Shown piece by piece: positions 1 to 64,000 of a stretch of 64,000 nucleotides of DNA. Position numbers and translations under genes: made by a program. The stretch's first letter is position 1, and each line of letters begins with the position of its first letter. The stretch is from Actinoallomurus bryophytorum. GTDB taxonomy: Bacteria > Actinomycetota > Actinomycetes > Streptosporangiales > Streptosporangiaceae. The DNA is taken from the NCBI RefSeq assembly GCF_006716425.1, contig NZ_VFOZ01000001.1, forward strand, positions 3,782,001-3,846,000, in the 5' to 3' direction. Below the pieces are notes generated by a model. It saw nothing but the letters and a program-made list of their open reading frames with translations. It had not been told where the DNA came from and did no database searches.

Positions 1-1
1 C

Positions 2-1027
2 GCCGCGATCTCGATGCTCGGCGCCGCGCTCGCCGCGCTGGCCCAGGACGACCTGAAACGGGTGCTCGCCTACTCCACGATCAGCCAGCTCGCGTACATG
101 GCGGGCGGCCTGGCGGTCGGCACGCGCGACGGCGCGGTGTTCCACCTGCTCGCGCACGGGGCGTTCAAGGCACTGCTGTTCCTGGGCGCCGGCTGCGTCA
201 TCGTCGCGGTCGGCTCGAACATGCTCGATGCGATGGGCGGCCTGCGGATCGCCATGCCCGTGACGTTCTGGTCGATGACGGTCGGCTTCGCGGCACTGGC
301 CGGTCTCCCGCCGGCCAGCGGATTCTTCAGCAAGGACACGATCCTGGCCCAGGCATGGGACACAGCGAGACCGCACCACTTCAGCCAGCCCGTGTACGCC
401 CCGGGCGTCGTCCCCCAGGAGCTTCCGGCCATCCCGGCCTGGACCGGCTGGCTGGTGCTCATCGCCGGGCTGCTCACCGCGGCGGTCACCGCCGCGTACG
501 CGACCCGCACCTGGCTGGTGACCTTCTTCGGGGAGCGGCGGTCACCGTCCGACGCGCGTGACGCGCCCGCGCTGATGCGCTGGCCCGTCGCCGTGCTCGC
601 GGTCCCCGCACTGGTCCTCGGCTTCCTCGGACTCGGCAGCGACAAGCTACGGCCCGAGATCGGCATGGCGGTCGTCTCGCTGCTGTTCGTGCTGGCCGGC
701 GGCGGCGCGGTCTTCCTGGTCTGGAACCGCGACCCGGCGCTGGACCCGGTCCGGCTGCTGGGCCCGGCACGGCCGCTGCTGCGCGATGGCTTCCGCGTCG
801 ACGCCGTGTACTCCGCGCTGATCGTACGGCCGGTGGTCGCGCTCGCCGAGATGGTCGTGCACACCGACGACCACGCGGTGGACGCCGCCGTCGAAGGCAC
901 CGGCAGAGGCGCGCGGCGGCTCGGCGGCCTGCTGCGCGCGACCGAGAACGGCAACCCCCAGACGTACATCTCCGGGGTTCTGGCGGGAGTGGTGATCATC
1001 GTTCTCGCGGTGGTGGTGCTCACATGA
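2..1027 (+). CDS. nuoL: NADH-quinone oxidoreductase subunit L, C-terminal part (5' end outside window)
   Basis: Proton-pumping antiporter-like membrane subunit of respiratory complex I. The frame is open from the first bases of the window, so the N-terminus is missing; about 341 residues are seen. Near the start the family motif DLKRVLAYSTISQL is present, followed by a glycine-rich helix containing FKALLFLGAG and further hydrophobic helices, ending with a C-terminal membrane segment (SGVLAGVVIIVLAVVVL) as expected for NuoL. The stop codon overlaps the ATG of nuoM by four bases (ATGA), so the two are translationally coupled in one nuo operon. High confidence from motif and gene order L-M-N. 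Confidence 0.95.
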   Translation, partial: AAISMLGAALAALAQDDLKRVLAYSTISQLAYMAGGLAVGTRDGAVFHLLAHGAFKALLFLGAGCVIVAVGSNMLDAMGGLRIAMPVTFWSMTVGFAALAGLPPASGFFSKDTILAQAWDTARPHHFSQPVYAPGVVPQELPAIPAWTGWLVLIAGLLTAAVTAAYATRTWLVTFFGERRSPSDARDAPALMRWPVAVLAVPALVLGFLGLGSDKLRPEIGMAVVSLLFVLAGGGAVFLVWNRDPALDPVRLLGPARPLLRDGFRVDAVYSALIVRPVVALAEMVVHTDDHAVDAAVEGTGRGARRLGGLLRATENGNPQTYISGVLAGVVIIVLAVVVLT

Positions 1028-2556
1028 TCCTCGTGGCGATGCTGGCCGTGCCCTTCCTGGGCGCGCTGCTCACGCTCATCTCACCCGGGGGCAGCCAGCC
1101 GCGGCTGATCCGCCTGGCCAGGCTCCACGGCCTGCTCTTCTCGGGGCTCACGCTGGTGCTGGCCATCGTGGCGGCGGTGGCCTTCGACTACGGGCACCGC
1201 GGCCCGCAACTGGGCGTCGACCACGAGTGGGCGCCCTCCATCGGGCTCCGTTTCCACCTGGGCGTCGACGGGATCTCGCTGCCGCTCATCGTGCTGACCG
1301 CGGCGCTGACGTTCCTGTGCATGATCTACACCGCGCGGGTGCTGCCCGCCGGTGACGAGGGAGCGGGCTCGGCCCGCGCGCTGGTCGGGCTGGTCCTGCT
1401 GCTCGAGGTCGGCATGCTCGGCACGTTCATCTCCCTGGACCTCGTGCTGTTCTTCGTCTTCTTCGAGGTCGTCCTCATCCCGATGTACTTCGTCATCGCG
1501 CACTGGGGCGGCTCACCGGGGGCGCGCGAGGGCGCGCGGGCCGCGGCGAACAAGTTCATCCTCTACACGCTGCTCGGTTCCGGGTTCCTGCTGGTCGGCA
1601 TCCTGCTCATCGCGGTCAACGCCCACACGCTGGACATCACGACACTGGCCACGCGGCACGGCGCCGGGCTGTCCCACAACGTGCAGCTCGCGGCGTTCGC
1701 GCTGGTCGGACTCGGGTTCGCGGTCAAGACCCCGATGTGGCCGCTGCACACCTGGCTCCCGGACGCCCACACCGAGGCGCCCACGGTCGGCTCGGTGCTG
1801 CTCGCCGGTGTGCTGCTGAAGATGGGCACGTACGGCTTCGTGCGCATCGCGGTCCCGGCGGCCCCGGACGGCGCGCGGACGCTCGCGCCCTGGCTCGGCC
1901 TGCTCGCCGTCATCGGGATCGTCTACGGCGCACTCGCGTGCCTCGCGCAGCGCGACCTGAAGCGCATGATCGCCTACTCCTCGATCGGCCACATGGGCTT
2001 CGTGCTGCTCGGCATCGCGACACTCACGCCGGTCGGCCTCAACGCCGCGCTGTTCGGCAACGTCGCGCACGGCCTGATCACCGGCCTGCTGTTCTTCGTC
2101 GCCGGAGGGATCAAGGAGCGGTACGGCACCGGCGACCTGAAGGTCCTGGGTGGCGGCATGCTCGCCAAGGCGCCCTACCTCGCCTCGATCCTCACCTTCG
2201 CCGCCGTCGCGAGCCTCGGCCTGCCGGGTCTGGCCGGGTTCTGGGGCGAGATGCTCGCGCTGCTCGGCGCGTACCGTCCGGACGGCGGCCTGCCGCGCGG
2301 GACGTTCCTGACGTTCATGGTCCTGGGCGGCGTCGGCGCGGTGCTGACCGCCGCGTACTTCCTGCGGATGCTGTCCCGGCTCACCCACGGCCCGGTCGCC
2401 GAGCGCTGGCTCAAGACGAGGTTCGCCGACGTCCGATCGTATGAGCTGCTCGCCTGGACCCCGCTGATCACGGCCACGCTCTTCATCGGCCTGTGGCCCA
2501 AGACGCTTCTCTCCCTCACCGACGGCGCCGTACGCGTACTCCTGGGGGGCCGATGA
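1024..2556 (+). CDS. nuoM: NADH-quinone oxidoreductase subunit M
   Basis: 510-residue proton-translocating subunit of complex I, the usual family length. Many hydrophobic helices are seen, with the antiporter signatures PLHTWLPDAHTEAPTVGS and KRMIAYSSIGHMGFV, which carry the conserved lysine and glutamate/aspartate residues of the NuoL/M/N fold. The start ATG overlaps the nuoL stop (ATGA). The stop TGA in turn lies inside another ATGA that opens a tiny frame leading to nuoN (see the linker entry at 2553-2680). Membrane located; works with nuoL and nuoN. Confidence 0.97.
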   Translation: MILVAMLAVPFLGALLTLISPGGSQPRLIRLARLHGLLFSGLTLVLAIVAAVAFDYGHRGPQLGVDHEWAPSIGLRFHLGVDGISLPLIVLTAALTFLCMIYTARVLPAGDEGAGSARALVGLVLLLEVGMLGTFISLDLVLFFVFFEVVLIPMYFVIAHWGGSPGAREGARAAANKFILYTLLGSGFLLVGILLIAVNAHTLDITTLATRHGAGLSHNVQLAAFALVGLGFAVKTPMWPLHTWLPDAHTEAPTVGSVLLAGVLLKMGTYGFVRIAVPAAPDGARTLAPWLGLLAVIGIVYGALACLAQRDLKRMIAYSSIGHMGFVLLGIATLTPVGLNAALFGNVAHGLITGLLFFVAGGIKERYGTGDLKVLGGGMLAKAPYLASILTFAAVASLGLPGLAGFWGEMLALLGAYRPDGGLPRGTFLTFMVLGGVGAVLTAAYFLRMLSRLTHGPVAERWLKTRFADVRSYELLAWTPLITATLFIGLWPKTLLSLTDGAVRVLLGGR

Positions 2557-2680
2557 CCGAGCGAAGCGAGGACGCTCCCCTGGTCGCTCCTCCGACGAAG
2601 GAGGGCCTATGACCGAGCGAAGCGAGGGAATCGATAAACGCGCTCCCATGGTCGCTCCTCCGACGAAGGAGGACTCATGA
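2553..2680 (+). repeat. tandem duplicated linker with two overlapping mini-ORFs between nuoM and nuoN
   Basis: Two imperfect copies of a unit lie head to tail. Each starts ATGACCGAGCGAAGCGAGG (2553 and 2609) and ends GGTCGCTCCTCCGACGAAGGAGG, so each copy carries a ribosome binding site. Copy 1 encodes a 19-residue peptide (MTERSEDAPLVAPPTKEGL) and copy 2 a 23-residue peptide beginning MTERSEGIDKRA. Both open with an ATG overlapping the preceding stop (ATGA) and the second closes with an ATGA that contains the nuoN start at 2677. Reading is thus an unbroken chain nuoM, peptide 1, peptide 2, nuoN. Whether the peptides matter, or whether this is only a duplicated RBS-start block, cannot be told from sequence. 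Confidence 0.8.
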
Positions 2681-4125
2681 TCCAGTCGATCGACTACCTG
2701 GCGATCCTGCCGACGCTGATCGTCGCGGTCGGCTCGGTCGCGGTGCTGATGGCCGACGCGTTCGGCCTGCCCCGGCGGCCCGTCGGGCTGCTCACCCTCG
2801 TCCTGATCGCCGCGGCCGCCGTCGCGCTCATCCCCGGCCACGGACGCAGCACGTTCTGCACCGGCCGGTCCTGCTCCTACGTCGCGGACGACTTCGCCAC
2901 GCTCTTCCAGGCGATCGTGCTGCTCGCGGCGCTCGTGGTCGTCCTGCTGTCGCACGGGGAGATGCGCCGGTCCGCCCTTCCCGCCGGCGAATACCACTTC
3001 CTGCTGCTCGCCGCCCTCACGGGTGCGCTGCTGCTCGCCGCCGGCCGTGACCTGATCACGCTCGTGGTCGCGCTGGAGACGCTGTCGCTGCCGGTGTTCG
3101 CCCTCGTCGCCCTGCGCAGGCACGACGGGGTGGCCAGCGAGGCGGCGCTCAAGCTCTTCCTCATCTCGGTCGTGTCCTCGGCGATCACGCTGTTCGGGAT
3201 CAGCCTCGTGTACGGCGTGACCGGCGCGATGCACCTCGACCAGGTGGCCACCGGACTGGCACACGTACCGGCGGACCTGAAGCCCGTCGCGGCCGTCGGT
3301 GTCGTCGCGGTGATCGCCGGGTTCGGCTTCAAGGTCGCGGCCGTGCCGTTCCACTTCTGGGCACCGGACGTCTACCAGGGCGCGCCGCTGCCGGTCGCGG
3401 CGTTCCTGTCGGTCGTCTCGAAGGCGGGTGGCTTCGCCGGCCTGACGGTTGTCCTCACCGTCGGCTTCTGGCCGCTCGCCGGCACCTGGGGCCCGTTGCT
3501 GGGTGTGCTGTCGGCGGCCACGATGACGCTGGGAAACCTCGTCGCGCTTCGCCAGAGCGACGCCGTACGCCTGCTGGCCTGGTCGTCGGTGGCGCAGTCG
3601 GGCTACATGCTCGCACCGCTGGCCGGCGGGTCGCGGGTGCGCCCGCACGACTGGATGACGGCCACCGCGGCGTACGTCGCCATCTACGCGATCATGAACA
3701 TCGGCGCCTTCGCGGTGGTCACGGTCGTGGCACGTCGCGGCCGGCGCAGGCTCGACGACTATCGCGGCCTCGCCCGTACGAACCCCGGCACCGCGGTGGC
3801 GATGGCGTTCTTCCTCGTCTGCCTGGCGGGCCTGCCGCCCGGCGTCATGGGCCTGTTCGCCAAGGTGGTGGTCTTCAAGGCCGCCATCGGCGGCGCGGCC
3901 ACCTGGCTCGCCGTGGTCATGGCGGTGAACACCGTGATCGGGCTCTACTACTACCTGGCCTGGGCGGCACGGCTCTTCGCCCCCGCGCCGGCCGCCGCGC
4001 AGCCCGGTACGGTACGCGTCGGCCGTGCGGGCGGCATCGCGATCGCGGTGTCCCTGGCCGGGGCGGTCGTCGTCTCGGTGGCCCCTGAGCTGGTGCTCCA
4101 CGCCGCGGCGCTGGCCGTTCCCTGA
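2677..4125 (+). CDS. nuoN: NADH-quinone oxidoreductase subunit N
   Basis: 482-residue membrane subunit of complex I, third antiporter-like subunit of the operon. Motifs seen include [16 protein letters not shown], the [20 protein letters not shown] segment around residues 215-240, and [15 protein letters not shown]. The ATG at 2677 overlaps the stop of the preceding mini-ORF and is preceded by GAAGGAGG. Last gene of the nuo operon in this orientation; the next gene begins after a short spacer with its own Shine-Dalgarno sequence. Confidence 0.97.
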
Positions 4126-4184
4126 GGGGAACATCCCTCCAGGTCAGCCCGTTGTCTAAGGGGGAGCCTGGGGAGGGTGTCACA

Positions 4185-5042
4185 GTGCGGTTCAATGGCG
4201 TCCGTACGACGTTCCTGCTCGTCACTCTGTCGGCGCTGATCGTGATCGTCGGCGGTGCGCTGGGCGGACGCACCGGCCTGACCATCGCGGTCGCGATCGC
4301 GCTGGTCACCAACGGTGTCGCGTACTTCGCGAGCGATCGGATCGCCCTGTCGGCCATGCGCGCGCGTCAGGTCAGCGAGGTCGAACAGCCCGGCATGTAC
4401 CGCATCGTGCGGGAGCTGTCCACGGGCGCCCGGCGCCCCATGCCACGCCTGTACGTCTCACCGACCGCGGCACCCAACGCCTTCGCCACCGGACGCAACC
4501 CGCGCAACGCCGCCGTCTGCTGCACCCTCGGCATCCTGGAGATCCTCGACGAGCGCGAGCTGCGCGCGGTGCTCGCGCACGAGCTGTCGCACGTCTACAA
4601 CCGCGACATCCTGATCTCCTCGGTGGCCGGCGCACTGGCCGCGGTCGTCACCTGGGTCGCCAACCTGGCCTGGTTCCTGCCGTTCGGCGGCTCCGACGAC
4701 GATGACGGCGGCGGCATCCTCGGTGTCCTCCTGCTCCTCATCCTCGGCCCGATCGCCGCCACGATCGTCCAGCTCGCGATCAGCCGCACCCGCGAATACC
4801 AGGCGGACGCCTCCGGCGCCCAGCTCAGCGGCGACCCGCTCGCCCTGGCGTCGGCCCTGCGCAAGATCGAGGGCGGCACCCGCCAGCTACCGCTGCCGGA
4901 GGACGGCCGCCTCCTCTCGGTCAGCCACCTGATGATCGCCAACCCGTTCCGCGGGGAGGGCGTCGCGCGTCTCTTCTCGACCCACCCGCCCACGGCCGAG
5001 CGCGTCGCCCGGCTCGAGCAGATGGCTGGCTACCGCCGCTGA
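4185..5042 (+). CDS. htpX: HtpX-like M48 family zinc metalloprotease
   Basis: Integral-membrane zinc endopeptidase involved in membrane-protein quality control. About 285 residues from GTG 4185, which has GGGGAGGG seven bases upstream; a TTG at 4152 would add 11 residues but has a poorer site. Two N-terminal hydrophobic helices, then the HELSH zinc motif at about residues 132-136, a hydrophobic pair of helices around a DDDDGGG loop, and the third zinc ligand in EYQADASG at about residue 204. The C-terminal [16 protein letters not shown] is the usual M48B ending. Length and motif order match the family well. Confidence 0.93.
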
Positions 5043-5186
5043 CGGTTCCCGTTCCGGCCGAAGGTCCGCTCCATGGTGGTCGTATGTGCATTGCGATCTT
5101 TCGCGCTGTTCGGTCCGGGCTTGGATGGGTATCCGGTTGAACACGATGCGGGGGGCCGCCCGGTCACCCGTCGAGAAGGAGGCCAC

Positions 5187-5381
5187 ATGTCCCACGACGG
5201 CGGAGGTGCGGGCCACCACGGTGGATCCGCTGGTCACCACGGCCATCACGGCGGCAACTACTCAGACCCCGGCTATCTCGGCGGGTCAGGAGGCCGCCGC
5301 CGCACCCCGGGCGGGATAGCCCTGCGGGTGGTGATCGTCCTGGCGATCGTCGTCGTCATCGCCTACGTGGCCCATCACTGA
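5187..5381 (+). CDS. small His/Gly-rich single-span membrane protein, unknown function
   Basis: 64 residues. ATG 5187 is chosen because GAAGGAGG stands five bases upstream; a longer in-frame reading exists but lacks such a site. The first 35 residues are rich in histidine, glycine and serine (HHGGSAGHHGHHGG), followed by a short basic patch GGRRRTPGG and one C-terminal membrane helix (RVVIVLAIVVVIAYVAHH). The His cluster could bind metal ions, but this is inference. Lies alone between htpX and the carboxypeptidase gene. Confidence 0.6.
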   Translation: MSHDGGGAGHHGGSAGHHGHHGGNYSDPGYLGGSGGRRRTPGGIALRVVIVLAIVVVIAYVAHH

Positions 5382-5508
5382 CGGGTCTCGCTGGGGCACC
5401 CGCAGGCTTGTCGGCACCCGTGGGTTTGTCCCCTGGCGGGGCGGTCGCGAATGCCGATATCGGCCATCGTCTCCACAGCCGCGTCATGATCTTTTACTAT
5501 CGTCGGTC

Positions 5509-7044
5509 ATGCGACGATCAACAGGATTGGCATTAGTGCTCGCCGGTGGCGTGCTCGTCGGCACCGCCGTCCCGGCCCAGGCCGCGGTCAGCTCGGCCCC
5601 GGCGCGTACGGCCGCCGCCGGAGATCTCAAGACCGACCTCGACCAGATCCTGTCGGACAGTCGCCTGAACGGCGCGACCGCCGGGGTGACCGTACGGAAG
5701 GCCGACACCGGCGCGGTGCTCTACTCCCACGACGCGGACCAGCGCGTGGTACCCGCCTCCAACAACAAGCTCGAGACGTCGGCGGCGGCGTTCGGCATCC
5801 TCGGCACGGGCTACCGGTTCCGTACGAACGTCTACACCCGGGGCGGCGACCTCTATCTCAAGGGCACCGGCGACCCGACGCTGGGCGCCGCCGCGTACGA
5901 CCAGCTGGCCGCCGCGGTCGCCGCCAAGGGCATCAAGACCGTCAAGGGTGACCTGGTCGCCGACGACACCTGGTTCGAGGGCCCGCGTCTCGGGCCCGAC
6001 TGGAACCCAGAAGACTTCCCCTACGACTACGCGGCGGAGATCTCGGCACTGACCGTCGCCGCGGACGACGTCTTCGACGTGGGCTCGGTCGACGTGGTCG
6101 TCACGCCCGGCGCTGTCGGGCAGCCGCCCGGGATCTCCCTCAGCCCCGAGACCGACCTCGTCACGATCGACAACCGCGCGACGACCGGCGCGGCGGGCTC
6201 GGCCTCGACCGTCTCGGTGGACCGTACGGTCGGCACGAACACGATCGTCGTCAGCGGCTCCGTCCCGGCGGGCGGCACCTTCGACGACCTGGCCACGGTC
6301 CCGGACCCCGCGCTGTACGCCGCGGATGTGTTCCGCCGAGCGCTGGCCGCCCACGGCGTGACCGTCACGGGTGGTGTGTCGCACGGCAGGACCCCACGGC
6401 GCGCCAAGGTCGTCACCACCCGGCGGTCGGTTCCGCTGTCGCAGATCGCCACCCCGTACCTGAAGCTGAGCAACAACATGATCGCCGAGATCCTCGTCAA
6501 GGAGATCGGGCACAAGGTCACCGGGCACGGCAGCTGGACCGCGGGCCTGCCGGTGATCGCGAAGTACCTCAAGTCGCTCGGCGTCGACACCTCGCAGGTC
6601 AAGCAGACCGACGGTTCGGGGCTCGGCCACAGCAACTACACGACGGCCACGCAGCTCAGCAACCTGCTGAAGGCGGTGCAGAAGAAGAGCTGGTTCGGTG
6701 TCTTCTACAACGCGCTCCCGATCGCCGGCCAGGCCGATCAGCTCGTGGGCGGCACCCTGCGCAAACGCATGGTCGGCACCCCGGCCGCCGGGAACGCCCA
6801 CGCCAAGACCGGCACGCTGACCGGCGTGAGCGCGCTGTCGGGATACGTGAAGGATCCCGACGGGCAGCCGCTGATCTTCTCGATCGTGTTCAACGACTAC
6901 AAGGGCAGTGCGCCGACGGACCTCCAGGACAGGATCGCGGTCCGCCTGGCCGGAGGGTCGTCTTCCACCGTGTCGTCCGCGGTGTCGTCCTCCGCGCGAC
7001 GGTCCGGGCAGAACCTCGAGTGCTCGTGGACTCGTAGCTGCTGA
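5509..7044 (+). CDS. dacB: D-alanyl-D-alanine carboxypeptidase/endopeptidase, PBP4 (peptidase S13) family
   Basis: Secreted or periplasmic-side penicillin-binding protein that trims peptidoglycan stem peptides. 511 residues with an N-terminal signal peptide (LALVLAGGVLVGTAVPAQA). The three catalytic motifs are present in order: SNNK at residues 84-87 (SxxK), SNN at about 321 (SxN) and KTG at about 433. The last 40 residues after the penicillin-binding domain are a Ser-rich tail ending in two cysteines, which looks poorly conserved and may be a run-on. A -10-like TACTAT (5495-5500) lies eight bases from the ATG and no Shine-Dalgarno is visible, so the transcript may be leaderless. A strong terminator follows. 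Confidence 0.92.
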   Translation: MRRSTGLALVLAGGVLVGTAVPAQAAVSSAPARTAAAGDLKTDLDQILSDSRLNGATAGVTVRKADTGAVLYSHDADQRVVPASNNKLETSAAAFGILGTGYRFRTNVYTRGGDLYLKGTGDPTLGAAAYDQLAAAVAAKGIKTVKGDLVADDTWFEGPRLGPDWNPEDFPYDYAAEISALTVAADDVFDVGSVDVVVTPGAVGQPPGISLSPETDLVTIDNRATTGAAGSASTVSVDRTVGTNTIVVSGSVPAGGTFDDLATVPDPALYAADVFRRALAAHGVTVTGGVSHGRTPRRAKVVTTRRSVPLSQIATPYLKLSNNMIAEILVKEIGHKVTGHGSWTAGLPVIAKYLKSLGVDTSQVKQTDGSGLGHSNYTTATQLSNLLKAVQKKSWFGVFYNALPIAGQADQLVGGTLRKRMVGTPAAGNAHAKTGTLTGVSALSGYVKDPDGQPLIFSIVFNDYKGSAPTDLQDRIAVRLAGGSSSTVSSAVSSSARRSGQNLECSWTRSC

Positions 7045-7053
7045 TTCGTCTGA

Positions 7054-7080
7054 GGCCGCCCCGGGTTCGCCGGGGCGGCC
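7054..7080 (+). terminator. intrinsic terminator after dacB
   Basis: Perfect 11-bp GC stem (GGCCGCCCCGG / CCGGGGCGGCC) with a 5-base loop, followed by TTGCCCCTTTT, directly after the dacB stop. Confidence 0.85.
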
Positions 7081-7084
7081 TTGC

Positions 7085-7385
7085 CCCTTTTACGGGGTGG
7101 CCAGGACCTGCGGCGATGGTGTGCTCGAAGTGGGCGGCGCGGCTGCCGTCGGCCGTCGCGATCGACCAGCCGTCGGCGAGCGTACGGCCCTCGTCGCCCC
7201 CGCCCTCGATGAGCATCGGCTCGATCGCGGCTCCTCCTTCGGGCACATGCCACGACCGGGCCGCCCGGTGTTGGGCAGGTGCGGGTCCCCGTACATGGCC
7301 GTGCCGGTGCCGTGCCCGCCGCAGCCCTCGAGCAGCCCGTACGGCCGGCAGATCGTCGGACGGCTGGGGCAGTCGCCCTGAGGCT
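7085..7385 (-). pseudogene. C-terminal fragment of a type I methionine aminopeptidase (map), frameshifted
   Basis: On the minus strand one frame reads GCGGHGTGTAMYGDPHLPN followed by TGRPGRGMCP, matching the GHGIGxxMHEDPxVPNYGRPGRG block of MetAP. After a frame change near 7235 another frame reads AAIEPMLIEGGGDEGRTLAD and DGSRAAHFEHTIA, the C-terminal MetAP block with the metal-ligand glutamate EPM and the terminal FEHT. At least one frameshift and missing residues between the blocks show it is not functional. The middle of the same gene is found again at 7732-7800. Confidence 0.75.
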
Positions 7386-7421
7386 CGGCTTCCCGGTGCC
7401 GCCGCGCGGCGGAACGGCGTC

Positions 7422-7463
7422 CGAAAGAGCCGGCATGAGAAGGCGTCCTCTCGGGCTCTTTCG
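7422..7463. repeat. hairpin repeat, inverted copy of 17404-17445
   Basis: CGAAAGAGCC and GGCTCTTTCG form a perfect 10-bp stem with a 22-base loop. The same stem, loop size and most of the loop and flanks recur in reverse complement at 17404-17445 just after a nucleotidyltransferase gene, where it looks like a terminator. Here it lies inside the scrambled region with no gene to terminate. Confidence 0.7.
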
Positions 7464-7474
7464 CGGACCGAGCA

Positions 7475-7834
7475 GTGCACCGGCAAGCCGTACGGCCTGG
7501 GGTCGTTCGGTTGCGACCCCTGGTGGCTGGTCGGCGCCAAGGCGCTGGTCATCTCCTGCTTGGCCTGTTCGACGAGGAAGAAGGCCTCGCGGCCAGGGCC
7601 CTGGCCGAGCTCGGCGTATCGAAGGACGTGGCCGAGGCCTGGATCGTCGAAGAACTCCGGTTCTACCGGGACGTTCTCGGGCTGAAGCCGCAGTTCGATG
7701 ACGACAGCGGCCCGTACGCCAAGTTCGAGGCTCACCGCCTCGACCGCGTGGGAGATGTCGCCGATCCGCGCGCCTGGGACGGCCGCCCAGATCGCTCCAG
7801 ACGGGCGGGCTCAGACGGGGCGGTCCCAGCCTAA
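7475..7834 (+). pseudogene. chimeric reading frame built from Clp_N regulator and VOC gene fragments
   Basis: An open frame of 119 codons. Bases 7554-7657 match 24578-24681 (the last third of the HTH-Clp_N gene) with about three differences in 104; bases 7656-7731 match the reverse complement of 24949-25024 (the VOC gene) with one difference. The two pieces join at a 2-base overlap TC. Both keep their native reading frame, giving EEGLAARALAELGVSKDVAE through WIVEEL fused to RFYRDVLGLKPQFDDDSG. There is no good start codon or ribosome site, and both outer ends run into unrelated sequence. Most likely a recombination scar rather than a working gene. Confidence 0.7.
7732..7800 (-). pseudogene. 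N-terminal/middle fragment of the same broken methionine aminopeptidase
   Basis: The minus strand encodes AIWAAVPGARIGDISHAVEA, which matches the MetAP segment preceding the catalytic GHGIG block. In an intact gene this would run directly into the part now at 7385. About 346 bases, including the chimera and the hairpin repeat, therefore sit inside the dead map gene. Upstream of it (above 7800) the match is lost. Confidence 0.65.
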
Positions 7835-7921
7835 GGACTTCGGGACAGGCCCTGTTGGGCCGTCGCTGTCGGAGTGACGGCTCTCGGCAGGCCAGGTACG
7901 CGACGTGCCACGATTGATCAC

Positions 7922-8905
7922 ATGCCCGACTCGCGTGAGGTGTTGACCCGCCCGGCGCCGCCCCCGGACCTGACGCTGGCCTATGGCCCCCACCCCGACC
8001 ACGTCATCGACGTACGCCTACCGCCGAGCCGACCGGCGCCGCTGGTCGTAATGATCCACGGCGGCTTCTGGCGCGCGGCCTACGACCGTACGCACACGGG
8101 ACCGCTGACGAGCGCCCTGGCCGCGGCCGGGTACGTGGTGGCGATCCCGGAGTTCCGCCGAACCGGCCAGGAGGGCGGCGGGTGGCCGGGCACCTTCGAT
8201 GATGTCCTCGCGGCGCTCGACGCCGTACCCGGCCTCCTGGCCCCGTACTCCGAGGACGCACCGGTACTGCTAGGCCATTCGGCCGGCGGCCACCTGGCCG
8301 TGTGGGTCGCAACCCAACTGAACCCTCCGCTCACGAGTCCCCGGGGCCGGAACCCCTTGGACGCGAGTCGCCCGAACGCGGCCGACCCGGGCGCGAACCG
8401 CGCCGACGCGACCGGCCCGATCACGAACGTCCGGAGCGAGGGGCGCTACGACGCCGGCCATCCGGACACCCGATCTCCGGACACAGGTCGCTCGGAGTCA
8501 GTTGACCCGGGCGGGGACCGCTTGGACACGGTTCGTCCCGACGCGGGTCACCACCCGGTTGCGAGGATCCAATCCGTCGTCTCCCTGGCGGGTTGCGTGG
8601 ACCTGGAGATGTGCAGCGCCCGCGGCCTGGACGACGGGGCCACGGACCTGCTGCTCGGCGGCCGCCCGTCCGAGGTACCCGACCGGTACGCGCTCGCCGA
8701 CCCCGCCCGCCTACCTAGGCCCGCCGTACCGGTCACCCTGCTGCACGGCACCACAGACGACCGCGTACCGATCGAGGTGAGCCGCTCGTACGCCCAGCAC
8801 ACCGGAGTACCACTCCGTGAACTACCCGGCATGGGCCACTTCGCCCTGATCGACCCACTGACGGCGGCCTGGCCACACGTACTGGCGGCGCTGTCTCAGC
8901 GGTAG
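7922..8905 (+). CDS. alpha/beta hydrolase (esterase/arylformamidase-like) with low-complexity insert
   Basis: About 327 residues from ATG 7922. Oxyanion-hole motif HGGFW at about residue 46, nucleophile elbow GHSAGG with Ser at about 120, acid TDDRVP and histidine GMGHFAL near the C-terminus make a full catalytic triad of the kynurenine formamidase/BD-FAE-like group. Between strand 6 and the cap, residues about 141-216 form an insert rich in Asp, Arg, Pro, Gly and Ser with no family counterpart. The substrate cannot be deduced. The gene is convergent with yajQ and overlaps it by ten bases. Confidence 0.8.
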
Positions 8906-9387
8906 TTGGTGAACTGCAACGCGACGTCGAGATCCTTGCCCTTGAGCAGCGAGATCACGGTCTGCAGCTCGTCCTTCTTCTTGGAGCTGACCCGCAACTC
9001 GTCCCCCTGAATCTGCGCCCGAACGCTCTTCGGCCCCTCATCCCGGATGATCTTGCCGATCTTCTTGGCGTCTTCCTGGGAGATACCCTCCTTGAGCGCC
9101 ACCGTCAGCTTGTAGATCTTCCCGGACGGCTTAGGCTCGCCAGCATCGATCGCCTTGAGCGAGACACTCCGCTTGACGAGCTTGTCCTTCAACACGTCGA
9201 GAACGGCGTTCGCCCGCTCCTCGCTGTTGGCCTGAACCTCGATGGCCTCGCCGGCCCACTTGATCCCAGCATCGACGTTCCGAAAGTCGAACCGGTTGGC
9301 GATCTCTTTCCCCGCCTGGTTGAGCGCGTTGTCCACCTCCTGCCGGTCGAGCTTTGACACGATGTCGAAGGAGCTCTCAGCTGCCAC
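8896..9387 (-). CDS. YajQ family nucleotide/cyclic-di-GMP-binding protein
   Basis: 163 residues, the normal family length. Begins [20 protein letters not shown] and carries the two ferredoxin-like halves, with the family features [20 protein letters not shown], and the C-terminal [12 protein letters not shown]-like segment followed by LQFTNYR. Members bind nucleotides and in some bacteria cyclic di-GMP and act as cytosolic effectors; function in this organism is unknown. Start chosen at ATG 9387, at the conserved N-terminus. Confidence 0.95.
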
Positions 9388-9541
9388 GTTTGCCTGCCCT
9401 CACAGAGAATGCCGATCTGAACAGGGTAGTGAGACCGGGGCCCGAACGAGGCCACCAGCGGCCCCACATGGCCCCGGAATCCGATGTCACCCTCGCGTTC
9501 AGAGTCCGCTATCCTTCTGAGCGTCGTTACGACGACGTGAC

Positions 9542-9623
9542 GGCGGGTTGCCCGAGTGGCCAATGGGAGCGGACTGTAAATCCGTCGGCTTAGCCTACCC
9601 AGGTTCGAACCCTGGACCCGCCA
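9542..9623 (+). tRNA. tRNA-Tyr (anticodon GTA)
   Basis: 82-nt cloverleaf with acceptor stem GGCGGGT/ACCCGCC, anticodon GTA at 9576-9578 and the long variable arm expected for tRNA-Tyr in bacteria, T-loop GGTTCGAACCC, discriminator A. CCA is not encoded. It marks the left edge of an accessory region. Confidence 0.96.
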
Positions 9624-9633
9624 CACCTCAAGG

Positions 9634-9672
9634 AACAGCCCCCCACCAGCGGTGACATGGTGAGGGGCTGTT
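9634..9672 (+). terminator. terminator after tRNA-Tyr
   Basis: AACAGCCCC / GGGGCTGTT stem extended by CCACCA/TGGTGA pairing around a short loop, followed by TTTCGTT. Confidence 0.7.
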
Positions 9673-9839
9673 TCGTTCATGTCCGGCTGTGTCCGGCTCC
9701 CTATGGGCGTCTGCGGCTAGTCGGGTCCAATGCGGGTCCAGGCTCAGCCCGTGTCTTCGATCCGTGTCGCTCCAGGCACGGAGAGCTCCCACCAGCCCTT
9801 GTTGCGACTAGACGTGGGAACGTCACGGAGTCAAGCGGT

Positions 9840-10058
9840 TAACCGATCACAGACTGTCAAGCGCCGGGCCGAGAGGTAATGGCCCGCAGCCAACGCGCTC
9901 CCGTCCCGGTCCTTACCGGCATGTCCGGGACATCTTCCCTCATTGCCGGTGACGTAAGCCGAGGCGGCGCCGGCGAGAACGACGGCCGCCCCGGCGAAGA
10001 CGTCCGGCTCACCGTTGCGGCCTCGCGGATCGCCTCTGGCACGCCGGAAGGACCGCAT
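9840..10058 (-). pseudogene. probable short-chain dehydrogenase (SDR) C-terminal remnant
   Basis: The minus-strand frame contains RNGEPDVFAGAAVVLAGAAS followed by AYVTG, which fits the SDR block GxPEEVAxAVxFLASDxASYVTG. The sequence after it (NEGRCPGHAG) departs from the expected VDGG ending and nothing upstream matches the nucleotide-binding domain. Read as a decayed fragment; the match is short. Confidence 0.4.
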
Positions 10059-10292
10059 ACGCAGGCCTCACCTGGGCTGGGACGATAGGGCTCGCCTAGA
10101 GTCCATATCGGTCTGGGCGAGAGGCGCTATCTGTTGTACGGCCCATCGGTCGCCGGTCGAGGGTCGCTGTGTCTTTGACGGTCAGGAAACCCGCGTCAGG
10201 CTGGCGGCCTGCTGCTGGTGGAGCGCTGCGGGTGACCAGCCGATCTCGCTTCGCATCCTCGGGATCGCTGCACCTCCCGGCTGTGCATGACA
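10059..10292. other. stretch without recognisable gene
   Basis: No frame here has both a plausible start and protein-like composition. It joins the SDR remnant to the low-GC hypothetical gene pair. Confidence 0.5.
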
Positions 10293-10937
10293 CTAGATAC
10301 CTCGGGGTCCACGCAAACGTCGGCCCAGTGTGCTGGGAGTCCCGGGTGGGGTAGTCCTCTGCAGTCTTGGATCAGGGCGTGAGAGAGCGGCCCAGTCGGG
10401 GGCATCAACGACCGCGGAAAGCAACGGTCCGCGAAGAATCTCTGTGGTGAGTTCATTCCCAATGTGCTCGGCGATAACGTCCAGGCATGCGGTTATGGCT
10501 TGCGAGGGGGAGGGGTGTCTTTCATGGACTCTACGCGAGAAATCGTGTTCGCTCCGTCCCCACGTGGTGATCGGATCGCCAGGTTCAAATGATTCTACGA
10601 GCTGACCGTCCACGACGTAGACAAATTGCGCGAGCGCCTTTGCGGTTCGGAAGAGAACGATTGTTCTCGTGTGGCTGGAAAGCCCACGAACTATAGCGTT
10701 CAGGGACCCTATCGGGTTGTAGAACTCGATACAGAAAGCCCAACCTTCCAGTATGCCGGCGCGCAGTATTGTGTTGGTTGAGGTCGGTTCGATGGTGTCA
10801 AAACATTCGTCTGAGGAAAGCCAGTGAGCCCTGTTCCCATCCGCACCGTATATCTCGACAATTTCTTCCGCGCTACGCCCTGCGGACAGAGTCAGGCAGA
10901 AGTTTTCAGATTTCCCCAGATTCCAATCTTCTGACAT
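10293..10937 (-). CDS. hypothetical protein, DUF6461-like
   Basis: 214 residues, no signal peptide or membrane helix. The order CLTLSAG...EEIVEIYGA near the N-terminus, a central GWAFCIEFYNPIGSLNAIVR, then FVYVVDGQLVESFEPGDP resembles the DUF6461 family found in actinomycetes; the assignment is from memory of the pattern only. Base composition is clearly lower in GC than the core genes, in keeping with transfer. Its ATG at 10937 directly abuts the stop of the next upstream gene (10938-11195), so both form one transcript. Confidence 0.55.
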   Translation of the reverse strand: MSEDWNLGKSENFCLTLSAGRSAEEIVEIYGADGNRAHWLSSDECFDTIEPTSTNTILRAGILEGWAFCIEFYNPIGSLNAIVRGLSSHTRTIVLFRTAKALAQFVYVVDGQLVESFEPGDPITTWGRSEHDFSRRVHERHPSPSQAITACLDVIAEHIGNELTTEILRGPLLSAVVDAPDWAALSRPDPRLQRTTPPGTPSTLGRRLRGPRGI

Positions 10938-11195
10938 CTAGTCGCGGGTCCGTCCTTGGTCGTCTTCCAGAGCAGCCAAAAGCTCTGCTAGTAGCGGTCT
11001 CGTGGAGATGACGCCGCGAGCGTAGATGTCCGCCCTCGGAGACGGTGCGGCCAGATAGTTCTTCCTCTTCCTCGGCCCTATATGTGCTAGGCATAGATTT
11101 TGGTCGATTGCGTAGGCGCCACATATCTCTCCTAGTTTGGAAGGGTCGGCAGCCTTTAGGCAAATTTCATCCAATGTTGAAACGGTCAACGTCAC
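10938..11195 (-). CDS. hypothetical small protein, first gene of a low-GC pair
   Basis: 85 residues from a GTG at 11195. Sequence features: charged N-terminus MTLTVSTLDEICLKAADPSK, a CGAYAIDQNLC segment with two cysteines, and a C-terminal helix PLLAELLAALEDDQGRTRD. No family recognised. No convincing ribosome site precedes the start, so the true start is uncertain. Ends exactly where the downstream gene begins, so the two are probably co-translated. Confidence 0.45.
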   Translation of the reverse strand: MTLTVSTLDEICLKAADPSKLGEICGAYAIDQNLCLAHIGPRKRKNYLAAPSPRADIYARGVISTRPLLAELLAALEDDQGRTRD

Positions 11196-11786
11196 CTCAA
11201 GCTCGTAGCGATCCCATAGCCTTCATCGATCGTGCCGGTAGGACGTAGACCGCTGCACGGGGGTTGCCGGGTTGGCAGGATGCGGCCAGCTCTTATGTGG
11301 TGTCGACACGCGCATAGCCAACTGCAGGCTCCGGCTGTGTTGACGGTCGCCGAAAGCCACTCAAACCGCGATCGGGCCGGATACGGGCCGAAAACAGGGC
11401 CGACGACGACGAACATGCAGGTAAAGGCAGTTGAGCGGTGGGCCTGTAAGTCCGTCGGCCTAACCTACCCCCGGCGTAGGGGCGTTACGGTCCAAGCCTG
11501 ATTCCGTGACGCCCATGGCGCGATTCCTCCGTCTACCGGTTTGGTGGACATGTGGTCTTGCGATGCTGAGATGAGACCGGTTGGCAGGGTGCGCACGTAA
11601 GCCCGCATCGGTTAGCACGACCGTGTTAGCCAAGTCAGTCCTGAGCGCGTCCAGAGGTCGGTCGACGCGGGCCGGTCGATGACCATGGCCAGTTACGGCC
11701 CATGCTGTCCGCGAACCCAGGTGAGGCTTGTCGCCCCCTGGTTCTAACGTGGCGAGAGACACGAGATCCGAGCAGAGGAGATCGTT
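11196..11786. other. gene-poor stretch containing a degenerate tRNA-Tyr 3' segment
   Basis: No protein frame is convincing. Bases 11443-11470 repeat the anticodon-to-variable-arm part of tRNA-Tyr (see separate entry). The remainder up to the Shine-Dalgarno AGAGGAG at 11774-11780 shows no recognised signal. Confidence 0.5.
11433..11470 (+). repeat. degenerate copy of the tRNA-Tyr anticodon/variable arm (possible att remnant)
   Basis: GAGCGG...CCTGTAAGTCCGTCGGCC followed by TAACCTACCC matches 9567-9600 of tRNA-Tyr (GAGCGGACTGTAAATCCGTC then GGCTTAGCCTACCC) with a 4-base insertion and about five substitutions. No acceptor stem or T-arm is formed, so it is not a tRNA gene. Position and partial identity fit the far attachment site of an element that used tRNA-Tyr. 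Confidence 0.65.
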
Positions 11787-12104
11787 GTGACCGCAGAACA
11801 CATCCACTCCGGAGCATCTCAGGTCGATGACACTGACGTCGCCCAGGCCATGGCCGTCTACGACGTCCTCAACACCGATGAACAGCGCGAAGTGTTCCGC
11901 ACCGTGTACCGCGCGGTGGCCGCATACCGCCACACAAGCGACATTGACCACCTCAAAAAGCTGGCGGACAGTGTTGAGGGAATGGTCGTCCACGAAACCA
12001 ACCACCCGGGCGTGCGGGAAAAGATCAGGAACGTACCGAAGACCGCGCGTGCGGCTGGCGGGGTCGTGGACACTGCGGAGGTGATCCGGCGACTCCGGGG
12101 GTAG
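11787..12104 (+). CDS. small protein, antitoxin-like first gene of a two-gene module (DUF6247-like)
   Basis: 105 residues from GTG 11787, preceded by AGAGGAG. Alpha-helical, acidic protein: DDTDVAQAMAVYDVLNTDEQ, then RTVYRAVAAYRHTSDIDHL and a C-terminal basic stretch. The pattern resembles small actinomycete proteins annotated DUF6247, which lie next to toxin-like genes; this is recall, not a search. Two bases separate its stop from the GTG of the next gene, so it is the first cistron of a bicistronic unit. Confidence 0.6.
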   Translation: MTAEHIHSGASQVDDTDVAQAMAVYDVLNTDEQREVFRTVYRAVAAYRHTSDIDHLKKLADSVEGMVVHETNHPGVREKIRNVPKTARAAGGVVDTAEVIRRLRG

Positions 12105-12106
12105 AC

Positions 12107-12427
12107 GTGAGGCCGCTGGCGCTCACAGGGAACAGCCAGAAGGTCATTGCAGACTGGCAGGCCACCAACCCACCCGAGGTGGCGAAGGTGCGCTTAGCCG
12201 AGGTAGTGGCAACACTCGAAGATGGCACGTGGGACGCTCCTCGCTGGCATCCCTTGGACGACCCGCCAAACCCGGACTTTGTGGCTCTGCGCCCTGGGCA
12301 GAGCCTGCAGATCTACTTCCACATCGTTGTCGACGACGCCCCCGACTACCGCGAAGTCGCCGACATCGTCTCGATCGATGTCGACGAGCGGTACAACCTG
12401 CCTTTCGCTGAGGCCCCTGAGCGTTGA
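12107..12427 (+). CDS. small protein, possible RelE/ParE-like toxin partner
   Basis: 106 residues from GTG 12107 with GGGGG upstream inside the preceding gene. Pattern: an N-terminal helix pair (NSQKVIADWQATNPPEVAKV), then beta-rich segments QIYFHIVVDDAPDYREVADI and VSIDVDERYNLP. Size, the partner gene and the late beta-strand region resemble RelE/ParE-type toxins, but no catalytic residues can be named with confidence. Toxin-antitoxin role is inferred from arrangement only. Confidence 0.55.
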   Translation: MRPLALTGNSQKVIADWQATNPPEVAKVRLAEVVATLEDGTWDAPRWHPLDDPPNPDFVALRPGQSLQIYFHIVVDDAPDYREVADIVSIDVDERYNLPFAEAPER

Positions 12428-12636
12428 CGGACTGCGGGTGTATGGCGTGCGAGGCCATCTGAGGTATCGGCACGGCGCTTATGGGAGCTGCCGAGGCGTG
12501 GGGAAGGGAGAAGGGCGCAGTGGTATCGGTGACCGACACCAATCTGAGCAGCCCTCTGTCAATCCCGTTCTACGAGGGTCGGATGGGTTACCGCAGGCAA
12601 GCCGTGATTCTCCGCAAGATGCTGCAACCTGAGTGA
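12425..12636 (+). pseudogene. GNAT acetyltransferase C-terminal fragment, frameshifted
   Basis: One frame reads GIGTALMGAAEAWGREKGA then SVTDTNLSSPLSIPFYEGRM and GYRRQAVILRKML to a stop at 12634. This is the acetyl-CoA-binding motif A and the C-terminal NxxxxxFYExxGF block of GNAT enzymes. An in-frame stop precedes GIG; the preceding residues (VRGHLR, expected RGxGxG) lie in another frame. The N-terminal half of the domain is absent. Non-functional remnant. Confidence 0.7.
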
Positions 12637-12855
12637 GCCGCCGTCCCATGCGACAGCTCTACGTGCTGAGTCATCCCCTACCTTCATCCCACCCGTAGAG
12701 CGTGGCCTGCTGGGCGTGTTCTGGGACGGAGGTAGAGGGATGACCTGGCTTCCACCTCAGCCACCCCCGGAGTGGGCCGCGCGAAGGAACGCAGTCATTC
12801 CTGAGGTATCGGATTCCCGCGGCTCGCTCGGATCGTCAGCACGCCGGCAAGTACT

Positions 12856-13416
12856 TCACTCGGTCTGCTGGGCCGTACGGTCGAGCACGGTCTGGCGCAG
12901 TGCCCGGGGGTCTATGCCCAGTTCTGCCAAGACTCTGGTGATGGTGTCCTCGCCGGCGGCGAGAAGCCCGAGTAGTAGGTGCTCGGTGTCGATGCGCTCG
13001 CCGCCGAGTTCGCGTACCTGGTGAAGGGAAAGCTGGATCACCTTCTTCAGTTGCAGTGAGAAGGCCGGTCGCGGGTAGCGGAACGCGCCGGGTCCGAAGT
13101 TTCTGTCGGCGCGTTGCTGGATCTCGGCGACGTCGATGCCCAGCGTGGACAGGGCGTCCGCCGCGCTGTGGCCGCCGGAGGTCGGTACGTCGGCCTCACG
13201 CAGTACGTCTTCCACCGCCGTGCGTGTTCGGGTGATCTCGAGTCCGTGCGCTCGCAGCGCTTCGCTCGCCGTTCCGGCGGTCTGTGCCAGTCCGAGCAGG
13301 AGGTGCTCGGTGCCGATGAAGTCGTGGTGGAGTGAGTCCGCGGCGTCTCGGGCGGCGACGATGGCGCGCTTGGCCAGTTCTGTGAACCGGTCGTACACGG
13401 TCGTGATTTCATTCAT
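12856..13416 (-). CDS. stand-alone double Clp N-domain protein
   Basis: 186 residues made of two Clp R/N repeats like those at the N-terminus of ClpA/ClpC, with no ATPase domain. Repeat 1: YDRFTELAKRAIVAARDAAD then FIGTEHLLLGL; repeat 2: FSLQLKKVIQLSLHQVRELG then RIDTEHLLLGLLAAGE. Such domains bind adaptor proteins or degradation tags. Its ATG lies one base after the stop of the HTH gene 13418-13663 and has AAGGAGA inside that gene, so the two are co-translated. The fused form of the same architecture is at 23980-24696. Confidence 0.85.
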   Translation of the reverse strand: MNEITTVYDRFTELAKRAIVAARDAADSLHHDFIGTEHLLLGLAQTAGTASEALRAHGLEITRTRTAVEDVLREADVPTSGGHSAADALSTLGIDVAEIQQRADRNFGPGAFRYPRPAFSLQLKKVIQLSLHQVRELGGERIDTEHLLLGLLAAGEDTITRVLAELGIDPRALRQTVLDRTAQQTE

Positions 13417-13417
13417 G

Positions 13418-13663
13418 TCAGTTCTCCTTGCCTGTGACCTTGCGACGCCCGGCGTGCTTTTCGTGCACGGTTTGGCGGCTTACCCGCAGCGCTGTGGCGA
13501 TGTTCTGCCAGGACCAGCCCTCGTCACGGGCGTTGTCCACGTGCAGGCGTTCGAGTTCCTCCAGCAGCCGGCGCAGTTCGAAAACCGCCCGTAGCCCGAC
13601 GGCCGGATCCTTGTTGGTCACCTGGGCTGCCAGCGCGGTCGCCGGCGTCTCATCGGCGTTCAT
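13418..13663 (-). CDS. small HTH DNA-binding protein paired with the Clp_N protein
   Basis: 81 residues from ATG 13663. The C-terminal half contains a helix-turn-helix (SWQNIATALRVSRQTVHEKH) that lines up with the HTH of the fused regulator at 23980-24696 (SWTEIGQYMGVSKQAAQKRF). The preceding helix LRRLLEELERLHVDNARDEG also corresponds. The ATG is seven bases from a -10-like element and has no ribosome site, suggesting a leaderless mRNA. Two GTCA...TGAC palindromes cover the promoter, so autoregulation is likely (inference). Confidence 0.75.
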   Translation of the reverse strand: MNADETPATALAAQVTNKDPAVGLRAVFELRRLLEELERLHVDNARDEGWSWQNIATALRVSRQTVHEKHAGRRKVTGKEN

Positions 13664-13664
13664 G

Positions 13665-13710
13665 CTGTCAGGATTCCCTGACAGTCGCCTTCGTGTCAAG
13701 GCACCCTGAC
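13665..13710 (-). promoter_or_regulatory. palindromic operators over a leaderless promoter of the HTH/Clp_N operon
   Basis: Read on the minus strand: TTGACA (13699-13694), 17-base spacer, GAATCC (13676-13671), then seven bases to ATG 13663. Operator 1 at 13665-13684 is CTGTCAGG-ATTC-CCTGACAG, a perfect 8-bp inverted repeat over the -10. Operator 2 at 13695-13710 is GTCAAGG-CA-CCCTGAC over the -35, with one mismatch. The arrangement mirrors that at 23932-23980. Confidence 0.65.
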
Positions 13711-13771
13711 GAGCGCGCTGCCGAGTCGGCGCGTGCCGGCTTCGCGCCCGCAGGCCGACAGTTCACCCACA

Positions 13772-13832
13772 CGCAACGACTGGTTGCGCGTCTCCGGGGG
13801 TGTGATGTACGTTCGTGCAACCAACGGTTGCA
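13772..13832. promoter_or_regulatory. two GCAAC-type inverted repeats upstream of a small cupin gene
   Basis: CGCAAC-GACTG-GTTGCG at 13772-13788 and TGCAACC-AAC-GGTTGCA at 13816-13832. Both share the half-site GCAAC/GTTGC and have centres 44 bases apart. They lie 26-86 bases before the cupin start and are likely operator sites for an unidentified repressor. Confidence 0.6.
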
Positions 13833-13857
13833 TCACATTGATACAAGGAGAGACGCC

Positions 13858-14205
13858 GTGGTGGACACTTCGAGCCAGGCCTCAGCTCAGAAGCCTCAGC
13901 ACGCGACGATCGTGGATCCCGACGCGCACCAAGTCGTGTTCGAGAACGAACACGTCCGGGTGATCCATGCGCGGGCCTCGCACGGTTGGGAAAGCGCGAT
14001 GCACTCGCACTCGCCGATGCTCGTGGTCAACCTCGGCTCCGGCCGCCAGAAAGTGACCTGGGGGGACGAGACGACGCAGATCGTGGATCTAAACCCAGGC
14101 GCGGTCGTCTGGCAGGAAAGCGCTTTCGATCACGCCTGGGAGTTGCTCGCGGGCGAAGTAAACGTGATCCTCGTCGAGGTCAAGTCGGCAAACGCCGAAA
14201 AATAA
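13858..14205 (+). CDS. small cupin-fold protein
   Basis: About 115 residues from GTG 13858, eight bases after AAGGAGA. The middle reads MHSHSPMLVVNLGSGRQKVT then DLNPGAVVWQESAFDHAWEL: the HxH...G motif and the downstream histidine of a single-domain cupin, so a metal site of two or three histidines is plausible. A longer frame continues upstream but lacks a good start and overlaps the operator palindromes. Ligand or reaction unknown; the two inverted repeats upstream suggest tight regulation. Confidence 0.65.
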   Translation: MVDTSSQASAQKPQHATIVDPDAHQVVFENEHVRVIHARASHGWESAMHSHSPMLVVNLGSGRQKVTWGDETTQIVDLNPGAVVWQESAFDHAWELLAGEVNVILVEVKSANAEK

Positions 14206-14360
14206 GAAGGCGACGGTCGGTGAGCACCACTCTTCCTGACGAGCCCCAAGGAGTTCGTCGAGATCGGATCCGTATCGCGGAAATCCGCGCGACGAACAGA
14301 TCGGCAACCGGCACTAGGCCAGAGGACGAACCAGCCCGCACGTACGAAAGGAACGTCGTC

Positions 14361-14822
14361 GTGGACTACGACACGATCGAACGAGAGCTTTACATCGACG
14401 CCTCACCAGAGGTGGTCTTCGAGGTGGTCAGCAGTCCGAAATATGTCGCGGAGTGGTGGTCCGACGAGGCGGAGTTCTCGCCGACACCCGGTGATCCTGG
14501 GTGGGTCGGCTTCGGCGATGCCACCGAGGGTGGCAAGCGGGAGCGGTTCACCGTTGCCGACGCAGTGCCCTACCGGCTCTTCTCCTTCCGGTGGACCCAT
14601 CAGGAAGGGGAGACGGCATCGCCCAGCAACTCCCTTCTCGTCGTCATCGAGCTCGAGCCGTCCGGCAACGGCACTCTCCTGCGCTTCACTGAGACGGGGT
14701 TCCTCGTACGCGGTGGGGACGAGGCGACGGCCGCCGCCTGGCATGCCGACCACACCAACGGCTGGGACCTTTTCCTGCCGAGGCTGGTGACGCACGCCGA
14801 GCGAATCAGTGTGGGCGCGTGA
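14361..14822 (+). CDS. SRPBCC / AHSA1-type ligand-binding domain protein
   Basis: About 153 residues from GTG 14361 with GAAAGGAA upstream. Carries the AHSA1/Bet v1-like pattern: IERELYIDASPEVVFEVVSS, AEWWSDEAEFSP, PYRLFSFRWTH, GTLLRFTETGF and C-terminal helix WDLFLPRLVTH. Cytosolic helix-grip fold with a hydrophobic cavity; ligand unknown. Its stop overlaps the GTG of the ArsR regulator (GTGA), the common SRPBCC-ArsR pairing, so both act together. Confidence 0.85.
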   Translation: MDYDTIERELYIDASPEVVFEVVSSPKYVAEWWSDEAEFSPTPGDPGWVGFGDATEGGKRERFTVADAVPYRLFSFRWTHQEGETASPSNSLLVVIELEPSGNGTLLRFTETGFLVRGGDEATAAAWHADHTNGWDLFLPRLVTHAERISVGA

Positions 14823-15199
14823 ACGTACTGATCGATGACGAACTGTGGTCGACGGTCGGCGACCCGACCCGGCGGCGCATGCTCGACCTGCTGCTCGCCG
14901 ACGGGCACGGCACTGCCACCAGCCTGAGCGAGCAGCTGCCGGTGACCCGTCAGGCGATCGCCAAGCACCTCGCGGTTCTCGAACGGGTCGGCTTGGTACG
15001 CCCTACGGTCGCCGGCCGGGAGAAGCGGTACCACGTCGACAAGGCGCAGCTCGGTCTGGCCGTGGCTCAGCTGGCCCAGGTCAGCCACGACTGGGACTCC
15101 CGTCTCCAGCGCATTCGCCGGATCGCGGAGAGGATCCAACGCGACGGCGGAACGCCGGACGCGCCTTCGACGGATTCCGACGAAGGCGAGCCCGCGTAA
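14819..15199 (+). CDS. ArsR/SmtB-family transcriptional regulator
   Basis: 126 residues, winged helix-turn-helix: DELWSTVGDPTRRRMLDLLL, then TSLSEQLPVTRQAIAKHLAV as the recognition helix, followed by the wing LVRPTVAGREKRYHV. No cysteine pair for metal sensing is visible, so it belongs to the non-metal group commonly coupled to SRPBCC genes. The GTG start at 14819 overlaps the upstream stop by four bases. The C-terminus is an acidic tail. Confidence 0.88.
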   Translation: MNVLIDDELWSTVGDPTRRRMLDLLLADGHGTATSLSEQLPVTRQAIAKHLAVLERVGLVRPTVAGREKRYHVDKAQLGLAVAQLAQVSHDWDSRLQRIRRIAERIQRDGGTPDAPSTDSDEGEPA

Positions 15200-15301
15200 A
15201 TTGATCTTCCGTGAGCGGAAATGTCATCGAGCATCACGTCTGGAGTCGCGCCGATCGGAGATGTACCTTTATAGGCGCGTGTAATCCAGAAGGGAAGCAA
15301 C

Positions 15302-15619
15302 ATGCCTGGTGACTACCAAATGGGAATGTCGACGTATCCGTGTGCCGAGTATGCCGATGGTCACATTGGATACTGCGCATTCGTCGGATACGTCAAGGTT
15401 CCCATGGTGGCGAGCGAAATGGAGAAGATGCCACAGTTCCTCGGTTGGCGATCTGCCAACGAGTCCCGCATCGAAATACCTCTCGAAAGAATCATCGCGG
15501 CGCTCGAGGACGTCGGCATCACCGTGAACTACGACCCTCCCGAGGTCGCCCGACTTATCGAGTCACGTAAGACCGCCGATCACGTAGGCCCTGGCGAGCC
15601 AGGGCCGGAGATTCCTTAG
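15302..15619 (+). CDS. hypothetical protein, unknown function
   Basis: 105 residues from ATG 15302 with AGAAGGGAA upstream. Sequence shows a Cys-containing start (MSTYPCAEYADGHIGYCAF), a middle segment EMEKMPQFLGWRSANESRIE and a helix PLERIIAALEDVGITVNYDP. No signal peptide, membrane span or recognised family. Base composition is somewhat lower in GC than its neighbours. Confidence 0.5.
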   Translation: MPGDYQMGMSTYPCAEYADGHIGYCAFVGYVKVPMVASEMEKMPQFLGWRSANESRIEIPLERIIAALEDVGITVNYDPPEVARLIESRKTADHVGPGEPGPEIP

Positions 15620-15886
15620 GCAACGGGCGGCGAAAGGGCAGCCGGGGAGGCGATGCCTGACGAGGCGACGACTGATCGAGCGGCTGTTCGGCGGCGAGGT
15701 GGTCAGCGCCATCAGCTCGCCGGGCGACGGTCTGGCGGCGCGTGTGCACTCGGCGAAGCGGGGCGTTGGTTCGTCGAGGCGGCGAACTCCGACGGCGCCG
15801 CGCACCACCACCGGAGACCGCCAGCCTGACCTGCTTCGATACCATCATCAGACGGTGTCGATGCGCCCGAGTTAGGGACGGCCCTG
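15620..15886. other. short stretch without recognisable gene
   Basis: No frame with start, ribosome site and protein-like composition was found between the hypothetical gene and the cation transporter. Confidence 0.4.
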
Positions 15887-16588
15887 ATGAGCGAGCCCGA
15901 GATGAGTCAGGTCCCGGACATCCCGATCGGTGATCTCGACTGCGCTGACGGGTGCTGCGCGTCCACCGGGGACGTACGGCCACAGCGCGATGCCGGGTGG
16001 GTGCGGGCGGCCGGTTGGGCGAGGGCGCTGTCATGGGCAAGCCTGGTCTGGATGACCGTCGAGGGGGCGGCGGGTCTCGTCGCTGGTGTCACCGCTGGGT
16101 CGATCGCGCTGATCGGCTGGGCCATGTCGAGTGTGGTCGAGGGCCTGGCCAGTGTGATCGTGATTTGGCGTTTCACCGGCTCGCGAATGCTTTCCGAGAC
16201 GGCCGAAGGTCGAGCGCAGAAAGCGGTCGCGGTCTCCTTCTGGCTGCTGGCTCCGTACGTCGCGATCGAAGCGGTGGACAAGCTCGTCGCCGGTGAGCAC
16301 GCGGATACCAGTGGGCTGGGTATCGCCGTGACGGCTCTGTCGCTCGTACTCATGCCCGGCCTCGGTATCGCCAAGAAGCGGCTTGGTGCCCGGCTGGGCT
16401 CGGGCGCCACAGCAGGGGAGGGCACTCAGAATCTTCTGTGCGCCTACCTCGCGGGTGCGGTGCTGCTCGGCCTGGCCGCCAACGCGCTCTTCGGCTGGTG
16501 GTGGCTCGACCCGCTGATGGGTCTGGCAGTCGCGGCCGTCGCCGTCCGGGAGGGCATCGAAGCGTGGCGCGGCGAGGACTGCTGCTGA
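15887..16588 (+). CDS. cation transporter, CDF-like membrane protein with Cys-rich ends
   Basis: 233 residues. Five to six hydrophobic segments (for example LVWMTVEGAAGLVAGVTAGS, SMSSVVEGLASVIVIWRF-like helix 2, a C-terminal pair ending in WWWLDPLMGLAVAAVAVREG) resemble the cation diffusion facilitator membrane domain, whose helices 2 and 5 carry acidic metal ligands; the WLDPLMGL motif is typical. A cytosolic CDF C-terminal domain is missing. The N-terminus has DCADGCC and the C-terminus EDCC, possible metal-capture sites. Likely metal efflux or uptake; substrate unknown. Start ATG 15887 is uncertain, since ATG 15902 is also in frame. Confidence 0.75.
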   Translation: MSEPEMSQVPDIPIGDLDCADGCCASTGDVRPQRDAGWVRAAGWARALSWASLVWMTVEGAAGLVAGVTAGSIALIGWAMSSVVEGLASVIVIWRFTGSRMLSETAEGRAQKAVAVSFWLLAPYVAIEAVDKLVAGEHADTSGLGIAVTALSLVLMPGLGIAKKRLGARLGSGATAGEGTQNLLCAYLAGAVLLGLAANALFGWWWLDPLMGLAVAAVAVREGIEAWRGEDCC

Positions 16589-16642
16589 TCTGCCCTTCGG
16601 CGGTCAGCACGCCGCAGGTGAGCGAAGCGGTGTCTTACGCTT

Positions 16643-17416
16643 GTGTCCATGCACGCACAGGGTGATGAAGTCTTTCTCGCTCATGTGGCGGAGCGGCTCG
16701 CGACGCTGCCCTGTGTGCACGCAGTCGCGCTGGGTGGCTCGAGAGCAACGGGGACCCACGGACCGGATAGCGACTGGGACTTTGCGGTCTACTATCGCGG
16801 AACGTTCTCACCTGACAGCTTGCGCGCTATCGGCTGGTCCGGGGAAGTCTCCGAAATCGGCGGGTGGGGCGGAGGCGTGTTCAATGGCGGTGCGTGGCTG
16901 CACGTCGACGGCCAACGCGTCGACGTGCATTATCGGGACCTCGACGACGTGGAGTATCGGCTCGCCGAGGCTCGCGAAGGCCGCTTCCGTGTCGAAAAGC
17001 TGCTGTTCCACTTGGCCGGCATTCCGACGTACATCGTCGTTGCCGAGTTGGCCGTCAACCGGGTGCTCCACGGAGAGCTACCGCGTCCTGAATATCCCGA
17101 AGCGCTGAGGCGCGGCGCCCCGCAGCGCTGGTGGGGCGACGCCCGGGGGACTCTCGGCTACGCCCGAACCGCCCACGCCGAACGCGGACATCTCACCGAC
17201 TGCAGTGGAGCGATCGCCACCGCCGCCTGCCAGGCGGCACACGCGGTGATGGCGACCCGGGGTCAGTGGGTCACCAACGAGAAGACACTCTTGGAACGAG
17301 CGGGTCTCCGGGACATCGACCGCGTCCTCAGCAACCTGACTCCTGACGCGAAAGCGCTGACCGGTGCCATCGACGAAACAGCGACATTGCTGGAAAGGGC
17401 GATCGAAAGAGCCTGA
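16643..17416 (+). CDS. nucleotidyltransferase-domain protein
   Basis: 257 residues from GTG 16643 (ATG 16649 also possible). The N-terminal domain holds the polymerase-beta-like motif VALGGSRATGTHGPDSDWDF, i.e. GGSxAxG...SDxD, and a third acidic residue in GQRVDVHYRDLDD. The rest is helical and ends with LTGAIDETATLLERAIERA. Such proteins transfer nucleotides to antibiotics or act in MNT-like modules; no HEPN partner gene is adjacent. The stop falls within the 5' arm of a hairpin repeat that probably terminates transcription. Confidence 0.8.
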   Translation: MSMHAQGDEVFLAHVAERLATLPCVHAVALGGSRATGTHGPDSDWDFAVYYRGTFSPDSLRAIGWSGEVSEIGGWGGGVFNGGAWLHVDGQRVDVHYRDLDDVEYRLAEAREGRFRVEKLLFHLAGIPTYIVVAELAVNRVLHGELPRPEYPEALRRGAPQRWWGDARGTLGYARTAHAERGHLTDCSGAIATAACQAAHAVMATRGQWVTNEKTLLERAGLRDIDRVLSNLTPDAKALTGAIDETATLLERAIERA

Positions 17417-17445
17417 GAGGACGCCCTCCCACGCCGGCTCTTTCG
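17404..17445 (+). terminator. hairpin at end of nucleotidyltransferase gene, repeated at 7422-7463
   Basis: CGAAAGAGCC / GGCTCTTTCG perfect 10-bp stem with a 22-base loop, overlapping the stop codon. No T-run beyond TTTC. The inverted copy at 7.4 kb shares loop and flanks, so it may be a small repeat element rather than only a terminator. Confidence 0.6.
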
Positions 17446-17686
17446 GACGTCGTGACCGTCTTACAGATTGCAGAGCTCGTCACGGGACCGCTCGATGATC
17501 TCGGCACCGGTCGGATCGTCAGGCATCCGGGCCGCCCCGGGCCGCTCCGGGCAGGGACGGGTTGGTCACGGCCATACATCTGGCCCCTTCCGTACGGCTT
17601 GAGGGTCACCGTTCATTGCCCGTACGCGGGGAACGTCTTCATGGTCGACGGCAGGCGAGGAGCGCTACGGATCTGTACGGCAGGCG
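17446..17686. other. short intergenic stretch, no gene recognised
   Basis: A minus-strand frame ending at 17461 encodes MPDDPTGAEIIERSRDELC then NL and stop; it looks protein-like but is only 21 residues from its ATG, perhaps the tail of a lost gene. Nothing else is supported. Confidence 0.4.
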
Positions 17687-18136
17687 TCAGGCGAGATCGA
17701 GCAAGTGGCGCGAAGGGCCGTATCTGATCTTCCAGTCGGCGGGGCATCCCAGGATTCCGTCTTGGACGCAGCGGATTCCGACGCTGACCCAGCGGACCTC
17801 TCCGTCGTCCATGAGGCTGAATCCGGCCGCCGACTCGAAGCGGTCCGAGCCGCACGAGCAGACGACGGACTCCGGGCCGTCCTCTTCGTCGCCGTCCATC
17901 CAATACTGGTCGCTGTCCAGCATGTACGCGACCGCGCCGCAGCTCACGCAGGTACGGCGCGCGCAGACCGCCGACGGGTCGAGTTCGATCGTGAAGACGT
18001 CGCCCGAGCAGGACGCGCACACGGACCTGGCCACCTGGTGAACGGGATACCCGCCCGGAGCGAGCTCCTCCAGGTAGTCGGCGACGTCATCGGCTGAGTC
18101 GCCGCGCCACCATTCGCCCGAAATGTCGATCGCCAC
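17687..18136 (-). CDS. hypothetical protein with zinc-ribbon-like cysteine pairs
   Basis: 149 residues from ATG 18136. Cysteine pairs CASCSG, CVSCG and CSC, with single cysteines at CARR and CVQDGILGCP, suggest one or two zinc ribbons. Acidic stretch MDGDEEDGPES in the middle. No family recognised; the N-terminal DISGEWWRGDSADDVADYLE is predicted helical. Single gene on the minus strand; divergent from the TetR gene, with about 100 bases between them. Confidence 0.65.
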   Translation of the reverse strand: MAIDISGEWWRGDSADDVADYLEELAPGGYPVHQVARSVCASCSGDVFTIELDPSAVCARRTCVSCGAVAYMLDSDQYWMDGDEEDGPESVVCSCGSDRFESAAGFSLMDDGEVRWVSVGIRCVQDGILGCPADWKIRYGPSRHLLDLA

Positions 18137-18191
18137 ACGGACAACCTAGTGACCCCCGCAGCGCCTGGCAGGAACAGCCGAGGGATGGACC

Positions 18192-18226
18192 CGTACCATT
18201 GATGGTATCGACCTAAAATTGGTACG
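18192..18226 (+). promoter_or_regulatory. operator/promoter of the TetR gene
   Basis: CGTACCA at 18192-18198 is mirrored by TGGTACG at 18220-18226, and TACCAT-TG-ATGGTA at 18194-18207 is a perfect palindrome. TTGATG (18199-18204), an 18-base spacer and TACGGT (18223-18228) make a possible promoter placing +1 at or next to ATG 18235; no ribosome site is visible. Autorepression and a leaderless transcript are inferred. Confidence 0.6.
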
Positions 18227-18234
18227 GTCCTAAT

Positions 18235-18945
18235 ATGGAGGAAACAGGCAGCGACCCGCAGCGGCAAGCGGAAGGCGTGCGGTCCCGGCACGAACGGCGG
18301 CGACGCGAAACCAGGGACCGGATCGCCCACACCGCGTTGGCTCTGTTCGGCGAACGGGGCTACGACACCGTGACCATCGCCGACATCGCCGAAGCCGCGG
18401 ACGTCGCGAAACAGACCGTCGTCAACCACTTTCCGGCCAAGGAGGATCTCCTCTTTGCCTGGCACCGCCCGGTCGAGGCCGATCTGATCGACATGATCGA
18501 CCAGCTCCCCTTGAGTACTCCGCTGCCGGAGTTCCTCAGGGACGAGCTGCCGCGCCTGTTCGCCCACCTGCCCGAGACACCCGAGACACCGGGCGGCAGA
18601 GAGCGGCGAACCGCGGGCGACGGCCGGCTCGCCGGCGTCATGACCATCATCCAGAACAGCCCGACGCTGCAGGATGCCCTGCGGCTGCGCGGCGCCCGCT
18701 ACCAGGACGACCTGGCGGCGATCCTGTCCGACCGCGTGCCCGCGTACCTGGGCCCCGTCGCGGCGCGGGCGATCGCCGCCTTCATCCTGACCACCGTCAC
18801 CGCCATGATCGCCGAGGCGACACGGCTACGCGGCACAGGCCTGCCGGCGGAGCAGATCACCGCCACCCTGAATGACACGGTCGGCAGGGCACTCGAAATC
18901 TTGGACACCGGCATCGGGAACACCGGCAGCCCGGGGACCGCCTGA
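18235..18945 (+). CDS. TetR/AcrR-family transcriptional regulator
   Basis: 236 residues. N-terminal TetR DNA-binding domain at about residues 20-70: RDRIAHTALALFGERGYDTV, TIADIAEAADVAKQTVVNHF, PAKEDLL. The remainder is an all-helical ligand-binding domain ending near LNDTVGRALEILDTG. The gene is followed at 137 bases by the flavoprotein oxidoreductase gene on the same strand, which may be its target. Its own promoter carries palindromes (18192-18226). Confidence 0.9.
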   Translation: MEETGSDPQRQAEGVRSRHERRRRETRDRIAHTALALFGERGYDTVTIADIAEAADVAKQTVVNHFPAKEDLLFAWHRPVEADLIDMIDQLPLSTPLPEFLRDELPRLFAHLPETPETPGGRERRTAGDGRLAGVMTIIQNSPTLQDALRLRGARYQDDLAAILSDRVPAYLGPVAARAIAAFILTTVTAMIAEATRLRGTGLPAEQITATLNDTVGRALEILDTGIGNTGSPGTA

Positions 18946-19081
18946 CGGAGTGAGTGCCTCCCGCCTGTGTACGGGCGTGAGCAGCGGGAACGGACCTGAC
19001 AGAGCGCCGGGCCCCGACGACTCGGGGCACGGAGGGGCCGATCCCCCCGGAGAGAACACCGCACCGGGACAGGAGCAGGCC

Positions 19082-20551
19082 ATGAGTGACGCACCAGGCG
19101 GAGGTCCGGCGGGCGATACCTACGACGTCGTGGTCATCGGCGTCGGGCCGATCGGCATGAATCTCGCCGACCGGGCCCGCGCCGGAGGGCTCAGCGTCGC
19201 CGTCGTGGAGCGCGAACTCGTCGGTGGTGAATGCGCCTACTGGGCGTGCATCCCCAGCAAGGCGCTCCTGCGGCCGGTCGTCGCGGTCGCCGATGCGCGG
19301 CGGGTCGAGGGCGCGCGGCAGGTGGTCGACGGGGCGCTCGACCCGGCCACCGTCTTCGCGCGCCGGGACGCGTTCGTGCACGACTGGCACGACGACGGGC
19401 AGGCCCGGTGGTTGCGGAGCATCAGTGCCACGCTCGTACGCGGCCACGGACGGCTGGCCGGCCCGCGACGGGTCGCCGTCGGAGACGCGGTACTCACCGC
19501 CCGGCACGCGGTGGCCGTCTGCACCGGCAGCCACACCGCGCTGCCCGATCTGCCCGGTATCGCCGAGGTCCGGCCCTGGACCAACCGCGAGGCCACCGAC
19601 GCTCACGCCGTACCCGCGCGTCTCGCCGTCGTCGGTGGTGGCGCCATCGGCGTGGAGATGGCCGGCGCCTGGCAGGGCCTGGGCGCCGACGTCATCCTGC
19701 TGGCACGCGGCGACGGCCTGCTGCCCCGGATGGAGCCCTTCGCCGGTGAGCTCGTCGCCCGCGGGCTGGCCGACGCCGGAGTGGACGTACGCACCGGTAC
19801 CTCTGTCGTCGGGCTGTGCCGTAAGGGCGGCACCGGGCCGGTCACGCTGCGGCTGGACGACGGGGGCGAGCTGGAGGTCGACGAGGTGCTGTTCGCCACC
19901 GGACGGGCGCCCAACACCGGAGACATCGGCCTCGAGACCGTCGGTCTCACACCCGGATCCTGGCTGGAGGTCGACGAGACCTGCCGCGTACGCGACATCG
20001 ACGACGGCTGGCTGTACGCGGTGGGCGACGTCAACCACCACGCCCTCCTCACGCACCAGGGCAGCTACCAGGCGCGCATCGCCGGCAACGCGATCGGCGC
20101 CCGTGCCGCCGGGCGGCCACTCGACACCGCGCCCTGGGGCGCACACGCCATCACGGCCGACTCCCACGCGGTGCCACAGGTGCTCTTCTGCGACCCGGAG
20201 GTCGCCGCGGTCGGTCTGTCCGCCGAGCAGGCCGAACATGCCGGACACCGCGTACGGGCGGTGGACGTCGACCTCGGCGAGAAGGTCCCCGGCGCCTCCT
20301 TGTACGCCGACGGCTACAAGGGCCAGGCCCGCATGGTGGTCGACACCGACCACGACCACCTGCTCGGCGTCACCTTCGTCGGCCCGGGCGTCGCCGAACT
20401 CCTCCACTCCGCCACCATCGCGGTCGCGGCCCAGGTCCCTATCGACCGGCTCTGGCACGCCGTGCCGTGCTTCCCGACGATCAGCGAGATCTGGCTCCGC
20501 CTGCTGGAGGCGTACCGAGGCTCGGGTGGCCTCCCCGGCCGCGGCGATTAG
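19082..20551 (+). CDS. class I pyridine nucleotide-disulfide oxidoreductase (flavoprotein reductase)
   Basis: 489 residues from ATG 19082, preceded by AGGAGCAGG. FAD motif YDVVVIGVGPIG near residue 15, the redox disulfide in GGECAYWACIPSK (CxxxxC), NAD(P)-binding VVGGGAIGVEMAGA near 190, the second FAD motif LYAVGDVNHH near 320, and a dimerisation domain whose end HAVPCFPTISE supplies the His-Glu pair typical of lipoamide dehydrogenase/mercuric reductase relatives. Lacks lipoamide-dehydrogenase gene neighbours, so the disulfide substrate is unknown. Probably regulated by the upstream TetR protein (context only). Confidence 0.88.
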   Translation: MSDAPGGGPAGDTYDVVVIGVGPIGMNLADRARAGGLSVAVVERELVGGECAYWACIPSKALLRPVVAVADARRVEGARQVVDGALDPATVFARRDAFVHDWHDDGQARWLRSISATLVRGHGRLAGPRRVAVGDAVLTARHAVAVCTGSHTALPDLPGIAEVRPWTNREATDAHAVPARLAVVGGGAIGVEMAGAWQGLGADVILLARGDGLLPRMEPFAGELVARGLADAGVDVRTGTSVVGLCRKGGTGPVTLRLDDGGELEVDEVLFATGRAPNTGDIGLETVGLTPGSWLEVDETCRVRDIDDGWLYAVGDVNHHALLTHQGSYQARIAGNAIGARAAGRPLDTAPWGAHAITADSHAVPQVLFCDPEVAAVGLSAEQAEHAGHRVRAVDVDLGEKVPGASLYADGYKGQARMVVDTDHDHLLGVTFVGPGVAELLHSATIAVAAQVPIDRLWHAVPCFPTISEIWLRLLEAYRGSGGLPGRGD

Positions 20552-20838
20552 GCCCTGTCTCGAAGTCCTCGGTCTGAGGCCCCGCCCGGCCTGAGCCGCG
20601 CCCGGTGGCCCCGCCCGGTCTGGGCCGCGCCCGTGCTGGAGCCCGCCCGTGCTGGAGCCCGCCCGTGCTGGAGCCCGCCCGTGCTGGAGCCCACCCGCCC
20701 GGGGGGTGCCATCCCACTTTCATTGTCCAGCGGGGTCAGTGGCGGGCGGAAGTAGAGCCGAGTTCTGTGGATAACGCCGCCCAGGCGGCACCCCGGCGGC
20801 GCCACACGGCAACCAGCATGACCATGAGACAGACCCAA
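20552..20838. repeat. dispersed intergenic element, copy A (16-bp tandem core)
   Basis: Begins CTGTCTCGAAGTCCTCGGTC, then four copies of the 16-base unit GTGCTGGAGCCCGCCC (20633, 20649, 20665, 20681), then a conserved block at 20701-20776 with GTGCCATCCCACT and TCATTGTCCAGCGGG, and ends ATGAGACAGACCCAAG. It shares order and sequence with copy B at 34027-34537. TGTGGATAA at 20766-20774 is a perfect DnaA-box-like 9-mer. No protein is coded convincingly. Confidence 0.75.
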
Positions 20839-20900
20839 GGTGCCAGATCCCCGGCAAACCGGTTGGCCGGCGAAGTCGGTCGCGCCTACCATGCGGACGC

Positions 20901-21773
20901 GTGAGCGGAAGACTGCGGGGGATCGCGAACGCCAACGCGCAGATCGTCGCCGACAACGGTTACACGACCGACGACGGCAGCGTCGTGGACCTGGGCCGGG
21001 CACTGGAGGACGCGGTCTCGGGCACCGTGAGCCATCCACCGGACGGGCCCATCGACGGGCCCATCAAGGTGCCCGCGGCCTCGCACCGGACGGCGTTCGA
21101 GGTGACCGGCGAGGGCAGCCTCGTCGCCGCGCGCCGGCTGCACCTCTCCGGGGTCGAACGGATCGCCGTTCTGAACTTCGCCTCCGCGCGCAATCCCGGG
21201 GGCGGCTACCTCGGCGGAGCGAAGGCACAGGAGGAGGACCTGTGCCGGCACGCCCTGCTGTACCCCTGCCTCCTCCAGGCCCCCGACTACTACGCCGCCC
21301 ACCGCGCGTCCTCTGACCTGCTCTACAGCCACCGCGTGATCTGGTCCCCCGACGTACCCGTGCACCGGGACGACGACGGCCGGCTGCTGGCCGAGCCGTA
21401 CCCGGTCTCGTTCCTGACCTCGGCCGCCCCGAACGCCGGAGAGGCCCTGCGCCGCGACCCGGGCGTACGGAGCCGGATCCGGAGCGTGCTCCACGAACGG
21501 GCGGAACGGGTGCTGGCAGTGGCAGCCCACCACGGCGCCCGCCGGCTGGTCCTCGGAGCCTGGGGATGCGGAGTTTTCCGCAACGACCCGGGTGAGGTCG
21601 CCGGGGCATTTCACACGCATCTCACCGGGGACGGCGCGTTCTCGTCGGCGTTCGAACGGGTGACTTTCGCGGTCTGGGACCGTACGCCCGGCTCGGTCAA
21701 CAAGGCCGCGTTCGCCGAGCGCTTCGCGACAGGGGACGAGACCAGGCGTCAGCCCTCAAGCGGAACGGCGTAA
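20901..21773 (+). CDS. microbial-type poly(ADP-ribose) glycohydrolase-like protein (TIGR02452/DUF2263 family)
   Basis: 290 residues from GTG 20901. The PARG signature is present as NPGGGYLGGAKAQEEDLCR: GGG followed by QEE with the two catalytic glutamates. Other family blocks are VLNFASARNPGG, YSHRVIWSPDVPVHRDDDG, SAAPNAGE and the C-terminal LGAWGCGVFRNDP of the macrodomain fold. Predicted to remove ADP-ribose polymers from proteins in the cytosol. TACCAT at 20887-20892 lies eight bases before the GTG, so the mRNA may be leaderless. Overlaps the convergent cupin gene by 25 bases. Confidence 0.88.
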   Translation: MSGRLRGIANANAQIVADNGYTTDDGSVVDLGRALEDAVSGTVSHPPDGPIDGPIKVPAASHRTAFEVTGEGSLVAARRLHLSGVERIAVLNFASARNPGGGYLGGAKAQEEDLCRHALLYPCLLQAPDYYAAHRASSDLLYSHRVIWSPDVPVHRDDDGRLLAEPYPVSFLTSAAPNAGEALRRDPGVRSRIRSVLHERAERVLAVAAHHGARRLVLGAWGCGVFRNDPGEVAGAFHTHLTGDGAFSSAFERVTFAVWDRTPGSVNKAAFAERFATGDETRRQPSSGTA

Positions 21774-22120
21774 CCCGGGACCGACGGCCAGCGGACCGTC
21801 AGCACGACCGCCTCCTCCTCGGCGTACCAGGAGTGGTCGACGCCGTGACCCCACACGACGTAGTCGCCCTGGTCGGCCAGCAGCACACTGCGTCCCGGCA
21901 GCTCCACCCGGAACCGCCCGCTGATCAACATGAGCAGCGCCGTGCGCTTCTCCCCGGTGACCCACTCCGCGCGCCGATCGCCCTTCGGATGCACGCCCCA
22001 CTTGATCTCGACATCGCCGCTGTGCCGCACGTCATCGGCCGGCTTGAAGTGCCCGAGCAGCCAGCCACGATCGCCCGCCGCGTCCACGGCGGCCCTACCC
22101 ACGTACACGTTCTCCGTCAC
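21749..22120 (-). CDS. cupin-domain protein
   Basis: 123 residues from ATG 22120. Cupin pattern: EIKWGVHPKGDRRAEWVTGE, then FRVELPGRSVLLADQGDYVV and the distal histidines WGHGVDHSWYAEEE. One small beta-barrel domain, no signal peptide. Reaction or ligand unknown. It overlaps the end of the PARG-like gene and is divergent from the F420/PPOX gene. Confidence 0.75.
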   Translation of the reverse strand: MTENVYVGRAAVDAAGDRGWLLGHFKPADDVRHSGDVEIKWGVHPKGDRRAEWVTGEKRTALLMLISGRFRVELPGRSVLLADQGDYVVWGHGVDHSWYAEEEAVVLTVRWPSVPGYAVPLEG

Positions 22121-22206
22121 GGGCGGCGACGCTACCGGCCATTTGACGTGAACCTTGCTTGAGGTTCCAGACTGATCGGACGCAGTCCACCCATGGGAGG
22201 GTCACG

Positions 22207-22623
22207 ATGCCGTTCACCCAAGACGAGGTCGACTACCTGGCGACGCAGCGGCTAGGCCGCCTGGCCACGGTCCAGCCGAACGGAACGCTGCAGGTCAGCC
22301 CGGTCGGGTTCTCCTACAACGCCGATCTCGGAGTGATCGATATCAGCGGCTACAACATGGCCGCCAGCAGGAAGTACCGCAACATCGCCGACAACGGCCG
22401 GGAGGCATTCGTGGTCGACGACATCGCGTCGGTGCAGCCGTGGCGCGTCCGGTGCCTGGAGATCCGGGGTACGGGCGAGGCGATCGAAGCTCCGGCGGAC
22501 TCGGCGGCCGGAATGGCCGGACCCATCATCCGCGTCCACCCTCAGCGCATCATCAGCTTCGGCCTCGACAAGGCCGACGTCGATCCGCACCTGGCGACCC
22601 CGAACATCCGCGACGCCACCTGA
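22207..22623 (+). CDS. PPOX-class, probably F420-dependent flavin/deazaflavin oxidoreductase
   Basis: 138 residues from ATG 22207 with GGGAGGG seven bases upstream. Split-barrel fold pattern: FTQDEVDYLATQRLGRLATV, NGTLQVSPVGFSYNAD, then SRKYRNIADNGREAFVVDDI and WRVRCLEIRGTGEAIEA. The YLxxxxLGRLATVxxxG start and RKxxNI are typical of the TIGR04023-like PPOX class F420-dependent enzymes of actinomycetes. Substrate unknown. Confidence 0.85.
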   Translation: MPFTQDEVDYLATQRLGRLATVQPNGTLQVSPVGFSYNADLGVIDISGYNMAASRKYRNIADNGREAFVVDDIASVQPWRVRCLEIRGTGEAIEAPADSAAGMAGPIIRVHPQRIISFGLDKADVDPHLATPNIRDAT

Positions 22624-22983
22624 GGGTGCCTACATCGGCGGGAGTCCGGACGCGGCCTCTCCACGGCGTACACAGGCCGGGAAGCCGGTCACCCATGGGT
22701 GTACGGGGAAGTGTCATCCGGAGGCGGACGTCAGGCTTCGAGGGTCCCCCGTAGTTTGTTCCTACAACCTATGACCACCAAGGAGGCCTGGCGCATCGTC
22801 CTGAATTCGGGGGGATTCAAGGGGGAGGCGATGCGAGGGCCGAATTCCCGGGCCCTTGGATCTGTACCCGTCCAAGCCCAGGAAGGCGAGTGTTCGCGGG
22901 TGGGTTTCCTTTGGGGGAAGGGGCCCACCCGCGGACGTCGTACGCGCGGACGCCGCCGGTCGAGCCGGTGGCGTCTTTCTCGT
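22624..22983. other. intergenic stretch with a strong hairpin
   Basis: 360 bases between two convergent genes without a supported gene. CGCGGGTGGG (22895-22904) pairs with CCCACCCGCG (22924-22933) across a 19-base loop containing TTTCCTTTGGGGG, a likely bidirectional terminator. Confidence 0.55.
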
Positions 22984-23892
22984 TCACAGACCGAACAGCC
23001 TGGCGGCGTTGTCGTGGCAGACCGCGCGGACCCAGTCGTCGCCCAGGTCCAGCCGGACCAGTGCGCTCAGCTGGTCGGCGTAGGCGTACGGGATGTTCGG
23101 GAAGTCGGTGCCCAGCAGGATGCGGTCGCCCAGGTCGGCCAGCCGAGGGGTGAGGTCCGCGGGCCAGGGCCGGGACTTCTCGGTGAAGCCGGTGAACGCC
23201 ATCGTCGTGTCCAGCAGCATCGCCGGGTGGCGTTCGGCCAGGGCCAGGAACTCCGCGTACTCCGGCATCCCCATGTGGGCGACGATCGCGACCAGCCGGG
23301 GATGCCGGGCCAGGACATCGCCGAAGGCGGCCGGGCCCGTGTGCCGGCCGGGTTCGGGTCCTGACCCACAGTGCACGACGACCGGCGTCGCCGACTCGGC
23401 GAGCATGCCCCACACCGGGTCCAGCAGCGGGTCGCGCGGGTCGTAACCACCCACCTGTATGTGCGCCTTGAACACCCGTGTCCCCTCGGAGAGCGCCTCC
23501 GCCACGTAGCGGGCGGCCGACGGCTCGGCGAAGAACGTCGCGGTACGCAGACAGTCGGGCGTACGCGCCGCGAAGCCGGCGCCCCAGCCGTTGAGCCACT
23601 CGGCCATGTCCGGGCGGTGGGGATAGAGGAGAGCGGTGAAGCGCCGTACGCCGAACGCGCGCAGCAGCCTCAGCCGCTCCTCCTCGTCCTGCCGGTAGAA
23701 CGCCGACCACGAGACCCCGGCCTCCTCGAAGCGGTCGAAGTAGGCCCGAACCTTCCGAAGCACGTTGTCCGGCATGAAGTGGGTGTGGACGTCGATCAGG
23801 CCCGGCAGGCCGAGCGAGCGCCAGAAGTGGGGAATGTCCGCATCGTCCAACGGGGGCCGCGCGGCGCCGACAGCGGGGGGCATGCCCAGCAT
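22984..23892 (-). CDS. metal-dependent amidohydrolase family protein (TIM barrel)
   Basis: About 302 residues from ATG 23892; a longer reading to 23955 would run through the operator palindromes of the neighbouring regulator and is rejected. Motifs in order: IDVHTHFMP (HxH metal site), KAHIQVGGYDPRDP, VVVHCGSGPEPGRH, AHMGMPEYAEF and LLGTDFPNIPYAY with the catalytic Asp. This is the amidohydrolase-2 pattern (ACMSD/uronate-type relatives). Substrate not deducible. Divergent from the HTH-Clp_N gene, sharing a promoter region of about 90 bases. Confidence 0.85.
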   Translation of the reverse strand: MLGMPPAVGAARPPLDDADIPHFWRSLGLPGLIDVHTHFMPDNVLRKVRAYFDRFEEAGVSWSAFYRQDEEERLRLLRAFGVRRFTALLYPHRPDMAEWLNGWGAGFAARTPDCLRTATFFAEPSAARYVAEALSEGTRVFKAHIQVGGYDPRDPLLDPVWGMLAESATPVVVHCGSGPEPGRHTGPAAFGDVLARHPRLVAIVAHMGMPEYAEFLALAERHPAMLLDTTMAFTGFTEKSRPWPADLTPRLADLGDRILLGTDFPNIPYAYADQLSALVRLDLGDDWVRAVCHDNAARLFGL

Positions 23893-23931
23893 CTTCCCAA
23901 ATAGGCGTTTAGAAATGATCAACCGGACACT

Positions 23932-23978
23932 CGTCAACCAAAGGTTGACGATCAACAGGCGTCAACCTAAAGTTGACG
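23932..23978 (+). promoter_or_regulatory. twin GTCAAC operators over a leaderless promoter of the HTH-Clp_N gene
   Basis: Operator 1: CGTCAACC-AAA-GGTTGACG (23932-23950), perfect 8-bp arms. Operator 2: CGTCAAC-CTAAA-GTTGACG (23960-23978), perfect 7-bp arms, ending one base before ATG 23980. TTGACG (23945-23950) in operator 1, a 17-base spacer and TAAAGT (23968-23973) in operator 2 form a near-consensus promoter whose +1 would be the ATG itself. No ribosome site exists. Centre spacing is 28 bases. Confidence 0.75.
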
Positions 23979-23979
23979 C

Positions 23980-24696
23980 ATGAGCGATATGCCGGCACGA
24001 CTCGACGACCTGATCAGCTTCGTCAAGCAACAGCACCCCGAAGGCGGCCCGCTGGACCACCTCTCCGACGCCGTCCTCACCTCCGAGCGCCTCGGCGAGG
24101 TCGCCGACCACCTCATCGGCCACTTCGTCGACCAGGCCCGCAAGGCGGGCGCGTCCTGGACCGAGATCGGCCAGTACATGGGGGTGAGCAAGCAGGCCGC
24201 ACAGAAGCGTTTCGTCCAGAAGAAGACCGATGCGCCGGAATCGCTCGAGGGCGGTGTCTTCGCGCGGTTCAGCCAGCAGGCCCGCCACGCGATCGTGCAG
24301 GCGCAGGAGGAGGCGCGCTCCGCCGGTCACGACTACATCGGTACCGAGCACATCCTGCTCGGACTGCTGCACGAGCCGGATGCCCTGGCGGCCAAGGCGA
24401 TCGAGGCCCAGGGGGTCTCGCTCGACCAGGTGCGCACCGGCGTGACGGCCATCCTCGGCCCGGCAGGGCAGGCCCCGAACGGCCACATCCCCTTCACGCC
24501 GCGCGCCAAGAAGGTATACGAGCTGACCGTACGGGAGGCCCTGCGGCTCGGCCACAACTACGTCGGCACGGAGCACGTCCTGCTGGGCCTGTTCGACGAG
24601 GAGGAAGGCCTCGCGGCCAGGGCCCTGGCCGAGCTCGGCGTATCGAAGGACGTGGCCGAGGCCTGGATCGTCGAAGAACTCTCGCGAACGGCCTAA
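23980..24696 (+). CDS. HTH-Clp_N fusion regulator
   Basis: 238 residues. N-terminal about 80 residues hold a helix-turn-helix (SWTEIGQYMGVSKQAAQKRF near 55-75); residues about 90-235 are two Clp N repeats (FSQQARHAIVQAQEEARSAG...YIGTEHILLGLL and VYELTVREALRLGHNYVGTE then HVLLGLFDEEEG). There is no ATPase. Likely a DNA-binding sensor whose Clp_N module binds a protein or modified residue, with autoregulation through the palindromes that touch its start codon (inference). The stop codon overlaps the convergent VOC gene's end. A piece of the coding region is duplicated at 7554-7657. Confidence 0.85.
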   Translation: MSDMPARLDDLISFVKQQHPEGGPLDHLSDAVLTSERLGEVADHLIGHFVDQARKAGASWTEIGQYMGVSKQAAQKRFVQKKTDAPESLEGGVFARFSQQARHAIVQAQEEARSAGHDYIGTEHILLGLLHEPDALAAKAIEAQGVSLDQVRTGVTAILGPAGQAPNGHIPFTPRAKKVYELTVREALRLGHNYVGTEHVLLGLFDEEEGLAARALAELGVSKDVAEAWIVEELSRTA

Positions 24697-25073
24697 CGCG
24701 GGGCGAGCCACTCCTGCAGCTCGATCAGGTTCCCCTCCGGGTCGCGCAGGTGCGCCACGCGCAGCCGCTCCCTCATCACCGACGGCTCGGTGATCAGGGT
24801 GGCGCCGCGCGCGACCACCGAGGCGGCGTACTCCTCGACGTCGTCCACCTTGAGAACGACGAGCGCCCGGTCGCCGGCGGCCGCGGCCAGGCCGGGCAGG
24901 GAGCGTACGAGATCGGCGCGGTCGTGGAGTGCGATCCCGGCCGCGCCCGCCTCGAACTTGGCGTACGGACCGCTGTCGTCATCGAACTGCGGCTTCAGCC
25001 CGAGAACGTCCCGGTAGAACCGGAAGCACATCGTAAAGTCGGACACGATCAGCCGTACCTGGGCGAGTTCCAT
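24693..25073 (-). CDS. VOC-superfamily (glyoxalase/bleomycin-resistance-like) protein
   Basis: 126 residues from ATG 25073. Two beta-alpha-beta-beta-beta modules: MELAQVRLIVSDFTMCFRFY followed by RDVLGLKPQFDDDSGPYAKF, and the second with VVLKVDDVEEYAASVVARGA and VAHLRDPEGNLIELQEW, whose final glutamate is the usual metal or substrate residue. Function within the superfamily is open. Convergent with the HTH-Clp_N gene (4-base overlap). A 76-base piece is copied, inverted, at 7656-7731. Confidence 0.82.
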   Translation of the reverse strand: MELAQVRLIVSDFTMCFRFYRDVLGLKPQFDDDSGPYAKFEAGAAGIALHDRADLVRSLPGLAAAAGDRALVVLKVDDVEEYAASVVARGATLITEPSVMRERLRVAHLRDPEGNLIELQEWLAPR

Positions 25074-25187
25074 GGCCTGAATTGTCCCGAAAGCAGGTGT
25101 GAGGCCCACGGCGCCCCCCGTGCCCGGCAGGCGGCGGGGGTAGAGTCCAGGCATATTTTGGAATCGGATTCGGTTGCCGGAGGCCGC

Positions 25188-26315
25188 ATGGACGCCCAGG
25201 ACTTCGCCGACGTACTCGACGCCGTCCGCTCCTTCGTACGCGAGAAGGTCCTCCCGCGCGAGGACGAGATCGAGGAGACCGACCAGATCCCGGCCGAGCT
25301 GCGCCAGGCCTCCGCCGACATGGGCCTGTTCGGGTACGCGCTGCCGGAGGCGTACGGCGGCCTGGGCCTGTCGATGAGCGAAGAGGTACGCCTGGCGTTC
25401 GAGCTCGGCTACGCGAGCCCCGCGTTCCGCTCGATGTTCGGCACCAGCAACGGCATCGCCGGGCAGGTCATCGTCAAGGCCGGCACCGGCGACCAGAAGG
25501 CGCACTGGCTCCCACGGCTCGCGAGCGGCGAGGTCATCGGGTCGTTCGCGCTCACCGAGGCCGAGGCGGGCTCGGACCCCAGCACCCTGACGACCACCGC
25601 CACCCGAGACGGCGACGACTACGTCATCAACGGCAGTAAGCGATTCATCACCAACGCGCCAGAGGCCGACGTGTTCATGGTCTTCGCGCGCACCGGAGGC
25701 GAGGGCGGCCGCGGCATCTCGACGTTCATCGTCGAGGCGGGCACAGACGGCCTCACCGTCGGCCCGTCCGACGAGAAGATGGGCCAGCGCGGCGCGCACA
25801 CCGCCGAGGTCTTCTTCGACGGCGTACGCGTCGAGGCGGAGGCGATGGTCGGCGAGGAGGGCACTGGCTTCCGTACCGCGATGGCCTCGCTCTCACACGG
25901 GCGCGTGCACATCGCCGCCGTCTGCGTCGGCGTGGCCCAGCGGATCCTGGACGAGACCGTGGCGTACGCGAAGGAGCGGCGGCAGGGCGGGCAGCGGATC
26001 GCCGACCACCAGCTGATCCAGGGCCTCATCGCCGACTCCCAGACCGAGCTGTACGCGGGCCGCGCGATGGTGCTCCAGGCCGCCGAGGCGTTCGACTCCG
26101 GAGAGGACCGCAGGCTCGGCCCGTCGTGCGCGAAGTACTTCTGCTCGGAGATGGCCGGGCGCGTCGCCGACCGTGCGGTACAGGTCTTCGGCGGCATGGG
26201 CTACATGCGCGGCGTCGCCGTCGAGCGGCTCTATCGCGACGTCCGGCTGTTCCGCATCTACGAGGGAACGAGCCAGATCCAGCAGCTCGTCATCGCCCGC
26301 GCGCTGGTCCGCTGA
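25188..26315 (+). CDS. acyl-CoA dehydrogenase
   Basis: FAD enzyme that oxidises acyl-CoA to enoyl-CoA in fatty-acid or amino-acid breakdown. 375 residues from ATG 25188 with GGAGG upstream. Motifs: FALTEAEAGSDPSTL (signature 1), ITNAPEADVFMVFART, MGQRGAHTAEVFFDGVRV, VQVFGGMGYMRGVAVERLYR (signature 2), and the catalytic glutamate in RIYEGTSQIQQ near residue 360. Length is normal. Followed by tRNA genes, so it is a single-gene unit. Confidence 0.94.
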   Translation: MDAQDFADVLDAVRSFVREKVLPREDEIEETDQIPAELRQASADMGLFGYALPEAYGGLGLSMSEEVRLAFELGYASPAFRSMFGTSNGIAGQVIVKAGTGDQKAHWLPRLASGEVIGSFALTEAEAGSDPSTLTTTATRDGDDYVINGSKRFITNAPEADVFMVFARTGGEGGRGISTFIVEAGTDGLTVGPSDEKMGQRGAHTAEVFFDGVRVEAEAMVGEEGTGFRTAMASLSHGRVHIAAVCVGVAQRILDETVAYAKERRQGGQRIADHQLIQGLIADSQTELYAGRAMVLQAAEAFDSGEDRRLGPSCAKYFCSEMAGRVADRAVQVFGGMGYMRGVAVERLYRDVRLFRIYEGTSQIQQLVIARALVR

Positions 26316-26395
26316 GAGCCTGTGCGGGAGGGTCGTTTTCGATTTCCTCCTCCCTGCGCCAACCGTGTATGGTTACGGAGCGCAGAAGGCCGCAA

Positions 26396-26468
26396 GCCCC
26401 CTTAGCTCAGTCGGCAGAGCGTCTCCATGGTAAGGAGAAGGTCTACGGTTCGATTCCGTAAGGGGGCT
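26396..26468 (+). tRNA. tRNA-Thr (anticodon GGT)
   Basis: 73-nt cloverleaf: acceptor GCCCCCT/AGGGGGC, D arm TAGCTCAG...GAGC, anticodon stem TCTCC/GGAGA with loop ATGGTAA, T arm CTACGGTTCGATTCCGTAA. Discriminator T is followed by an encoded CCA (26469-26471). Confidence 0.95.
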
Positions 26469-26575
26469 CCACCAGCCGGTGTACACACATCTCTCACGAA
26501 GAGCGTGATGTCGGCTGTTCCGGGTGCGGGCGGGCAGTCCTGTATTCTGTCCCCGGTCCTCCCGGATTTGTTCGT

Positions 26576-26649
26576 GGCGGAGTAGCTCAGTCAGGCAGAG
26601 CAAGCGGCTCATAATCGCTGTGTCGCCGGTTCAAGTCCGGCCTCCGCTA
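26576..26649 (+). tRNA. tRNA-Met (elongator, anticodon CAT)
   Basis: 74-nt cloverleaf: acceptor GGCGGAG/CTCCGCT with a terminal G-U pair, anticodon stem AGCGG/TCGCT with loop CTCATAA, T arm GCCGGTTCAAGTCCGGC, discriminator A. The paired first base and lack of the initiator GGG/CCC anticodon-stem pairs mark it as the elongator type. Confidence 0.93.
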
Positions 26650-26732
26650 CTACCTCACCGATCGCCTGCACTGCGAGCGGTCCGGCGAGGGATGTCCGTC
26701 CAGTTGTCCCTCACGCAGAAAGGCACTCCCCA

Positions 26733-26897
26733 GTGGCTGCCACCGACGTACGGCCGAAGATCACGCTGGCCTGCCAGGAGTGCAAGCACCGCAACTACAT
26801 CACGCGGAAGAACCGGCGTAACGACCCGGACCGCATGGAGCTGCAGAAGTACTGCCCCAACTGCCGCAAGCACCAGGCACACCGCGAGACCCGCTAG
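26733..26897 (+). CDS. rpmG: 50S ribosomal protein L33
   Basis: 54 residues from GTG 26733 with AGAAAGG ten bases upstream. Reads [20 protein letters not shown] then [20 protein letters not shown] and [14 protein letters not shown]. The CxxC...CxxC pairs (CQEC, CPNC) make it the zinc-binding C+ form of L33. Lies directly after tRNA-Met and before the HadA-like gene, the common actinomycete order tRNA-rpmG-hadAB. Confidence 0.95.
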
Positions 26898-27028
26898 TCC
26901 ACGCGACGCTTGTAGTCCGGCATTCCTGACGTTCACGGCCCGCCCCGACCAGCTGTCGGGGCGGGCTGAACCACGTTCTGTTACCGTCGCCACAACGGCA
27001 CACGCTGGGACGCGAAGGGATGGATTGC

Positions 27029-27466
27029 ATGGCCTTGAACCGCGACTTCATCGGGCGGGCGTTCCCGTCTCAGGAGCCGTACGAGATCACCCGGGTGAAG
27101 ATCAAGGAGTTCGCGGACGCGATCGGTGACCTGAACCCGATCTACCGCGACCAGGACGCCGCCAAGGCGGCCGGCCACCCCGACGTGCTCGCGCCGCCGA
27201 CCTTCCCGATCGTCCTCGCGCTGGGCGGTGACTCGCTCGACGACCCCGAGCTCGGCCTCAACTGGGCGATGGTGGTCCACGGCGAACAGCGCTTCGAATA
27301 CCGCAGGCCGCTGCGCGCCGGCGACGTGGTGACCACCGAGTCGACCATCGCCGGCATGCGCTCGATCGGGCGCAACGAACGACTCGAGCTCCAGACCGTC
27401 ATCACCACGGTCGAGGGCGAGCACGTCTGCACCGCGCACAACGTCCTGATCGAGCGGGGGGCCTGA
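27029..27466 (+). CDS. MaoC-like dehydratase, HadA-type subunit
   Basis: 145 residues from ATG 27029 (ATG 27020 also in frame). Begins MALNRDFIGRAFPSQEPYEI and has a hot-dog fold pattern with IGDLNPIYRDQDAAKAAGHP and VLAPPTFPIVLAL. It lacks the full catalytic hydratase-2 motif, which resides in the partner subunit at 27469. Equivalent to HadA of the mycobacterial (3R)-hydroxyacyl-ACP dehydratase, used in fatty-acid elongation; here next to hadB-like and murB genes, the conserved order in actinomycetes. Two-base gap to the next gene. Confidence 0.88.
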   Translation: MALNRDFIGRAFPSQEPYEITRVKIKEFADAIGDLNPIYRDQDAAKAAGHPDVLAPPTFPIVLALGGDSLDDPELGLNWAMVVHGEQRFEYRRPLRAGDVVTTESTIAGMRSIGRNERLELQTVITTVEGEHVCTAHNVLIERGA

Positions 27467-27468
27467 GC

Positions 27469-27894
27469 ATGACCGCCACGGTGAAGTACGACGACGTCGA
27501 GGTCGGCCAGGAGATCCCGGCACGCACCTACCCGGTGCGCCGCGTCGACCTGGTCAAGTACGCGGGCGCGTCCGGCGACTTCAACCCGATCCACTGGGAC
27601 GAGAAGTTCGCCAAGTCCGTCGGCCTGCCCGACATCATCGCGCACGGCATGTTCACCATGGCCGAGGGCGGCAGGTTCGTCACCGACTGGGCCGGCGACC
27701 CGGGCGCGGTGATCGACTACGGCGTCCGCTTCTCCTCGATGGTCGTGGTGCCCTACGACGACAGCGCGGAGATCGTGATCAGCGGCAAGATCGAGGACAA
27801 GCTCGACGACAACTCCGTCGTGGTCGCGCTCACCGCACGCTCCGCAGGAGAGAAGGTCCTCACCCGCGCCAAAGCCACGGTGCGCCTCGCCTGA
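27469..27894 (+). CDS. MaoC-like dehydratase, HadB-type catalytic subunit
   Basis: 141 residues. Contains the hydratase-2 catalytic block YAGASGDFNPIHWDEKFAKS with Asp and His (GDFNPIHWD) around residues 37-46 and AHGMFTMAEGGRFVTDW. Forms a heterodimer with the preceding HadA-like subunit and dehydrates 3-hydroxyacyl-ACP/CoA. The stop TGA shares its last A with the murB ATG, so translation is coupled to murB. Confidence 0.9.
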   Translation: MTATVKYDDVEVGQEIPARTYPVRRVDLVKYAGASGDFNPIHWDEKFAKSVGLPDIIAHGMFTMAEGGRFVTDWAGDPGAVIDYGVRFSSMVVVPYDDSAEIVISGKIEDKLDDNSVVVALTARSAGEKVLTRAKATVRLA

Positions 27895-28964
27895 TGGCCG
27901 TGCTCTGCGAGGGGGTGAACCTCGCCGGCTACACCACGCTGCGGCTCGGCGGCCCGGCGCAATGGTTCGTCGAGGCCACGACCGATGACGAGCTGATCGG
28001 CGCCGTGCGCAAGGCCGACGAGGCCGGCACGGACGTCCTCGTCCTCGGCGGGGGCAGCAACCTCGTCGTCGCCGACGAGGGCTTCGGCGGCACCGTGGTG
28101 CACGTCGCCACCCGCGGGGTCATGATCTCCCCGGGCGCTTCCGGCGGGCGGGTGCTCGTACGCGCGCAAGCGGGCGAGGAGTGGGAGCCGTTCGTCGCGC
28201 GCTGCGTGGAGGAGGGCCTCGCCGGGGTGGAGTGCCTCTCGGGCATCCCCGGCCGCCTCGGCGCCACCCCGATCCAGAACGTCGGCGCGTACGGCCAGGA
28301 CGTCAGCGAGACGATCACCTGGGTCCGCGCGTACGACCGCGAGCGCCGCGAGGTCGTCACACTGGACAGGGACGCCTGCTGTTTCAGCTACCGGGGCAGC
28401 GCCTTCAAGGGATCCAGCCGCTACGTGGTGCTGGAGGTGGCGTTCGCACTCGAGCTCGCGGACCTGTCCACCCCGGTCCGCTACGCCGAGCTGGCCCGCA
28501 CCCTCGGCGTCGAGCCGGGCGACCGCGTTCCGCTGAAGGACGCACGCGAGGCGGTGCTGACCCTGCGCCGCGGCAAGGGCATGGTCCTGGACGCCGCCGA
28601 CCCGGACACCCGCAGCGCCGGCTCCTTCTTCACCAACCCGATCCTGGACGCCGGCCAGCTCGCCGACCTGGAGAAACGCGTCACGGACCGGCTCGGCCCG
28701 GACGCGAGCTTCCCCCGCTATCCCGAGGCGGACGGCCACGTGAAGACCTCGGCCGCCTGGCTCATCGACAAGGCCGGCTTCGCCAAGGGACACGCGCGCG
28801 GCCCGGTACGCATCTCCTCCAAGCACACGCTCGCCCTCACCAACCCCGATGGCGCCCGCACCGAGGACCTGCTGGAGCTGGCCCGCGAGGTCCGCGACGG
28901 CGTACGCGCCGCGTTCGGCGTCACCCTCGTCAACGAACCCGTTTTCGTCGGCGTACGCCTCTAG
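27894..28964 (+). CDS. murB: UDP-N-acetylmuramate dehydrogenase
   Basis: FAD-dependent cytosolic enzyme that reduces enolpyruvyl-UDP-GlcNAc to UDP-MurNAc in peptidoglycan synthesis. 356 residues. FAD loop VLVLGGGSNLVVADEGF near residue 50, ECLSGIPGRLGATPIQNVGA near 115, FSYRGSAFKGSSRYVV, the catalytic serine block RSAGSFFTNPIL near 240, and C-terminal KTSAAWLIDKAGFAKG. Long type I form. Start overlaps the hadB stop by one base. Confidence 0.95.
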   Translation: MAVLCEGVNLAGYTTLRLGGPAQWFVEATTDDELIGAVRKADEAGTDVLVLGGGSNLVVADEGFGGTVVHVATRGVMISPGASGGRVLVRAQAGEEWEPFVARCVEEGLAGVECLSGIPGRLGATPIQNVGAYGQDVSETITWVRAYDRERREVVTLDRDACCFSYRGSAFKGSSRYVVLEVAFALELADLSTPVRYAELARTLGVEPGDRVPLKDAREAVLTLRRGKGMVLDAADPDTRSAGSFFTNPILDAGQLADLEKRVTDRLGPDASFPRYPEADGHVKTSAAWLIDKAGFAKGHARGPVRISSKHTLALTNPDGARTEDLLELAREVRDGVRAAFGVTLVNEPVFVGVRL

Positions 28965-29006
28965 CCTCGCGGGAATCCCGGCCCGAGAGCGGACGTTTCA
29001 GCGAGC

Positions 29007-29516
29007 ATGCCGATCCGGGGTTTGAATCACGCGGTTCTCTACGTACGCGACGCTCAGCGCAGCGCCGCCTTCTACCGCGACGTGCTGGGGTTCCGAGAGA
29101 TCGTCAGCATGCCGAACGCGGTGTTCATGCGGGCGCCGGAGTCCGACAACGACCACGACCTTGGCCTGTTCGGGATCGGGGACGCCGCGACGGCGTCTCC
29201 GGCCGGCCGGTCCTCCGTCGGCCTGTACCACCTGGCCTGGGAGGTTCCGACCCTCGCCGACCTGAGCGACCACCTCAGGCGGCTGGCCGACGCCGGGGCG
29301 CTGGTCGGGGCGAGCGACCACGGCAGCACCAAGGCGCTGTACGCCAAGGACCCCGACGGACTGGAGTTCGAGGTGTCCTGGCTGGTGCCGCACGAACTCC
29401 TCGGCGACGACACGGACACGACCACGCGGCGGCTCGACCTCGACGCCGAGATCGAGCGCTACGGGGCCGACCGGGTCGGTGCGCTCAGCCGGGTGCCGGG
29501 AACAGCACGTGCGTGA
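29007..29516 (+). CDS. VOC-family dioxygenase-like protein
   Basis: 169 residues. Starts MPIRGLNHAVLYVRDAQRSA with a metal-ligand histidine (NHAVLYV), followed by FYRDVLGFREI, a second histidine GLYHLAWEVP and the glutamate block YAKDPDGLEFEVSW. This His-His-Glu set is the 2-His-1-carboxylate site of extradiol-dioxygenase/glyoxalase relatives. Substrate unknown. The 3' end overlaps the convergent GNAT gene by 32 bases. Confidence 0.85.
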   Translation: MPIRGLNHAVLYVRDAQRSAAFYRDVLGFREIVSMPNAVFMRAPESDNDHDLGLFGIGDAATASPAGRSSVGLYHLAWEVPTLADLSDHLRRLADAGALVGASDHGSTKALYAKDPDGLEFEVSWLVPHELLGDDTDTTTRRLDLDAEIERYGADRVGALSRVPGTARA

Positions 29517-30414
29517 AGTCGTCCACGCGGGTGCCGTCCGGGCCCTCGAAGCGTGAGCGCTCCGTCGCCTCGCGCTCGAACCCGGCCTTCTCCAGCACCC
29601 GCCGGGACGCCAGATTGTCCGGTGCCGTGCCGGCCACGAGCCGCTGGACGCCGATCGCGAACGCCCAGGCGCTGAGCAGCCGCACCGCCTGGGTGGCGAC
29701 GCCGCGCCCGCGAAACTCCGGCCGCATGCTGTAGCCGACCGAAGCCTGACGGCAGAACGCCTCGTTGAACATCGCCACGTCACCGGCGAACTCCCCGTCG
29801 ACCCGGATGGTGAAGGCCGCCCGTATACCGGCCAGCCACTCGCTCGCCGCGACGGCGCACCGCCGCTCGGCCCCCGCACGCGTCGGGTCGAACGGGTACA
29901 CCATCCGCGCACGTACGTCCGCCAGGTTGAGCAGCGCGAACACGTCGTCCACGTCCGCCATGCCCAGCGGCCGCAGTGTCACCTCGCCCGAGCCCAGAAC
30001 CTCGCCCGGCAGGTCGGGGAGCGGGCGCACGGCCGGGTCGGGCGGATCGCCGGGAAGCCGGGCCCACACCACCTCGTCGCGCCGTCCTCCGCCCAGGAGG
30101 CGCCCGCCACGCCGTACGGCCTCGCGGGTGAAGCCGGCGTTCAGGGCGACGCGCTGAGAGATCGTGTCCGTGATGTCGGTGACCATCTCCAGCCGCTCCC
30201 CGGCCTGCCCGCACAGGGCGCGTACGGCGGCGCTCGCCACGCCTCGGCGGCGCTGCTCCGGCGACACCCAGAAGGTCAGCTCCGCGGTGCCGGGCCGTAC
30301 GGGGGCCAGCGCGAGGCCGCCCACGAGCCTCTCGCCGTCGAGCACCGCATGGGTGGCGGCCAGGTACGGCGCCAGCAGGGAGGCCTGGGCGGGTGTGGGG
30401 GTTCGCAGGTGCAT
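29485..30414 (-). CDS. tandem GNAT-domain acetyltransferase
   Basis: About 309 residues from ATG 30414 (GTG 30432 would add six). Two GNAT domains: the N-terminal one with LTFWVSPEQRRRGVASAAVR and RVALNAGFTREA, and the C-terminal RimJ/RimL-like one with VGYSMRPEFRGRGVATQAVR and NLASRRVLEKAGFEREATER. Both retain an acetyl-CoA R/QxxGxG/A loop. Target (protein N-terminus or small molecule) unknown. Confidence 0.87.
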   Translation of the reverse strand: MHLRTPTPAQASLLAPYLAATHAVLDGERLVGGLALAPVRPGTAELTFWVSPEQRRRGVASAAVRALCGQAGERLEMVTDITDTISQRVALNAGFTREAVRRGGRLLGGGRRDEVVWARLPGDPPDPAVRPLPDLPGEVLGSGEVTLRPLGMADVDDVFALLNLADVRARMVYPFDPTRAGAERRCAVAASEWLAGIRAAFTIRVDGEFAGDVAMFNEAFCRQASVGYSMRPEFRGRGVATQAVRLLSAWAFAIGVQRLVAGTAPDNLASRRVLEKAGFEREATERSRFEGPDGTRVDDFTHVLFPAPG

Positions 30415-30457
30415 GACGGCCGATGCTGCCACCGACCGTGCCGGTCCGTCACCCCGT

Positions 30458-31483
30458 TTACGGCGCGGGCGTACGCAGCCAGGCGTCGACGTCCTCCAGC
30501 ATCCGTTTTTGCAGGTCGGCCGGTGCCGAGGAGCCGCGGATCGAGCAGCGCGCCAGCTCCGCCAGCTCGGCGTCGGTGAAACCGTGGACCTCGCGCGCCA
30601 GCTCGTACTGGCGCGTGAGCCGCGAGCCGAACAGCAACGGGTCGTCGGCGCCCAGCGCGATCGGCACGCCCGCCTCGAAGATCTGCCGGACCGGCACGTC
30701 CTCCGGTGCCGCGAAGACCCCCAGGCCGACGTTCGAGGCCGGGCAGACCTCCAGCGTCACGCCGCGCGCGGCCAGAGTGTCCAGCAGGGCGGGATCGTCG
30801 GCCGCGCGCACCCCGTGCCCGATGCGGTCGGCGCCCAGGGCGTCCAGGCAGGCGCGTACGCTCGCCGGGCCGAGCAGCTCGCCGCCATGCGGAGTCGACA
30901 GCAGGCCGGCGCGCTTGGCGATGCGGAACGCCGCGTCGAAGTCGTACGCCCGCCCGCGCCGCTCGTCATTGGACAGCCCGAAGCCCACGACGCCGTGCCC
31001 CGCGTACTGGACCGCGAGACGGGCCAGTGTCCGCGCGTCGAGCGGGTGCCGCGTGCGGTTCGCTGCGATGATCACCCCGACGCCCACGCCGGACGCCTCG
31101 GACGCCTCGCGCGCCGCGTCCATCACCAGCTCGGTGAAGGGCGTGAGCCCGCCGAAGCGCGCGCCGTACCCGCTCGGGTCCACCTGGATCTCCAGCCAGC
31201 CGGACCCCTCCGCCGCCTCGTCCTCGGCCGTCTCGCGTACGAGCCGGCGTACGTCCTCCTCGGTGCGCAGCACCGACCGGGCGATGTCGTAGAGCCGCTG
31301 GAACCGGAACCAGCCGCGTTCGTCCGTCGCGTGCAGGTGCGGCGGCCACTCCTCTTCCAGAGCGTCGGGCAGGTGCACGCGATGTCTGCGGGCCAGCTCC
31401 ACGAGCGTGGTGTGGCGCATCGAGCCGGTGAAGTGCACGTGTAGATGGGTCTTGGGCAGCGCGGGGATCGGACGGGCCTCCAT
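30458..31483 (-). CDS. adenosine deaminase family protein
   Basis: About 341 residues from ATG 31483. Metal-dependent deaminase TIM barrel: PKTHLHVHFTGSM (HxH near residue 16), GFGLSNDERRGRAYDF (the usual GxDLxGxE block, here GFGLSNDE), STPHGGELLG (HxGE near 205), RIGHGVRA and LEVCPASNVGLGVF, PIALGADDPLLFGS (DDP). The set fits purine deaminase; the altered LSNDE suggests an adenosine deaminase-like branch, so exact substrate is less sure. No close operon partners. Confidence 0.88.
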   Translation of the reverse strand: MEARPIPALPKTHLHVHFTGSMRHTTLVELARRHRVHLPDALEEEWPPHLHATDERGWFRFQRLYDIARSVLRTEEDVRRLVRETAEDEAAEGSGWLEIQVDPSGYGARFGGLTPFTELVMDAAREASEASGVGVGVIIAANRTRHPLDARTLARLAVQYAGHGVVGFGLSNDERRGRAYDFDAAFRIAKRAGLLSTPHGGELLGPASVRACLDALGADRIGHGVRAADDPALLDTLAARGVTLEVCPASNVGLGVFAAPEDVPVRQIFEAGVPIALGADDPLLFGSRLTRQYELAREVHGFTDAELAELARCSIRGSSAPADLQKRMLEDVDAWLRTPAP

Positions 31484-31586
31484 GTGGAGATATTGCCGCA
31501 CCCGGCGACGCCGCGATGCGACCTCCCCCGGCAGAGCACCTCCGCGCGCCGTACGGGAGACGCCGGAAAAAAGTTTGAAGAGGCGT

Positions 31587-31614
31587 GCAACCCCCCGTGG
31601 GGTTCACGCGTATA
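31587..31614 (+). promoter_or_regulatory. candidate ECF-sigma promoter before the secreted-protein/sigma-factor operon
   Basis: GCAACC at 31587-31592, a 16-base spacer and CGTATA at 31609-31614, 42 bases before the ATG at 31656. A CAACC-type -35 is common in SigE-family ECF targets. If used by the sigma factor in the same operon it would be autoregulatory; unproven. Confidence 0.4.
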
Positions 31615-31655
31615 TGAGGGGCGCGAGAGATCAACCAGGCTGAAAGGGCTTACGA

Positions 31656-32591
31656 ATGAAGACGCTCAAGGTAGCTCTGCTTGTCACCACGGCCGCTGGC
31701 GCCGTCGCCGCCGGTGGTGTGACTTACGCGACCGTTGGCAACAGCAGCCCCGCTCCGAGTGCGCAGGCCGCCAAGGACGCGTCCGTGGCCAACCCCGCGG
31801 CCAAGCTGCCCGCCGTTCCGGCGGTTCCGGCGCTCCCATCGGTGCCGACCTGCCTGCCCAACCTGCCGAAGGGCAAGGCGCTCGACCAGGCCAAGGCGAA
31901 GATCAGCCAGGAGATCAAGGCGCTGGCCGCCAAGGCCCCGCAGACTCCGGTGGTCCTGCCCGCGCTGCCCGGCGGCAAGCTGCCCGCGGTTCCCGTCGAC
32001 AAGCTGCCCAAGGTGCCCGCCGGCAAGCTGACCAAGCTGCCCAAGGTGCCCAGTGTTCTGACGGCCGCTCAGCTCGCCAAGCTGCCGGTGGGCAAGCTGC
32101 CCACCTGCAAGGCCGGCGAGAGCAAGGCCGAGTCCGCCGCGCCGCCGAAGGTGCCGGGTGTGCCGAACCTCCCGATCCCGACCAGCGTCGACTGCAGCAA
32201 GGTCCCCGCGGTCATCAAGAACGAGGAGGCCCGCGCCAAGCAGTTCAACCTGCCGAACGGCATGACGGTGGGCGCCAGCCACGCGCACAAGATCGTCATC
32301 CAGAGCCGCGCCGCGTGCGAGTACACCCAGGAGCTGGCCGGCGGCCTTCCCGGATTCGTCACCGTGGACCGCATCAAGACCCCGCCGCAGGTCACCCTGG
32401 CCGAGCTGGCGTCCGGCCTGCGGATGCCCGGCGACTTCGTCTCGGTGAATGGCGTGGACACCTGGCAGACTCCGGCCCACGACGGCATGCTGTGGTACTC
32501 GGACAAGGGCTACGCGATCCGGATCACGGGCAACAACCCCGCGACCGACGCACTGCTGCCGGGTATCGCTTCGCAGCTTCGCGCTAAGTGA
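31656..32591 (+). CDS. secreted Pro/Lys-rich protein, unknown function
   Basis: 311 residues with a signal peptide (MKTLKVALLVTTAAGAVAAG) and likely export. Residues about 45-145 are a low-complexity region of LPxVP and KLPxVP repeats, e.g. LPAVPVDKLPKVPAGKLTKL. Then a cysteine-containing domain (four cysteines: TCLPN, TCKAG, DCSKV, ACEYT) and a beta-rich C-terminus with TVDRIKTPPQVTLAELASGL. No family recognised. The stop overlaps GTG 32588, so it is coupled to the sigma-factor reading frame. Confidence 0.72.
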   Translation: MKTLKVALLVTTAAGAVAAGGVTYATVGNSSPAPSAQAAKDASVANPAAKLPAVPAVPALPSVPTCLPNLPKGKALDQAKAKISQEIKALAAKAPQTPVVLPALPGGKLPAVPVDKLPKVPAGKLTKLPKVPSVLTAAQLAKLPVGKLPTCKAGESKAESAAPPKVPGVPNLPIPTSVDCSKVPAVIKNEEARAKQFNLPNGMTVGASHAHKIVIQSRAACEYTQELAGGLPGFVTVDRIKTPPQVTLAELASGLRMPGDFVSVNGVDTWQTPAHDGMLWYSDKGYAIRITGNNPATDALLPGIASQLRAK

Positions 32592-32671
32592 CCTCGGCGC
32601 GGGTGGCCCCGGCGCGGAGGGCCACCCGCGACCGGACGGCATTTGATCTGGCGTTCACCGGACGGAGCACG

Positions 32672-33190
32672 TTGGCACGTCGAGACGACGAGTCATTCGT
32701 CAATTTTGTGACGGAGCGGGGTACCGCCTTGCTCCGTACAGCGAGTCTGCTGTGCGGCGCACGGTCCGATGCGGAGGACATTCTGCAGACGGCCCTGGAA
32801 AAGGCCTATCGGCACTGGGCGAAGATCAGTACCGAGGGCAACAATCCGGAGCCGTACGTCCGCCGGATTCTGGTCAACCTGACGGTGAGCAGGGCGAGAC
32901 GCTGGCGGGTTCTGCGTGAGGTGCACATGCCGAGCCCGCCAGAGATTCCCTCGGCCTCGGAGACGGCGAACGTCGAGCTCCGTGGCGTGCTCATCGACGA
33001 GTTGCGTCGTCTCGGTCCGCGCCAGCGGGCCGTCCTGGTCCTCCGTTACTGGGAGGACATGTCCGAAGCCGACACCGCGAAAATGCTCGGCTGTTCGGTC
33101 GGCACAGTGAAAAGTCAGGCCGCGCGGGGGCTCGCGCGGCTGCGTGAGCGGATGGGTCCATCCGCTCACCCGGCATCGTCAAGGGGGTGA
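32672..33190 (+). CDS. SigE-family ECF RNA polymerase sigma factor
   Basis: About 172 residues from TTG 32672, chosen because relatives start MxRRDDEF and GGACGGAG is just upstream; an in-frame GTG at 32588 overlapping the previous stop is the alternative (200 residues). Region 2: FVTERGTALLRTASLLCGAR and DAEDILQTALEKAYRHW; region 4: LGPRQRAVLVLRYWEDMSEA and DTAKMLGCSVGTVKSQAARG with the HTH. Directs RNA polymerase to stress or envelope genes. The downstream membrane protein is the likely partner/anti-sigma. Confidence 0.85.
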   Translation: MARRDDESFVNFVTERGTALLRTASLLCGARSDAEDILQTALEKAYRHWAKISTEGNNPEPYVRRILVNLTVSRARRWRVLREVHMPSPPEIPSASETANVELRGVLIDELRRLGPRQRAVLVLRYWEDMSEADTAKMLGCSVGTVKSQAARGLARLRERMGPSAHPASSRG

Positions 33191-33193
33191 ACC

Positions 33194-33928
33194 ATGGATC
33201 TGGAGAATGAGCTTCGGCAGGCCATGGCGGAGCATGTCACGGAGATGTCGGCCCCGCGGACGCTCGCGTCGGAGGCCAAGCGACGCCATCACCGTACGGT
33301 GCGGCGCCGGGCGTCATTCGCGGTCGGCGCGGCAGGTGTGATCGCCGCGGTCGCGATGATCCCCGCCTATCAGTCGATCCACTCCCAGACCGTCGGTGCG
33401 GACGGTCCGGGGGGCAAGAAGCAGGATCAACACGCCACCGGCACGCAGTCAGTGGTGCCGTCGCCGACGATCGGCGACCGCTCGGGCTCGCCCTCCAACG
33501 GACCCAAGGGTTCACGCTCACCGGCGAAGCCGAAGCACTCGCCCGGTTCGCAGGGGCCCGACCTTGGCATCGCCAAGTCGCTGCTCGGTTACCTTCCCCA
33601 AGGCCTCATCCCGAGCAAGCCCTGCGGCACGGCGCAAGCCGGCTCGAAGGAGACCACGACCTGCCGCTGGAACGGCCCAGGAGGATGGGTCGAGGTGCGC
33701 CTCATCCACGCCAGTGGCCTGAAGACCCCGGCCGACCTCAAACTGGCTCCGCCGCTGGCCAAGCACGACACCGTGCACGGCCACCCGGCGCTGCGCAGCG
33801 ACGGTGGTCCGGCGCTTCCCAGCCAGGTCATGTGGATCGAACGCAAGGGTCTCGGTGTCTGGGTGGAGGTCAGCCCGTCGCTGGGCAGCAGCCTCACCCA
33901 CGTCGCGGACGGCGTGAACGTCACCTGA
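33194..33928 (+). CDS. membrane-anchored protein, probable partner of the ECF sigma factor
   Basis: 244 residues, three bases after the sigma gene's stop. Cytosolic N-terminus of about 45 residues (MDLENELRQAMAEHVTEMSA then a basic run), one membrane helix (ASFAVGAAGVIAAVAMIPAY), a Ser/Pro/Gly-rich linker and an outside domain with two cysteines (SKPCGTAQAG, TTCRWNG). Topology fits an anti-sigma factor, but no zinc HxxxCxxC motif is present, so that role is inferred from position. Confidence 0.7.
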   Translation: MDLENELRQAMAEHVTEMSAPRTLASEAKRRHHRTVRRRASFAVGAAGVIAAVAMIPAYQSIHSQTVGADGPGGKKQDQHATGTQSVVPSPTIGDRSGSPSNGPKGSRSPAKPKHSPGSQGPDLGIAKSLLGYLPQGLIPSKPCGTAQAGSKETTTCRWNGPGGWVEVRLIHASGLKTPADLKLAPPLAKHDTVHGHPALRSDGGPALPSQVMWIERKGLGVWVEVSPSLGSSLTHVADGVNVT

Positions 33929-33929
33929 G

Positions 33930-34018
33930 GGGTGCCGGGACGCACCGCCCTCCCCGGCGTCCCGGCACCCGCCCCTCAGGCGTGGAAAAGGCCGCCCCGG
34001 CATGCGGGGCGGCCTTTT
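33930..34018 (+). terminator. double terminator after the sigma operon
   Basis: GGGTGCCGGGACG (33930-33942) pairs with CGTCCCGGCACCC (33958-33970). A second stem AAAAGGCCGCCCC (33986-33998) pairs with GGGGCGGCCTTTT (34006-34018), symmetric and usable from both strands. Confidence 0.85.
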
Positions 34019-34026
34019 CGCGCTTA

Positions 34027-34537
34027 GAGCCTGTCTCGGATGTACCACCGTCCCACCGCGCGGCGCCCGCCACAGACGGAGGGACAGGCCTTGGGCCTAC
34101 CTCGAAGTCCCCGGTCTGGGCCGCGCCCGTCGTGGGGTCCGTCCGCGTGGGGCTGATCCGCGTGGGGCTGATCCGCGTGGGGCTGATCCGCGTGGGGCTG
34201 ATCCGCGTGGGGCTGATCCGCGTGGGGCTGATCCGCGTGGGGCTGATCCGCGTGGAGCGCACCCGCGTGGAGCCCACCCGCGTGGAGCCCACCCGCGTGG
34301 AGCCCACCCGCGTGGAGCCCACCCGCGTGGAGCCCACCCGCGTGGAGCCCACCCGCGTGGAGCCCACCCGCGTGGAGCCCACCCGCGTGGAGCCCACCCG
34401 CCCGGGGGTGCCATCCCACTCTCATTGTCCAGCGGGAACAGCGGCGGGCGGAAGTAGAGCGGGGTTCTGTGGATAACCCCGTGGGGCGCCGCTCAGGCGA
34501 CGCCCCACGGCAACAGCATGACTATGAGACAGACATC
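34027..34537. repeat. dispersed intergenic element, copy B (15-bp tandem core)
   Basis: Starts with CTGTCTCGG and CTCGAAGTCCCCGGTCTGGG, then 17 units of 15 bases (34146-34400): seven GTGGGGCTGATCCGC, one variant, nine GTGGAGCCCACCCGC. A conserved block 34404-34478 follows (about 90 percent identical to 20701-20776) with TGTGGATAA at 34468-34476, ending ATGAGACAGACATCAG. Because 15 is a multiple of three, all frames stay open; no start with ribosome site supports a protein. Confidence 0.8.
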
Positions 34538-34543
34538 AGATCG

Positions 34544-35746
34544 TCAGTGGGCCTCGGAGAGCAGCTTGGCCACCCGGCCGACGCCCTCGGCCAGGTCCTC
34601 GTCGCCGAGGGCGTAGGACAGCCGGAAGTAGCCGGGCGTGCCGAACGCCTCGCCGGGGACCAGGGCGACCTCGGCCTCCTCCAGGATCAGCGCGGCGAGT
34701 TCCACGGAAGTCTGCGGGCGCTTTCCGCGGATCTCCTTGCCGAGCAGCTCCTTGACCGACGGGTAGGCGTAGAACGCGCCCTCCGGCTCCGGGCACAGCA
34801 CCCCGGGGATGTCGTTCAGCAGCCGGACCATGGTCTGCCGGCGCCGGTCGAACGCCTCGCGCATGCGGGCGACGGCCGACAGGTCGCCGCTGACCGCGGC
34901 CAGCGCCGCCGCCTGTGAGACGTTCGCGACGTTGGAGGTGGCATGTGACTGGAGGTTCGCCGCGGCCTTGACGACGTCCTTGGGGCCGATCATCCAGCCG
35001 ACGCGCCAGCCCGTCATCGCGTACGTCTTGGCCACCCCGTTGAGGATGAGCGTGCGGTCGGCCAGCTCCGGGACGACCACGGGCATCGAGGAGAACTCCG
35101 CGTCGCCGTACACCAGGTGCTCATAGATCTCGTCCGTGACGACCCACAGGCCGTGCTCGGCGGCCCAGCGGCCGATCTCGGCGACCTGCTCGCGGCTGTA
35201 GACGGCACCGGTCGGGTTGGAGGGCGAGACGAACAGCAGGACCTTCGTACGGTCCGTACGCGCCGCCTCGAGCTGGTCCACGGTGACGAGGTAGCCGGTC
35301 GTCTCGTCGGCCACGACGTCGACCGGGACGCCGCCGGCCAGCTTGATCGACTCGGGGTACGTCGTCCAGTACGGCGTCGGCACGAGCACCTCGTCGCCCG
35401 GGTCGAGCAGCGCCGCGAACCCTTCGTACACCGCCTGCTTGCCGCCATTGGTGATGAGCACCTGGGACGCCTCGGCCTCGAACCCCGAATCGCGCAGGGT
35501 CTTCTCCGCGACCGCGGCCCTGAGTTCGGGCAGGCCGCCGGCCGGGGTGTACTTGTGGAAGCGGGGCGTACGGCACGCCTCGACGGCGGCCTCGACGATG
35601 TAGTCAGGGGTCGGGAAGTCCGGCTCGCCGGCGCCGAATCCGATGACGGGCCGTCCCGCGGCCTTCAGCGCCTTCGCCTTGGCGTCCACGGCCAGAGTCG
35701 CGGATTCGGAGATCGCGGCGATCCGAGCGGAGATTCGAGTGCTCAT
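34544..35746 (-). CDS. class I/II PLP-dependent aminotransferase (aspartate aminotransferase type)
   Basis: Transfers amino groups, most likely aspartate to 2-oxoglutarate. 400 residues from ATG 35746. Features: [74 protein letters not shown], and the PLP-lysine block [16 protein letters not shown] near residue 237, then R in YFRLSYAL. Length and motif set match AspC of actinomycetes next to secE/nusG. Exact amino-acid preference not certain. Upstream reading to 35770 is possible but weaker. Confidence 0.92.
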
Positions 35747-35922
35747 GGACACCATCGTCGCAGAAGCCACGGGGGGATCTCAGCCGGATATAGGCTGGGC
35801 GCGGACCGAACCGGACGCGCGTGTGGCGTTTGGTTCGACGCAGGGGTGGTTTGACACGTAGACTGCAGCACTTAGTGACGTCGCCCATGGCTTTCGCACG
35901 CCATGAAGCGGCGTTACGGCGA

Positions 35923-35996
35923 AGGGCAGTAGCTCAATTGGCCAGAGTCCCGGTCTCCAAAACCGGTGGTTGGGGGTTCGAGTCCCTCCTGCCCTG
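35923..35996 (+). tRNA. tRNA-Trp (anticodon CCA)
   Basis: 74-nt cloverleaf: acceptor AGGGCAG/CTGCCCT, anticodon stem CCGGT/ACCGG with loop CTCCAAA, T arm GGGGGTTCGAGTCCCTC, discriminator G. Standard position just upstream of secE-nusG in actinomycetes. Confidence 0.95.
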
Positions 35997-36095
35997 CGGA
36001 ATGCGGTTCGCGTACACATGAAGTACGCGGGCAAGTGATGCGCACGCCCACAGCGGAGTTTGCGACACGACCGACGAGGGGATGCGTCGACATCG

Positions 36096-36338
36096 ATGGC
36101 GACTGAGACGCGCGGCGAGGCCGCGGCCAAGGACAAGGGGAAGCCCGGCAAGAAGCGGACTTCGCCTCTCCTGTTCTACCGTCAGGTGGTCGCCGAGCTT
36201 CGCAAGGTCATCTGGCCGACGCGCCACGAGCTTGTCACGTACACGACCGTTTCGTTGATCTTCGTGGTCATTGTGGTGGCGATCGTGTTCGGTCTCGACA
36301 ACCTGTTCTCGTGGCTGGTCCTCAAGCTGTTCGGCTGA
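36096..36338 (+). CDS. secE: preprotein translocase subunit SecE
   Basis: 80 residues from ATG 36096. Cytosolic charged N-terminus ([20 protein letters not shown]) and the amphipathic motif [20 protein letters not shown] followed by one membrane helix ([18 protein letters not shown]). Part of SecYEG. The short single-span actinobacterial form. First of secE-nusG-rplK-rplA. Confidence 0.95.
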
Positions 36339-36391
36339 TCGCGCAGCTCGCACCGCCCGGCAACAACCCACGAACGAGAGAAAGAGTGATC

Positions 36392-37153
36392 GTGTCCGAG
36401 TCCCCAGAGCTCCACGACGAGGCCGTCAAGGAGGCCGAGTCCGTGGAGGCGGCGGCTACGACCGAGGATGAGCAAGTCACCGCGGAGTCCGCGGAGACGC
36501 CGGAAGGCGACTCATCGGAGGACGCCGCCGCCGAGACACCGGACGAGGCTCCTGAGGAGGAGCCGTCCGACCCGCTCGGCGACTTCATGACCCAGCTCCG
36601 GCTGCTGCCGGGCGAGTGGTACGTCGTTCACTCCTACGCGGGTTACGAAAACCGCGTCAAGACCAACATCGAGCAGCGCACCCAGTCGCTCAACATGGAG
36701 GACTTCATCTTCCAGGTCGAGGTGCCGCAGCACGAGGTCACCGAGGTCAAGGGCGGCAAGCGCCAGAAGGTCAGCGAAAAGGTCCTGCCGGGCTACATCC
36801 TGGTCCGCATGGATCTCACCGACGAGTCCTGGGCCGCGGTCCGCAACACGCCGGGCGTCACCGGCTTCGTGGGACTTTCCAACACGCCTTCGCCGTTGCA
36901 CCTCAGTGAGGTCGCCACTCTGCTGGCGCCCGAGCCGGAGGAGCAGGCCAAGGCCAAGGAGAGCGCCAAGAGCGCGGCCACCGTGGACTTCGAGGTCGGC
37001 GAGTCCGTCACCGTCATGGACGGCCCGTTCGCCACGCTGCCCGCGACGGTCAACGAGATCAACGCCGAGGCGCAGAAGCTCAAGGTGCTGGTTTCGATCT
37101 TCGGTCGCGAGACCCCGGTCGAGCTGTCGTTCAACCAGGTCTCCAAAATCTGA
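36392..37153 (+). CDS. nusG: transcription termination/antitermination factor NusG
   Basis: About 253 residues from GTG 36392 with AGAAAGAG upstream (GTG 36386 would add two). A long acidic N-terminal extension of about 65 residues ([20 protein letters not shown]...) precedes the NGN domain [20 protein letters not shown] ... [20 protein letters not shown]; the KOW domain [20 protein letters not shown] and [19 protein letters not shown] close it. Binds RNA polymerase and links to Rho and ribosome. Confidence 0.95.
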
Positions 37154-37278
37154 ATACGTCCCCCGCGTGAGCGGGGGAGCCAGTGGTCCCAACGCGACGG
37201 CCTACGTTCCAGCCGTCGCGTTGCCCGCGTCATAGCGGGAGTCGGGACCAAAGCCACACAGGAACGAAGGGGTGAGGC

Positions 37279-37713
37279 ATGCCTCCCAGGAAGAAGAAGC
37301 TCTCCGCGGTCGTCAAGGTCCAGCTGCAGGCCGGACAGGCGACGCCCGCGCCGCCCGTCGGTACCGCGCTCGGCCCGCACGGCGTCAACATCATGGACTT
37401 CTGCAAGCAGTACAACGCTGCCACGGAGTCCCAGCGCGGCAACGTCATCCCCGTAGAGATCAGCATCTACGAGGACCGCACGTTCACCTTCATCACCAAG
37501 ACCCCGCCGGCCGCGCAGCTCATCAAGAAGGCCGCCGGCGTCGACAAGGGCAGCGGCGAGCCGCACAAGAACAAGGTCGGCAGCATCAGCCGCGACCAGC
37601 TTCGCACCATCGCCCAGACGAAGATGCCCGACCTCAACGCCGGCTCGATCGAGCAGGCCGAGAAGATCATCGCCGGTACGGCCCGTTCCATGGGCATCAA
37701 CGTCTCCGGCTGA
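37279..37713 (+). CDS. rplK: 50S ribosomal protein L11
   Basis: 144 residues, ATG preceded by AAGGGGTGAGGC. Reads [20 protein letters not shown] and [20 protein letters not shown], the proline-rich thiostrepton-site domain, then the RNA-binding C-terminal domain with [20 protein letters not shown]-like block. Binds the GTPase-associated region of 23S rRNA. Confidence 0.97.
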
Positions 37714-37777
37714 TTTCCCTTTCCGTGGGAGGGCCATGCGCGGCCCGGACCACGCACTCCATACGAGGAGATCTGAC

Positions 37778-38500
37778 ATGAAGCGCAGTAAGGCGTACCG
37801 CAACGCCGACGAAAAGATCGACAAGGACGCCCTGTACAGCCCGGTCGACGCCGTGAAGCTGGCCAAGGAGACCTCGCCCGCCAAGTTCGACGCGACCGTC
37901 GAGGTCGGCTTCCGGCTCGGCGTGGACCCGCGCAAGGCGGACCAGATGGTCCGTGGCACCGTCAACCTGCCGCACGGCACGGGTAAGACGGCACGCGTGC
38001 TGGTCATCGCCGGTGGCGCGAAGGCGGACGAGGCCCGCGAGGCCGGCGCCGACTTCGTCGGTACGGACGACATGATCGAGCGGATCCAGGGCGGTTTCCT
38101 GGACTTCGACGCGGTCGTCGCCACGCCGGACATGATGGGCAAGGTCGGCCGCCTGGGCCGCGTGCTCGGCCCGCGCGGTCTCATGCCGAACCCGAAGACC
38201 GGCACGGTCACCACCGACGTGGCCAAGGCGGTCTCCGAGATCAAGGGCGGCAAGATCGAGTTCCGTGTCGACAAGCACGGCAACCTTCACTTCATCATCG
38301 GCAAGACGTCCTTCGGCGAGCAGCAGCTCGTGGAGAACTACGCCGCGGCGCTCGAGGAGATCCTGCGTCTCAAGCCGTCGGCCGCCAAGGGGCGCTACAT
38401 CAAGAAGGGGACCCTGAGCACCACGATGGGCCCCGGTATCCCCCTCGACCCGAGCATCACCCGCAACCTCACCTCCGAGATGGAGAACGCTGCGGGCTGA
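37778..38500 (+). CDS. rplA: 50S ribosomal protein L1
   Basis: 240 residues from ATG 37778 with ACGAGGAG upstream. L1 blocks: [94 protein letters not shown]. Binds the 23S rRNA L1 stalk and can repress its own operon. Terminator follows at 38521. Confidence 0.97.
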
Positions 38501-38520
38501 CGCGACATCGGTCAGTAACG

Positions 38521-38554
38521 AAAGGGGCGTCTCCCGAAGGGGAGGCGCCCCTTT
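38521..38554 (+). terminator. terminator of the secE-rplA operon
   Basis: AAAGGGGCGTCTCCC / GGGAGGCGCCCCTTT, 15-bp stem with one G-T pair and a GAAG loop; T-run TTT follows. Confidence 0.9.
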
Positions 38555-38680
38555 CGCATGCCCAAGGCAGCGAGGTTGGTCGAATCCACGGCCATGCCGA
38601 CCTGGGGACAATTACACTCTGTCGTGCCTCGGTAACGCTCATGCGCGTAGAACGCCCCCCGACAGACCTGGATGCTCCCC

Positions 38681-39514
38681 ATGCCGCAGCTCTCCGACGA
38701 CCTCACCCGCGACCCCCTCGTCCGCGCCTTCGGCGCCCTGCTCCGTGCCCACCGCGAGGCGGCCGGCCTCGGCAAGACGCATCTCGGCGACTTACTCGGC
38801 TGCACCGGCCAGTGGATCTCCATGGTCGAGAACGCCGTGAAGCCACCATCCGAGGCGTTCGCGATCGACCTCGACACGTACTTCAAGACGCCGGTGAACG
38901 ACTTCCACTGCATGTGGGAGGAGCTCAAGCGCGCCGGCAAGCATCGCCTACTGCCCGAGGGCTTCCCCGCGTTCCTCCAACTGGAGTCCGAGGCGACCTC
39001 GATACGGGAGTACGAGGCGTTGCTGGTCCCGGGCATCCTGCAGACAGAGGAGTACGCCCGAGACGTACTCAGGTCCGGACAGAAGCCCGACGCGCTGGAT
39101 CAGCTGGTCGCCTCGCGGCTGGAGCGCCGGGCGATGTTGGAGCGTGAGGATCCACCGCGGGTGTGGCTACTGATCGACGAGACAGTCATACGCCGCAACA
39201 TCGGGTCTGGAACGACCATGCGTCATCAGCTGGAGACTCTCATAGTCGTTGGAGAGCGGCCCAACGTCACCGTCCAGGTGGTCCCGAGTGAGGCGGGCTC
39301 TCATCCGGGGCTCGAGGGTTCGTTCACCATCTTGTCGTTCGCTGGTGTCACCCCGGACGTGGGATACATCGAAGGCGCCGGAGGCCACGGGATCCTCGTG
39401 GAGAAGGTCGACCGGGTCCTGGCTCTCGAAGTACGATACGACCTCATTCGTGCCGCTGCGTTGCCAGAGTCAGAGTCGCTGAAGCTGCTCGCATCGGTAA
39501 TGGAGGCATCATGA
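38681..39514 (+). CDS. XRE-family regulator with DUF5753 (Scr1-type)
   Basis: About 277 residues from ATG 38681 (ATG 38672 also possible). N-terminal XRE helix-turn-helix (LRAHREAAGLGKTHLGDLLG then CTGQWISMVENAVKPPSEAF) near residues 20-65; C-terminal DUF5753 with IREYEALLVPGILQTEEYAR, RVWLLIDETVIRRNIGSGTT and VQVVPSEAGSHPGLEGSFTI. Actinomycete regulators of this type pair with DUF397 genes; here the stop overlaps the DUF397 start (ATGA). It lies between rplA and the lipoprotein array, so it interrupts the ribosomal cluster. Confidence 0.88.
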   Translation: MPQLSDDLTRDPLVRAFGALLRAHREAAGLGKTHLGDLLGCTGQWISMVENAVKPPSEAFAIDLDTYFKTPVNDFHCMWEELKRAGKHRLLPEGFPAFLQLESEATSIREYEALLVPGILQTEEYARDVLRSGQKPDALDQLVASRLERRAMLEREDPPRVWLLIDETVIRRNIGSGTTMRHQLETLIVVGERPNVTVQVVPSEAGSHPGLEGSFTILSFAGVTPDVGYIEGAGGHGILVEKVDRVLALEVRYDLIRAAALPESESLKLLASVMEAS

Positions 39515-39615
39515 GCGCGGATCTTTCAGCTCCCACCTGGCACAAGAGCAGCCACAGCGGTGGCAACACCGGGGACTGTGTGGAAATCAGCCTTGTGACC
39601 TCGCGAGACTCCTAA
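39511..39615 (+). CDS. truncated DUF397 protein
   Basis: 34 residues: MSADLSAPTWHKSSHSGGNT then GDCVEISLVTSRDS and a TAA. The WxKSSxSGGNxxxCVEI pattern is that of DUF397, which normally runs about 60-70 residues and continues after RDS with KxPDGPxL. The DNA after the stop (CTAAAAACGGGCC, CCCGTCCTA) resembles that continuation, so a base change probably created the stop. Start overlaps the DUF5753 gene stop. Likely non-functional or shortened. Confidence 0.65.
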   Translation: MSADLSAPTWHKSSHSGGNTGDCVEISLVTSRDS

Positions 39616-39798
39616 AAACGGGCCTACCCCGTCCTACCCCTTGTACGACCTTGGGAGCATAAGGCGGCCTGGCTTTTGGTCCCTGTGGGGGATGTTCCCC
39701 GGATCAAAGGGGAGAAGACTCGTAATTGGCCGGACATATTGCCGCAAGCGGACCGAGATCCGCGGGCAGTAGCCATACGCGAGACGCAGGAGGAATCA

Positions 39799-40641
39799 AT
39801 GGTTCGTCGATACGCCGTCGGTACGGCGGCGGGAGCCGCACTCATCGTCTCCCTCGCCGGATGTCAGAACGACGCGGGTGACGGTAAACAGAGCGACGCC
39901 AAGGTCCCTGCCGCGCAGGCCATCTCCCTGGCGTCCCAGAAGACGGCCACCATCGACTCGTACAAGGTCGCCGTCACGGCCGGCAGCACCGGCCAGGCGA
40001 CCGGCAAGCTTCACGGCACGATCCAGATCCGCCTCAAGCCGGACCTGGCGGCCACCGGCTCGCTCGACTCGGCCAGCATCATGGGCCAGACGGTTCCGGG
40101 CGGCGAGCGTGCGATCCTTCTCGGCGACTCCTTCTACGCCAAGGTGCCGCAGCAGCTTTCGCAGTTCACCGGCGGCAAGCCCTGGGTGAAGTTCTCGATC
40201 TCCCAGGCCAGTCAGCAGTCCGGCGTCAACCTCGACAGCATCATCAAGCGGGCCAACCCGGCCGAGCAGACGAAGATCTTCACCGGCTCCAAGGACGCCC
40301 GCCGGGTCGGTACCGAGAGCATCGACGGTGTGAAGACCACGCACTACGCGGGCACGCTGACGCCCGAGGAGGCGGGCAAGCTCGACCCGAAGGCCAAGCA
40401 GGCGTTCAAGCAGTTCTACCAGCGGTCCGGCGCCAACAAGGTGACGTTCGACCTGTGGGTGGGCAAGGACAGCCTGCCGCGCAAGCTCGTCACCAAGGTC
40501 GCGGCCGACAAGGGGACGGCGTCCTCAACGATGATCTTCAGCGACTACAACAAGTCGTTCTCGGTGAGCGCGCCCCCGGCGAGCGAGGTGGCCGACGGCA
40601 ACCAGCTGAAGAACGCTTTCGGCGGGCAGTCCCACCCCTAG
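39799..40641 (+). CDS. LppX/LprAFG-type lipoprotein 1
   Basis: 280 residues from ATG 39799, preceded by CAGGAGG. Lipoprotein signal peptide MVRRYAVGTAAGAALIVSLA with lipobox LAGC. The mature part follows the LppX/LprG pattern: ATIDSYKVAVTAGSTGQATG, AILLGDSFYAKVPQQLSQF, GKPWVKFSISQASQQSG and VTFDLWVGKDSLPRKLVTKV. Relatives are membrane-anchored half-barrel proteins that carry lipids. First of four paralogues in a row. Confidence 0.85.
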   Translation: MVRRYAVGTAAGAALIVSLAGCQNDAGDGKQSDAKVPAAQAISLASQKTATIDSYKVAVTAGSTGQATGKLHGTIQIRLKPDLAATGSLDSASIMGQTVPGGERAILLGDSFYAKVPQQLSQFTGGKPWVKFSISQASQQSGVNLDSIIKRANPAEQTKIFTGSKDARRVGTESIDGVKTTHYAGTLTPEEAGKLDPKAKQAFKQFYQRSGANKVTFDLWVGKDSLPRKLVTKVAADKGTASSTMIFSDYNKSFSVSAPPASEVADGNQLKNAFGGQSHP

Positions 40642-40680
40642 GCAATGAGCTGACCAGGCATTTCCTGGTCCGGCAAACGC

Positions 40681-40704
40681 GTCCCGTGACCTATGTCACG
40701 GGAC
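40681..40704 (+). terminator. terminator between lipoprotein genes 1 and 2
   Basis: Perfect 10-bp stem GTCCCGTGAC / GTCACGGGAC with CTAT loop, then GCTCTGTTTG. Confidence 0.8.
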
Positions 40705-40814
40705 GCTCTGTTTGAAGGGCTCTTGTTTAGGTATTGAACCGAACACGCTAAGGAACGACCTAAAAACAAAAAAGCTCCGCCGGAGTCACGACCTCAACTT
40801 GGAGGAAACTCGTT

Positions 40815-41705
40815 ATGACAGCAAGGGCTGGTCGATACGTCGCAGGCGCCGCCGCAGGGCTGGCGCTCACGGTATCGCTCACCGGTTGCAAGGCGGACGA
40901 GGGCAAGAGCAAGGCGGCCGGGGACGGCAAGGGCGTGCACCTCACGGCGGCGCAGGCGGCACTGGCCAAGGCGTCGAAGTCGACGGGTGACCTCAAGTCC
41001 TTCCGTGCGAAGCTGACCACGTCCACGGTCGTGTCCGGCAACCGGACCGACGTGAACGGTGACCTGGCGTTCCAGCTGAAGCCGAAGGCGGCGATGAAGT
41101 TCGACGTCCCCTCGATCACGACCGGGGGCAATACCACCGACGGCTTCAACGAGGTCCTCGTCGACAACATGGTCTACCTGAAGATCCCGGCTCTCGCCAA
41201 GCAGGCCGGCAAGCCGTGGGTGGGCTTCTCGCTCGACAAGCTGGGCCAGGCCACCGGTATCGACGTGAAGGCGATGGAGGACCAGGGCCACCAGGCGGAC
41301 CCCGCCCTCAACGCCAAGATGCTCACGGCCTCCAAGGACGTGCACAAGGCCGGCAAGGAGACCGTCGACGGGGTCTCCACCACTCACTACACGGGCACGA
41401 TCGTCCTCACCGACGCGCTGAACAAGCTGAGCGCGGACCAGAAGACCCAGGCGCAGAAGATCTTCGGGCAGACCGGTCTCGACAAGATGAACTTCGACAC
41501 GTGGATCGACGGGAAGCAGTTGCCGCGCAAGCTCAAGCTGGCGACGGGCCCGGACTCGAAGGTGGACTTCAACACCACCATGACGTACACCGACTTCAAC
41601 TCCCCGGTGTCGATCACGGCGCCGCCGAAGAGCCAGGTCGCGGACGGCATGAAGCTCAAGGGCGCCCCCACCAGCATGCCCAGCCCCAGCAGCACCCCCA
41701 GCTGA
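40815..41705 (+). CDS. LppX/LprAFG-type lipoprotein 2
   Basis: 296 residues. Signal peptide MTARAGRYVAGAAAGLALTV with lipobox LTGC. Mature domain shares blocks with gene 1: LKSFRAKLTTSTVVSGNRTD, VDNMVYLKIPALAKQAGKPW, GKETVDGVSTTHYTGTIVLT, NFDTWIDGKQLPRKLKLATG. Ser/Pro tail at the end. Own upstream AT-rich leader and a perfect terminator afterwards suggest separate transcription. Confidence 0.86.
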   Translation: MTARAGRYVAGAAAGLALTVSLTGCKADEGKSKAAGDGKGVHLTAAQAALAKASKSTGDLKSFRAKLTTSTVVSGNRTDVNGDLAFQLKPKAAMKFDVPSITTGGNTTDGFNEVLVDNMVYLKIPALAKQAGKPWVGFSLDKLGQATGIDVKAMEDQGHQADPALNAKMLTASKDVHKAGKETVDGVSTTHYTGTIVLTDALNKLSADQKTQAQKIFGQTGLDKMNFDTWIDGKQLPRKLKLATGPDSKVDFNTTMTYTDFNSPVSITAPPKSQVADGMKLKGAPTSMPSPSSTPS

Positions 41706-41748
41706 CCTCTCCGAAAGAGGAACGCGACCGGTCTTTCCCCGGGCGATG

Positions 41749-41782
41749 AACGCGCTTCGTGGCATATGCCACGAAGCGCGTT
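41749..41782 (+). terminator. terminator after lipoprotein gene 2
   Basis: Perfect 17-bp palindrome AACGCGCTTCGTGGCAT / ATGCCACGAAGCGCGTT followed by TTTTTT. Confidence 0.93.
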
Positions 41783-41882
41783 TTTTGGAATTCCTGCCGT
41801 GAACCGGCGAGACAACGGCCGCGTCCATAGTGCAGGGCCCGATCTCCACCGGGGTCGGCCGTGGACGGGGGAGGAACTCGTC

Positions 41883-42749
41883 ATGACAGCAGTGGCCGGC
41901 CGATCTGTGGCAGGTGTCGCCGTGTGCCTGGCGCTCGCGGTATCGCTCACGGGTTGCCGGACGAACGGGGGCAGGAGCGCGGCGCCACGGGGCAGCACTC
42001 CCACGGGGACCCTCACGGCGGCGCGGGCGTTAGAGCAGGCGTCGGAGCGGGCAGCCCGCCTCACATCGGTCCGGGGCGGATTCTCCGTCTCCGGCATCTC
42101 CGCCTCTGGCGAGGATGAAGGGCCGCGGAGCGGGTCGAAAGGCGATCTGAAGCTCCGGTTGAAGCCGACCTCGGCCACGATGTTCAAAACCCGCGACTGG
42201 AGCGAGACCTTCGTCGGGGACCGCCTCTACCTCAAGTTTCCCGTCATGTCCCAAATCACCGGCAAGACCTGGGTGAGCTTCCCGCTCGACGATCCGGGTG
42301 CGAAGAGAGGCTACGAGCCTCAGGCCCTGGAGACCGAGAGGCATGAGTGGGACCCGGATCTGTACGCCAAGATGTTCACCGCGTCAAAGGACGCGCAGGT
42401 GATGGGTGCGGAGCCGGTCGGTAATGTCAGGACCATTCACTACAAGGGCACCCTCACCCTCAAGGACACGCTGGCCGTGCTGGGTCCGGCCAAGGGATCC
42501 CAGGTGAAGGCCGCTTTCGAGCTGGCCTACGGCGACAAGCTGGACTTCGACGCGTGGGTCGACGGGCAGCGACTGACCCGCAAGATCACGATAGCCACTC
42601 CACTCGAGGCCACGACGAAGGCGAAGGTGACCATCGTCTACCGGGACTTCGACGTCCCGGTCTCGATCACGGCACCTCCTGCCGGCGAGGTGATCGACGG
42701 TAAGAAGTTCGAGGTGGACGGAGGCGACGTCCCCGACATCCCCGTCTGA
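41883..42749 (+). CDS. LppX/LprAFG-type lipoprotein 3 (most divergent)
   Basis: 288 residues from ATG 41883 with GGAGGAAC upstream. Signal MTAVAGRSVAGVAVCLALAV, lipobox LTGC. Shares AGKTWVSF-like core (ITGKTWVSFPLDD), GNVRTIHYKGTLTLKDTLAV and FDAWVDGQRLTRKITIATPL with its neighbours but the central part differs, with charged YEPQALETERHEWDPDLYAK. Same family, diverged copy. Confidence 0.85.
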   Translation: MTAVAGRSVAGVAVCLALAVSLTGCRTNGGRSAAPRGSTPTGTLTAARALEQASERAARLTSVRGGFSVSGISASGEDEGPRSGSKGDLKLRLKPTSATMFKTRDWSETFVGDRLYLKFPVMSQITGKTWVSFPLDDPGAKRGYEPQALETERHEWDPDLYAKMFTASKDAQVMGAEPVGNVRTIHYKGTLTLKDTLAVLGPAKGSQVKAAFELAYGDKLDFDAWVDGQRLTRKITIATPLEATTKAKVTIVYRDFDVPVSITAPPAGEVIDGKKFEVDGGDVPDIPV

Positions 42750-42762
42750 CCACCCCATCGGC

Positions 42763-42797
42763 GAACGCGCCTCGTGCCTGGATCACGAGGTGCGTTC
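42763..42797 (+). terminator. hairpin after lipoprotein gene 3
   Basis: GAACGCGCCTCGTG pairs with CACGAGGTGCGTTC across a 7-base loop with one G-T pair; then GTGCGTTCC. Confidence 0.75.
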
Positions 42798-42901
42798 GTG
42801 CGTTCCTTGAGGAGGGAGTGAACCGGTGTGGTGCGTGCTGCGTCAGATCACTGGGCCGATCTCCGCCGGAGTCGTTCCCCTTACCTTGAGAGGAATTCGC
42901 T

Positions 42902-43783
42902 ATGACACCAAAGGCAGGCCGGTACGTGGCCGGAGCCGCGGCGGGGCTGGCGGTCGCGCTGTCCCTCACGGCCTGCAAGGGCACCGCTGACAAGGCCGCG
43001 GCGCCGGGTGGGGACAAGCCGGGCGGCGTGCACCTGCCGACCGCGCAGGACGCGTTGGCCAAGGTGTCGAGCCAGACCGCCGGCCTCAAGTCGTTCCGGG
43101 CGACGATGTCCATGTCCACCGGCGCGTCCGGCCAGCAGACCCGGTTCACGGGCAAGCTGGCGTACCGGCTGAAGCCGACCTTGGCCATGAAGTTCGTCAT
43201 CCCCTCGATGAACGTCGGCGGCCGCACGTCGCCGGGCATCAGCGAGATCCTCGTCGGCAACGAGCTCTACATGAAGATGCCGGCGCTGGCGGCCAGGTCG
43301 GGCAAGCCGTGGGTCGGCCTCTCGTTCGACAAGCTCAAAAAGTCCAGCGGCCTCGATCTCAAGGCGATGGGGGACCAGGGGAGCCAGGGCGACCCGACGA
43401 TGAACGCCAAGATGCTCACCGCCTCCAAGGACGTCCGTTCGGTCGGCACGGAGACGGTCGGCGGTGTCTCCACCACCCACTACCAGGGCACTTTCGCGAT
43501 GCAGGACGCGCTGACGAAGCTGGACGGCGAGCAGCGCGCCCAGGCGCAGAAGTCTCTGGGGCAGTCCGGGATCGACAAGATGGCCTTCGACATCTGGGTC
43601 GACGGACGGCAGTTGCCGCGCAAGATGAGCATGGCGACCCCGCCCGGCGCGAAGCCGGACATGAAGATGACCATGACCTACACCGCCTTCAACGCCCCGC
43701 TCTCGATCACGGCTCCCCCGAAGAGCCAGGTCGCGGACGGTTCCGACCTCATGGGCGGTGGCGGCGCGAACCAGCCCGCCTGA
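42902..43783 (+). CDS. LppX/LprAFG-type lipoprotein 4
   Basis: 293 residues, preceded by TTGAGAGGAATTCGCT. Signal MTPKAGRYVAGAAAGLAVAL, lipobox LTAC. Closest to gene 2: LKSFRATMSMSTGASGQQTR, LYMKMPALAARSGKPWVGLS, VGGVSTTHYQGTFAMQDALT, FDIWVDGRQLPRKMSMATPP, and the shared LSITAPPKSQVADG near the end. Gly-rich C-terminus. Confidence 0.86.
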   Translation: MTPKAGRYVAGAAAGLAVALSLTACKGTADKAAAPGGDKPGGVHLPTAQDALAKVSSQTAGLKSFRATMSMSTGASGQQTRFTGKLAYRLKPTLAMKFVIPSMNVGGRTSPGISEILVGNELYMKMPALAARSGKPWVGLSFDKLKKSSGLDLKAMGDQGSQGDPTMNAKMLTASKDVRSVGTETVGGVSTTHYQGTFAMQDALTKLDGEQRAQAQKSLGQSGIDKMAFDIWVDGRQLPRKMSMATPPGAKPDMKMTMTYTAFNAPLSITAPPKSQVADGSDLMGGGGANQPA

Positions 43784-43794
43784 CCCGGTCCTGA

Positions 43795-43843
43795 AGTACG
43801 CGCCCGCCGACGTGATTTGGAGTACACGCGACGGGCGCGTACT
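43795..43843 (+). terminator. hairpin after lipoprotein gene 4
   Basis: AGTACGCGCCCG pairs with CGGGCGCGTACT across a 25-base loop, followed by CTTTTGT; separates the lipoprotein array from rplJ. Confidence 0.7.
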
Positions 43844-43854
43844 CTTTTGTCTGC

Positions 43855-44030
43855 CGAAGACCGCCGGTCGTCACCCGCATGGGTGACCGAAGGTCCCGCA
43901 CAGCGGGTGGCCAGCGCAGGTGATGACGAGAGCTCTGACGCGACATGCGTCCACAGCCCCCGCGCGCCTGCGCCGGGGCTTTCCTGTTGTTACGGGCCTT
44001 CCCTGCCGGCGTACATCTGGAAGGAGGCCC
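43855..44030 (+). ncRNA. ribosomal protein L10 leader (rplJ-rplL mRNA leader)
   Basis: Upstream of rplJ is a structured leader: hairpin GTCACCC (43870-43876) / GGGTGAC (43881-43887), CCCGCACAGCGGG, and a late stem AGCCCC (43955-43960) with inner GCGC pairing / GGGGCT (43975-43980) followed by TTCCTGTTGTT. Placement and architecture match the L10 leader that binds L10-L12 for autoregulation. Confidence 0.65.
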
Positions 44031-44621
44031 ATGGCGAGGGCGGACAAGGCGGCAGCGGTCGCCGAGCTCAAGGATGCGTTCGAGAGCTCGAGCGGTGCCA
44101 TGCTGACCGAGTACCGCGGGCTCACCGTGGCGCAGCTCAGTGAGCTGCGACGGTCCCTCGGAGACAATGCACGGTTCGCCGTGGTGAAGAACACGCTGAC
44201 CAAGATCGCGGCTCGCGAGGCCGGGATCGCCGAGGAACTCGAGCAGCTGCTCCAGGGTCCGTCGGCGATCGCGTTCGTCAGCGGTGACGTGGTCGAGGCC
44301 GCCAAGGGCCTGCGTGACTTCGCCAAGGCCAACCCGGATCTGGTGATCAAGGGTGGTGTCGTCGACGGTAAGCCGATGACGCCCGACGAGATCACCAAGC
44401 TCGCCTCCCTCGAGTCGCGCGAGGTTCTCCTCGCCAAGCTCGCGGGCGCGATGAAGGCGTCGATGGGCAATGCCGCCGCCGTCTTCAACGCCCTGCCGGT
44501 CAAGACCGCGCAGCTGGCGGAGGCCCTCAGGGCCAAGCGCGAGAGCGAGGCGCCCGCAGAGGCGTCTGCGGAGGCGCCCGCCGAGGCGGCCGAAGCATCC
44601 GAAGCATCCGACGAGGGTTGA
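44031..44621 (+). CDS. rplJ: 50S ribosomal protein L10
   Basis: 196 residues from ATG 44031 with GGAAGGAGG four bases upstream. Blocks: [60 protein letters not shown]. Forms the stalk base with L7/L12. C-terminal Ala/Glu-rich tail ([20 protein letters not shown]) is longer than in Gram-negatives, as in many actinomycetes. Confidence 0.97.
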
Positions 44622-44687
44622 TCCCGCGGTCGTAACAGACCTTTTGGTACGTGGCCCCGAGCGGGCCGAGAACGGAGCACAAACATC

Positions 44688-45077
44688 ATGGCGAAGCTCA
44701 GCACCGACGAGCTGCTGGACACCTTCAAGGAGATGACCCTCCTCGAGCTGTCGGAGTTCGTGAAGCAGTTCGAAGAGACCTTCGACGTCAAGGCCGCCGC
44801 GCCCGTCGCGGTCGCCGCCGCCGGCCCCGCCGGCGCGGGCGCCGCTGCCGAGGCCCCCGAGGAGCAGGACGAGTTCGACGTCATCCTCGAGGGTGCCGGC
44901 GACAAGAAGATCCAGGTCATCAAGGAGGTGCGCTCCCTCACCAGCCTGGGCCTCAAGGAGGCCAAGGACCTGGTCGACGGCGCGCCCAAGCCGCTGCTGG
45001 AGAAGGTCACCAAGGAGGCCGCCGAGAAGGCCAAGGAGGCCCTCGAGAAGGCCGGCGCCTCGGTGACCGTCAAGTAG
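44688..45077 (+). CDS. rplL: 50S ribosomal protein L7/L12
   Basis: 129 residues. N-terminal dimerisation segment [20 protein letters not shown], Ala-rich hinge ([20 protein letters not shown]) and C-terminal factor-binding domain [40 protein letters not shown]. 66 bases after rplJ and the end of this transcription unit (terminator 45110-45139). Confidence 0.97.
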
Positions 45078-45405
45078 CAATACGTAGTAACCTGCTTCAC
45101 CGCCGAACGGGGGCGGTCGTCCGTACGGGCGACCGCCCCTTCGCGTTCGTCGGGTTCCCCTTCACAGCACTTTGTTGGACCGCTAGTCTCATAAGATCTA
45201 GTAACGATCTGCTTACAAGGCCGACGGTGAGACCACGACGTTGGCACAAGCCCCCTCCAATAGGGGGAAGGACGACTACGGTAGTTGCACGCTTACACGG
45301 AGCCGCGCCGCCACCCCTGCGGCGGCGCTGTACGAAACGGCTACGTGACTCAGCGGTAACTCGCTCGTTGTACCGGATACCCCCCGGCCGGACGAAAGGT
45401 GACGA
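45078..45405. other. rplL terminator and mce-operon leader
   Basis: No gene. GGGGCGGTCGTCCG (45110-45123) pairs with CGGGCGACCGCCCC (45126-45139) and is followed by TTCGCGTTCG, the rplL terminator. An AT-richer patch at 45180-45215 probably holds the mce promoter, but no clear -35/-10 pair was settled. A second stem, GCGCCGCC (45305-45312) / GGCGGCGC (45321-45328), lies in the leader. Confidence 0.7.
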
Positions 45406-46413
45406 GTGGGCGTCGAAATCAGAGTCGATGGACTGACCAAGTCCTTCGGACGTCAGGTCATCTGGGAGGACGTGACGCTGACTCTGCCTGCCGGAGAGAT
45501 CTCCGTCCTCCTCGGACCGTCCGGCACCGGCAAGTCGGTCTTCCTCAAGACGCTCGTCGGGCTGCTCAAGCCCGACCGCGGTCACTGCTGGATCGGCGAT
45601 CGCGACATGCCTCATCTCCGTGAGCATGATCTGTACGAGACCCGCAAGCTGTTCGGCGTCCTGTTCCAGGACGGCGCGCTCTTCGGCTCGATGAACCTCT
45701 TCGACAACATCGCGTTCCCGCTGCGGGAGCACACGAAGAAGTCCGAGTCGGCGGTCAAGAAGATCGTCATGGAAAAGATGGAGATGGTCGGCCTGCTCGG
45801 GGCCGAACGAAAACTTCCCGGCGAGATCTCCGGAGGCATGCGCAAGCGCGCCGGCCTGGCCCGCGCGCTCGTGCTCGACCCAGAGATCATCCTGTGTGAC
45901 GAGCCCGACTCCGGCCTGGACCCGGTACGTACGGCGTACCTCAACCAGCTGATCGTCGATCTCAACGCCGAGACCCACGCGACCGTGCTGATCGTCACCC
46001 ACGACATCAACACCGCGCGTACCGTCCCGGACAACATCGGCCTGCTGTTCCGGCGGGAGCTGGTGATGTTCGGTCCGCGCGAGATGCTGCTGTCGAGCGA
46101 CGAGCCGGTGGTCCGCCAGTTCCTCAACGCGCGCAAGGTCGGCCCGATCGGGATGTCGGAGGAAAAGGACGTCTCCGAGCTGGAGGCCGAGGCACGCATG
46201 GGACACGACCCGGGCGTGTTGCCTCCCATCCCGCCCCAGCTGATGACCGGGGACGGCCGCCTCCGCACGACCCAGCGGGCGCCGGGTGAGTGGCTGCGCG
46301 CCAACGGCATCGTCCCGCCGCCTGGATCGTTCGTCGACGAGGCCGGCCGTAACTGGCTCGAAGAATGGCCGCGTTACGTCGCGGAGCGGACCCCCGTCGG
46401 GGGCGGTCGCTGA
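45406..46413 (+). CDS. ABC transporter ATP-binding protein of the Mce system (Mkl/MlaF-like)
   Basis: 335 residues from GTG 45406 with GAAAGG upstream. Walker A GPSGTGKSVFLKTL near residue 37, signature ISGGMRKRAGLARALVLDPE near 140, Walker B IILCDEPDSGLD, H-loop THDINTART. A C-terminal extension of about 80 residues beyond the ATPase core is typical of Mkl. Powers lipid import by the YrbE permeases and Mce proteins encoded next. The stop shares a base with the next ATG. Confidence 0.93.
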   Translation: MGVEIRVDGLTKSFGRQVIWEDVTLTLPAGEISVLLGPSGTGKSVFLKTLVGLLKPDRGHCWIGDRDMPHLREHDLYETRKLFGVLFQDGALFGSMNLFDNIAFPLREHTKKSESAVKKIVMEKMEMVGLLGAERKLPGEISGGMRKRAGLARALVLDPEIILCDEPDSGLDPVRTAYLNQLIVDLNAETHATVLIVTHDINTARTVPDNIGLLFRRELVMFGPREMLLSSDEPVVRQFLNARKVGPIGMSEEKDVSELEAEARMGHDPGVLPPIPPQLMTGDGRLRTTQRAPGEWLRANGIVPPPGSFVDEAGRNWLEEWPRYVAERTPVGGGR

Positions 46414-47261
46414 TGGCCACGCACGCCAGGGCACCCGAGCGCGTGGAGCCCGATCCCGAGCCGAGGCCGAGCAGGCTCGCGCCGGTCGCGGACGGTGCCG
46501 TCAACGTCATCTTCCGCGAGCCGGGCCGGTTCTTCGCCATGTCGCTCGACACCATCCGGGCGGCGTTCAAGTGGCCGTTCCAGTGGCGGGAGTTCCTCCA
46601 GCAGGCGTGGTTCATCGTCAGCGTGACGGTGGCACCCACGATCATGGTCGCCATCCCGTTCGGCGCCATCCTGTCGCTGCAGGTCGGCAACCTCATCCGG
46701 CAGCTCGGCGCGCAGTCGCAGACCGGCTCGACCGCGGTGCTGGCGATCGTCCGTGAGGCCAGCCCGATCGTGACCGCGCTCCTGATCGCCGCCGCGGCCG
46801 GATCGGCGATCTGCGCCGACCTCGGCGCCCGGAAGATCAGGGAAGAGATCGACGCGATGGAGGTGCTCGGCATCAACCCGCTGCACCGTCTCGTGGTGCC
46901 GCGGGTGCTCGCCTGCGCCTTCGTCGGGCTCTTCCTCAACGGCATCGTGTCGGTCGTCGGCATCGCCGGCGGCTACATCTTCAACGTCATGCTGCAGGGC
47001 GGCACGCCGGGCGCGTACATGTCCTCCTTCAGTGGTCTCGCCCAGCTTCCCGACCTCTACCAGGCGGAGGTCAAGGCACTGGTGTTCGGCGTGACCGCCG
47101 CGCTGGTCGCCTCCTACAAGGGGCTGACCGCCTCCGGAGGTCCCAAGGGCGTCGGTGACGCCGTCAACCAGACCGTCGTCATCGCGGCCATGGCCCTGTT
47201 CGTGGAGAACTTCGTGCTCAGCGCGCTGTACTTCCAGCTCGTGCCGCAGAAGGGAATGTGA
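46413..47261 (+). CDS. YrbE/MlaE-type permease A of the Mce system
   Basis: 282 residues from ATG 46413. MlaE fold with N-terminal amphipathic segment (FREPGRFFAMSLDTIRAAFK), five to six helices and the signature REEIDAMEVLGINPLHRLVV followed by PRVLACAFVGLFLNGIVSVV. The EID-MEVLGI motif couples to the ATPase. Start overlaps the previous stop; the end overlaps the next start. Confidence 0.93.
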   Translation: MATHARAPERVEPDPEPRPSRLAPVADGAVNVIFREPGRFFAMSLDTIRAAFKWPFQWREFLQQAWFIVSVTVAPTIMVAIPFGAILSLQVGNLIRQLGAQSQTGSTAVLAIVREASPIVTALLIAAAAGSAICADLGARKIREEIDAMEVLGINPLHRLVVPRVLACAFVGLFLNGIVSVVGIAGGYIFNVMLQGGTPGAYMSSFSGLAQLPDLYQAEVKALVFGVTAALVASYKGLTASGGPKGVGDAVNQTVVIAAMALFVENFVLSALYFQLVPQKGM

Positions 47262-48121
47262 TGGGCACGGTCGGCGCGGGTACGCGCGGCGGGCTCCGTA
47301 CGGCGAAACGCATCATCGACGCGCCGATGGAGAAGCTGGAGGACTTCGGTCACCAGATGGCCTTCTACGTCCGCGCCTTCGCGTGGGTGTGGCGAGTCAT
47401 CGTCCGCTACAAAAAAGAGGTCATCCGGCTGCTGGCCGAGGTCAGCCTGGGCACCGGTGGCCTGGCCGTCATGGGCGGCAGCGTCGCGATCGTCGCCTTC
47501 ATGACGTTCTTCACCGGCACCGAGGTCGGCCTCCAGGGCTACAACGCGCTGAACCAGATCGGCAGCGCGGCGTTCGCCGGCTTCGTCTCCGCCTACTTCA
47601 ACACACGTGAGCTGGCGCCCACGGTCTCGGCCCTGGCCCTGTCCGCGACGGTCGGCTGCGGCTTCACCGCCCAGCTCGGCGCGATGCGGATCAGCGACGA
47701 GATCGACGCGCTGGAGGTCATGGGCGTCCCGTCGCTGCCGTTCCTGGTGACGACCCGGCTCGTGGCCGGCATGCTCGCGGTCATCCCGCTGTACGTCATC
47801 GGCCTGCTGGCCTCGTTCTTCGCCACCCGGGTGATCGTCACGACGGCGTTCGGCCAGTCCAGCGGCACCTATGACCACTACTTCTATCTGTTCCTACCGC
47901 CGCATGACGTCCTGTGGTCCTTCGGCAAGGTGCTCGTCTTCGCCATCCTCGTCATGCTCATCCACTGCTACTACGGCTACAACGCCAGCGGCGGACCGGC
48001 GGGCGTCGGTGTGGCCGTCGGGCGTGCCGTACGCACGAGTCTCGTGGTCGTCAACATCGTGGACCTGCTCATGGGCATGGCGATCTGGGGCACCACGACG
48101 ACCGTTCGGATCGCGGGCTGA
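47261..48121 (+). CDS. YrbE/MlaE-type permease B of the Mce system
   Basis: 286 residues from ATG 47261 (GTG 47258 also possible). Same fold as permease A with the coupling motif RISDEIDALEVMGVPSLPFL then VTTRLVAGMLAVIPLYVIGL, and C-terminal GPAGVGVAVGRAVRTSLVVV. The two permeases form the inner-membrane channel. Confidence 0.93.
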   Translation: MGTVGAGTRGGLRTAKRIIDAPMEKLEDFGHQMAFYVRAFAWVWRVIVRYKKEVIRLLAEVSLGTGGLAVMGGSVAIVAFMTFFTGTEVGLQGYNALNQIGSAAFAGFVSAYFNTRELAPTVSALALSATVGCGFTAQLGAMRISDEIDALEVMGVPSLPFLVTTRLVAGMLAVIPLYVIGLLASFFATRVIVTTAFGQSSGTYDHYFYLFLPPHDVLWSFGKVLVFAILVMLIHCYYGYNASGGPAGVGVAVGRAVRTSLVVVNIVDLLMGMAIWGTTTTVRIAG

Positions 48122-48169
48122 GGCCGAGATGAGTGTCGCGATGATGTCGGGTGATCCGGAGGAGAGCGC

Positions 48170-49474
48170 ATGAGTTCGACGGTCTCAGGCGGCTCGTGGT
48201 CGGAGCGCCTGCGCTACCGGCTCTACGGGCTGGCGTTCGTGATCGTCGTCGTCCTGCTCGTACTGCTGATGCTCGCGCAGTACAACAAGGCGTTCACCCC
48301 GGTCTACCGGGTCACGGTGAACGCCGACCGGGCCGGCCTGCAACTCGTCCCGCACTCCGACGTGAAGGTGCGCGGACTGATCGTCGGCGAGGTCAAGGGC
48401 ATCCGCTCCACGCCGACCGGCGCCGCGATCGACCTCGCGCTCGACCCGGGAAAGGCGGCGCTGGTCCCGGACAACTCCTCGGCCCGCATGCTGCCCAAGA
48501 CGGTGTTCGGTGAGAAGTACGTCGACCTCGTGCCGCCGGCGACCAACCCCGGGCCGCACCTGAAGAGCGGCGACGTCATCGCCCAGGACAAGTCGACCAC
48601 CGCGGTCGAGGTCACCCAGCTCCTGGACGACATCATGCCGCTGCTCACCGCGGTCAAGCCGGAGAAGCTCAACGCCACTCTCAACGCCCTGGCCACCGCG
48701 CTGCAGGGCCGTGGTGAGGAGATCGGGCAGACGATCGACCTGGCCGACAGCTACCTCACGAAGCTCAACCCGCACCTGCCGACGATCATCCACGACCTGC
48801 GGCAGCTTTCCACCGTGAGCGACAACCTCAACGCCGCTGCGCCCGACCTGTTCACGATCATGCAGAACCTCCAGGTCAGCAGCCGCACGATCGTCGACAA
48901 GGAGCCGCAGCTGGTGTCCATTCTCGACAAGGGCATCAACCTGACCGGCAAGCTGACGCCGTTCGCCGAGGACAACGAGCCGCGGCTGGTGGGAGCCCAG
49001 CTCGCCAACCGGAAGGCACTCGCGCTCGTGGCGAAGTACTCCCCGAGCATCCCGTGTGTGTTCCAGGGCATGGCCAAGCTCCAGCCGAGACTGGTCAAGG
49101 CGGTCGGCGGCGGCCAGCCCGGCGTGCACGTCACGATCGAGCTGAGCAAGCCGCGCCCGGCGTTCAAGCCGGGCCTGGACACCCCGTCCTTCAAGGACCA
49201 GCGCAACCCGCGCTGCTATGGCCTGCCGAACCCCAAGGTGCCGTTCCCGCAGTACCAGACGCTGGACGGCACCGAGGATGACAAGTGGTGGTCCGGCGGC
49301 GCCGGCCGATCCCTGTCCGACGTTCTGATCAAGCCCGGCACCTCGACGGACGACGACGCGATGCTCAAGAGCCTCATGGGCCCGGCGATGGGCACCCCGG
49401 CGAACCAGGTGTCCGACATCGCCTCGCTGCTGTACGCCCCGGCCGCCAGCGGAATGATGGTGACGGTCAAGTGA
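48170..49474 (+). CDS. Mce-family protein 1 (MceA position)
   Basis: 434 residues, ATG 48170 with GGAGAG upstream. One N-terminal membrane helix (LAFVIVVVLLVLLMLAQYN), the MlaD/Mce domain VYRVTVNADRAGLQLVPHSD, VKVRGLIVGEVKGIRSTPTG, then a long helical region (about residues 150-300) forming the predicted substrate tunnel: LPTIIHDLRQLSTVSDNLNA. Secreted side, anchored. First of five Mce-domain genes. Confidence 0.92.
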   Translation: MSSTVSGGSWSERLRYRLYGLAFVIVVVLLVLLMLAQYNKAFTPVYRVTVNADRAGLQLVPHSDVKVRGLIVGEVKGIRSTPTGAAIDLALDPGKAALVPDNSSARMLPKTVFGEKYVDLVPPATNPGPHLKSGDVIAQDKSTTAVEVTQLLDDIMPLLTAVKPEKLNATLNALATALQGRGEEIGQTIDLADSYLTKLNPHLPTIIHDLRQLSTVSDNLNAAAPDLFTIMQNLQVSSRTIVDKEPQLVSILDKGINLTGKLTPFAEDNEPRLVGAQLANRKALALVAKYSPSIPCVFQGMAKLQPRLVKAVGGGQPGVHVTIELSKPRPAFKPGLDTPSFKDQRNPRCYGLPNPKVPFPQYQTLDGTEDDKWWSGGAGRSLSDVLIKPGTSTDDDAMLKSLMGPAMGTPANQVSDIASLLYAPAASGMMVTVK

Positions 49475-50490
49475 AGACGACCTCCGCGGCCATCAAGCTG
49501 ATCATCTTCGCGGTGATCGCGACGCTCTTCACAGCGGTGCTCGCCGTCACGATCTCCAACACGCAGTTCACCGCCAACACGAAGTACCGTCTGATCTTCA
49601 CCGACGCGGCCGGGGTTATCCCCGGCGACGAGGTCCGCATCGCGGGCGTACGCGTGGGCCAGGTCGACTCGATCAAGCTCTACCGCGGTGACCTCGCGCA
49701 GGTGACGGTCTCGGTGCTCAAGACCGAGACGCTGCCGCGCAGCACGCAGGCCCAGCTCCGCTACCGCAACCTGATGGGCCAGCGGTACGTCTCGCTGACC
49801 CAGGGCAACGGCCAGGGCGGCGCACTGCCGCCGAACGGCCTCATCCCGAAGGAGCAGACCCAGCCCGCGCTCGACCTGACGGCGCTGTTCAACGGCTTCC
49901 GGCCGCTGCTGCGCGCGATCAAGCCGCAGGACGTCAACCAGCTCTCGTACGAGATCATCCAGGTGCTCCAGGGCGAGGGCGGCACGGTCAACGGGCTGCT
50001 CGCACACGTGTCCTCGCTGACCCAGACGCTGGGCAACCGCGACGAGGTCATCGGCCGAGTGATCGACAACCTCGACAAGGTGATCACCACGATCGACTCG
50101 CGCGACCAGGAGGTCTCCTCGCTCATCACGGACCTGCGGAGCCTCGTCTCGGGCCTGTCCGGCGACCGTAAGGCGATCGGCGACTCCCTCGTCAGCGTGA
50201 ACCAGCTCATCGGCGCCACCAACGGCCTGCTCACCCAGGTGCGCCCCCCGCTCAAGCAGGACATCGCCACGCTCGGACAGCTCTCGAAGGTGCTCGCGGC
50301 CAACGGCGACAAGCTGGACGAGGCGTTCGCCTCGATGCCCACCAACTTCACGCTGCTCGACCGGGCGGCGTCCTACGGTTCCTTCTTCAACTTCTACCTC
50401 TGCAGCCTCGACGCCCAGATCGGGTTGCCCGGAAAGGTCTCCTACAACACCCCACAGATCGTGAACGAGAACGCCCGATGCAAAGGATGA
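49471..50490 (+). CDS. Mce-family protein 2 (MceB position)
   Basis: 339 residues from GTG 49471, overlapping the previous stop (GTGA). Membrane helix AIKLIIFAVIATLFTAVLAV, Mce domain YRLIFTDAAGVIPGDEVRIA then GVRVGQVDSIKLYRGDLAQV, helical region DEVIGRVIDNLDKVITTIDS and a C-terminal domain with two cysteines (YLCSLDAQIG, ARCKG). Confidence 0.92.
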   Translation: MKTTSAAIKLIIFAVIATLFTAVLAVTISNTQFTANTKYRLIFTDAAGVIPGDEVRIAGVRVGQVDSIKLYRGDLAQVTVSVLKTETLPRSTQAQLRYRNLMGQRYVSLTQGNGQGGALPPNGLIPKEQTQPALDLTALFNGFRPLLRAIKPQDVNQLSYEIIQVLQGEGGTVNGLLAHVSSLTQTLGNRDEVIGRVIDNLDKVITTIDSRDQEVSSLITDLRSLVSGLSGDRKAIGDSLVSVNQLIGATNGLLTQVRPPLKQDIATLGQLSKVLAANGDKLDEAFASMPTNFTLLDRAASYGSFFNFYLCSLDAQIGLPGKVSYNTPQIVNENARCKG

Positions 50491-50526
50491 TCCAGTTCTC
50501 GCTCGGGCGAGAAGGGGAGTACGGCC

Positions 50527-51570
50527 ATGAAACGGTCGTTCCAGGAGCGGGATCCTCTACGCATGGGCGTGCTCGGCATCGCCTTCGTGATCTTGCTAAT
50601 GGCTCTCTCTTTCAATCTGACGCGCTTCGAGAGCGGGACGAAGTACGCGGCCGCCTTTACGGAGGCCAGCGGGCTGAAACCGCAGGAGGACGTGCGGATC
50701 GCGGGCGTGAAGGTCGGCAAGGTGATGAAAGTGGGGTTGGAGGGCGACCACGTGAAGGTCGTCTTCCGGGTCGACGACAAGGTGCATTTCGGTACGCAGT
50801 CGCGGGCGCAGATCAAGATCGGCACGCTTCTCGGCGCGCACTATCTGGAGATCCGGCCGAGTGGCGCGCGGCGGCAGTCGCCGCACTCGGAGATCCCGAC
50901 CTCGCGCACGACACCCGCGTACGACGTGGTGTCCGCGCTCCAGGACCTCAGCGGGCAGTTGCAGAAGATCAACGTGCCGCAGTTGAGCAAGGCCTTCACC
51001 ACGCTGACGGCCACGCTGCAGGGTTCCTCGGCCAACGTCCACGGGACGCTCGAGGGGTTGCAGAAGATCTCACGCGCGATCGCCTCGCGCGACGACTCGC
51101 TGAGCGACCTGCTCGGCCACACGAGCAACGTGACCAAGCTGCTCGCCGACCGCAGCGGCGACCTGTCGAAGCTGGTGTCCGATGGTTCGCTGCTCCTGCA
51201 GGAGATCGACGACCGGCGCGCGGCGGTACGCTCGCTGCTCTCCGGCACGGTGAACTTGTCCGAGCAGATCACCGCCACGGTCGAGGAGAACCGCGCCACG
51301 CTCAACCCGGCGCTGGTGCAGTTGCACAAGGTCGTCGGCATCCTCAACCGCAACCAGAACAACCTGGACCGGGCCGTACAGGTCCTCGGGCCCTATGTCA
51401 CGGTCTCGGCGGACGCCACGGGCTCGGGTCGCTGGTTCGACGGCTACCTGCAGAACATCATCCCGCTGCCGGTCGGAGTCGCGCCGCCGTCCACGACGTC
51501 GCCGGGGTCCACGACCCCGCGGTCCACGACACCGCCGTCCGGCGGCGACACGCTGCCGATCTTCCCCTGA
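50527..51570 (+). CDS. Mce-family protein 3 (MceC/D position)
   Basis: 347 residues, preceded by AGAAGGGGAGTACGGCC. Helix LGIAFVILLMALSFNLTRFE, Mce domain KYAAAFTEASGLKPQEDVRI then AGVKVGKVMKVGLEGDHVKV, coiled helical stretch LSDLLGHTSNVTKLLADRSG, and a Ser/Thr/Pro tail (STTSPGSTTPRSTTPPSGGD) that may sit in the cell wall. Confidence 0.92.
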   Translation: MKRSFQERDPLRMGVLGIAFVILLMALSFNLTRFESGTKYAAAFTEASGLKPQEDVRIAGVKVGKVMKVGLEGDHVKVVFRVDDKVHFGTQSRAQIKIGTLLGAHYLEIRPSGARRQSPHSEIPTSRTTPAYDVVSALQDLSGQLQKINVPQLSKAFTTLTATLQGSSANVHGTLEGLQKISRAIASRDDSLSDLLGHTSNVTKLLADRSGDLSKLVSDGSLLLQEIDDRRAAVRSLLSGTVNLSEQITATVEENRATLNPALVQLHKVVGILNRNQNNLDRAVQVLGPYVTVSADATGSGRWFDGYLQNIIPLPVGVAPPSTTSPGSTTPRSTTPPSGGDTLPIFP

Positions 51571-51637
51571 GCATGAGAGGTACGAAGTGTCCCGACCGCC
51601 GAGTGCCGTGCCGCCTAGTGACAGGGGAGGCGCGATC

Positions 51638-52930
51638 ATGAGTGCGAAGCGGCGCGCCACCGGGCGAGGGACGGTGCGTTCCGTGGCGCCGCGGGCTCTC
51701 GCGATGGTGCTCGCGCTCAGCGCCACGGTGTCGGGGTGCACGTTCAAGGGCGTGTCGTCGCTGCCCCTGCCGGGCGGCGTGAACACCGGCTCGAACCCCT
51801 ACGAAGTCAAGATGGTCTTCGAGAACGTCCTGGACCTCGTGCCGCAGTCCGAATGCCGCGTGAACGACGTCCCGGTCGGCATGGTCACCAAGATCGACCT
51901 GGTCGACTGGAAGGCCGTGGTGACCTGCAAGCTCCGCGACTCGGTCGACCTACCGGCCAACGCGGTCGCCTCCATCTCCCAGACCAGCCTCCTGGGTGAG
52001 AAGTTCGTCGCGCTCTCCGCCCCGCAGGGCCAGACGCCTCAGGGCAAGCTCACGCAGGGCGCCGAGATCCCGCTCGACCGCACCTCACGGAGCACCGAGG
52101 TCGAGGAGGTGCTGTCGGCGATGTCGATGCTCATCACCGGCGGCGGCCTGGAGCAGATCTCCACGATCACCCACGAACTCAACGCCGCCCTGCAGGGCCA
52201 CACCGTGCAGCTGCGTGACGTGCTCGGCCGGCTCAACACCTTCGTCGGCACGCTCGACCGGCAGAAGGGCCAGATCGTCACCACCATCGACAAGGTCGAC
52301 CAGCTGGCGGCCACGCTGGCCAAGCACAACAAGACGATCGCCGACACGATCGACAGCACCGGCCCGGCGGTGAAGGTCCTGGCCTCGCAGCGCAAGGACC
52401 TCACCAAGCTGCTCGTCAACATGGACAAGCTGGGCACGGTCGCGACCCGGATCATCAACCGGTCGCAGGGCGACACGGTGGCGAACCTCCAGTCGCTGCA
52501 GCAGATCCTGAACAACACCAACAAGGCCAGCAGCGTGATCCCCAAGATCCTTGGCGGCCTGTTCACCTTCCCGTTCCCGCAGACGGTCTCCCAGGCGCTC
52601 AAGGGCGACTACGGCAACCTGTTCGTCTCGCTCGACCTCAACGTGGGCGACATCGCGCACAACTTCCTGGCCGGTACGCCCCTCGAAGGGGTCTCCAAGG
52701 CCGCGGACAAGCTGCAGGGCCTGCTGCCCCCGCCGCGTACGAGCGTCCCGGACACGCCACTCGGCGTGCTGCCGTCGCTCACCTCCGGCGGGTCGCAGCA
52801 GAACGGCGGCGCGGGCGGGACCGGTGGCAAGGGTGACACCGGCGGGCTCGGCGGGATCCTGCCACCGCTCGGCATGGGCGGGCCGCCGGGCGACGATCTC
52901 GGCACACTGCTGAGCGGAGGCACCGCGTGA
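51638..52930 (+). CDS. Mce-family lipoprotein (MceE/LprK position)
   Basis: 430 residues from ATG 51638 with AGGGGAGG upstream (an in-frame GTG further up is less likely). Lipoprotein signal ending LALSATVSGC, so attached to the outer membrane leaflet. Mce domain YEVKMVFENVLDLVPQSECR, VNDVPVGMVTKIDLVDWKAV; long helical part GQIVTTIDKVDQLAATLAKH; Gly-rich end. Mirrors Mce1E/LprK of mycobacteria. Confidence 0.92.
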   Translation: MSAKRRATGRGTVRSVAPRALAMVLALSATVSGCTFKGVSSLPLPGGVNTGSNPYEVKMVFENVLDLVPQSECRVNDVPVGMVTKIDLVDWKAVVTCKLRDSVDLPANAVASISQTSLLGEKFVALSAPQGQTPQGKLTQGAEIPLDRTSRSTEVEEVLSAMSMLITGGGLEQISTITHELNAALQGHTVQLRDVLGRLNTFVGTLDRQKGQIVTTIDKVDQLAATLAKHNKTIADTIDSTGPAVKVLASQRKDLTKLLVNMDKLGTVATRIINRSQGDTVANLQSLQQILNNTNKASSVIPKILGGLFTFPFPQTVSQALKGDYGNLFVSLDLNVGDIAHNFLAGTPLEGVSKAADKLQGLLPPPRTSVPDTPLGVLPSLTSGGSQQNGGAGGTGGKGDTGGLGGILPPLGMGGPPGDDLGTLLSGGTA

Positions 52931-54345
52931 TCATCAAACGTGGAGTCAAGATCCAGCTGCTGATCTTCGCGGTCATCACGGTCATCACCATGGCCTACAC
53001 CGCGGTCAACATCATCGGCATCGGCAAGGGCGTGCTCGACCTGCGCTACCGGGTCTACGTCGACCTCGCCGACTCCGGCGGCATCTTCAGCAACGCCGAG
53101 GTCACCTACCGCGGCGTCACGGTCGGCCGCGTCGGCCCACTGCACCTGACCAAGGACGGCATACGCGTCGAGCTGCGCATCGACCGGGGCAAGAAGGTGC
53201 CGGCCAACGGCGTACAGGCCTACGTCCTCAACCGCTCCGGCGTCGGCGAGCAGTACATCGACCTGCGTCCGGCGGGCAACGGGCCCTCGCTCAAGGACGG
53301 CTCGACCATCCCGCGCGACCACACCCACCTGCCGGTGCAGACGTACGAGCTGCTGCACAACGTCGACGCGCTCGTACGCACGGTCAACCCCAAGGACCTC
53401 GGGACGGTCATCGACGAGCTTGACAAGGGCCTGTCGGGCACCGGTCCTGACCTGCAGTCACTGCTCGACTCGAACAAGCAGATCCTGGACGCGCTGAACG
53501 ACACGTACCCCGAGACGATCCAGCTGCTCAACAACGGGCGCACGGTGCTCGACACGCAGGCCGACATCGGCCCGACGTTCAAGCAGTTCTCGCGCGACCT
53601 GGCCTCGCTGACCAGCGAGCTCAAGCACGACGACGGCGACGTACGGTCGGTGCTGAACACCACGCCCGGCACGCTGACCCAGGCGAACGACCTGTTCGAA
53701 CGCCTGGAGCCCACGCTGCCCACGCTGCTGGCCAACGGCTCGGTGATCGGGCAGGTGCTGACCTCGCGCTATCCCCAGCTCCGGCAGATGCTGGTGACCT
53801 ATCCGCTGATCGTGGGCGGGGCGTTCACCGCGGCACCGGGCGATGGCACCGTGCACTTCGGCGTGGAGCTCAACCTCAACGCGCCGCCCGTCTGCACCAA
53901 GGGGTACGAGAGCACGCGGGTGCGTTATCCCCAGGACACGCGCCCGGCGAGCGTCAACCCGAAGGCCTCGTGCAAGCTGCCGAAGAACTCCACCTCCGAC
54001 GTACGCGGCTCTCGCAACGCGCCGCCGCCGGACCCGTACCCGGCCCTGCCGGCCGGTGCCACCTCCGGTGCCGGGTTCCCGTACGAGCGCAGCTACTCCG
54101 GCGGATCGCCGGACGCCGACCAGGGGTCCTCCGGCGACGCGGCCAAGCAGGCATCGTCCAAGCAGTCCACAGGAGACGCCCAGACTCCATCGTCTGGACT
54201 TCAGACGCTATTCATCACCGGCTACGATCCCCGGACCCGCGTGTACGTGGGGCCCGACGGGAAGCGGTACCGGTTGGGCAAGGTCAGTCAACTGACGGGA
54301 GACGCTTCATGGCAGACGCTTCTGCTGAGTCCGATCGTCGGCTGA
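52927..54345 (+). CDS. Mce-family protein 5 (MceF position)
   Basis: 472 residues from GTG 52927 (overlap with upstream stop, GTGA). Helix VKIQLLIFAVITVITMAYTA, Mce domain YRVYVDLADSGGIFSNAEVT, YRGVTVGRVGPLHLTKDGIR, tunnel helices and a C-terminal domain with cysteines (PPVCTKGYES, KASCKLPKNS), ending in a short domain TGYDPRTRVYVGPDGKRYRL. Completes the Mce hexamer components; only five Mce-domain genes are seen. Confidence 0.92.
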   Translation: MIIKRGVKIQLLIFAVITVITMAYTAVNIIGIGKGVLDLRYRVYVDLADSGGIFSNAEVTYRGVTVGRVGPLHLTKDGIRVELRIDRGKKVPANGVQAYVLNRSGVGEQYIDLRPAGNGPSLKDGSTIPRDHTHLPVQTYELLHNVDALVRTVNPKDLGTVIDELDKGLSGTGPDLQSLLDSNKQILDALNDTYPETIQLLNNGRTVLDTQADIGPTFKQFSRDLASLTSELKHDDGDVRSVLNTTPGTLTQANDLFERLEPTLPTLLANGSVIGQVLTSRYPQLRQMLVTYPLIVGGAFTAAPGDGTVHFGVELNLNAPPVCTKGYESTRVRYPQDTRPASVNPKASCKLPKNSTSDVRGSRNAPPPDPYPALPAGATSGAGFPYERSYSGGSPDADQGSSGDAAKQASSKQSTGDAQTPSSGLQTLFITGYDPRTRVYVGPDGKRYRLGKVSQLTGDASWQTLLLSPIVG

Positions 54346-54896
54346 GTACCGGCCGCGGCGGCCGGCTGGGGGCGATGCTCAGCCGCCGGCCCCGCATCGG
54401 CCGGCCCCACCTGGGCCGGCTCGGAGCCGCGTTCGTCGCGCTCGGCCTGGTCTTCGTCGCCCTGACGGTGTGGGCGGGCTTCCTCGCGGACAAGACGTAC
54501 GCCGCCGACACCCGCAGGTCCGACATCGCCGCCGTACAGGACGTCGCACGCCGGGTCGTCACGCACTTCTACGGGATCAGCTACCAGTCCTTCGACCAGG
54601 ACACGCAGCGCGTGTACGCCGACCTGGACAGCGCGTTCAAGGCGCAGGCGGTCCAGCAGCTCGGCTCGACCTGGAAGCAGACCGTGGTCGGCAACCAGCT
54701 CGTTTCCAGTGCCGTCGTCTATGCCTCGGGTGTGGTCACGATCAGTTCCAAGTCCGCCGAGGTCATGGTGACCGTGAAGCGCACCTCGCAGTCGAGCCAG
54801 GTCAAGACCCCGGTCTCCTCCTGGGCGAGCGCGCAGGTGCAGCTCACCAAGCACGGCGACGATTGGAAGGTCTCCGGTATGGGCGGTCTGCAATGA
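54309..54896 (+). CDS. Mce-associated membrane protein 1
   Basis: 195 residues from ATG 54309, overlapping the previous gene by 37 bases. One N-terminal helix (LGAAFVALGLVFVALTVWAG) and an outside domain with VARRVVTHFYGISYQSFDQD and VVVTISSKSAEVMVTVKRTS, the pattern of Mam proteins encoded after mce genes, with a NTF2/VirB8-like fold predicted for relatives. Stop overlaps the next ATG (ATGA). Confidence 0.82.
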   Translation: MADASAESDRRLSTGRGGRLGAMLSRRPRIGRPHLGRLGAAFVALGLVFVALTVWAGFLADKTYAADTRRSDIAAVQDVARRVVTHFYGISYQSFDQDTQRVYADLDSAFKAQAVQQLGSTWKQTVVGNQLVSSAVVYASGVVTISSKSAEVMVTVKRTSQSSQVKTPVSSWASAQVQLTKHGDDWKVSGMGGLQ

Positions 54897-55573
54897 CGGT
54901 TGCGACTGGACGTACGACCCGACGCAAGAGCCAGGAGACCGACATGCCTGCCGGGCCGGAGAAGGGCAAGGCGGAGGACAAACGGTCGCCCGCGACGAAG
55001 TTCCTGGCCCTGCTCGCGTCCGCGTGCGTGGTCATGGCCGGCGCATGCGTCTACCTGTGGCACCAGACCACCCAGGACCAAGCGGTCGAACGCGCCCGCG
55101 CGGACGCCCGCGCCGCCGCGCAGTCGGAGGCCAAGGACCTGCTGTCCTACAACTTCCGCACGCTCGACTACGACCTGAGCAAGGCCAAGTCCGAGATGAC
55201 CCCGGGAATGGCCAAGTCCTTCGGCGACTACTGGCAGATCTTCCGCCCGTCGGTGGAGAAGAGCCAGACCCAGGCCCTGACCCAGATCCAGGTCACCGGC
55301 GTGACGGACGCCACGCCGACCCGGGTCCAGGTCGTGCTCTTCGTCAAGATGATCTCGGTCAACGCCGCGCACAAGGAGCCCCAGGTCGACACCTCCTGGC
55401 CACGGCTCTCGATGCAGAAGGTCGGCAAGAAGTGGCTGATCGACGGCCCGCGCATGACCACACCTCCGCCGGCGGCGTCGACCCCGAGCACCCCGGCCCC
55501 GTCCAAGTCCGCCCCGTCCAAGGGGGCCAAGGCTCCGTCCGGCAAGCCGTCGCATTCGTCCTCAGGCCACTGA
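54893..55573 (+). CDS. Mce-associated membrane protein 2
   Basis: 226 residues from ATG 54893 (ATGA overlap). Basic cytosolic N-terminus, helix FLALLASACVVMAGACVYLW, then an outside domain AKDLLSYNFRTLDYDLSKAK and VQVVLFVKMISVNAAHKEPQ, with a Ser/Pro/Lys-rich tail (APSKSAPSKGAKAPSGKPSH). Same type as Mam protein 1; last gene of the mce operon. Confidence 0.82.
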   Translation: MTVATGRTTRRKSQETDMPAGPEKGKAEDKRSPATKFLALLASACVVMAGACVYLWHQTTQDQAVERARADARAAAQSEAKDLLSYNFRTLDYDLSKAKSEMTPGMAKSFGDYWQIFRPSVEKSQTQALTQIQVTGVTDATPTRVQVVLFVKMISVNAAHKEPQVDTSWPRLSMQKVGKKWLIDGPRMTTPPPAASTPSTPAPSKSAPSKGAKAPSGKPSHSSSGH

Positions 55574-55796
55574 CAAGACCGCCGCGCCGCCATCCCCGAT
55601 CGCCGAGCCGACGGTGGGTGGATTCGGCGATGCGCTCGCGTGGGGTCGATGTCTGAGCCGGGGTCCGTCCCGGAGGGACGTCGCACTTAGGTCGCCCGCG
55701 CGCGAGCAGACGGTCTGCCTCGACGGCCGTCCGGGCGCTGACGCACCGCTCGGGTAGCCGTGGCCGCTGTCCGTGGTCGCGTCGCGGGCGCGGCCG

Positions 55797-56315
55797 TCAG
55801 GAGCGGCCGAACTTCGACCGGAGCCGGTACCAGGTGCGGCGAGGCCATCGGGCGAGCTTCGCGATCCGGGGATGCCGGGGTGCGTACGATTCGACGTCTT
55901 CAAGCCCGGAGATCGCGTTCCCATCGACGTCGGTGGGATCGCGGCGGCAGCGGGCCGCCAGTTCCTCGACGAGGGCGCGTGCCTCGCTGCTCACACATCC
56001 GAAGCGGCGCGACAGATGTCCGATGCACAGCCCCGACAGCCCCAGCATTGGATGCCCGGAAGGCAGGCCGTGGCCGAGGCGGAGACACCATGCCTCTACG
56101 TACTCGCGTTCGTCGCATCGCAGCGCGAGGCTCACGAGCCAGCCCGCCGCCTCGCTCTCAAGCTCGCTCACAAAGCGTGAGCCAGGTGCCGGCCGCTCCA
56201 CCTCGACCTTGGCAAGGAGGGCGGCGAAGACGCTGTCCGCCTCGGCATGCCACGCCGCCTCTTGGGCACGCCACGCCTCTTCCTCGGCACGCCACGCCTC
56301 TTCGTCGGACATCAT
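55797..56315 (-). CDS. hypothetical protein with Trp-containing heptad repeats
   Basis: 172 residues from ATG 56315. The first 25 residues repeat a seven-residue unit EEAWRAE, EEAWRAQ, EAAWHAE, giving an amphipathic Trp/Glu/Arg helix. The rest is helical (FAALLAKVEVERPAPG, LVSLALRCDEREYVEAWCLR) with four scattered cysteines and a basic end (RWPRRTWYRLRSKFGRS). No family recognised. Convergent with the mce operon; 223 bases lie between. Confidence 0.6.
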   Translation of the reverse strand: MMSDEEAWRAEEEAWRAQEAAWHAEADSVFAALLAKVEVERPAPGSRFVSELESEAAGWLVSLALRCDEREYVEAWCLRLGHGLPSGHPMLGLSGLCIGHLSRRFGCVSSEARALVEELAARCRRDPTDVDGNAISGLEDVESYAPRHPRIAKLARWPRRTWYRLRSKFGRS

Positions 56316-57060
56316 CGGCAGCAGGTTAACAAGCGAGCACCGGCCGGCGCCCTCCGCCGGAGCAGCGTAAGTCTGGATCCCGCAAGAGCGACTTGATCAT
56401 CGGCCCCGGACCACACGCCCCGGCCAGGCCACCGAATCCGGCCGTCTAAACCTCCGCCGGGATGCCATCTTCAGCGACAGGGAATCGTTCGCGGTTCGCC
56501 GACGTTAGAACGAACAACCACCAAACACCCATCGTGGTCGAGCCAGCCCTCGGGCCGGTCGACCACCGGCCAAACTGCCACGGGCCGACTACTGATCGCC
56601 CACCGGCCCTCACGACCCGTGGTTCGTCCACAACCACCCTCGACCGATCATCGAGCCGACCGGCGACCGATCATGGAACCACCGGCGACGCTTCACCGTT
56701 CACACGAACCCTCAAGCCTCACTGCCTTGGCATCTCTCAGGATGTCCGGATACTGAGATTTGGAGGTCGGGCGGGCGTCGCCTAAACTATGGTCTTCGTC
56801 ACGCCCGATGAGCGGGCGAAATGTCCATGTCTAGTCTTGACGTGGGGCCGCTGACGAGCGATGCTGCGGAGCAACTGTGATGCATACTGCGGTGCTGCGC
56901 TTGCCAGCGGTGTAGTCTTTGGCTACACTGCCCCTTTGCGCTGCCCTCTGATTATCCACAACCTGAGAGACCGTCGAGAGTCCATCTTGCACGGTTTTGG
57001 GACGTGGATGATCTGGCGTGCGCGTCGTCAGTCCGCCGCGAGCCCTCGGAAGGACCACTC
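56316..57060. other. rpoB upstream region
   Basis: 745 bases without a supported gene. 56330-56800 is repetitive in CGACC/CCGGCGACC-like motifs and contains no frame with protein-like composition. The rpoB promoter and leader lie at 56901-57060 (see next entries). Confidence 0.6.
56901..56929 (+). promoter_or_regulatory. rpoB promoter
   Basis: TTGCCA (56901-56906), a 17-base spacer and TACACT (56924-56929). The expected transcript would begin near the GCCCCTTTGCGCTGCC sequence at 56929-56945, a motif also known at the start of actinomycete rpoB leaders. The leader (about 120 nt) includes TTATCCACA at 56952-56960. Confidence 0.7.
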
Positions 57061-60531
<3,471 letters not shown>

Positions 60532-60620
60532 CGAGCGGATTGCCGGGCCGGCGCGAAAGCGCCCGGCCCGGCGGCCGCGACCTGGGAACGGCATACGACA
60601 GCAGGGGACTGGTTAACAAA

Positions 60621-64000
<3,380 letters not shown>

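Follow-up and report, generated by a model that had tools for sequence, protein, structure and literature searches.

The window, a stretch of 64,000 nucleotides from Actinoallomurus bryophytorum, carries at 13663–12856 on the minus strand a pair of short genes. The first (13418–13663, minus strand) is an ORF of 81 aa encoding an HTH protein (Pfam HTH_23, 4.3e-6, above cut-off), and the second (12856–13416, minus strand) is an ORF of 186 aa encoding a stand-alone double Clp_N protein (Pfam Clp_N, 4.8e-22, in two stretches). They are joined by TGA, one base and ATG, with AAGGAG upstream of the Clp_N start, and by the look of this junction the Clp_N gene is translationally coupled to the HTH gene. 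Both ORFs and the one-base gap had been described in an earlier sequence-only reading, which the ORF positions and Pfam matches bear out. The HTH protein contains a long helix (residues 20–47), likely the dimer helix, followed by HTH helices at 52–59 and 63–77 with the recognition motif VSRQTVHEK. Its AlphaFold2 model (pLDDT 85.2) gave no match below E=0.001 in a Foldseek search against the PDB; the profile search did better, reaching RelI 9sdc (1.2e-6) and ClpC2 8ada (6.6e-4). For the Clp_N protein (model pLDDT 90.9), the top Foldseek match was the NTD of Mtb ClpC1 (3wdb, 2.6e-9), the family and structure comparison with ClpC that had been proposed previously. Pfam, AlphaFold2 and Foldseek together indicate two Clp_N repeats in a ClpC-NTD fold, with an extra helical segment separating the two repeats. 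As had been claimed, the split Clp_N protein is genuinely homologous to the ClpC NTD but carries no ATPase, lies beside a DNA-binding-type protein and is paralogous to a fused protein in the window.

Several other features surround the pair. Two adjacent small ORFs of 105 and 106 aa (11787–12427, plus strand) are convergent with it; they have no Pfam match, and their layout resembles that of a toxin-antitoxin pair. On the opposite side of the promoter (13860–15199), a cupin-like ORF, an AHSA1-type protein and an ArsR-family regulator stand in a row. A mobile cassette comprising the pair and its neighbours was considered and rejected, since none of the six tested window neighbour genes lies beside the five closest relatives (flanks of about 1.5 kb at three of these loci).

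Two operators precede the HTH gene. The proximal one, TGTCAGGGAATCCTGACA (13666–13683, minus strand), is an exact TGTCAGG-N4-CCTGACA palindrome ending 2 nt before the HTH ATG, and the distal one, CGTCAGGGTGCCTTGACA (13694–13711, minus strand), is a two-mismatch copy 28 bp away, whose two departures from the palindrome include the TTGACA of a predicted –35 box (13694–13699, minus strand). A weak –10-like AATCCT (13670–13675, minus strand), likewise predicted from the letters, lies inside the proximal operator. Because AATCCT is placed 18 bp from TTGACA and at –12 to –7 of the ATG, leaving no room for an untranslated leader, a leaderless mRNA is predicted, and the arrangement suggests a promoter whose two boxes are both covered by the tandem sites. 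Neither the exact nor the tandem site occurred in any of 150 Markov windows. The segment delimited in the sequence-only reading, ending at 13710, covers nearly the whole promoter/operator region, and the operators themselves passed unremarked there.

The fused paralogue (23980–24696, plus strand; 238 aa) combines an HTH and a double Clp_N in one chain. The previous claim that it joins both modules of the split pair is well founded: it matches Pfam Clp_N at 5.1e-34, the HTH profile aligns to its N-terminal part (E=3.6e-9), and the Clp_N parts of the split and fused proteins are 33% identical over 163 residues (E=3e-20). It further matches the ClpC1 NTD (4.8e-50), the C-terminal domain of ClpC2 (9p2p, 1.5e-30; 8ad9, 7.6e-29) and the ClpC2 N-terminal fragment (8ada, 2.3e-21). 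The published clpC2 operator is CGTCAAC-N5-GTTGACG, which lies 1–2 nt ahead of the ORF and often recurs further upstream (PMC10030653). Two perfect copies lie here at 23932–23950 (distal) and 23960–23978 (proximal), 28 bp apart, the latter 1 nt before the ATG. Given the matches to the solved ClpC2 pieces and the two perfect operators, the gene is, on sequence grounds, a clpC2 orthologue. Mycobacterial ClpC2 is an autorepressor released by cyclomarin A, for which it then acts as a sponge (PMC10030653, Taylor 2023). The spacing and position of the palindromes, 28 bp and directly before the start codon, are the same at clpC2 and the split pair, while the ClpC2 word is absent at the latter and replaced by TGTCAGG-N4-CCTGACA. 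A third Clp_N match in the window (7550–7636) was rejected as a further unit, because 7554–7657 duplicates part of the 3' end of clpC2 (24578–24681) at 98% identity. Positions 7656–7731 match 24949–25024 inverted, so that 7554–7731 is a rearranged segmental copy producing a false Clp_N match.

Genome-wide, exact TGTCAGG-N4-CCTGACA occurs once in 9.47 Mb, at the split pair's own promoter. GTCAAC-N4/5-GTTGAC occurs at four sites, two at clpC2 (N5) and two at a second split unit (N4; C1:7336608–7337394) that had not been noticed earlier, and the tandem pattern is restricted to both split units. On these exact, GTCAAC and tandem scans, the idea of a global regulon was rejected for this genome; differences in half-site or spacer seem to insulate the three paralogous circuits from each other, and each appears purely self-directed. 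As to how many such units the genome has, a count that had been called for, there are two split units, and HTH-fused forms are the window's clpC2, L025 and L029. Altogether, Clp_N is found in about a dozen proteins, including ClpC, ClpB-type, split, HTH-fused and stand-alone forms as well as an RHH-like fusion. The last (L026 4769–5569; C1:6193769–6194569) joins a CcdA/ribbon-helix-helix-like domain to a double Clp_N; with Pfam CcdA at 6e-4, below cut-off, its head would be another putative DNA-binding domain on the same type of receptor. A stand-alone ClpC-NTD-like protein of 210 aa with ClpC1-type pocket residues (L022 3736–4368; C1:1860735–1861367) is flanked by a cysS-like gene on one side and an RNA-methyltransferase-like gene on the other.

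Split units are frequent in relatives. The HTH family is present in 137 of 151 sampled genomes of the same bacterial family, and its profile, which also catches fused and other HTHs, matches in 77 of 296 genomes of the phylum. The 71 units examined were that of the window, L023 and 69 fetched loci, the fetched ones being mostly high-scoring rather than a random sample. At least one operator was found in 70 of the 71 and two operators 27–29 bp apart in 68, with the proximal one ending 2–4 nt before the start codon in units with two; units of further families and classes share this tandem layout. A downstream ORF with some similarity to the ClpC1 NTD follows in 70 of 71 (the exception is L062), although L094 and L103, counted among those 70, really have other genes downstream of the HTH. 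The split pair is therefore not a chance arrangement, considering the prevalence of the HTH family and the ClpC1-NTD-like ORF in nearly all units. A search of genome contigs with the Clp_N protein ran, after the first matches, mostly into full-length ClpC, and phage records yielded weak, partial Listeria matches and nothing better. No description of a split HTH/Clp_N unit was found in the open literature, to which the search was confined, subscription journals lying outside its scope. The split form is widespread and common, and apparently undescribed.

The operators vary together with the recognition helix. Among 101 units compared for the half-site GTCAxx, the residue after RQ/KQ varies with base 5 (Ala with A in 137/138 half-sites, Ser/Thr with G in 56/64), and the residue after His varies with base 6 (Glu with G in 14/14, Lys/Arg/Gln with C/T in nearly all). 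The combinations seen are AK with GTCAAC/T, TR, SR or SK with GTCAGC/T, SE or TE with GTCAGG, and AE with GTCAAG, the last at the single locus L225. The window's VSRQTVHEK pairs with GTCAGG as expected, and SKQAAQK of ClpC2 fits GTCAAC. A tree with those residues masked shows six residue-class changes, six base-5 changes and one change to Glu; independent changes are few, about six for base 5 and one clade for base 6, and a phylogenetic pair test has no power on them. Taylor et al. assigned DNA binding of ClpC2 to the arginines R185/R189 of a Clp_N helix and did not mention the HTH (PMC10030653). The ClpC2 N-terminal crystal (4–72) stops at residue 72, just short of the recognition helix. Moreover, the R185/R189 positions are not conserved in split units though the operators are: the window protein has H and E, and the GTCAGC clade mostly has W/H at the first of them. 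Since operator bases track recognition-helix residues, the comparison suggests that DNA is read by the HTH and not by the Clp_N helix proposed for ClpC2. The idea that split and fused versions could serve as a natural Rosetta stone thus proved informative.

The receptor pocket was compared at seven CymA-contact positions, part of which we take to be contacts from the ClpC1–CymA structure. In the 39 proteins of the GTCAAC clade, these positions are 86% identical to ClpC1, compared with 51% elsewhere, a contact identity reached by 50 of 10,000 random position sets. Positions F2, F80 and E89 are named as contacts in PMC10030653 and K85 in PMC12583610. The CymA and pArg sites are distinct (PMC9240326, PMC12583610), and E106 of the second pArg site survives in three of the same 39 proteins, the other 36 having lost it. 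Most of the CymA pocket is lost in the GTCAGC and mixed-operator clades, which makes one common ligand unlikely. The window Clp_N has, in ClpC1 numbering, Y2, I13, V14, F80, K85, I88 and Q89; it has diverged from ClpC1 at F2, V13, L88, E89 and R93, with F2 replaced by Y and E89 by Q. At the named contacts F2, F80 and E89, it thus reads Y, F and Q, and the fused protein retains all three as F, F and E. These changes mean that cyclomarin itself may not be bound by the window protein; 3wdd is a crystal complex of ClpC1 F2Y with CymA, the same position-2 change. Lack of the ClpC pocket residues, named earlier as evidence against a binding role, is not what was found, for F80 and K85 are present. 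The second split unit of the genome keeps F2, V13, F80, K85, L88 and E89, and the ligands of the two units may consequently differ. The acidic pArg1/pArg2 residues (E32/E106 in S. aureus ClpC) have counterparts in the window protein, E31 and E106, and these glutamates together with T6 are kept in all four proteins of the window clade, where pArg is therefore a possible ligand.

Tandem operators also precede other genes in relatives. The pattern occurs in 45 of 61 family genomes and its backward control in 0 of 61. Forty sites were fetched, chosen mainly for not being at a known split unit. Apart from those at HTH–Clp_N units, they precede MsbA-like ABC exporters (L236, L237, L241, L250, L251, L254) and DrrA-type ATPases, of which L232 and L240 score above the NCBIfam cut-off and L231 below it. 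Others stand before genes for DUF998 membrane proteins and alpha/beta hydrolases, before one for a beta-lactamase/AmpH-like serine hydrolase (L238), or before lone Clp_N genes (L243, L244, L246, L249, L252). At L259 and L263, a tandem operator lies between a Clp_N gene or HTH–Clp_N unit and a divergent rifampin-monooxygenase-like gene (at L259, 328 bits and E=9.4e-98, below the 800-bit cut-off). No clear gene was found at L245, L253, L256, L257 and L261 among the 40. This company appears to be one of antibiotic resistance and fits the role of ClpC2 better than general proteostasis. At L230 and L247, which have a related HTH of about 78 aa with three GTCAAC-type palindromes, an ABC exporter takes the place of Clp_N directly after the HTH.

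We consider it probable that the locus is a split, operon-encoded autorepressor and sponge of the ClpC2 type, with a Clp_N subunit that detects ligands directed at ClpC and sequesters them. This reading is based on gene order, homology, tandem operators, operator/helix co-variation and a partly retained pocket; it draws on the ClpC2-like promoter design, the dedicated site, the near-universal coupling to Clp_N and the resistance-type neighbours in relatives. We infer the repression, the contact between HTH and Clp_N, the ligand and the decoy role. HTH dimers would bind both palindromes over the –35 and –10 boxes and hold expression of their own operon close to nil. Produced together with the HTH, the Clp_N protein would be the receptor, either associating with the HTH or being needed for its hold on DNA. 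Binding of a ligand directed at the ClpC N-terminal domain, most likely a peptide antibiotic and otherwise a misfolded, pArg-marked or foreign protein, would lift repression, and Clp_N would then accumulate as a decoy that soaks up the ligand and spares ClpC.

Protein damage or a degradation tag had been put forward as the signal sensed. A proteostasis sensor of this kind, in which Clp_N detects pArg, unfolded or damaged clients and switches the HTH in a heat-shock-like circuit, would agree with the retention of E31, E106 and T6 in the window clade and with mycobacterial clpC2, which is induced about twofold by heat and whose product slows FITC-casein degradation (PMC10030653). Nevertheless, we regard it as unlikely: the GTCAAC clade has mostly given up E106 yet retained the cyclic-peptide pocket, which argues against damage as the main signal, and the exact and tandem operators of this genome stand only at the clpC2 and split-unit promoters and those of relatives at exporters and modifying enzymes. 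The slowed casein degradation would equally suit a competitor or anti-adaptor that binds ClpC adaptors or substrates and tunes ClpCP, with the HTH as a dose-limiting autorepressor and no ligand switch. Clp_N genes standing alone behind the same tandem operator do indicate that Clp_N can serve as the output, the HTH then acting in trans. However, tight translational coupling and the almost constant pairing of HTH and Clp_N favour a complex, and fused ClpC2, whose promoter is built alike, has been proven to be switched by a ligand (PMC10030653), so that this alternative appears rather improbable. The RelI match of the HTH profile, the relatedness of RelI to ClpC2 (PMC13284704), the small two-gene operon and the palindromic operators could also recall a toxin-antitoxin-like pair, with the HTH as a RelI-type antitoxin and Clp_N as the neutralized partner. 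That is very improbable, since the partner has a ClpC-NTD fold and no toxin domain, be it a nuclease or another, and since Clp_N genes also occur alone, with no HTH gene adjoining.

Besides the split-autorepressor reading of this locus, a broader one is tentatively offered, which we hold to be possible though somewhat short of an even chance: that actinobacterial ClpC-NTD-like proteins radiated into xenobiotic receptors with split HTH partners, clade-specific operators and resistance regulons. Two recognition-helix residues would set the half-site and allow several units per genome without cross-talk. In some lineages, exporters, hydrolases and a rifampin-monooxygenase-like enzyme would be under these operators, and the units would control resistance regulons instead of being cyclomarin sponges alone.

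ClpC1 is a prominent target of new anti-tuberculosis peptides and degraders, which ClpC2 blunts. Widespread and related to the ClpC2 circuit, the split units carry its two functions on two proteins. Their operator/helix variation yields a testable claim, that DNA reading may reside in the HTH just past the solved 4–72 fragment. They may further be a source of natural repressor/operator pairs that are probably orthogonal, and the signature tandem GTCAR-N6-YTGAC locates candidate drug-exporter genes.

Among known systems, the ClpC1/ClpC N-terminal domain (PDB 3WDB, 3WDC, 5HBN) shares the fold and much of the pocket with the split Clp_N, which differs in lacking AAA+ modules and in being paired with a DNA-binding-type protein. 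Mycobacterial ClpC3 is likewise a small Clp_N protein, said in two citing papers to bind cyclomarin and ecumicin (PMC10864484, PMC10914731). The antitoxin RelI (Rv2664, PDB 9SDC) is, like the split HTH, a short stand-alone HTH of the ClpC2-related family, but its partner is the RNase toxin RelS, whereas the gene adjoining the HTH here encodes Clp_N and no RelS-like RNase. Mycobacterial ClpC2 (Rv2667; PDB 8ADA, 8AD9, 8B9O) has in common with the pair a homologous HTH-type N-terminal domain, a double Clp_N, no ATPase and tandem operator palindromes spanning a promoter predicted to be leaderless. In contrast to this single chain, the pair consists of two polypeptides separated by a stop and one base, uses a GTCAGG half-site with a 4-bp spacer in place of GTCAAC with 5 bp, and has a Clp_N with an extra inter-repeat helical segment and a partly changed pocket. 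Of the DNA switch built on Clp_N without an ATPase that the sequence-only reading proposed, the ATPase-free Clp_N and its HTH partner stand; such a switch is not new, because the fused gene is ClpC2, already described (PMC10030653). What the pair represents is no new principle; it is a split relative of an established system.

What the first reader, a model, noticed from the sequence alone, without database searches (positions are those of the whole stretch)
20552..20838. Two dispersed copies of a repeat element with variable tandem cores and DnaA-box-like 9-mers
Seen: copies at 20552-20838 and 34027-34537 share a 5' block (CTCGAAGTCC..CGGTCTG), a tandem array (4 units of 16 bp versus 17 units of 15 bp), a conserved 75-base block, TGTGGATAA, and an ATGAGACAGAC end. 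The array length differs, as in a slippage-prone minisatellite. TGTGGATAA is a perfect DnaA-box consensus in reverse. Inference: a non-autonomous intergenic element, or a DnaA-titration or chromosome-organisation site.
Basis: seen in the sequence. Interest (0 to 1): 0.7.

Follow-up and report, generated by a model that had tools for sequence, protein, structure and literature searches.

The report
Mobile repeat carrying a dnaX motif
The two repeats are copies of a small non-coding jumping element present about 60 times in this soil bacterium (an Actinoallomurus), and its conserved core is a DNA motif that relatives also keep, letter for letter, inside the essential replication gene dnaX, so it probably does something that is not yet known.

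Summary
The window's two repeats belong to a family of 60 in their own genome (an Actinoallomurus). Typical copies have 16-bp terminal inverted repeats (GGCCTGTCTCGAAGTC) and CTAG-type flanks; inside are a minisatellite (mostly 15-16 bp units, 2-33 copies), an ~80-bp core and a GC-rich inverted repeat. Relatives have empty sites, including for window copy 2. So this is a non-autonomous, MITE-like transposon, probably moved by an IS5-type, CTAG-targeting transposase.

The core is older than the transposon. It also occurs without inverted repeats, dispersed in another species, and in frame inside dnaX of eight genomes, where fourfold-degenerate sites are 94% identical between genera, against 57% in neighbouring dnaX code. 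Its blocks keep a fixed 52-54 bp geometry. That points to a nucleotide-level function.

All five full-length copies of one IS110 element sit exactly at the array/core junction. RNA folding gave no support. What the core does, and what moves the copies without inverted repeats, is unknown.

The parts
20548..20551 (.). left flank TTAG (target-site side), overlapping the TAG stop codon of the upstream oxidoreductase gene
20552..20567 (+). copy 1 left terminal inverted repeat GCCCTGTCTCGAAGTC
20581..20697 (+). copy 1 minisatellite (about four clean 16-bp units plus degenerate ones)
20688..20778 (+). copy 1 core, sequence-model match 71 bits, E 3.6e-20
20766..20774 (+). TGTGGATAA (reverse complement TTATCCACA), DnaA-box-like
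20776..20813 (+). copy 1 GC-rich inverted-repeat region between core and right TIR
   Evidence: read from sequence
20820..20835 (+). copy 1 right terminal inverted repeat GACCATGAGACAGACC; flank CAAG follows
   Evidence: similar mini-elements with the same TIR elsewhere in the genome
34094..34109 (+). copy 2 left terminal inverted repeat GGCCTACCTCGAAGTC
34143..34401 (+). copy 2 minisatellite, 17.3 x 15 bp, 97% matches
34391..34480 (+). copy 2 core, sequence-model match 74.1 bits, E 3.8e-21
34468..34476 (+). TGTGGATAA, DnaA-box-like
34479..34512 (+). copy 2 GC-rich inverted repeat CCGTGGGGCG..CGCCCCACGG
   Evidence: read from sequence
34520..34535 (+). copy 2 right terminal inverted repeat GACTATGAGACAGACA; flank TCAG follows
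7775..7851 (-). truncated relative: left TIR GGCCTGTCCCGAAGTC plus array-like sequence, no core

Best explanation
The two repeats are copies of a non-autonomous transposon (MITE-like, here 'type 2') of an Actinoallomurus. SHOWN: inverted-repeat ends, CTAG-type flanks, empty sites in relatives, 60 copies, no coding potential, a preferred position at the 3' ends of genes (the CTAG target overlaps TAG stop codons). INFERRED: an IS5-type transposase with CTAG target duplication moves it in trans; three such IS families live in this genome and one has similar ends. The transposon carries an older module ('type 1'), a minisatellite plus core, that exists without the inverted repeats elsewhere. SHOWN: type 1 is inserted at loci that are empty in sister species, and one copy sits in dnaX of eight genomes under nucleotide-level constraint. 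INFERRED: the array grows and shrinks by slippage, helped by G-rich (G-quadruplex-type) units that always abut the core. INFERRED, weakly: the core is a DNA site for a host protein with recognition blocks at fixed spacing, one of them a DnaA-type box; inside dnaX it may affect dnaX or replication, and dispersed copies would act as extra binding sites. The same array/core junction serves one IS110 element as its insertion target.
For: 60 copies, both anchors agree. TIRs and flanks across the genome; TSD of the CTAR type seen directly for one copy: own GACTAA|element|CTAGGCC against GACTAGGCC in relative G006. Empty sites for window copy 2 in G003, G004 and G006. Convergent-gene context in 35 of 60. 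Three IS5-like families with CTAG target duplications. Core blocks invariant irrespective of codon phase while the spacer varies; same geometry, 52-54 bp, in 33 cores without TIRs. dnaX: fourfold-site identity 137/145 in core against 235/412 in domain III between genera. Orthologous type-1 copy next to a probable DAHP-synthase gene in G000 and G004: blocks 50/57 identical, spacers 10/28. Type-1 loci of G003 empty in sister species. G-quadruplex-type motif on the strand opposite the core in 54 of 60 copies against 5.5% of random windows. Five of five full-length IS110 copies, 1338 bp each, at one site.
Against: No intact IS with exactly the element's TIR was found, so the mobilising enzyme is not identified. 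Many flanks are degenerate (copy 1 has TTAG/CAAG) and several copies have no recognisable second TIR. No empty site was found for copy 1. For type 2 alone, core conservation could reflect recent spread; only the dnaX and type-1 data argue against that. No binding or expression data exist. The TTATCCACA form is not the high-affinity box reported for Streptomyces and Mycobacterium (TTGTCCACA, PMC4285127).
Confidence: 0.72

Rival explanations
1. DnaA-binding or DnaA-titration sites: each core is a DnaA recruitment site (perfect TTATCCACA plus an inverted partial box TTGTCCAgc about 44 bp away), and the 60 copies buffer free DnaA or organise the chromosome.
For: TGTGGATAAC invariant in all 60. Variants in type-1 cores, TGTGGA[T/C/A/G][A/G]A, match DnaA-box degeneracy. 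Two diverged cores keep TGTGGATAAC while the other blocks decay. Five of ten TTATCCACA in 400 kb around oriC lie in cores and a sixth beside one. One conserved copy is in a replication gene.
Against: Only one perfect box per copy, whereas known titration loci are clusters. Copies are uniformly spread on C1 (KS p = 0.95), with no enrichment near the origin. The actinobacterial optimum TTGTCCACA is the minority form (4 of 34). The array and blocks A and B are unexplained. No binding data.
Confidence: 0.3
2. The core is a structured non-coding RNA (regulatory RNA, or an end or guide RNA of a mobile element) with two hairpins, GGGG/CCCC and TTGTCCA/TGGATAA.
For: RNAalifold finds exactly these two helices in 34 sequences. 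Most C-block changes keep the pairing through G-U. Conserved ends with unconserved flanks are typical of an RNA at an element end.
Against: No pair has a compensatory change. Single sequences fold no better than shuffles, z = 0.04 to 1.4. A diverged core lost block B while keeping TGTGGATAAC. No Rfam match to the core. Spacer length is fixed to 1-2 nt although it would be a loop.
Confidence: 0.18
3. The core began as a programmed -1 frameshift signal of dnaX (G GGG GGC heptamer plus downstream stimulator, with a -1 stop near TGTGGATAA giving a short gamma subunit) that was copied into mobile elements.
For: Heptamer in the correct phase in 8 of 8 dnaX genes, 10 nt before the CCCACT block; -1 frame open to TAA or TGA at the box in 7 of 8. 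dnaX recoding is known in other bacteria (PMC3711429). dnaX is the one locus shared across genera.
Against: In the window's own species the -1 frame stops earlier. Intergenic cores of 52 and 54 bp spacing cannot keep the frame, yet their blocks are conserved. Several dispersed cores lack the -1 stop. The GGGGGGC run is not kept in them.
Confidence: 0.12
4. Selfish hitch-hiking only: the core has no host role; its constancy reflects what a transposition machinery needs plus recent amplification.
For: Elements clearly move and multiplied in two lineages. No function has been demonstrated. No core at all in 400 kb of each of two congeners, G006 and G007.
Against: Single-copy dnaX core constrained at synonymous sites across genera. 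Blocks maintained in a resident orthologous copy while its spacers diverged. The same blocks are kept by elements with and without TIRs.
Confidence: 0.2

Closest known systems
BrickBuilt, a MITE with an internal minisatellite in Porphyromonas gingivalis (PMC4596501)
   Same: Non-autonomous, intergenic, leader and tail with small inverted-repeat ends around a tandem array (23-bp units), about 20 copies per genome
   Different: Unrelated bacterium; here units are mostly 15-16 bp, there are about 60 copies with CTAG-type flanks, and the core predates the inverted repeats, has a fixed block geometry and a conserved counterpart inside dnaX
IS621 / IS110 elements that insert site-specifically into REP repeats (PMC1525189, PMC11208160)
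   Same: An IS110 (PF01548 + PF02371) uses a dispersed repeat as its target: 5 of 5 full-length copies at one site; its 5' non-coding region holds an 8-nt match to its own left donor end (shuffle frequency 0.004) and a 7-nt match to the left target (0.18, not significant alone)
   Different: The target is a minisatellite/core junction of a MITE, not a REP palindrome; bridge-RNA function is only predicted here
MITEs moved by IS5-family transposases
   Same: Inverted-repeat ends and a CTAG/CTAR target like the IS5-like elements of the same genome
   Different: No IS with exactly the same TIR was found; carries an independent, older conserved module
DnaA-box loci outside oriC (datA, DARS)
   Same: Perfect TTATCCACA box in each copy
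   Different: One perfect box per copy, many dispersed mobile copies, no binding evidence

Membership tests
MITE (non-autonomous TIR element) | short terminal inverted repeats | tested here: met
   GGCCTGTCTCGAAGTC / GACTTTGAGACAGGCC, both ends found within 4 mismatches in a majority of copies
MITE (non-autonomous TIR element) | target-site duplication | tested here: met
   CTAG or CTAR on both sides in many copies; single CTAG in the relative's empty site for one copy. Degenerate in others, including copy 1
MITE (non-autonomous TIR element) | no transposase, dispersed, insertion polymorphism | tested here: met
   60 dispersed copies, empty sites in relatives
MITE (non-autonomous TIR element) | cognate autonomous element with the same TIR | tested here: inconclusive
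   Fifteen PF01609 places examined; one family has ends RGCSTGTCCTCAAAGC, similar but not identical
BrickBuilt-like minisatellite MITE | tandem array between leader and tail | tested here: met
   Array next to the core in 54 of 60 copies
BrickBuilt-like minisatellite MITE | sequence homology to BrickBuilt | not tested
   The BrickBuilt sequence was not compared; the base composition is very different
REP-type target repeat of IS110 elements | IS110 copies at one fixed position of the repeat | tested here: met
   Five of five full-length copies at GCCCGCC^C[G/A]GGGGG
REP-type target repeat of IS110 elements | repeat is a short extragenic palindrome | tested here: not met
   Element of about 160-720 bp with array, core and TIRs
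Bridge-RNA IS110 element (the insert) | non-coding end with guides matching target and donor | tested here: inconclusive
   Left-donor match 8 nt (0.004 of shuffles), left target 7 nt (0.18), right guides not significant; sum of the four 0.017
DnaA-box locus | perfect or consensus-degenerate boxes | tested here: met
   TTATCCACA in 60 of 60; variants follow T[T/C]NTCCACA
DnaA-box locus | cluster of several boxes | tested here: not met
   One perfect box per copy plus a partial inverted one
DnaA-box locus | binding by DnaA | not testable with these tools
   needs a gel shift or ChIP
Known structured RNA family | Rfam match or compensatory base changes | tested here: not met
   No Rfam match in the core, 0 compensatory pairs, folding z = 0.04 to 1.4

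The most novel reading that the evidence does not exclude
A nucleotide-level regulatory site of unknown type, fixed inside the coding sequence of dnaX in a clade of actinomycetes, has become a mobile module. It spread alone with a self-expanding minisatellite in one lineage, was captured by a TIR transposon and multiplied to 60 copies in another, and serves an IS110 element as its programmed home, so that a replication-linked DNA signal is being scattered over the chromosome.
Probability: 0.35. Interest if true: 0.85.

Novelty: new variant of a known kind. Interest (0 to 1): 0.6.

Why it matters
Minisatellite-bearing MITEs and IS110 homing to repeats are known separately. Here they meet on a core that is also under synonymous-site constraint inside dnaX across genera, which suggests an overlooked functional site in an essential replication gene. 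It makes a concrete question testable: which protein or RNA uses this ~80-bp motif, and do 60 extra copies change replication control? Each of 60 loci also offers a natural series of tandem-array lengths on one constant core, useful for studying minisatellite instability in bacteria.

Tried and rejected
Coding explanation: reverse-strand (GGWAP)n and forward (LEPTR)n reading frames exist in 15-bp arrays but break in 16-17 bp arrays, all codon positions of the core blocks are equally invariant, and spacing varies by 1-2 bases: rejected. Core as an end of IS110: five copies looked like IS110 plus core, but the IS110 is a clean 1338-bp insertion into pre-existing repeats: rejected. IS110 as mobiliser: it sits inside only five copies and the TIRs are unrelated to it: rejected. 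Structured RNA: no support. Plasmid or phage origin of the core: no match in viral contigs; the Arthrobacter dnaX match lies on the antisense strand of that gene with E 0.02 and is taken as chance, and phage matches are short. Polar replication-fork trap: copies are 29 forward and 31 reverse with no visible polarity and uniform position. G006 match at C22: covers only the right part of the core, kept aside. Genes next to type-1 copies show no obvious transposase by eye and no orientation bias; their families were not searched. Literature: no paper on this element was found in the searches made, in an open-access library only.

Full report
1. Observation. Both copies are present as described. 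The family is much larger than two. A 28-base piece of the core with up to 3 mismatches occurs 60 times in the window's genome (9.47 Mb, three contigs), with 0 matches for the reversed control. An independent anchor on the other half of the core gives the same 60 plus four more places, one of them dnaX. The genus is Actinoallomurus: the dnaX locus of a same-genus genome (L122) is identical to a record named Actinoallomurus sp. RYN_226 (L135) where the two were compared.

2. Anatomy of the 60 copies ('type 2'). Left inverted repeat GGCCTGTCTCGAAGTC, tandem array, core, GC-rich inverted repeat, right inverted repeat GACTTTGAGACAGGCC. Where both ends are recognised, elements without IS110 are about 160-720 bp long; the 951-bp span called for L087 rests on a doubtful left end. 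Tandem Repeats Finder finds an array touching the core in 54 of 60, with period 15 in 29 and 16 in 14, and 1.9 to 33 copies. The strand opposite the core carries a G-quadruplex-type motif (loops up to 12) in 54 of 60 copies, against 5.5% of random 310-bp windows; with loops up to 7 it is 13 of 60 against 2.1%. This makes slippage plausible but does not show it.

3. It is a mobile insertion. Flanks are CTAG, CTAA, TTAG and similar on both sides in many copies. Relatives carry the flanking genes without the element for four copies, including window copy 2 in three genomes. For the copy in L070, relative G006 reads GACTAGGCC where the window's genome reads GACTAA, element, CTAGGCC, i.e. a CTAR duplication. 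For copy 1 only the left flank was found in a relative, so no empty site is shown. Thirty-five of 60 copies lie between convergent genes, often 0-1 bp from a stop codon (crude gene calling); the simplest reason is that the rare CTAG target overlaps TAG stop codons. Three IS5-like families in the genome also insert at CTAG with CTAG duplications; one has ends RGCSTGTCCTCAAAGC, resembling the element's ends. None has exactly the same ends, so the mobiliser is inferred. Many smaller elements with the same ends exist, from about 45-bp palindromes to a ~170-bp family; one abuts window copy 2 at 34028-34090.

4. IS110 at the junction. Five copies contain an IS110-family element (PF01548 and PF02371), always 1338 bp and always between GCCCGCC and C[G/A]GGGGG at the array/core junction. 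These are all the full-length copies in the genome. This fits the programmed target choice of IS110 elements (PMC11208160, PMC11187229) and the older finding that such elements home to REP repeats (PMC1525189). In its 5' non-coding region an 8-base match to its own left donor end is rarer than in 99.6% of shuffles; the target-side matches are not significant alone, and the sum of all four matches is reached in 1.7% of shuffles. A bridge RNA is therefore likely but not shown.

5. The core is older than the transposon ('type 1'). A tolerant pattern finds 20 places in congener G003, three in G004 and one each in G002, G006 and three genomes reached through Actinomadura alba, Actinomadura sp. HBU206391 and a Streptosporangiaceae MAG; the single copies lie in dnaX. 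The other G003 copies lack the inverted repeats; most sit next to their own, different tandem array. All 33 type-1 cores share the blocks CCCGCCC.GGGG, CCCACT, ATTGTCCAG and TGTGGATAAC, with CCCACT to TGTGGATAAC always 52-54 bp. Type-1 loci of G003 that could be compared are empty in sister species, so type 1 also arrives by insertion, by an unknown mechanism. One copy beside a probable DAHP-synthase gene (named from its sequence, not searched) is shared by G000 and G004: its blocks are 50/57 identical and its spacers 10/28.

6. Constraint on the core. Across the 60 type-2 copies the blocks are invariant at all three codon phases while a 16-base spacer varies. In dnaX, between Actinoallomurus and the Actinomadura side, fourfold-degenerate positions are identical in 137 of 145 comparisons in the core but in 235 of 412 in the adjacent conserved domain III (pairs are not independent). 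A sequence model of the core finds two further diverged cores in 400 kb around oriC, both with TGTGGATAAC intact, and one more elsewhere. It finds none in 400 kb of each of two congeners and none in the dnaX loci of the congeners or other genera tested that lack the motif.

7. Function. Coding is excluded by spacing and phase. RNA: the consensus fold gives two helices but no compensatory change, and folding energies equal shuffles. DNA site: fixed geometry favours a protein contact. The TGTGGATAAC block varies as DnaA boxes do; the own oriC between dnaA and dnaN has degenerate boxes of this kind; five of ten TTATCCACA in the 400 kb lie in cores and a sixth beside one. Against DnaA: one perfect box per copy, uniform positions, and TTGTCCACA is the high-affinity form in Streptomyces and Mycobacterium (PMC4285127). 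In dnaX a G GGG GGC heptamer with a -1 stop downstream hints at a frameshift signal, but the own species breaks the -1 frame. I rate a DNA site for a host protein as most likely, with DnaA the first candidate.

8. Comparison. The closest known kind is BrickBuilt, a minisatellite within a MITE (PMC4596501). The combination with a dnaX-conserved core and an IS110 home site was not found in the literature searched, which is open-access only.

Noticed in passing
34028-34090: A separate ~63-bp mini-element with the same type of ends abuts copy 2; similar mini-elements (about 45-180 bp) with the same inverted repeats are scattered in the genome.
   Followed up: partly
7775-7851: Truncated relative on the minus strand: left inverted repeat and array-like sequence without core.
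   Followed up: no
L254 / L194 (own dnaX, C1:3202050): The core lies in frame in the dnaX linker with a conserved G GGG GGC heptamer and a -1 frame stop near TGTGGATAA in 7 of 8 species, a possible frameshift signal.
   Followed up: partly
L079, L103, L106, L108, L118: 1338-bp IS110 element with one fixed target; two copies (L103, L108) carry a variant C-terminus and share a different right flank CAGGGGGAACC.
   Followed up: partly
L169-L175, L179-L183: Three IS5-like families, all at CTAG with CTAG duplications; several are inserted directly beside the repeats.
   Followed up: partly
L266 and other G003 loci: Another Actinoallomurus genome has about 19 dispersed cores without inverted repeats, most with their own tandem array; what moves them is unknown.
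   Followed up: partly
L298:4590-4768 (C1:3408.6k): A core followed about 90 bp downstream by a second TGTGGATAACC and a repeated segment, perhaps a partial duplication of the right half.
   Followed up: no
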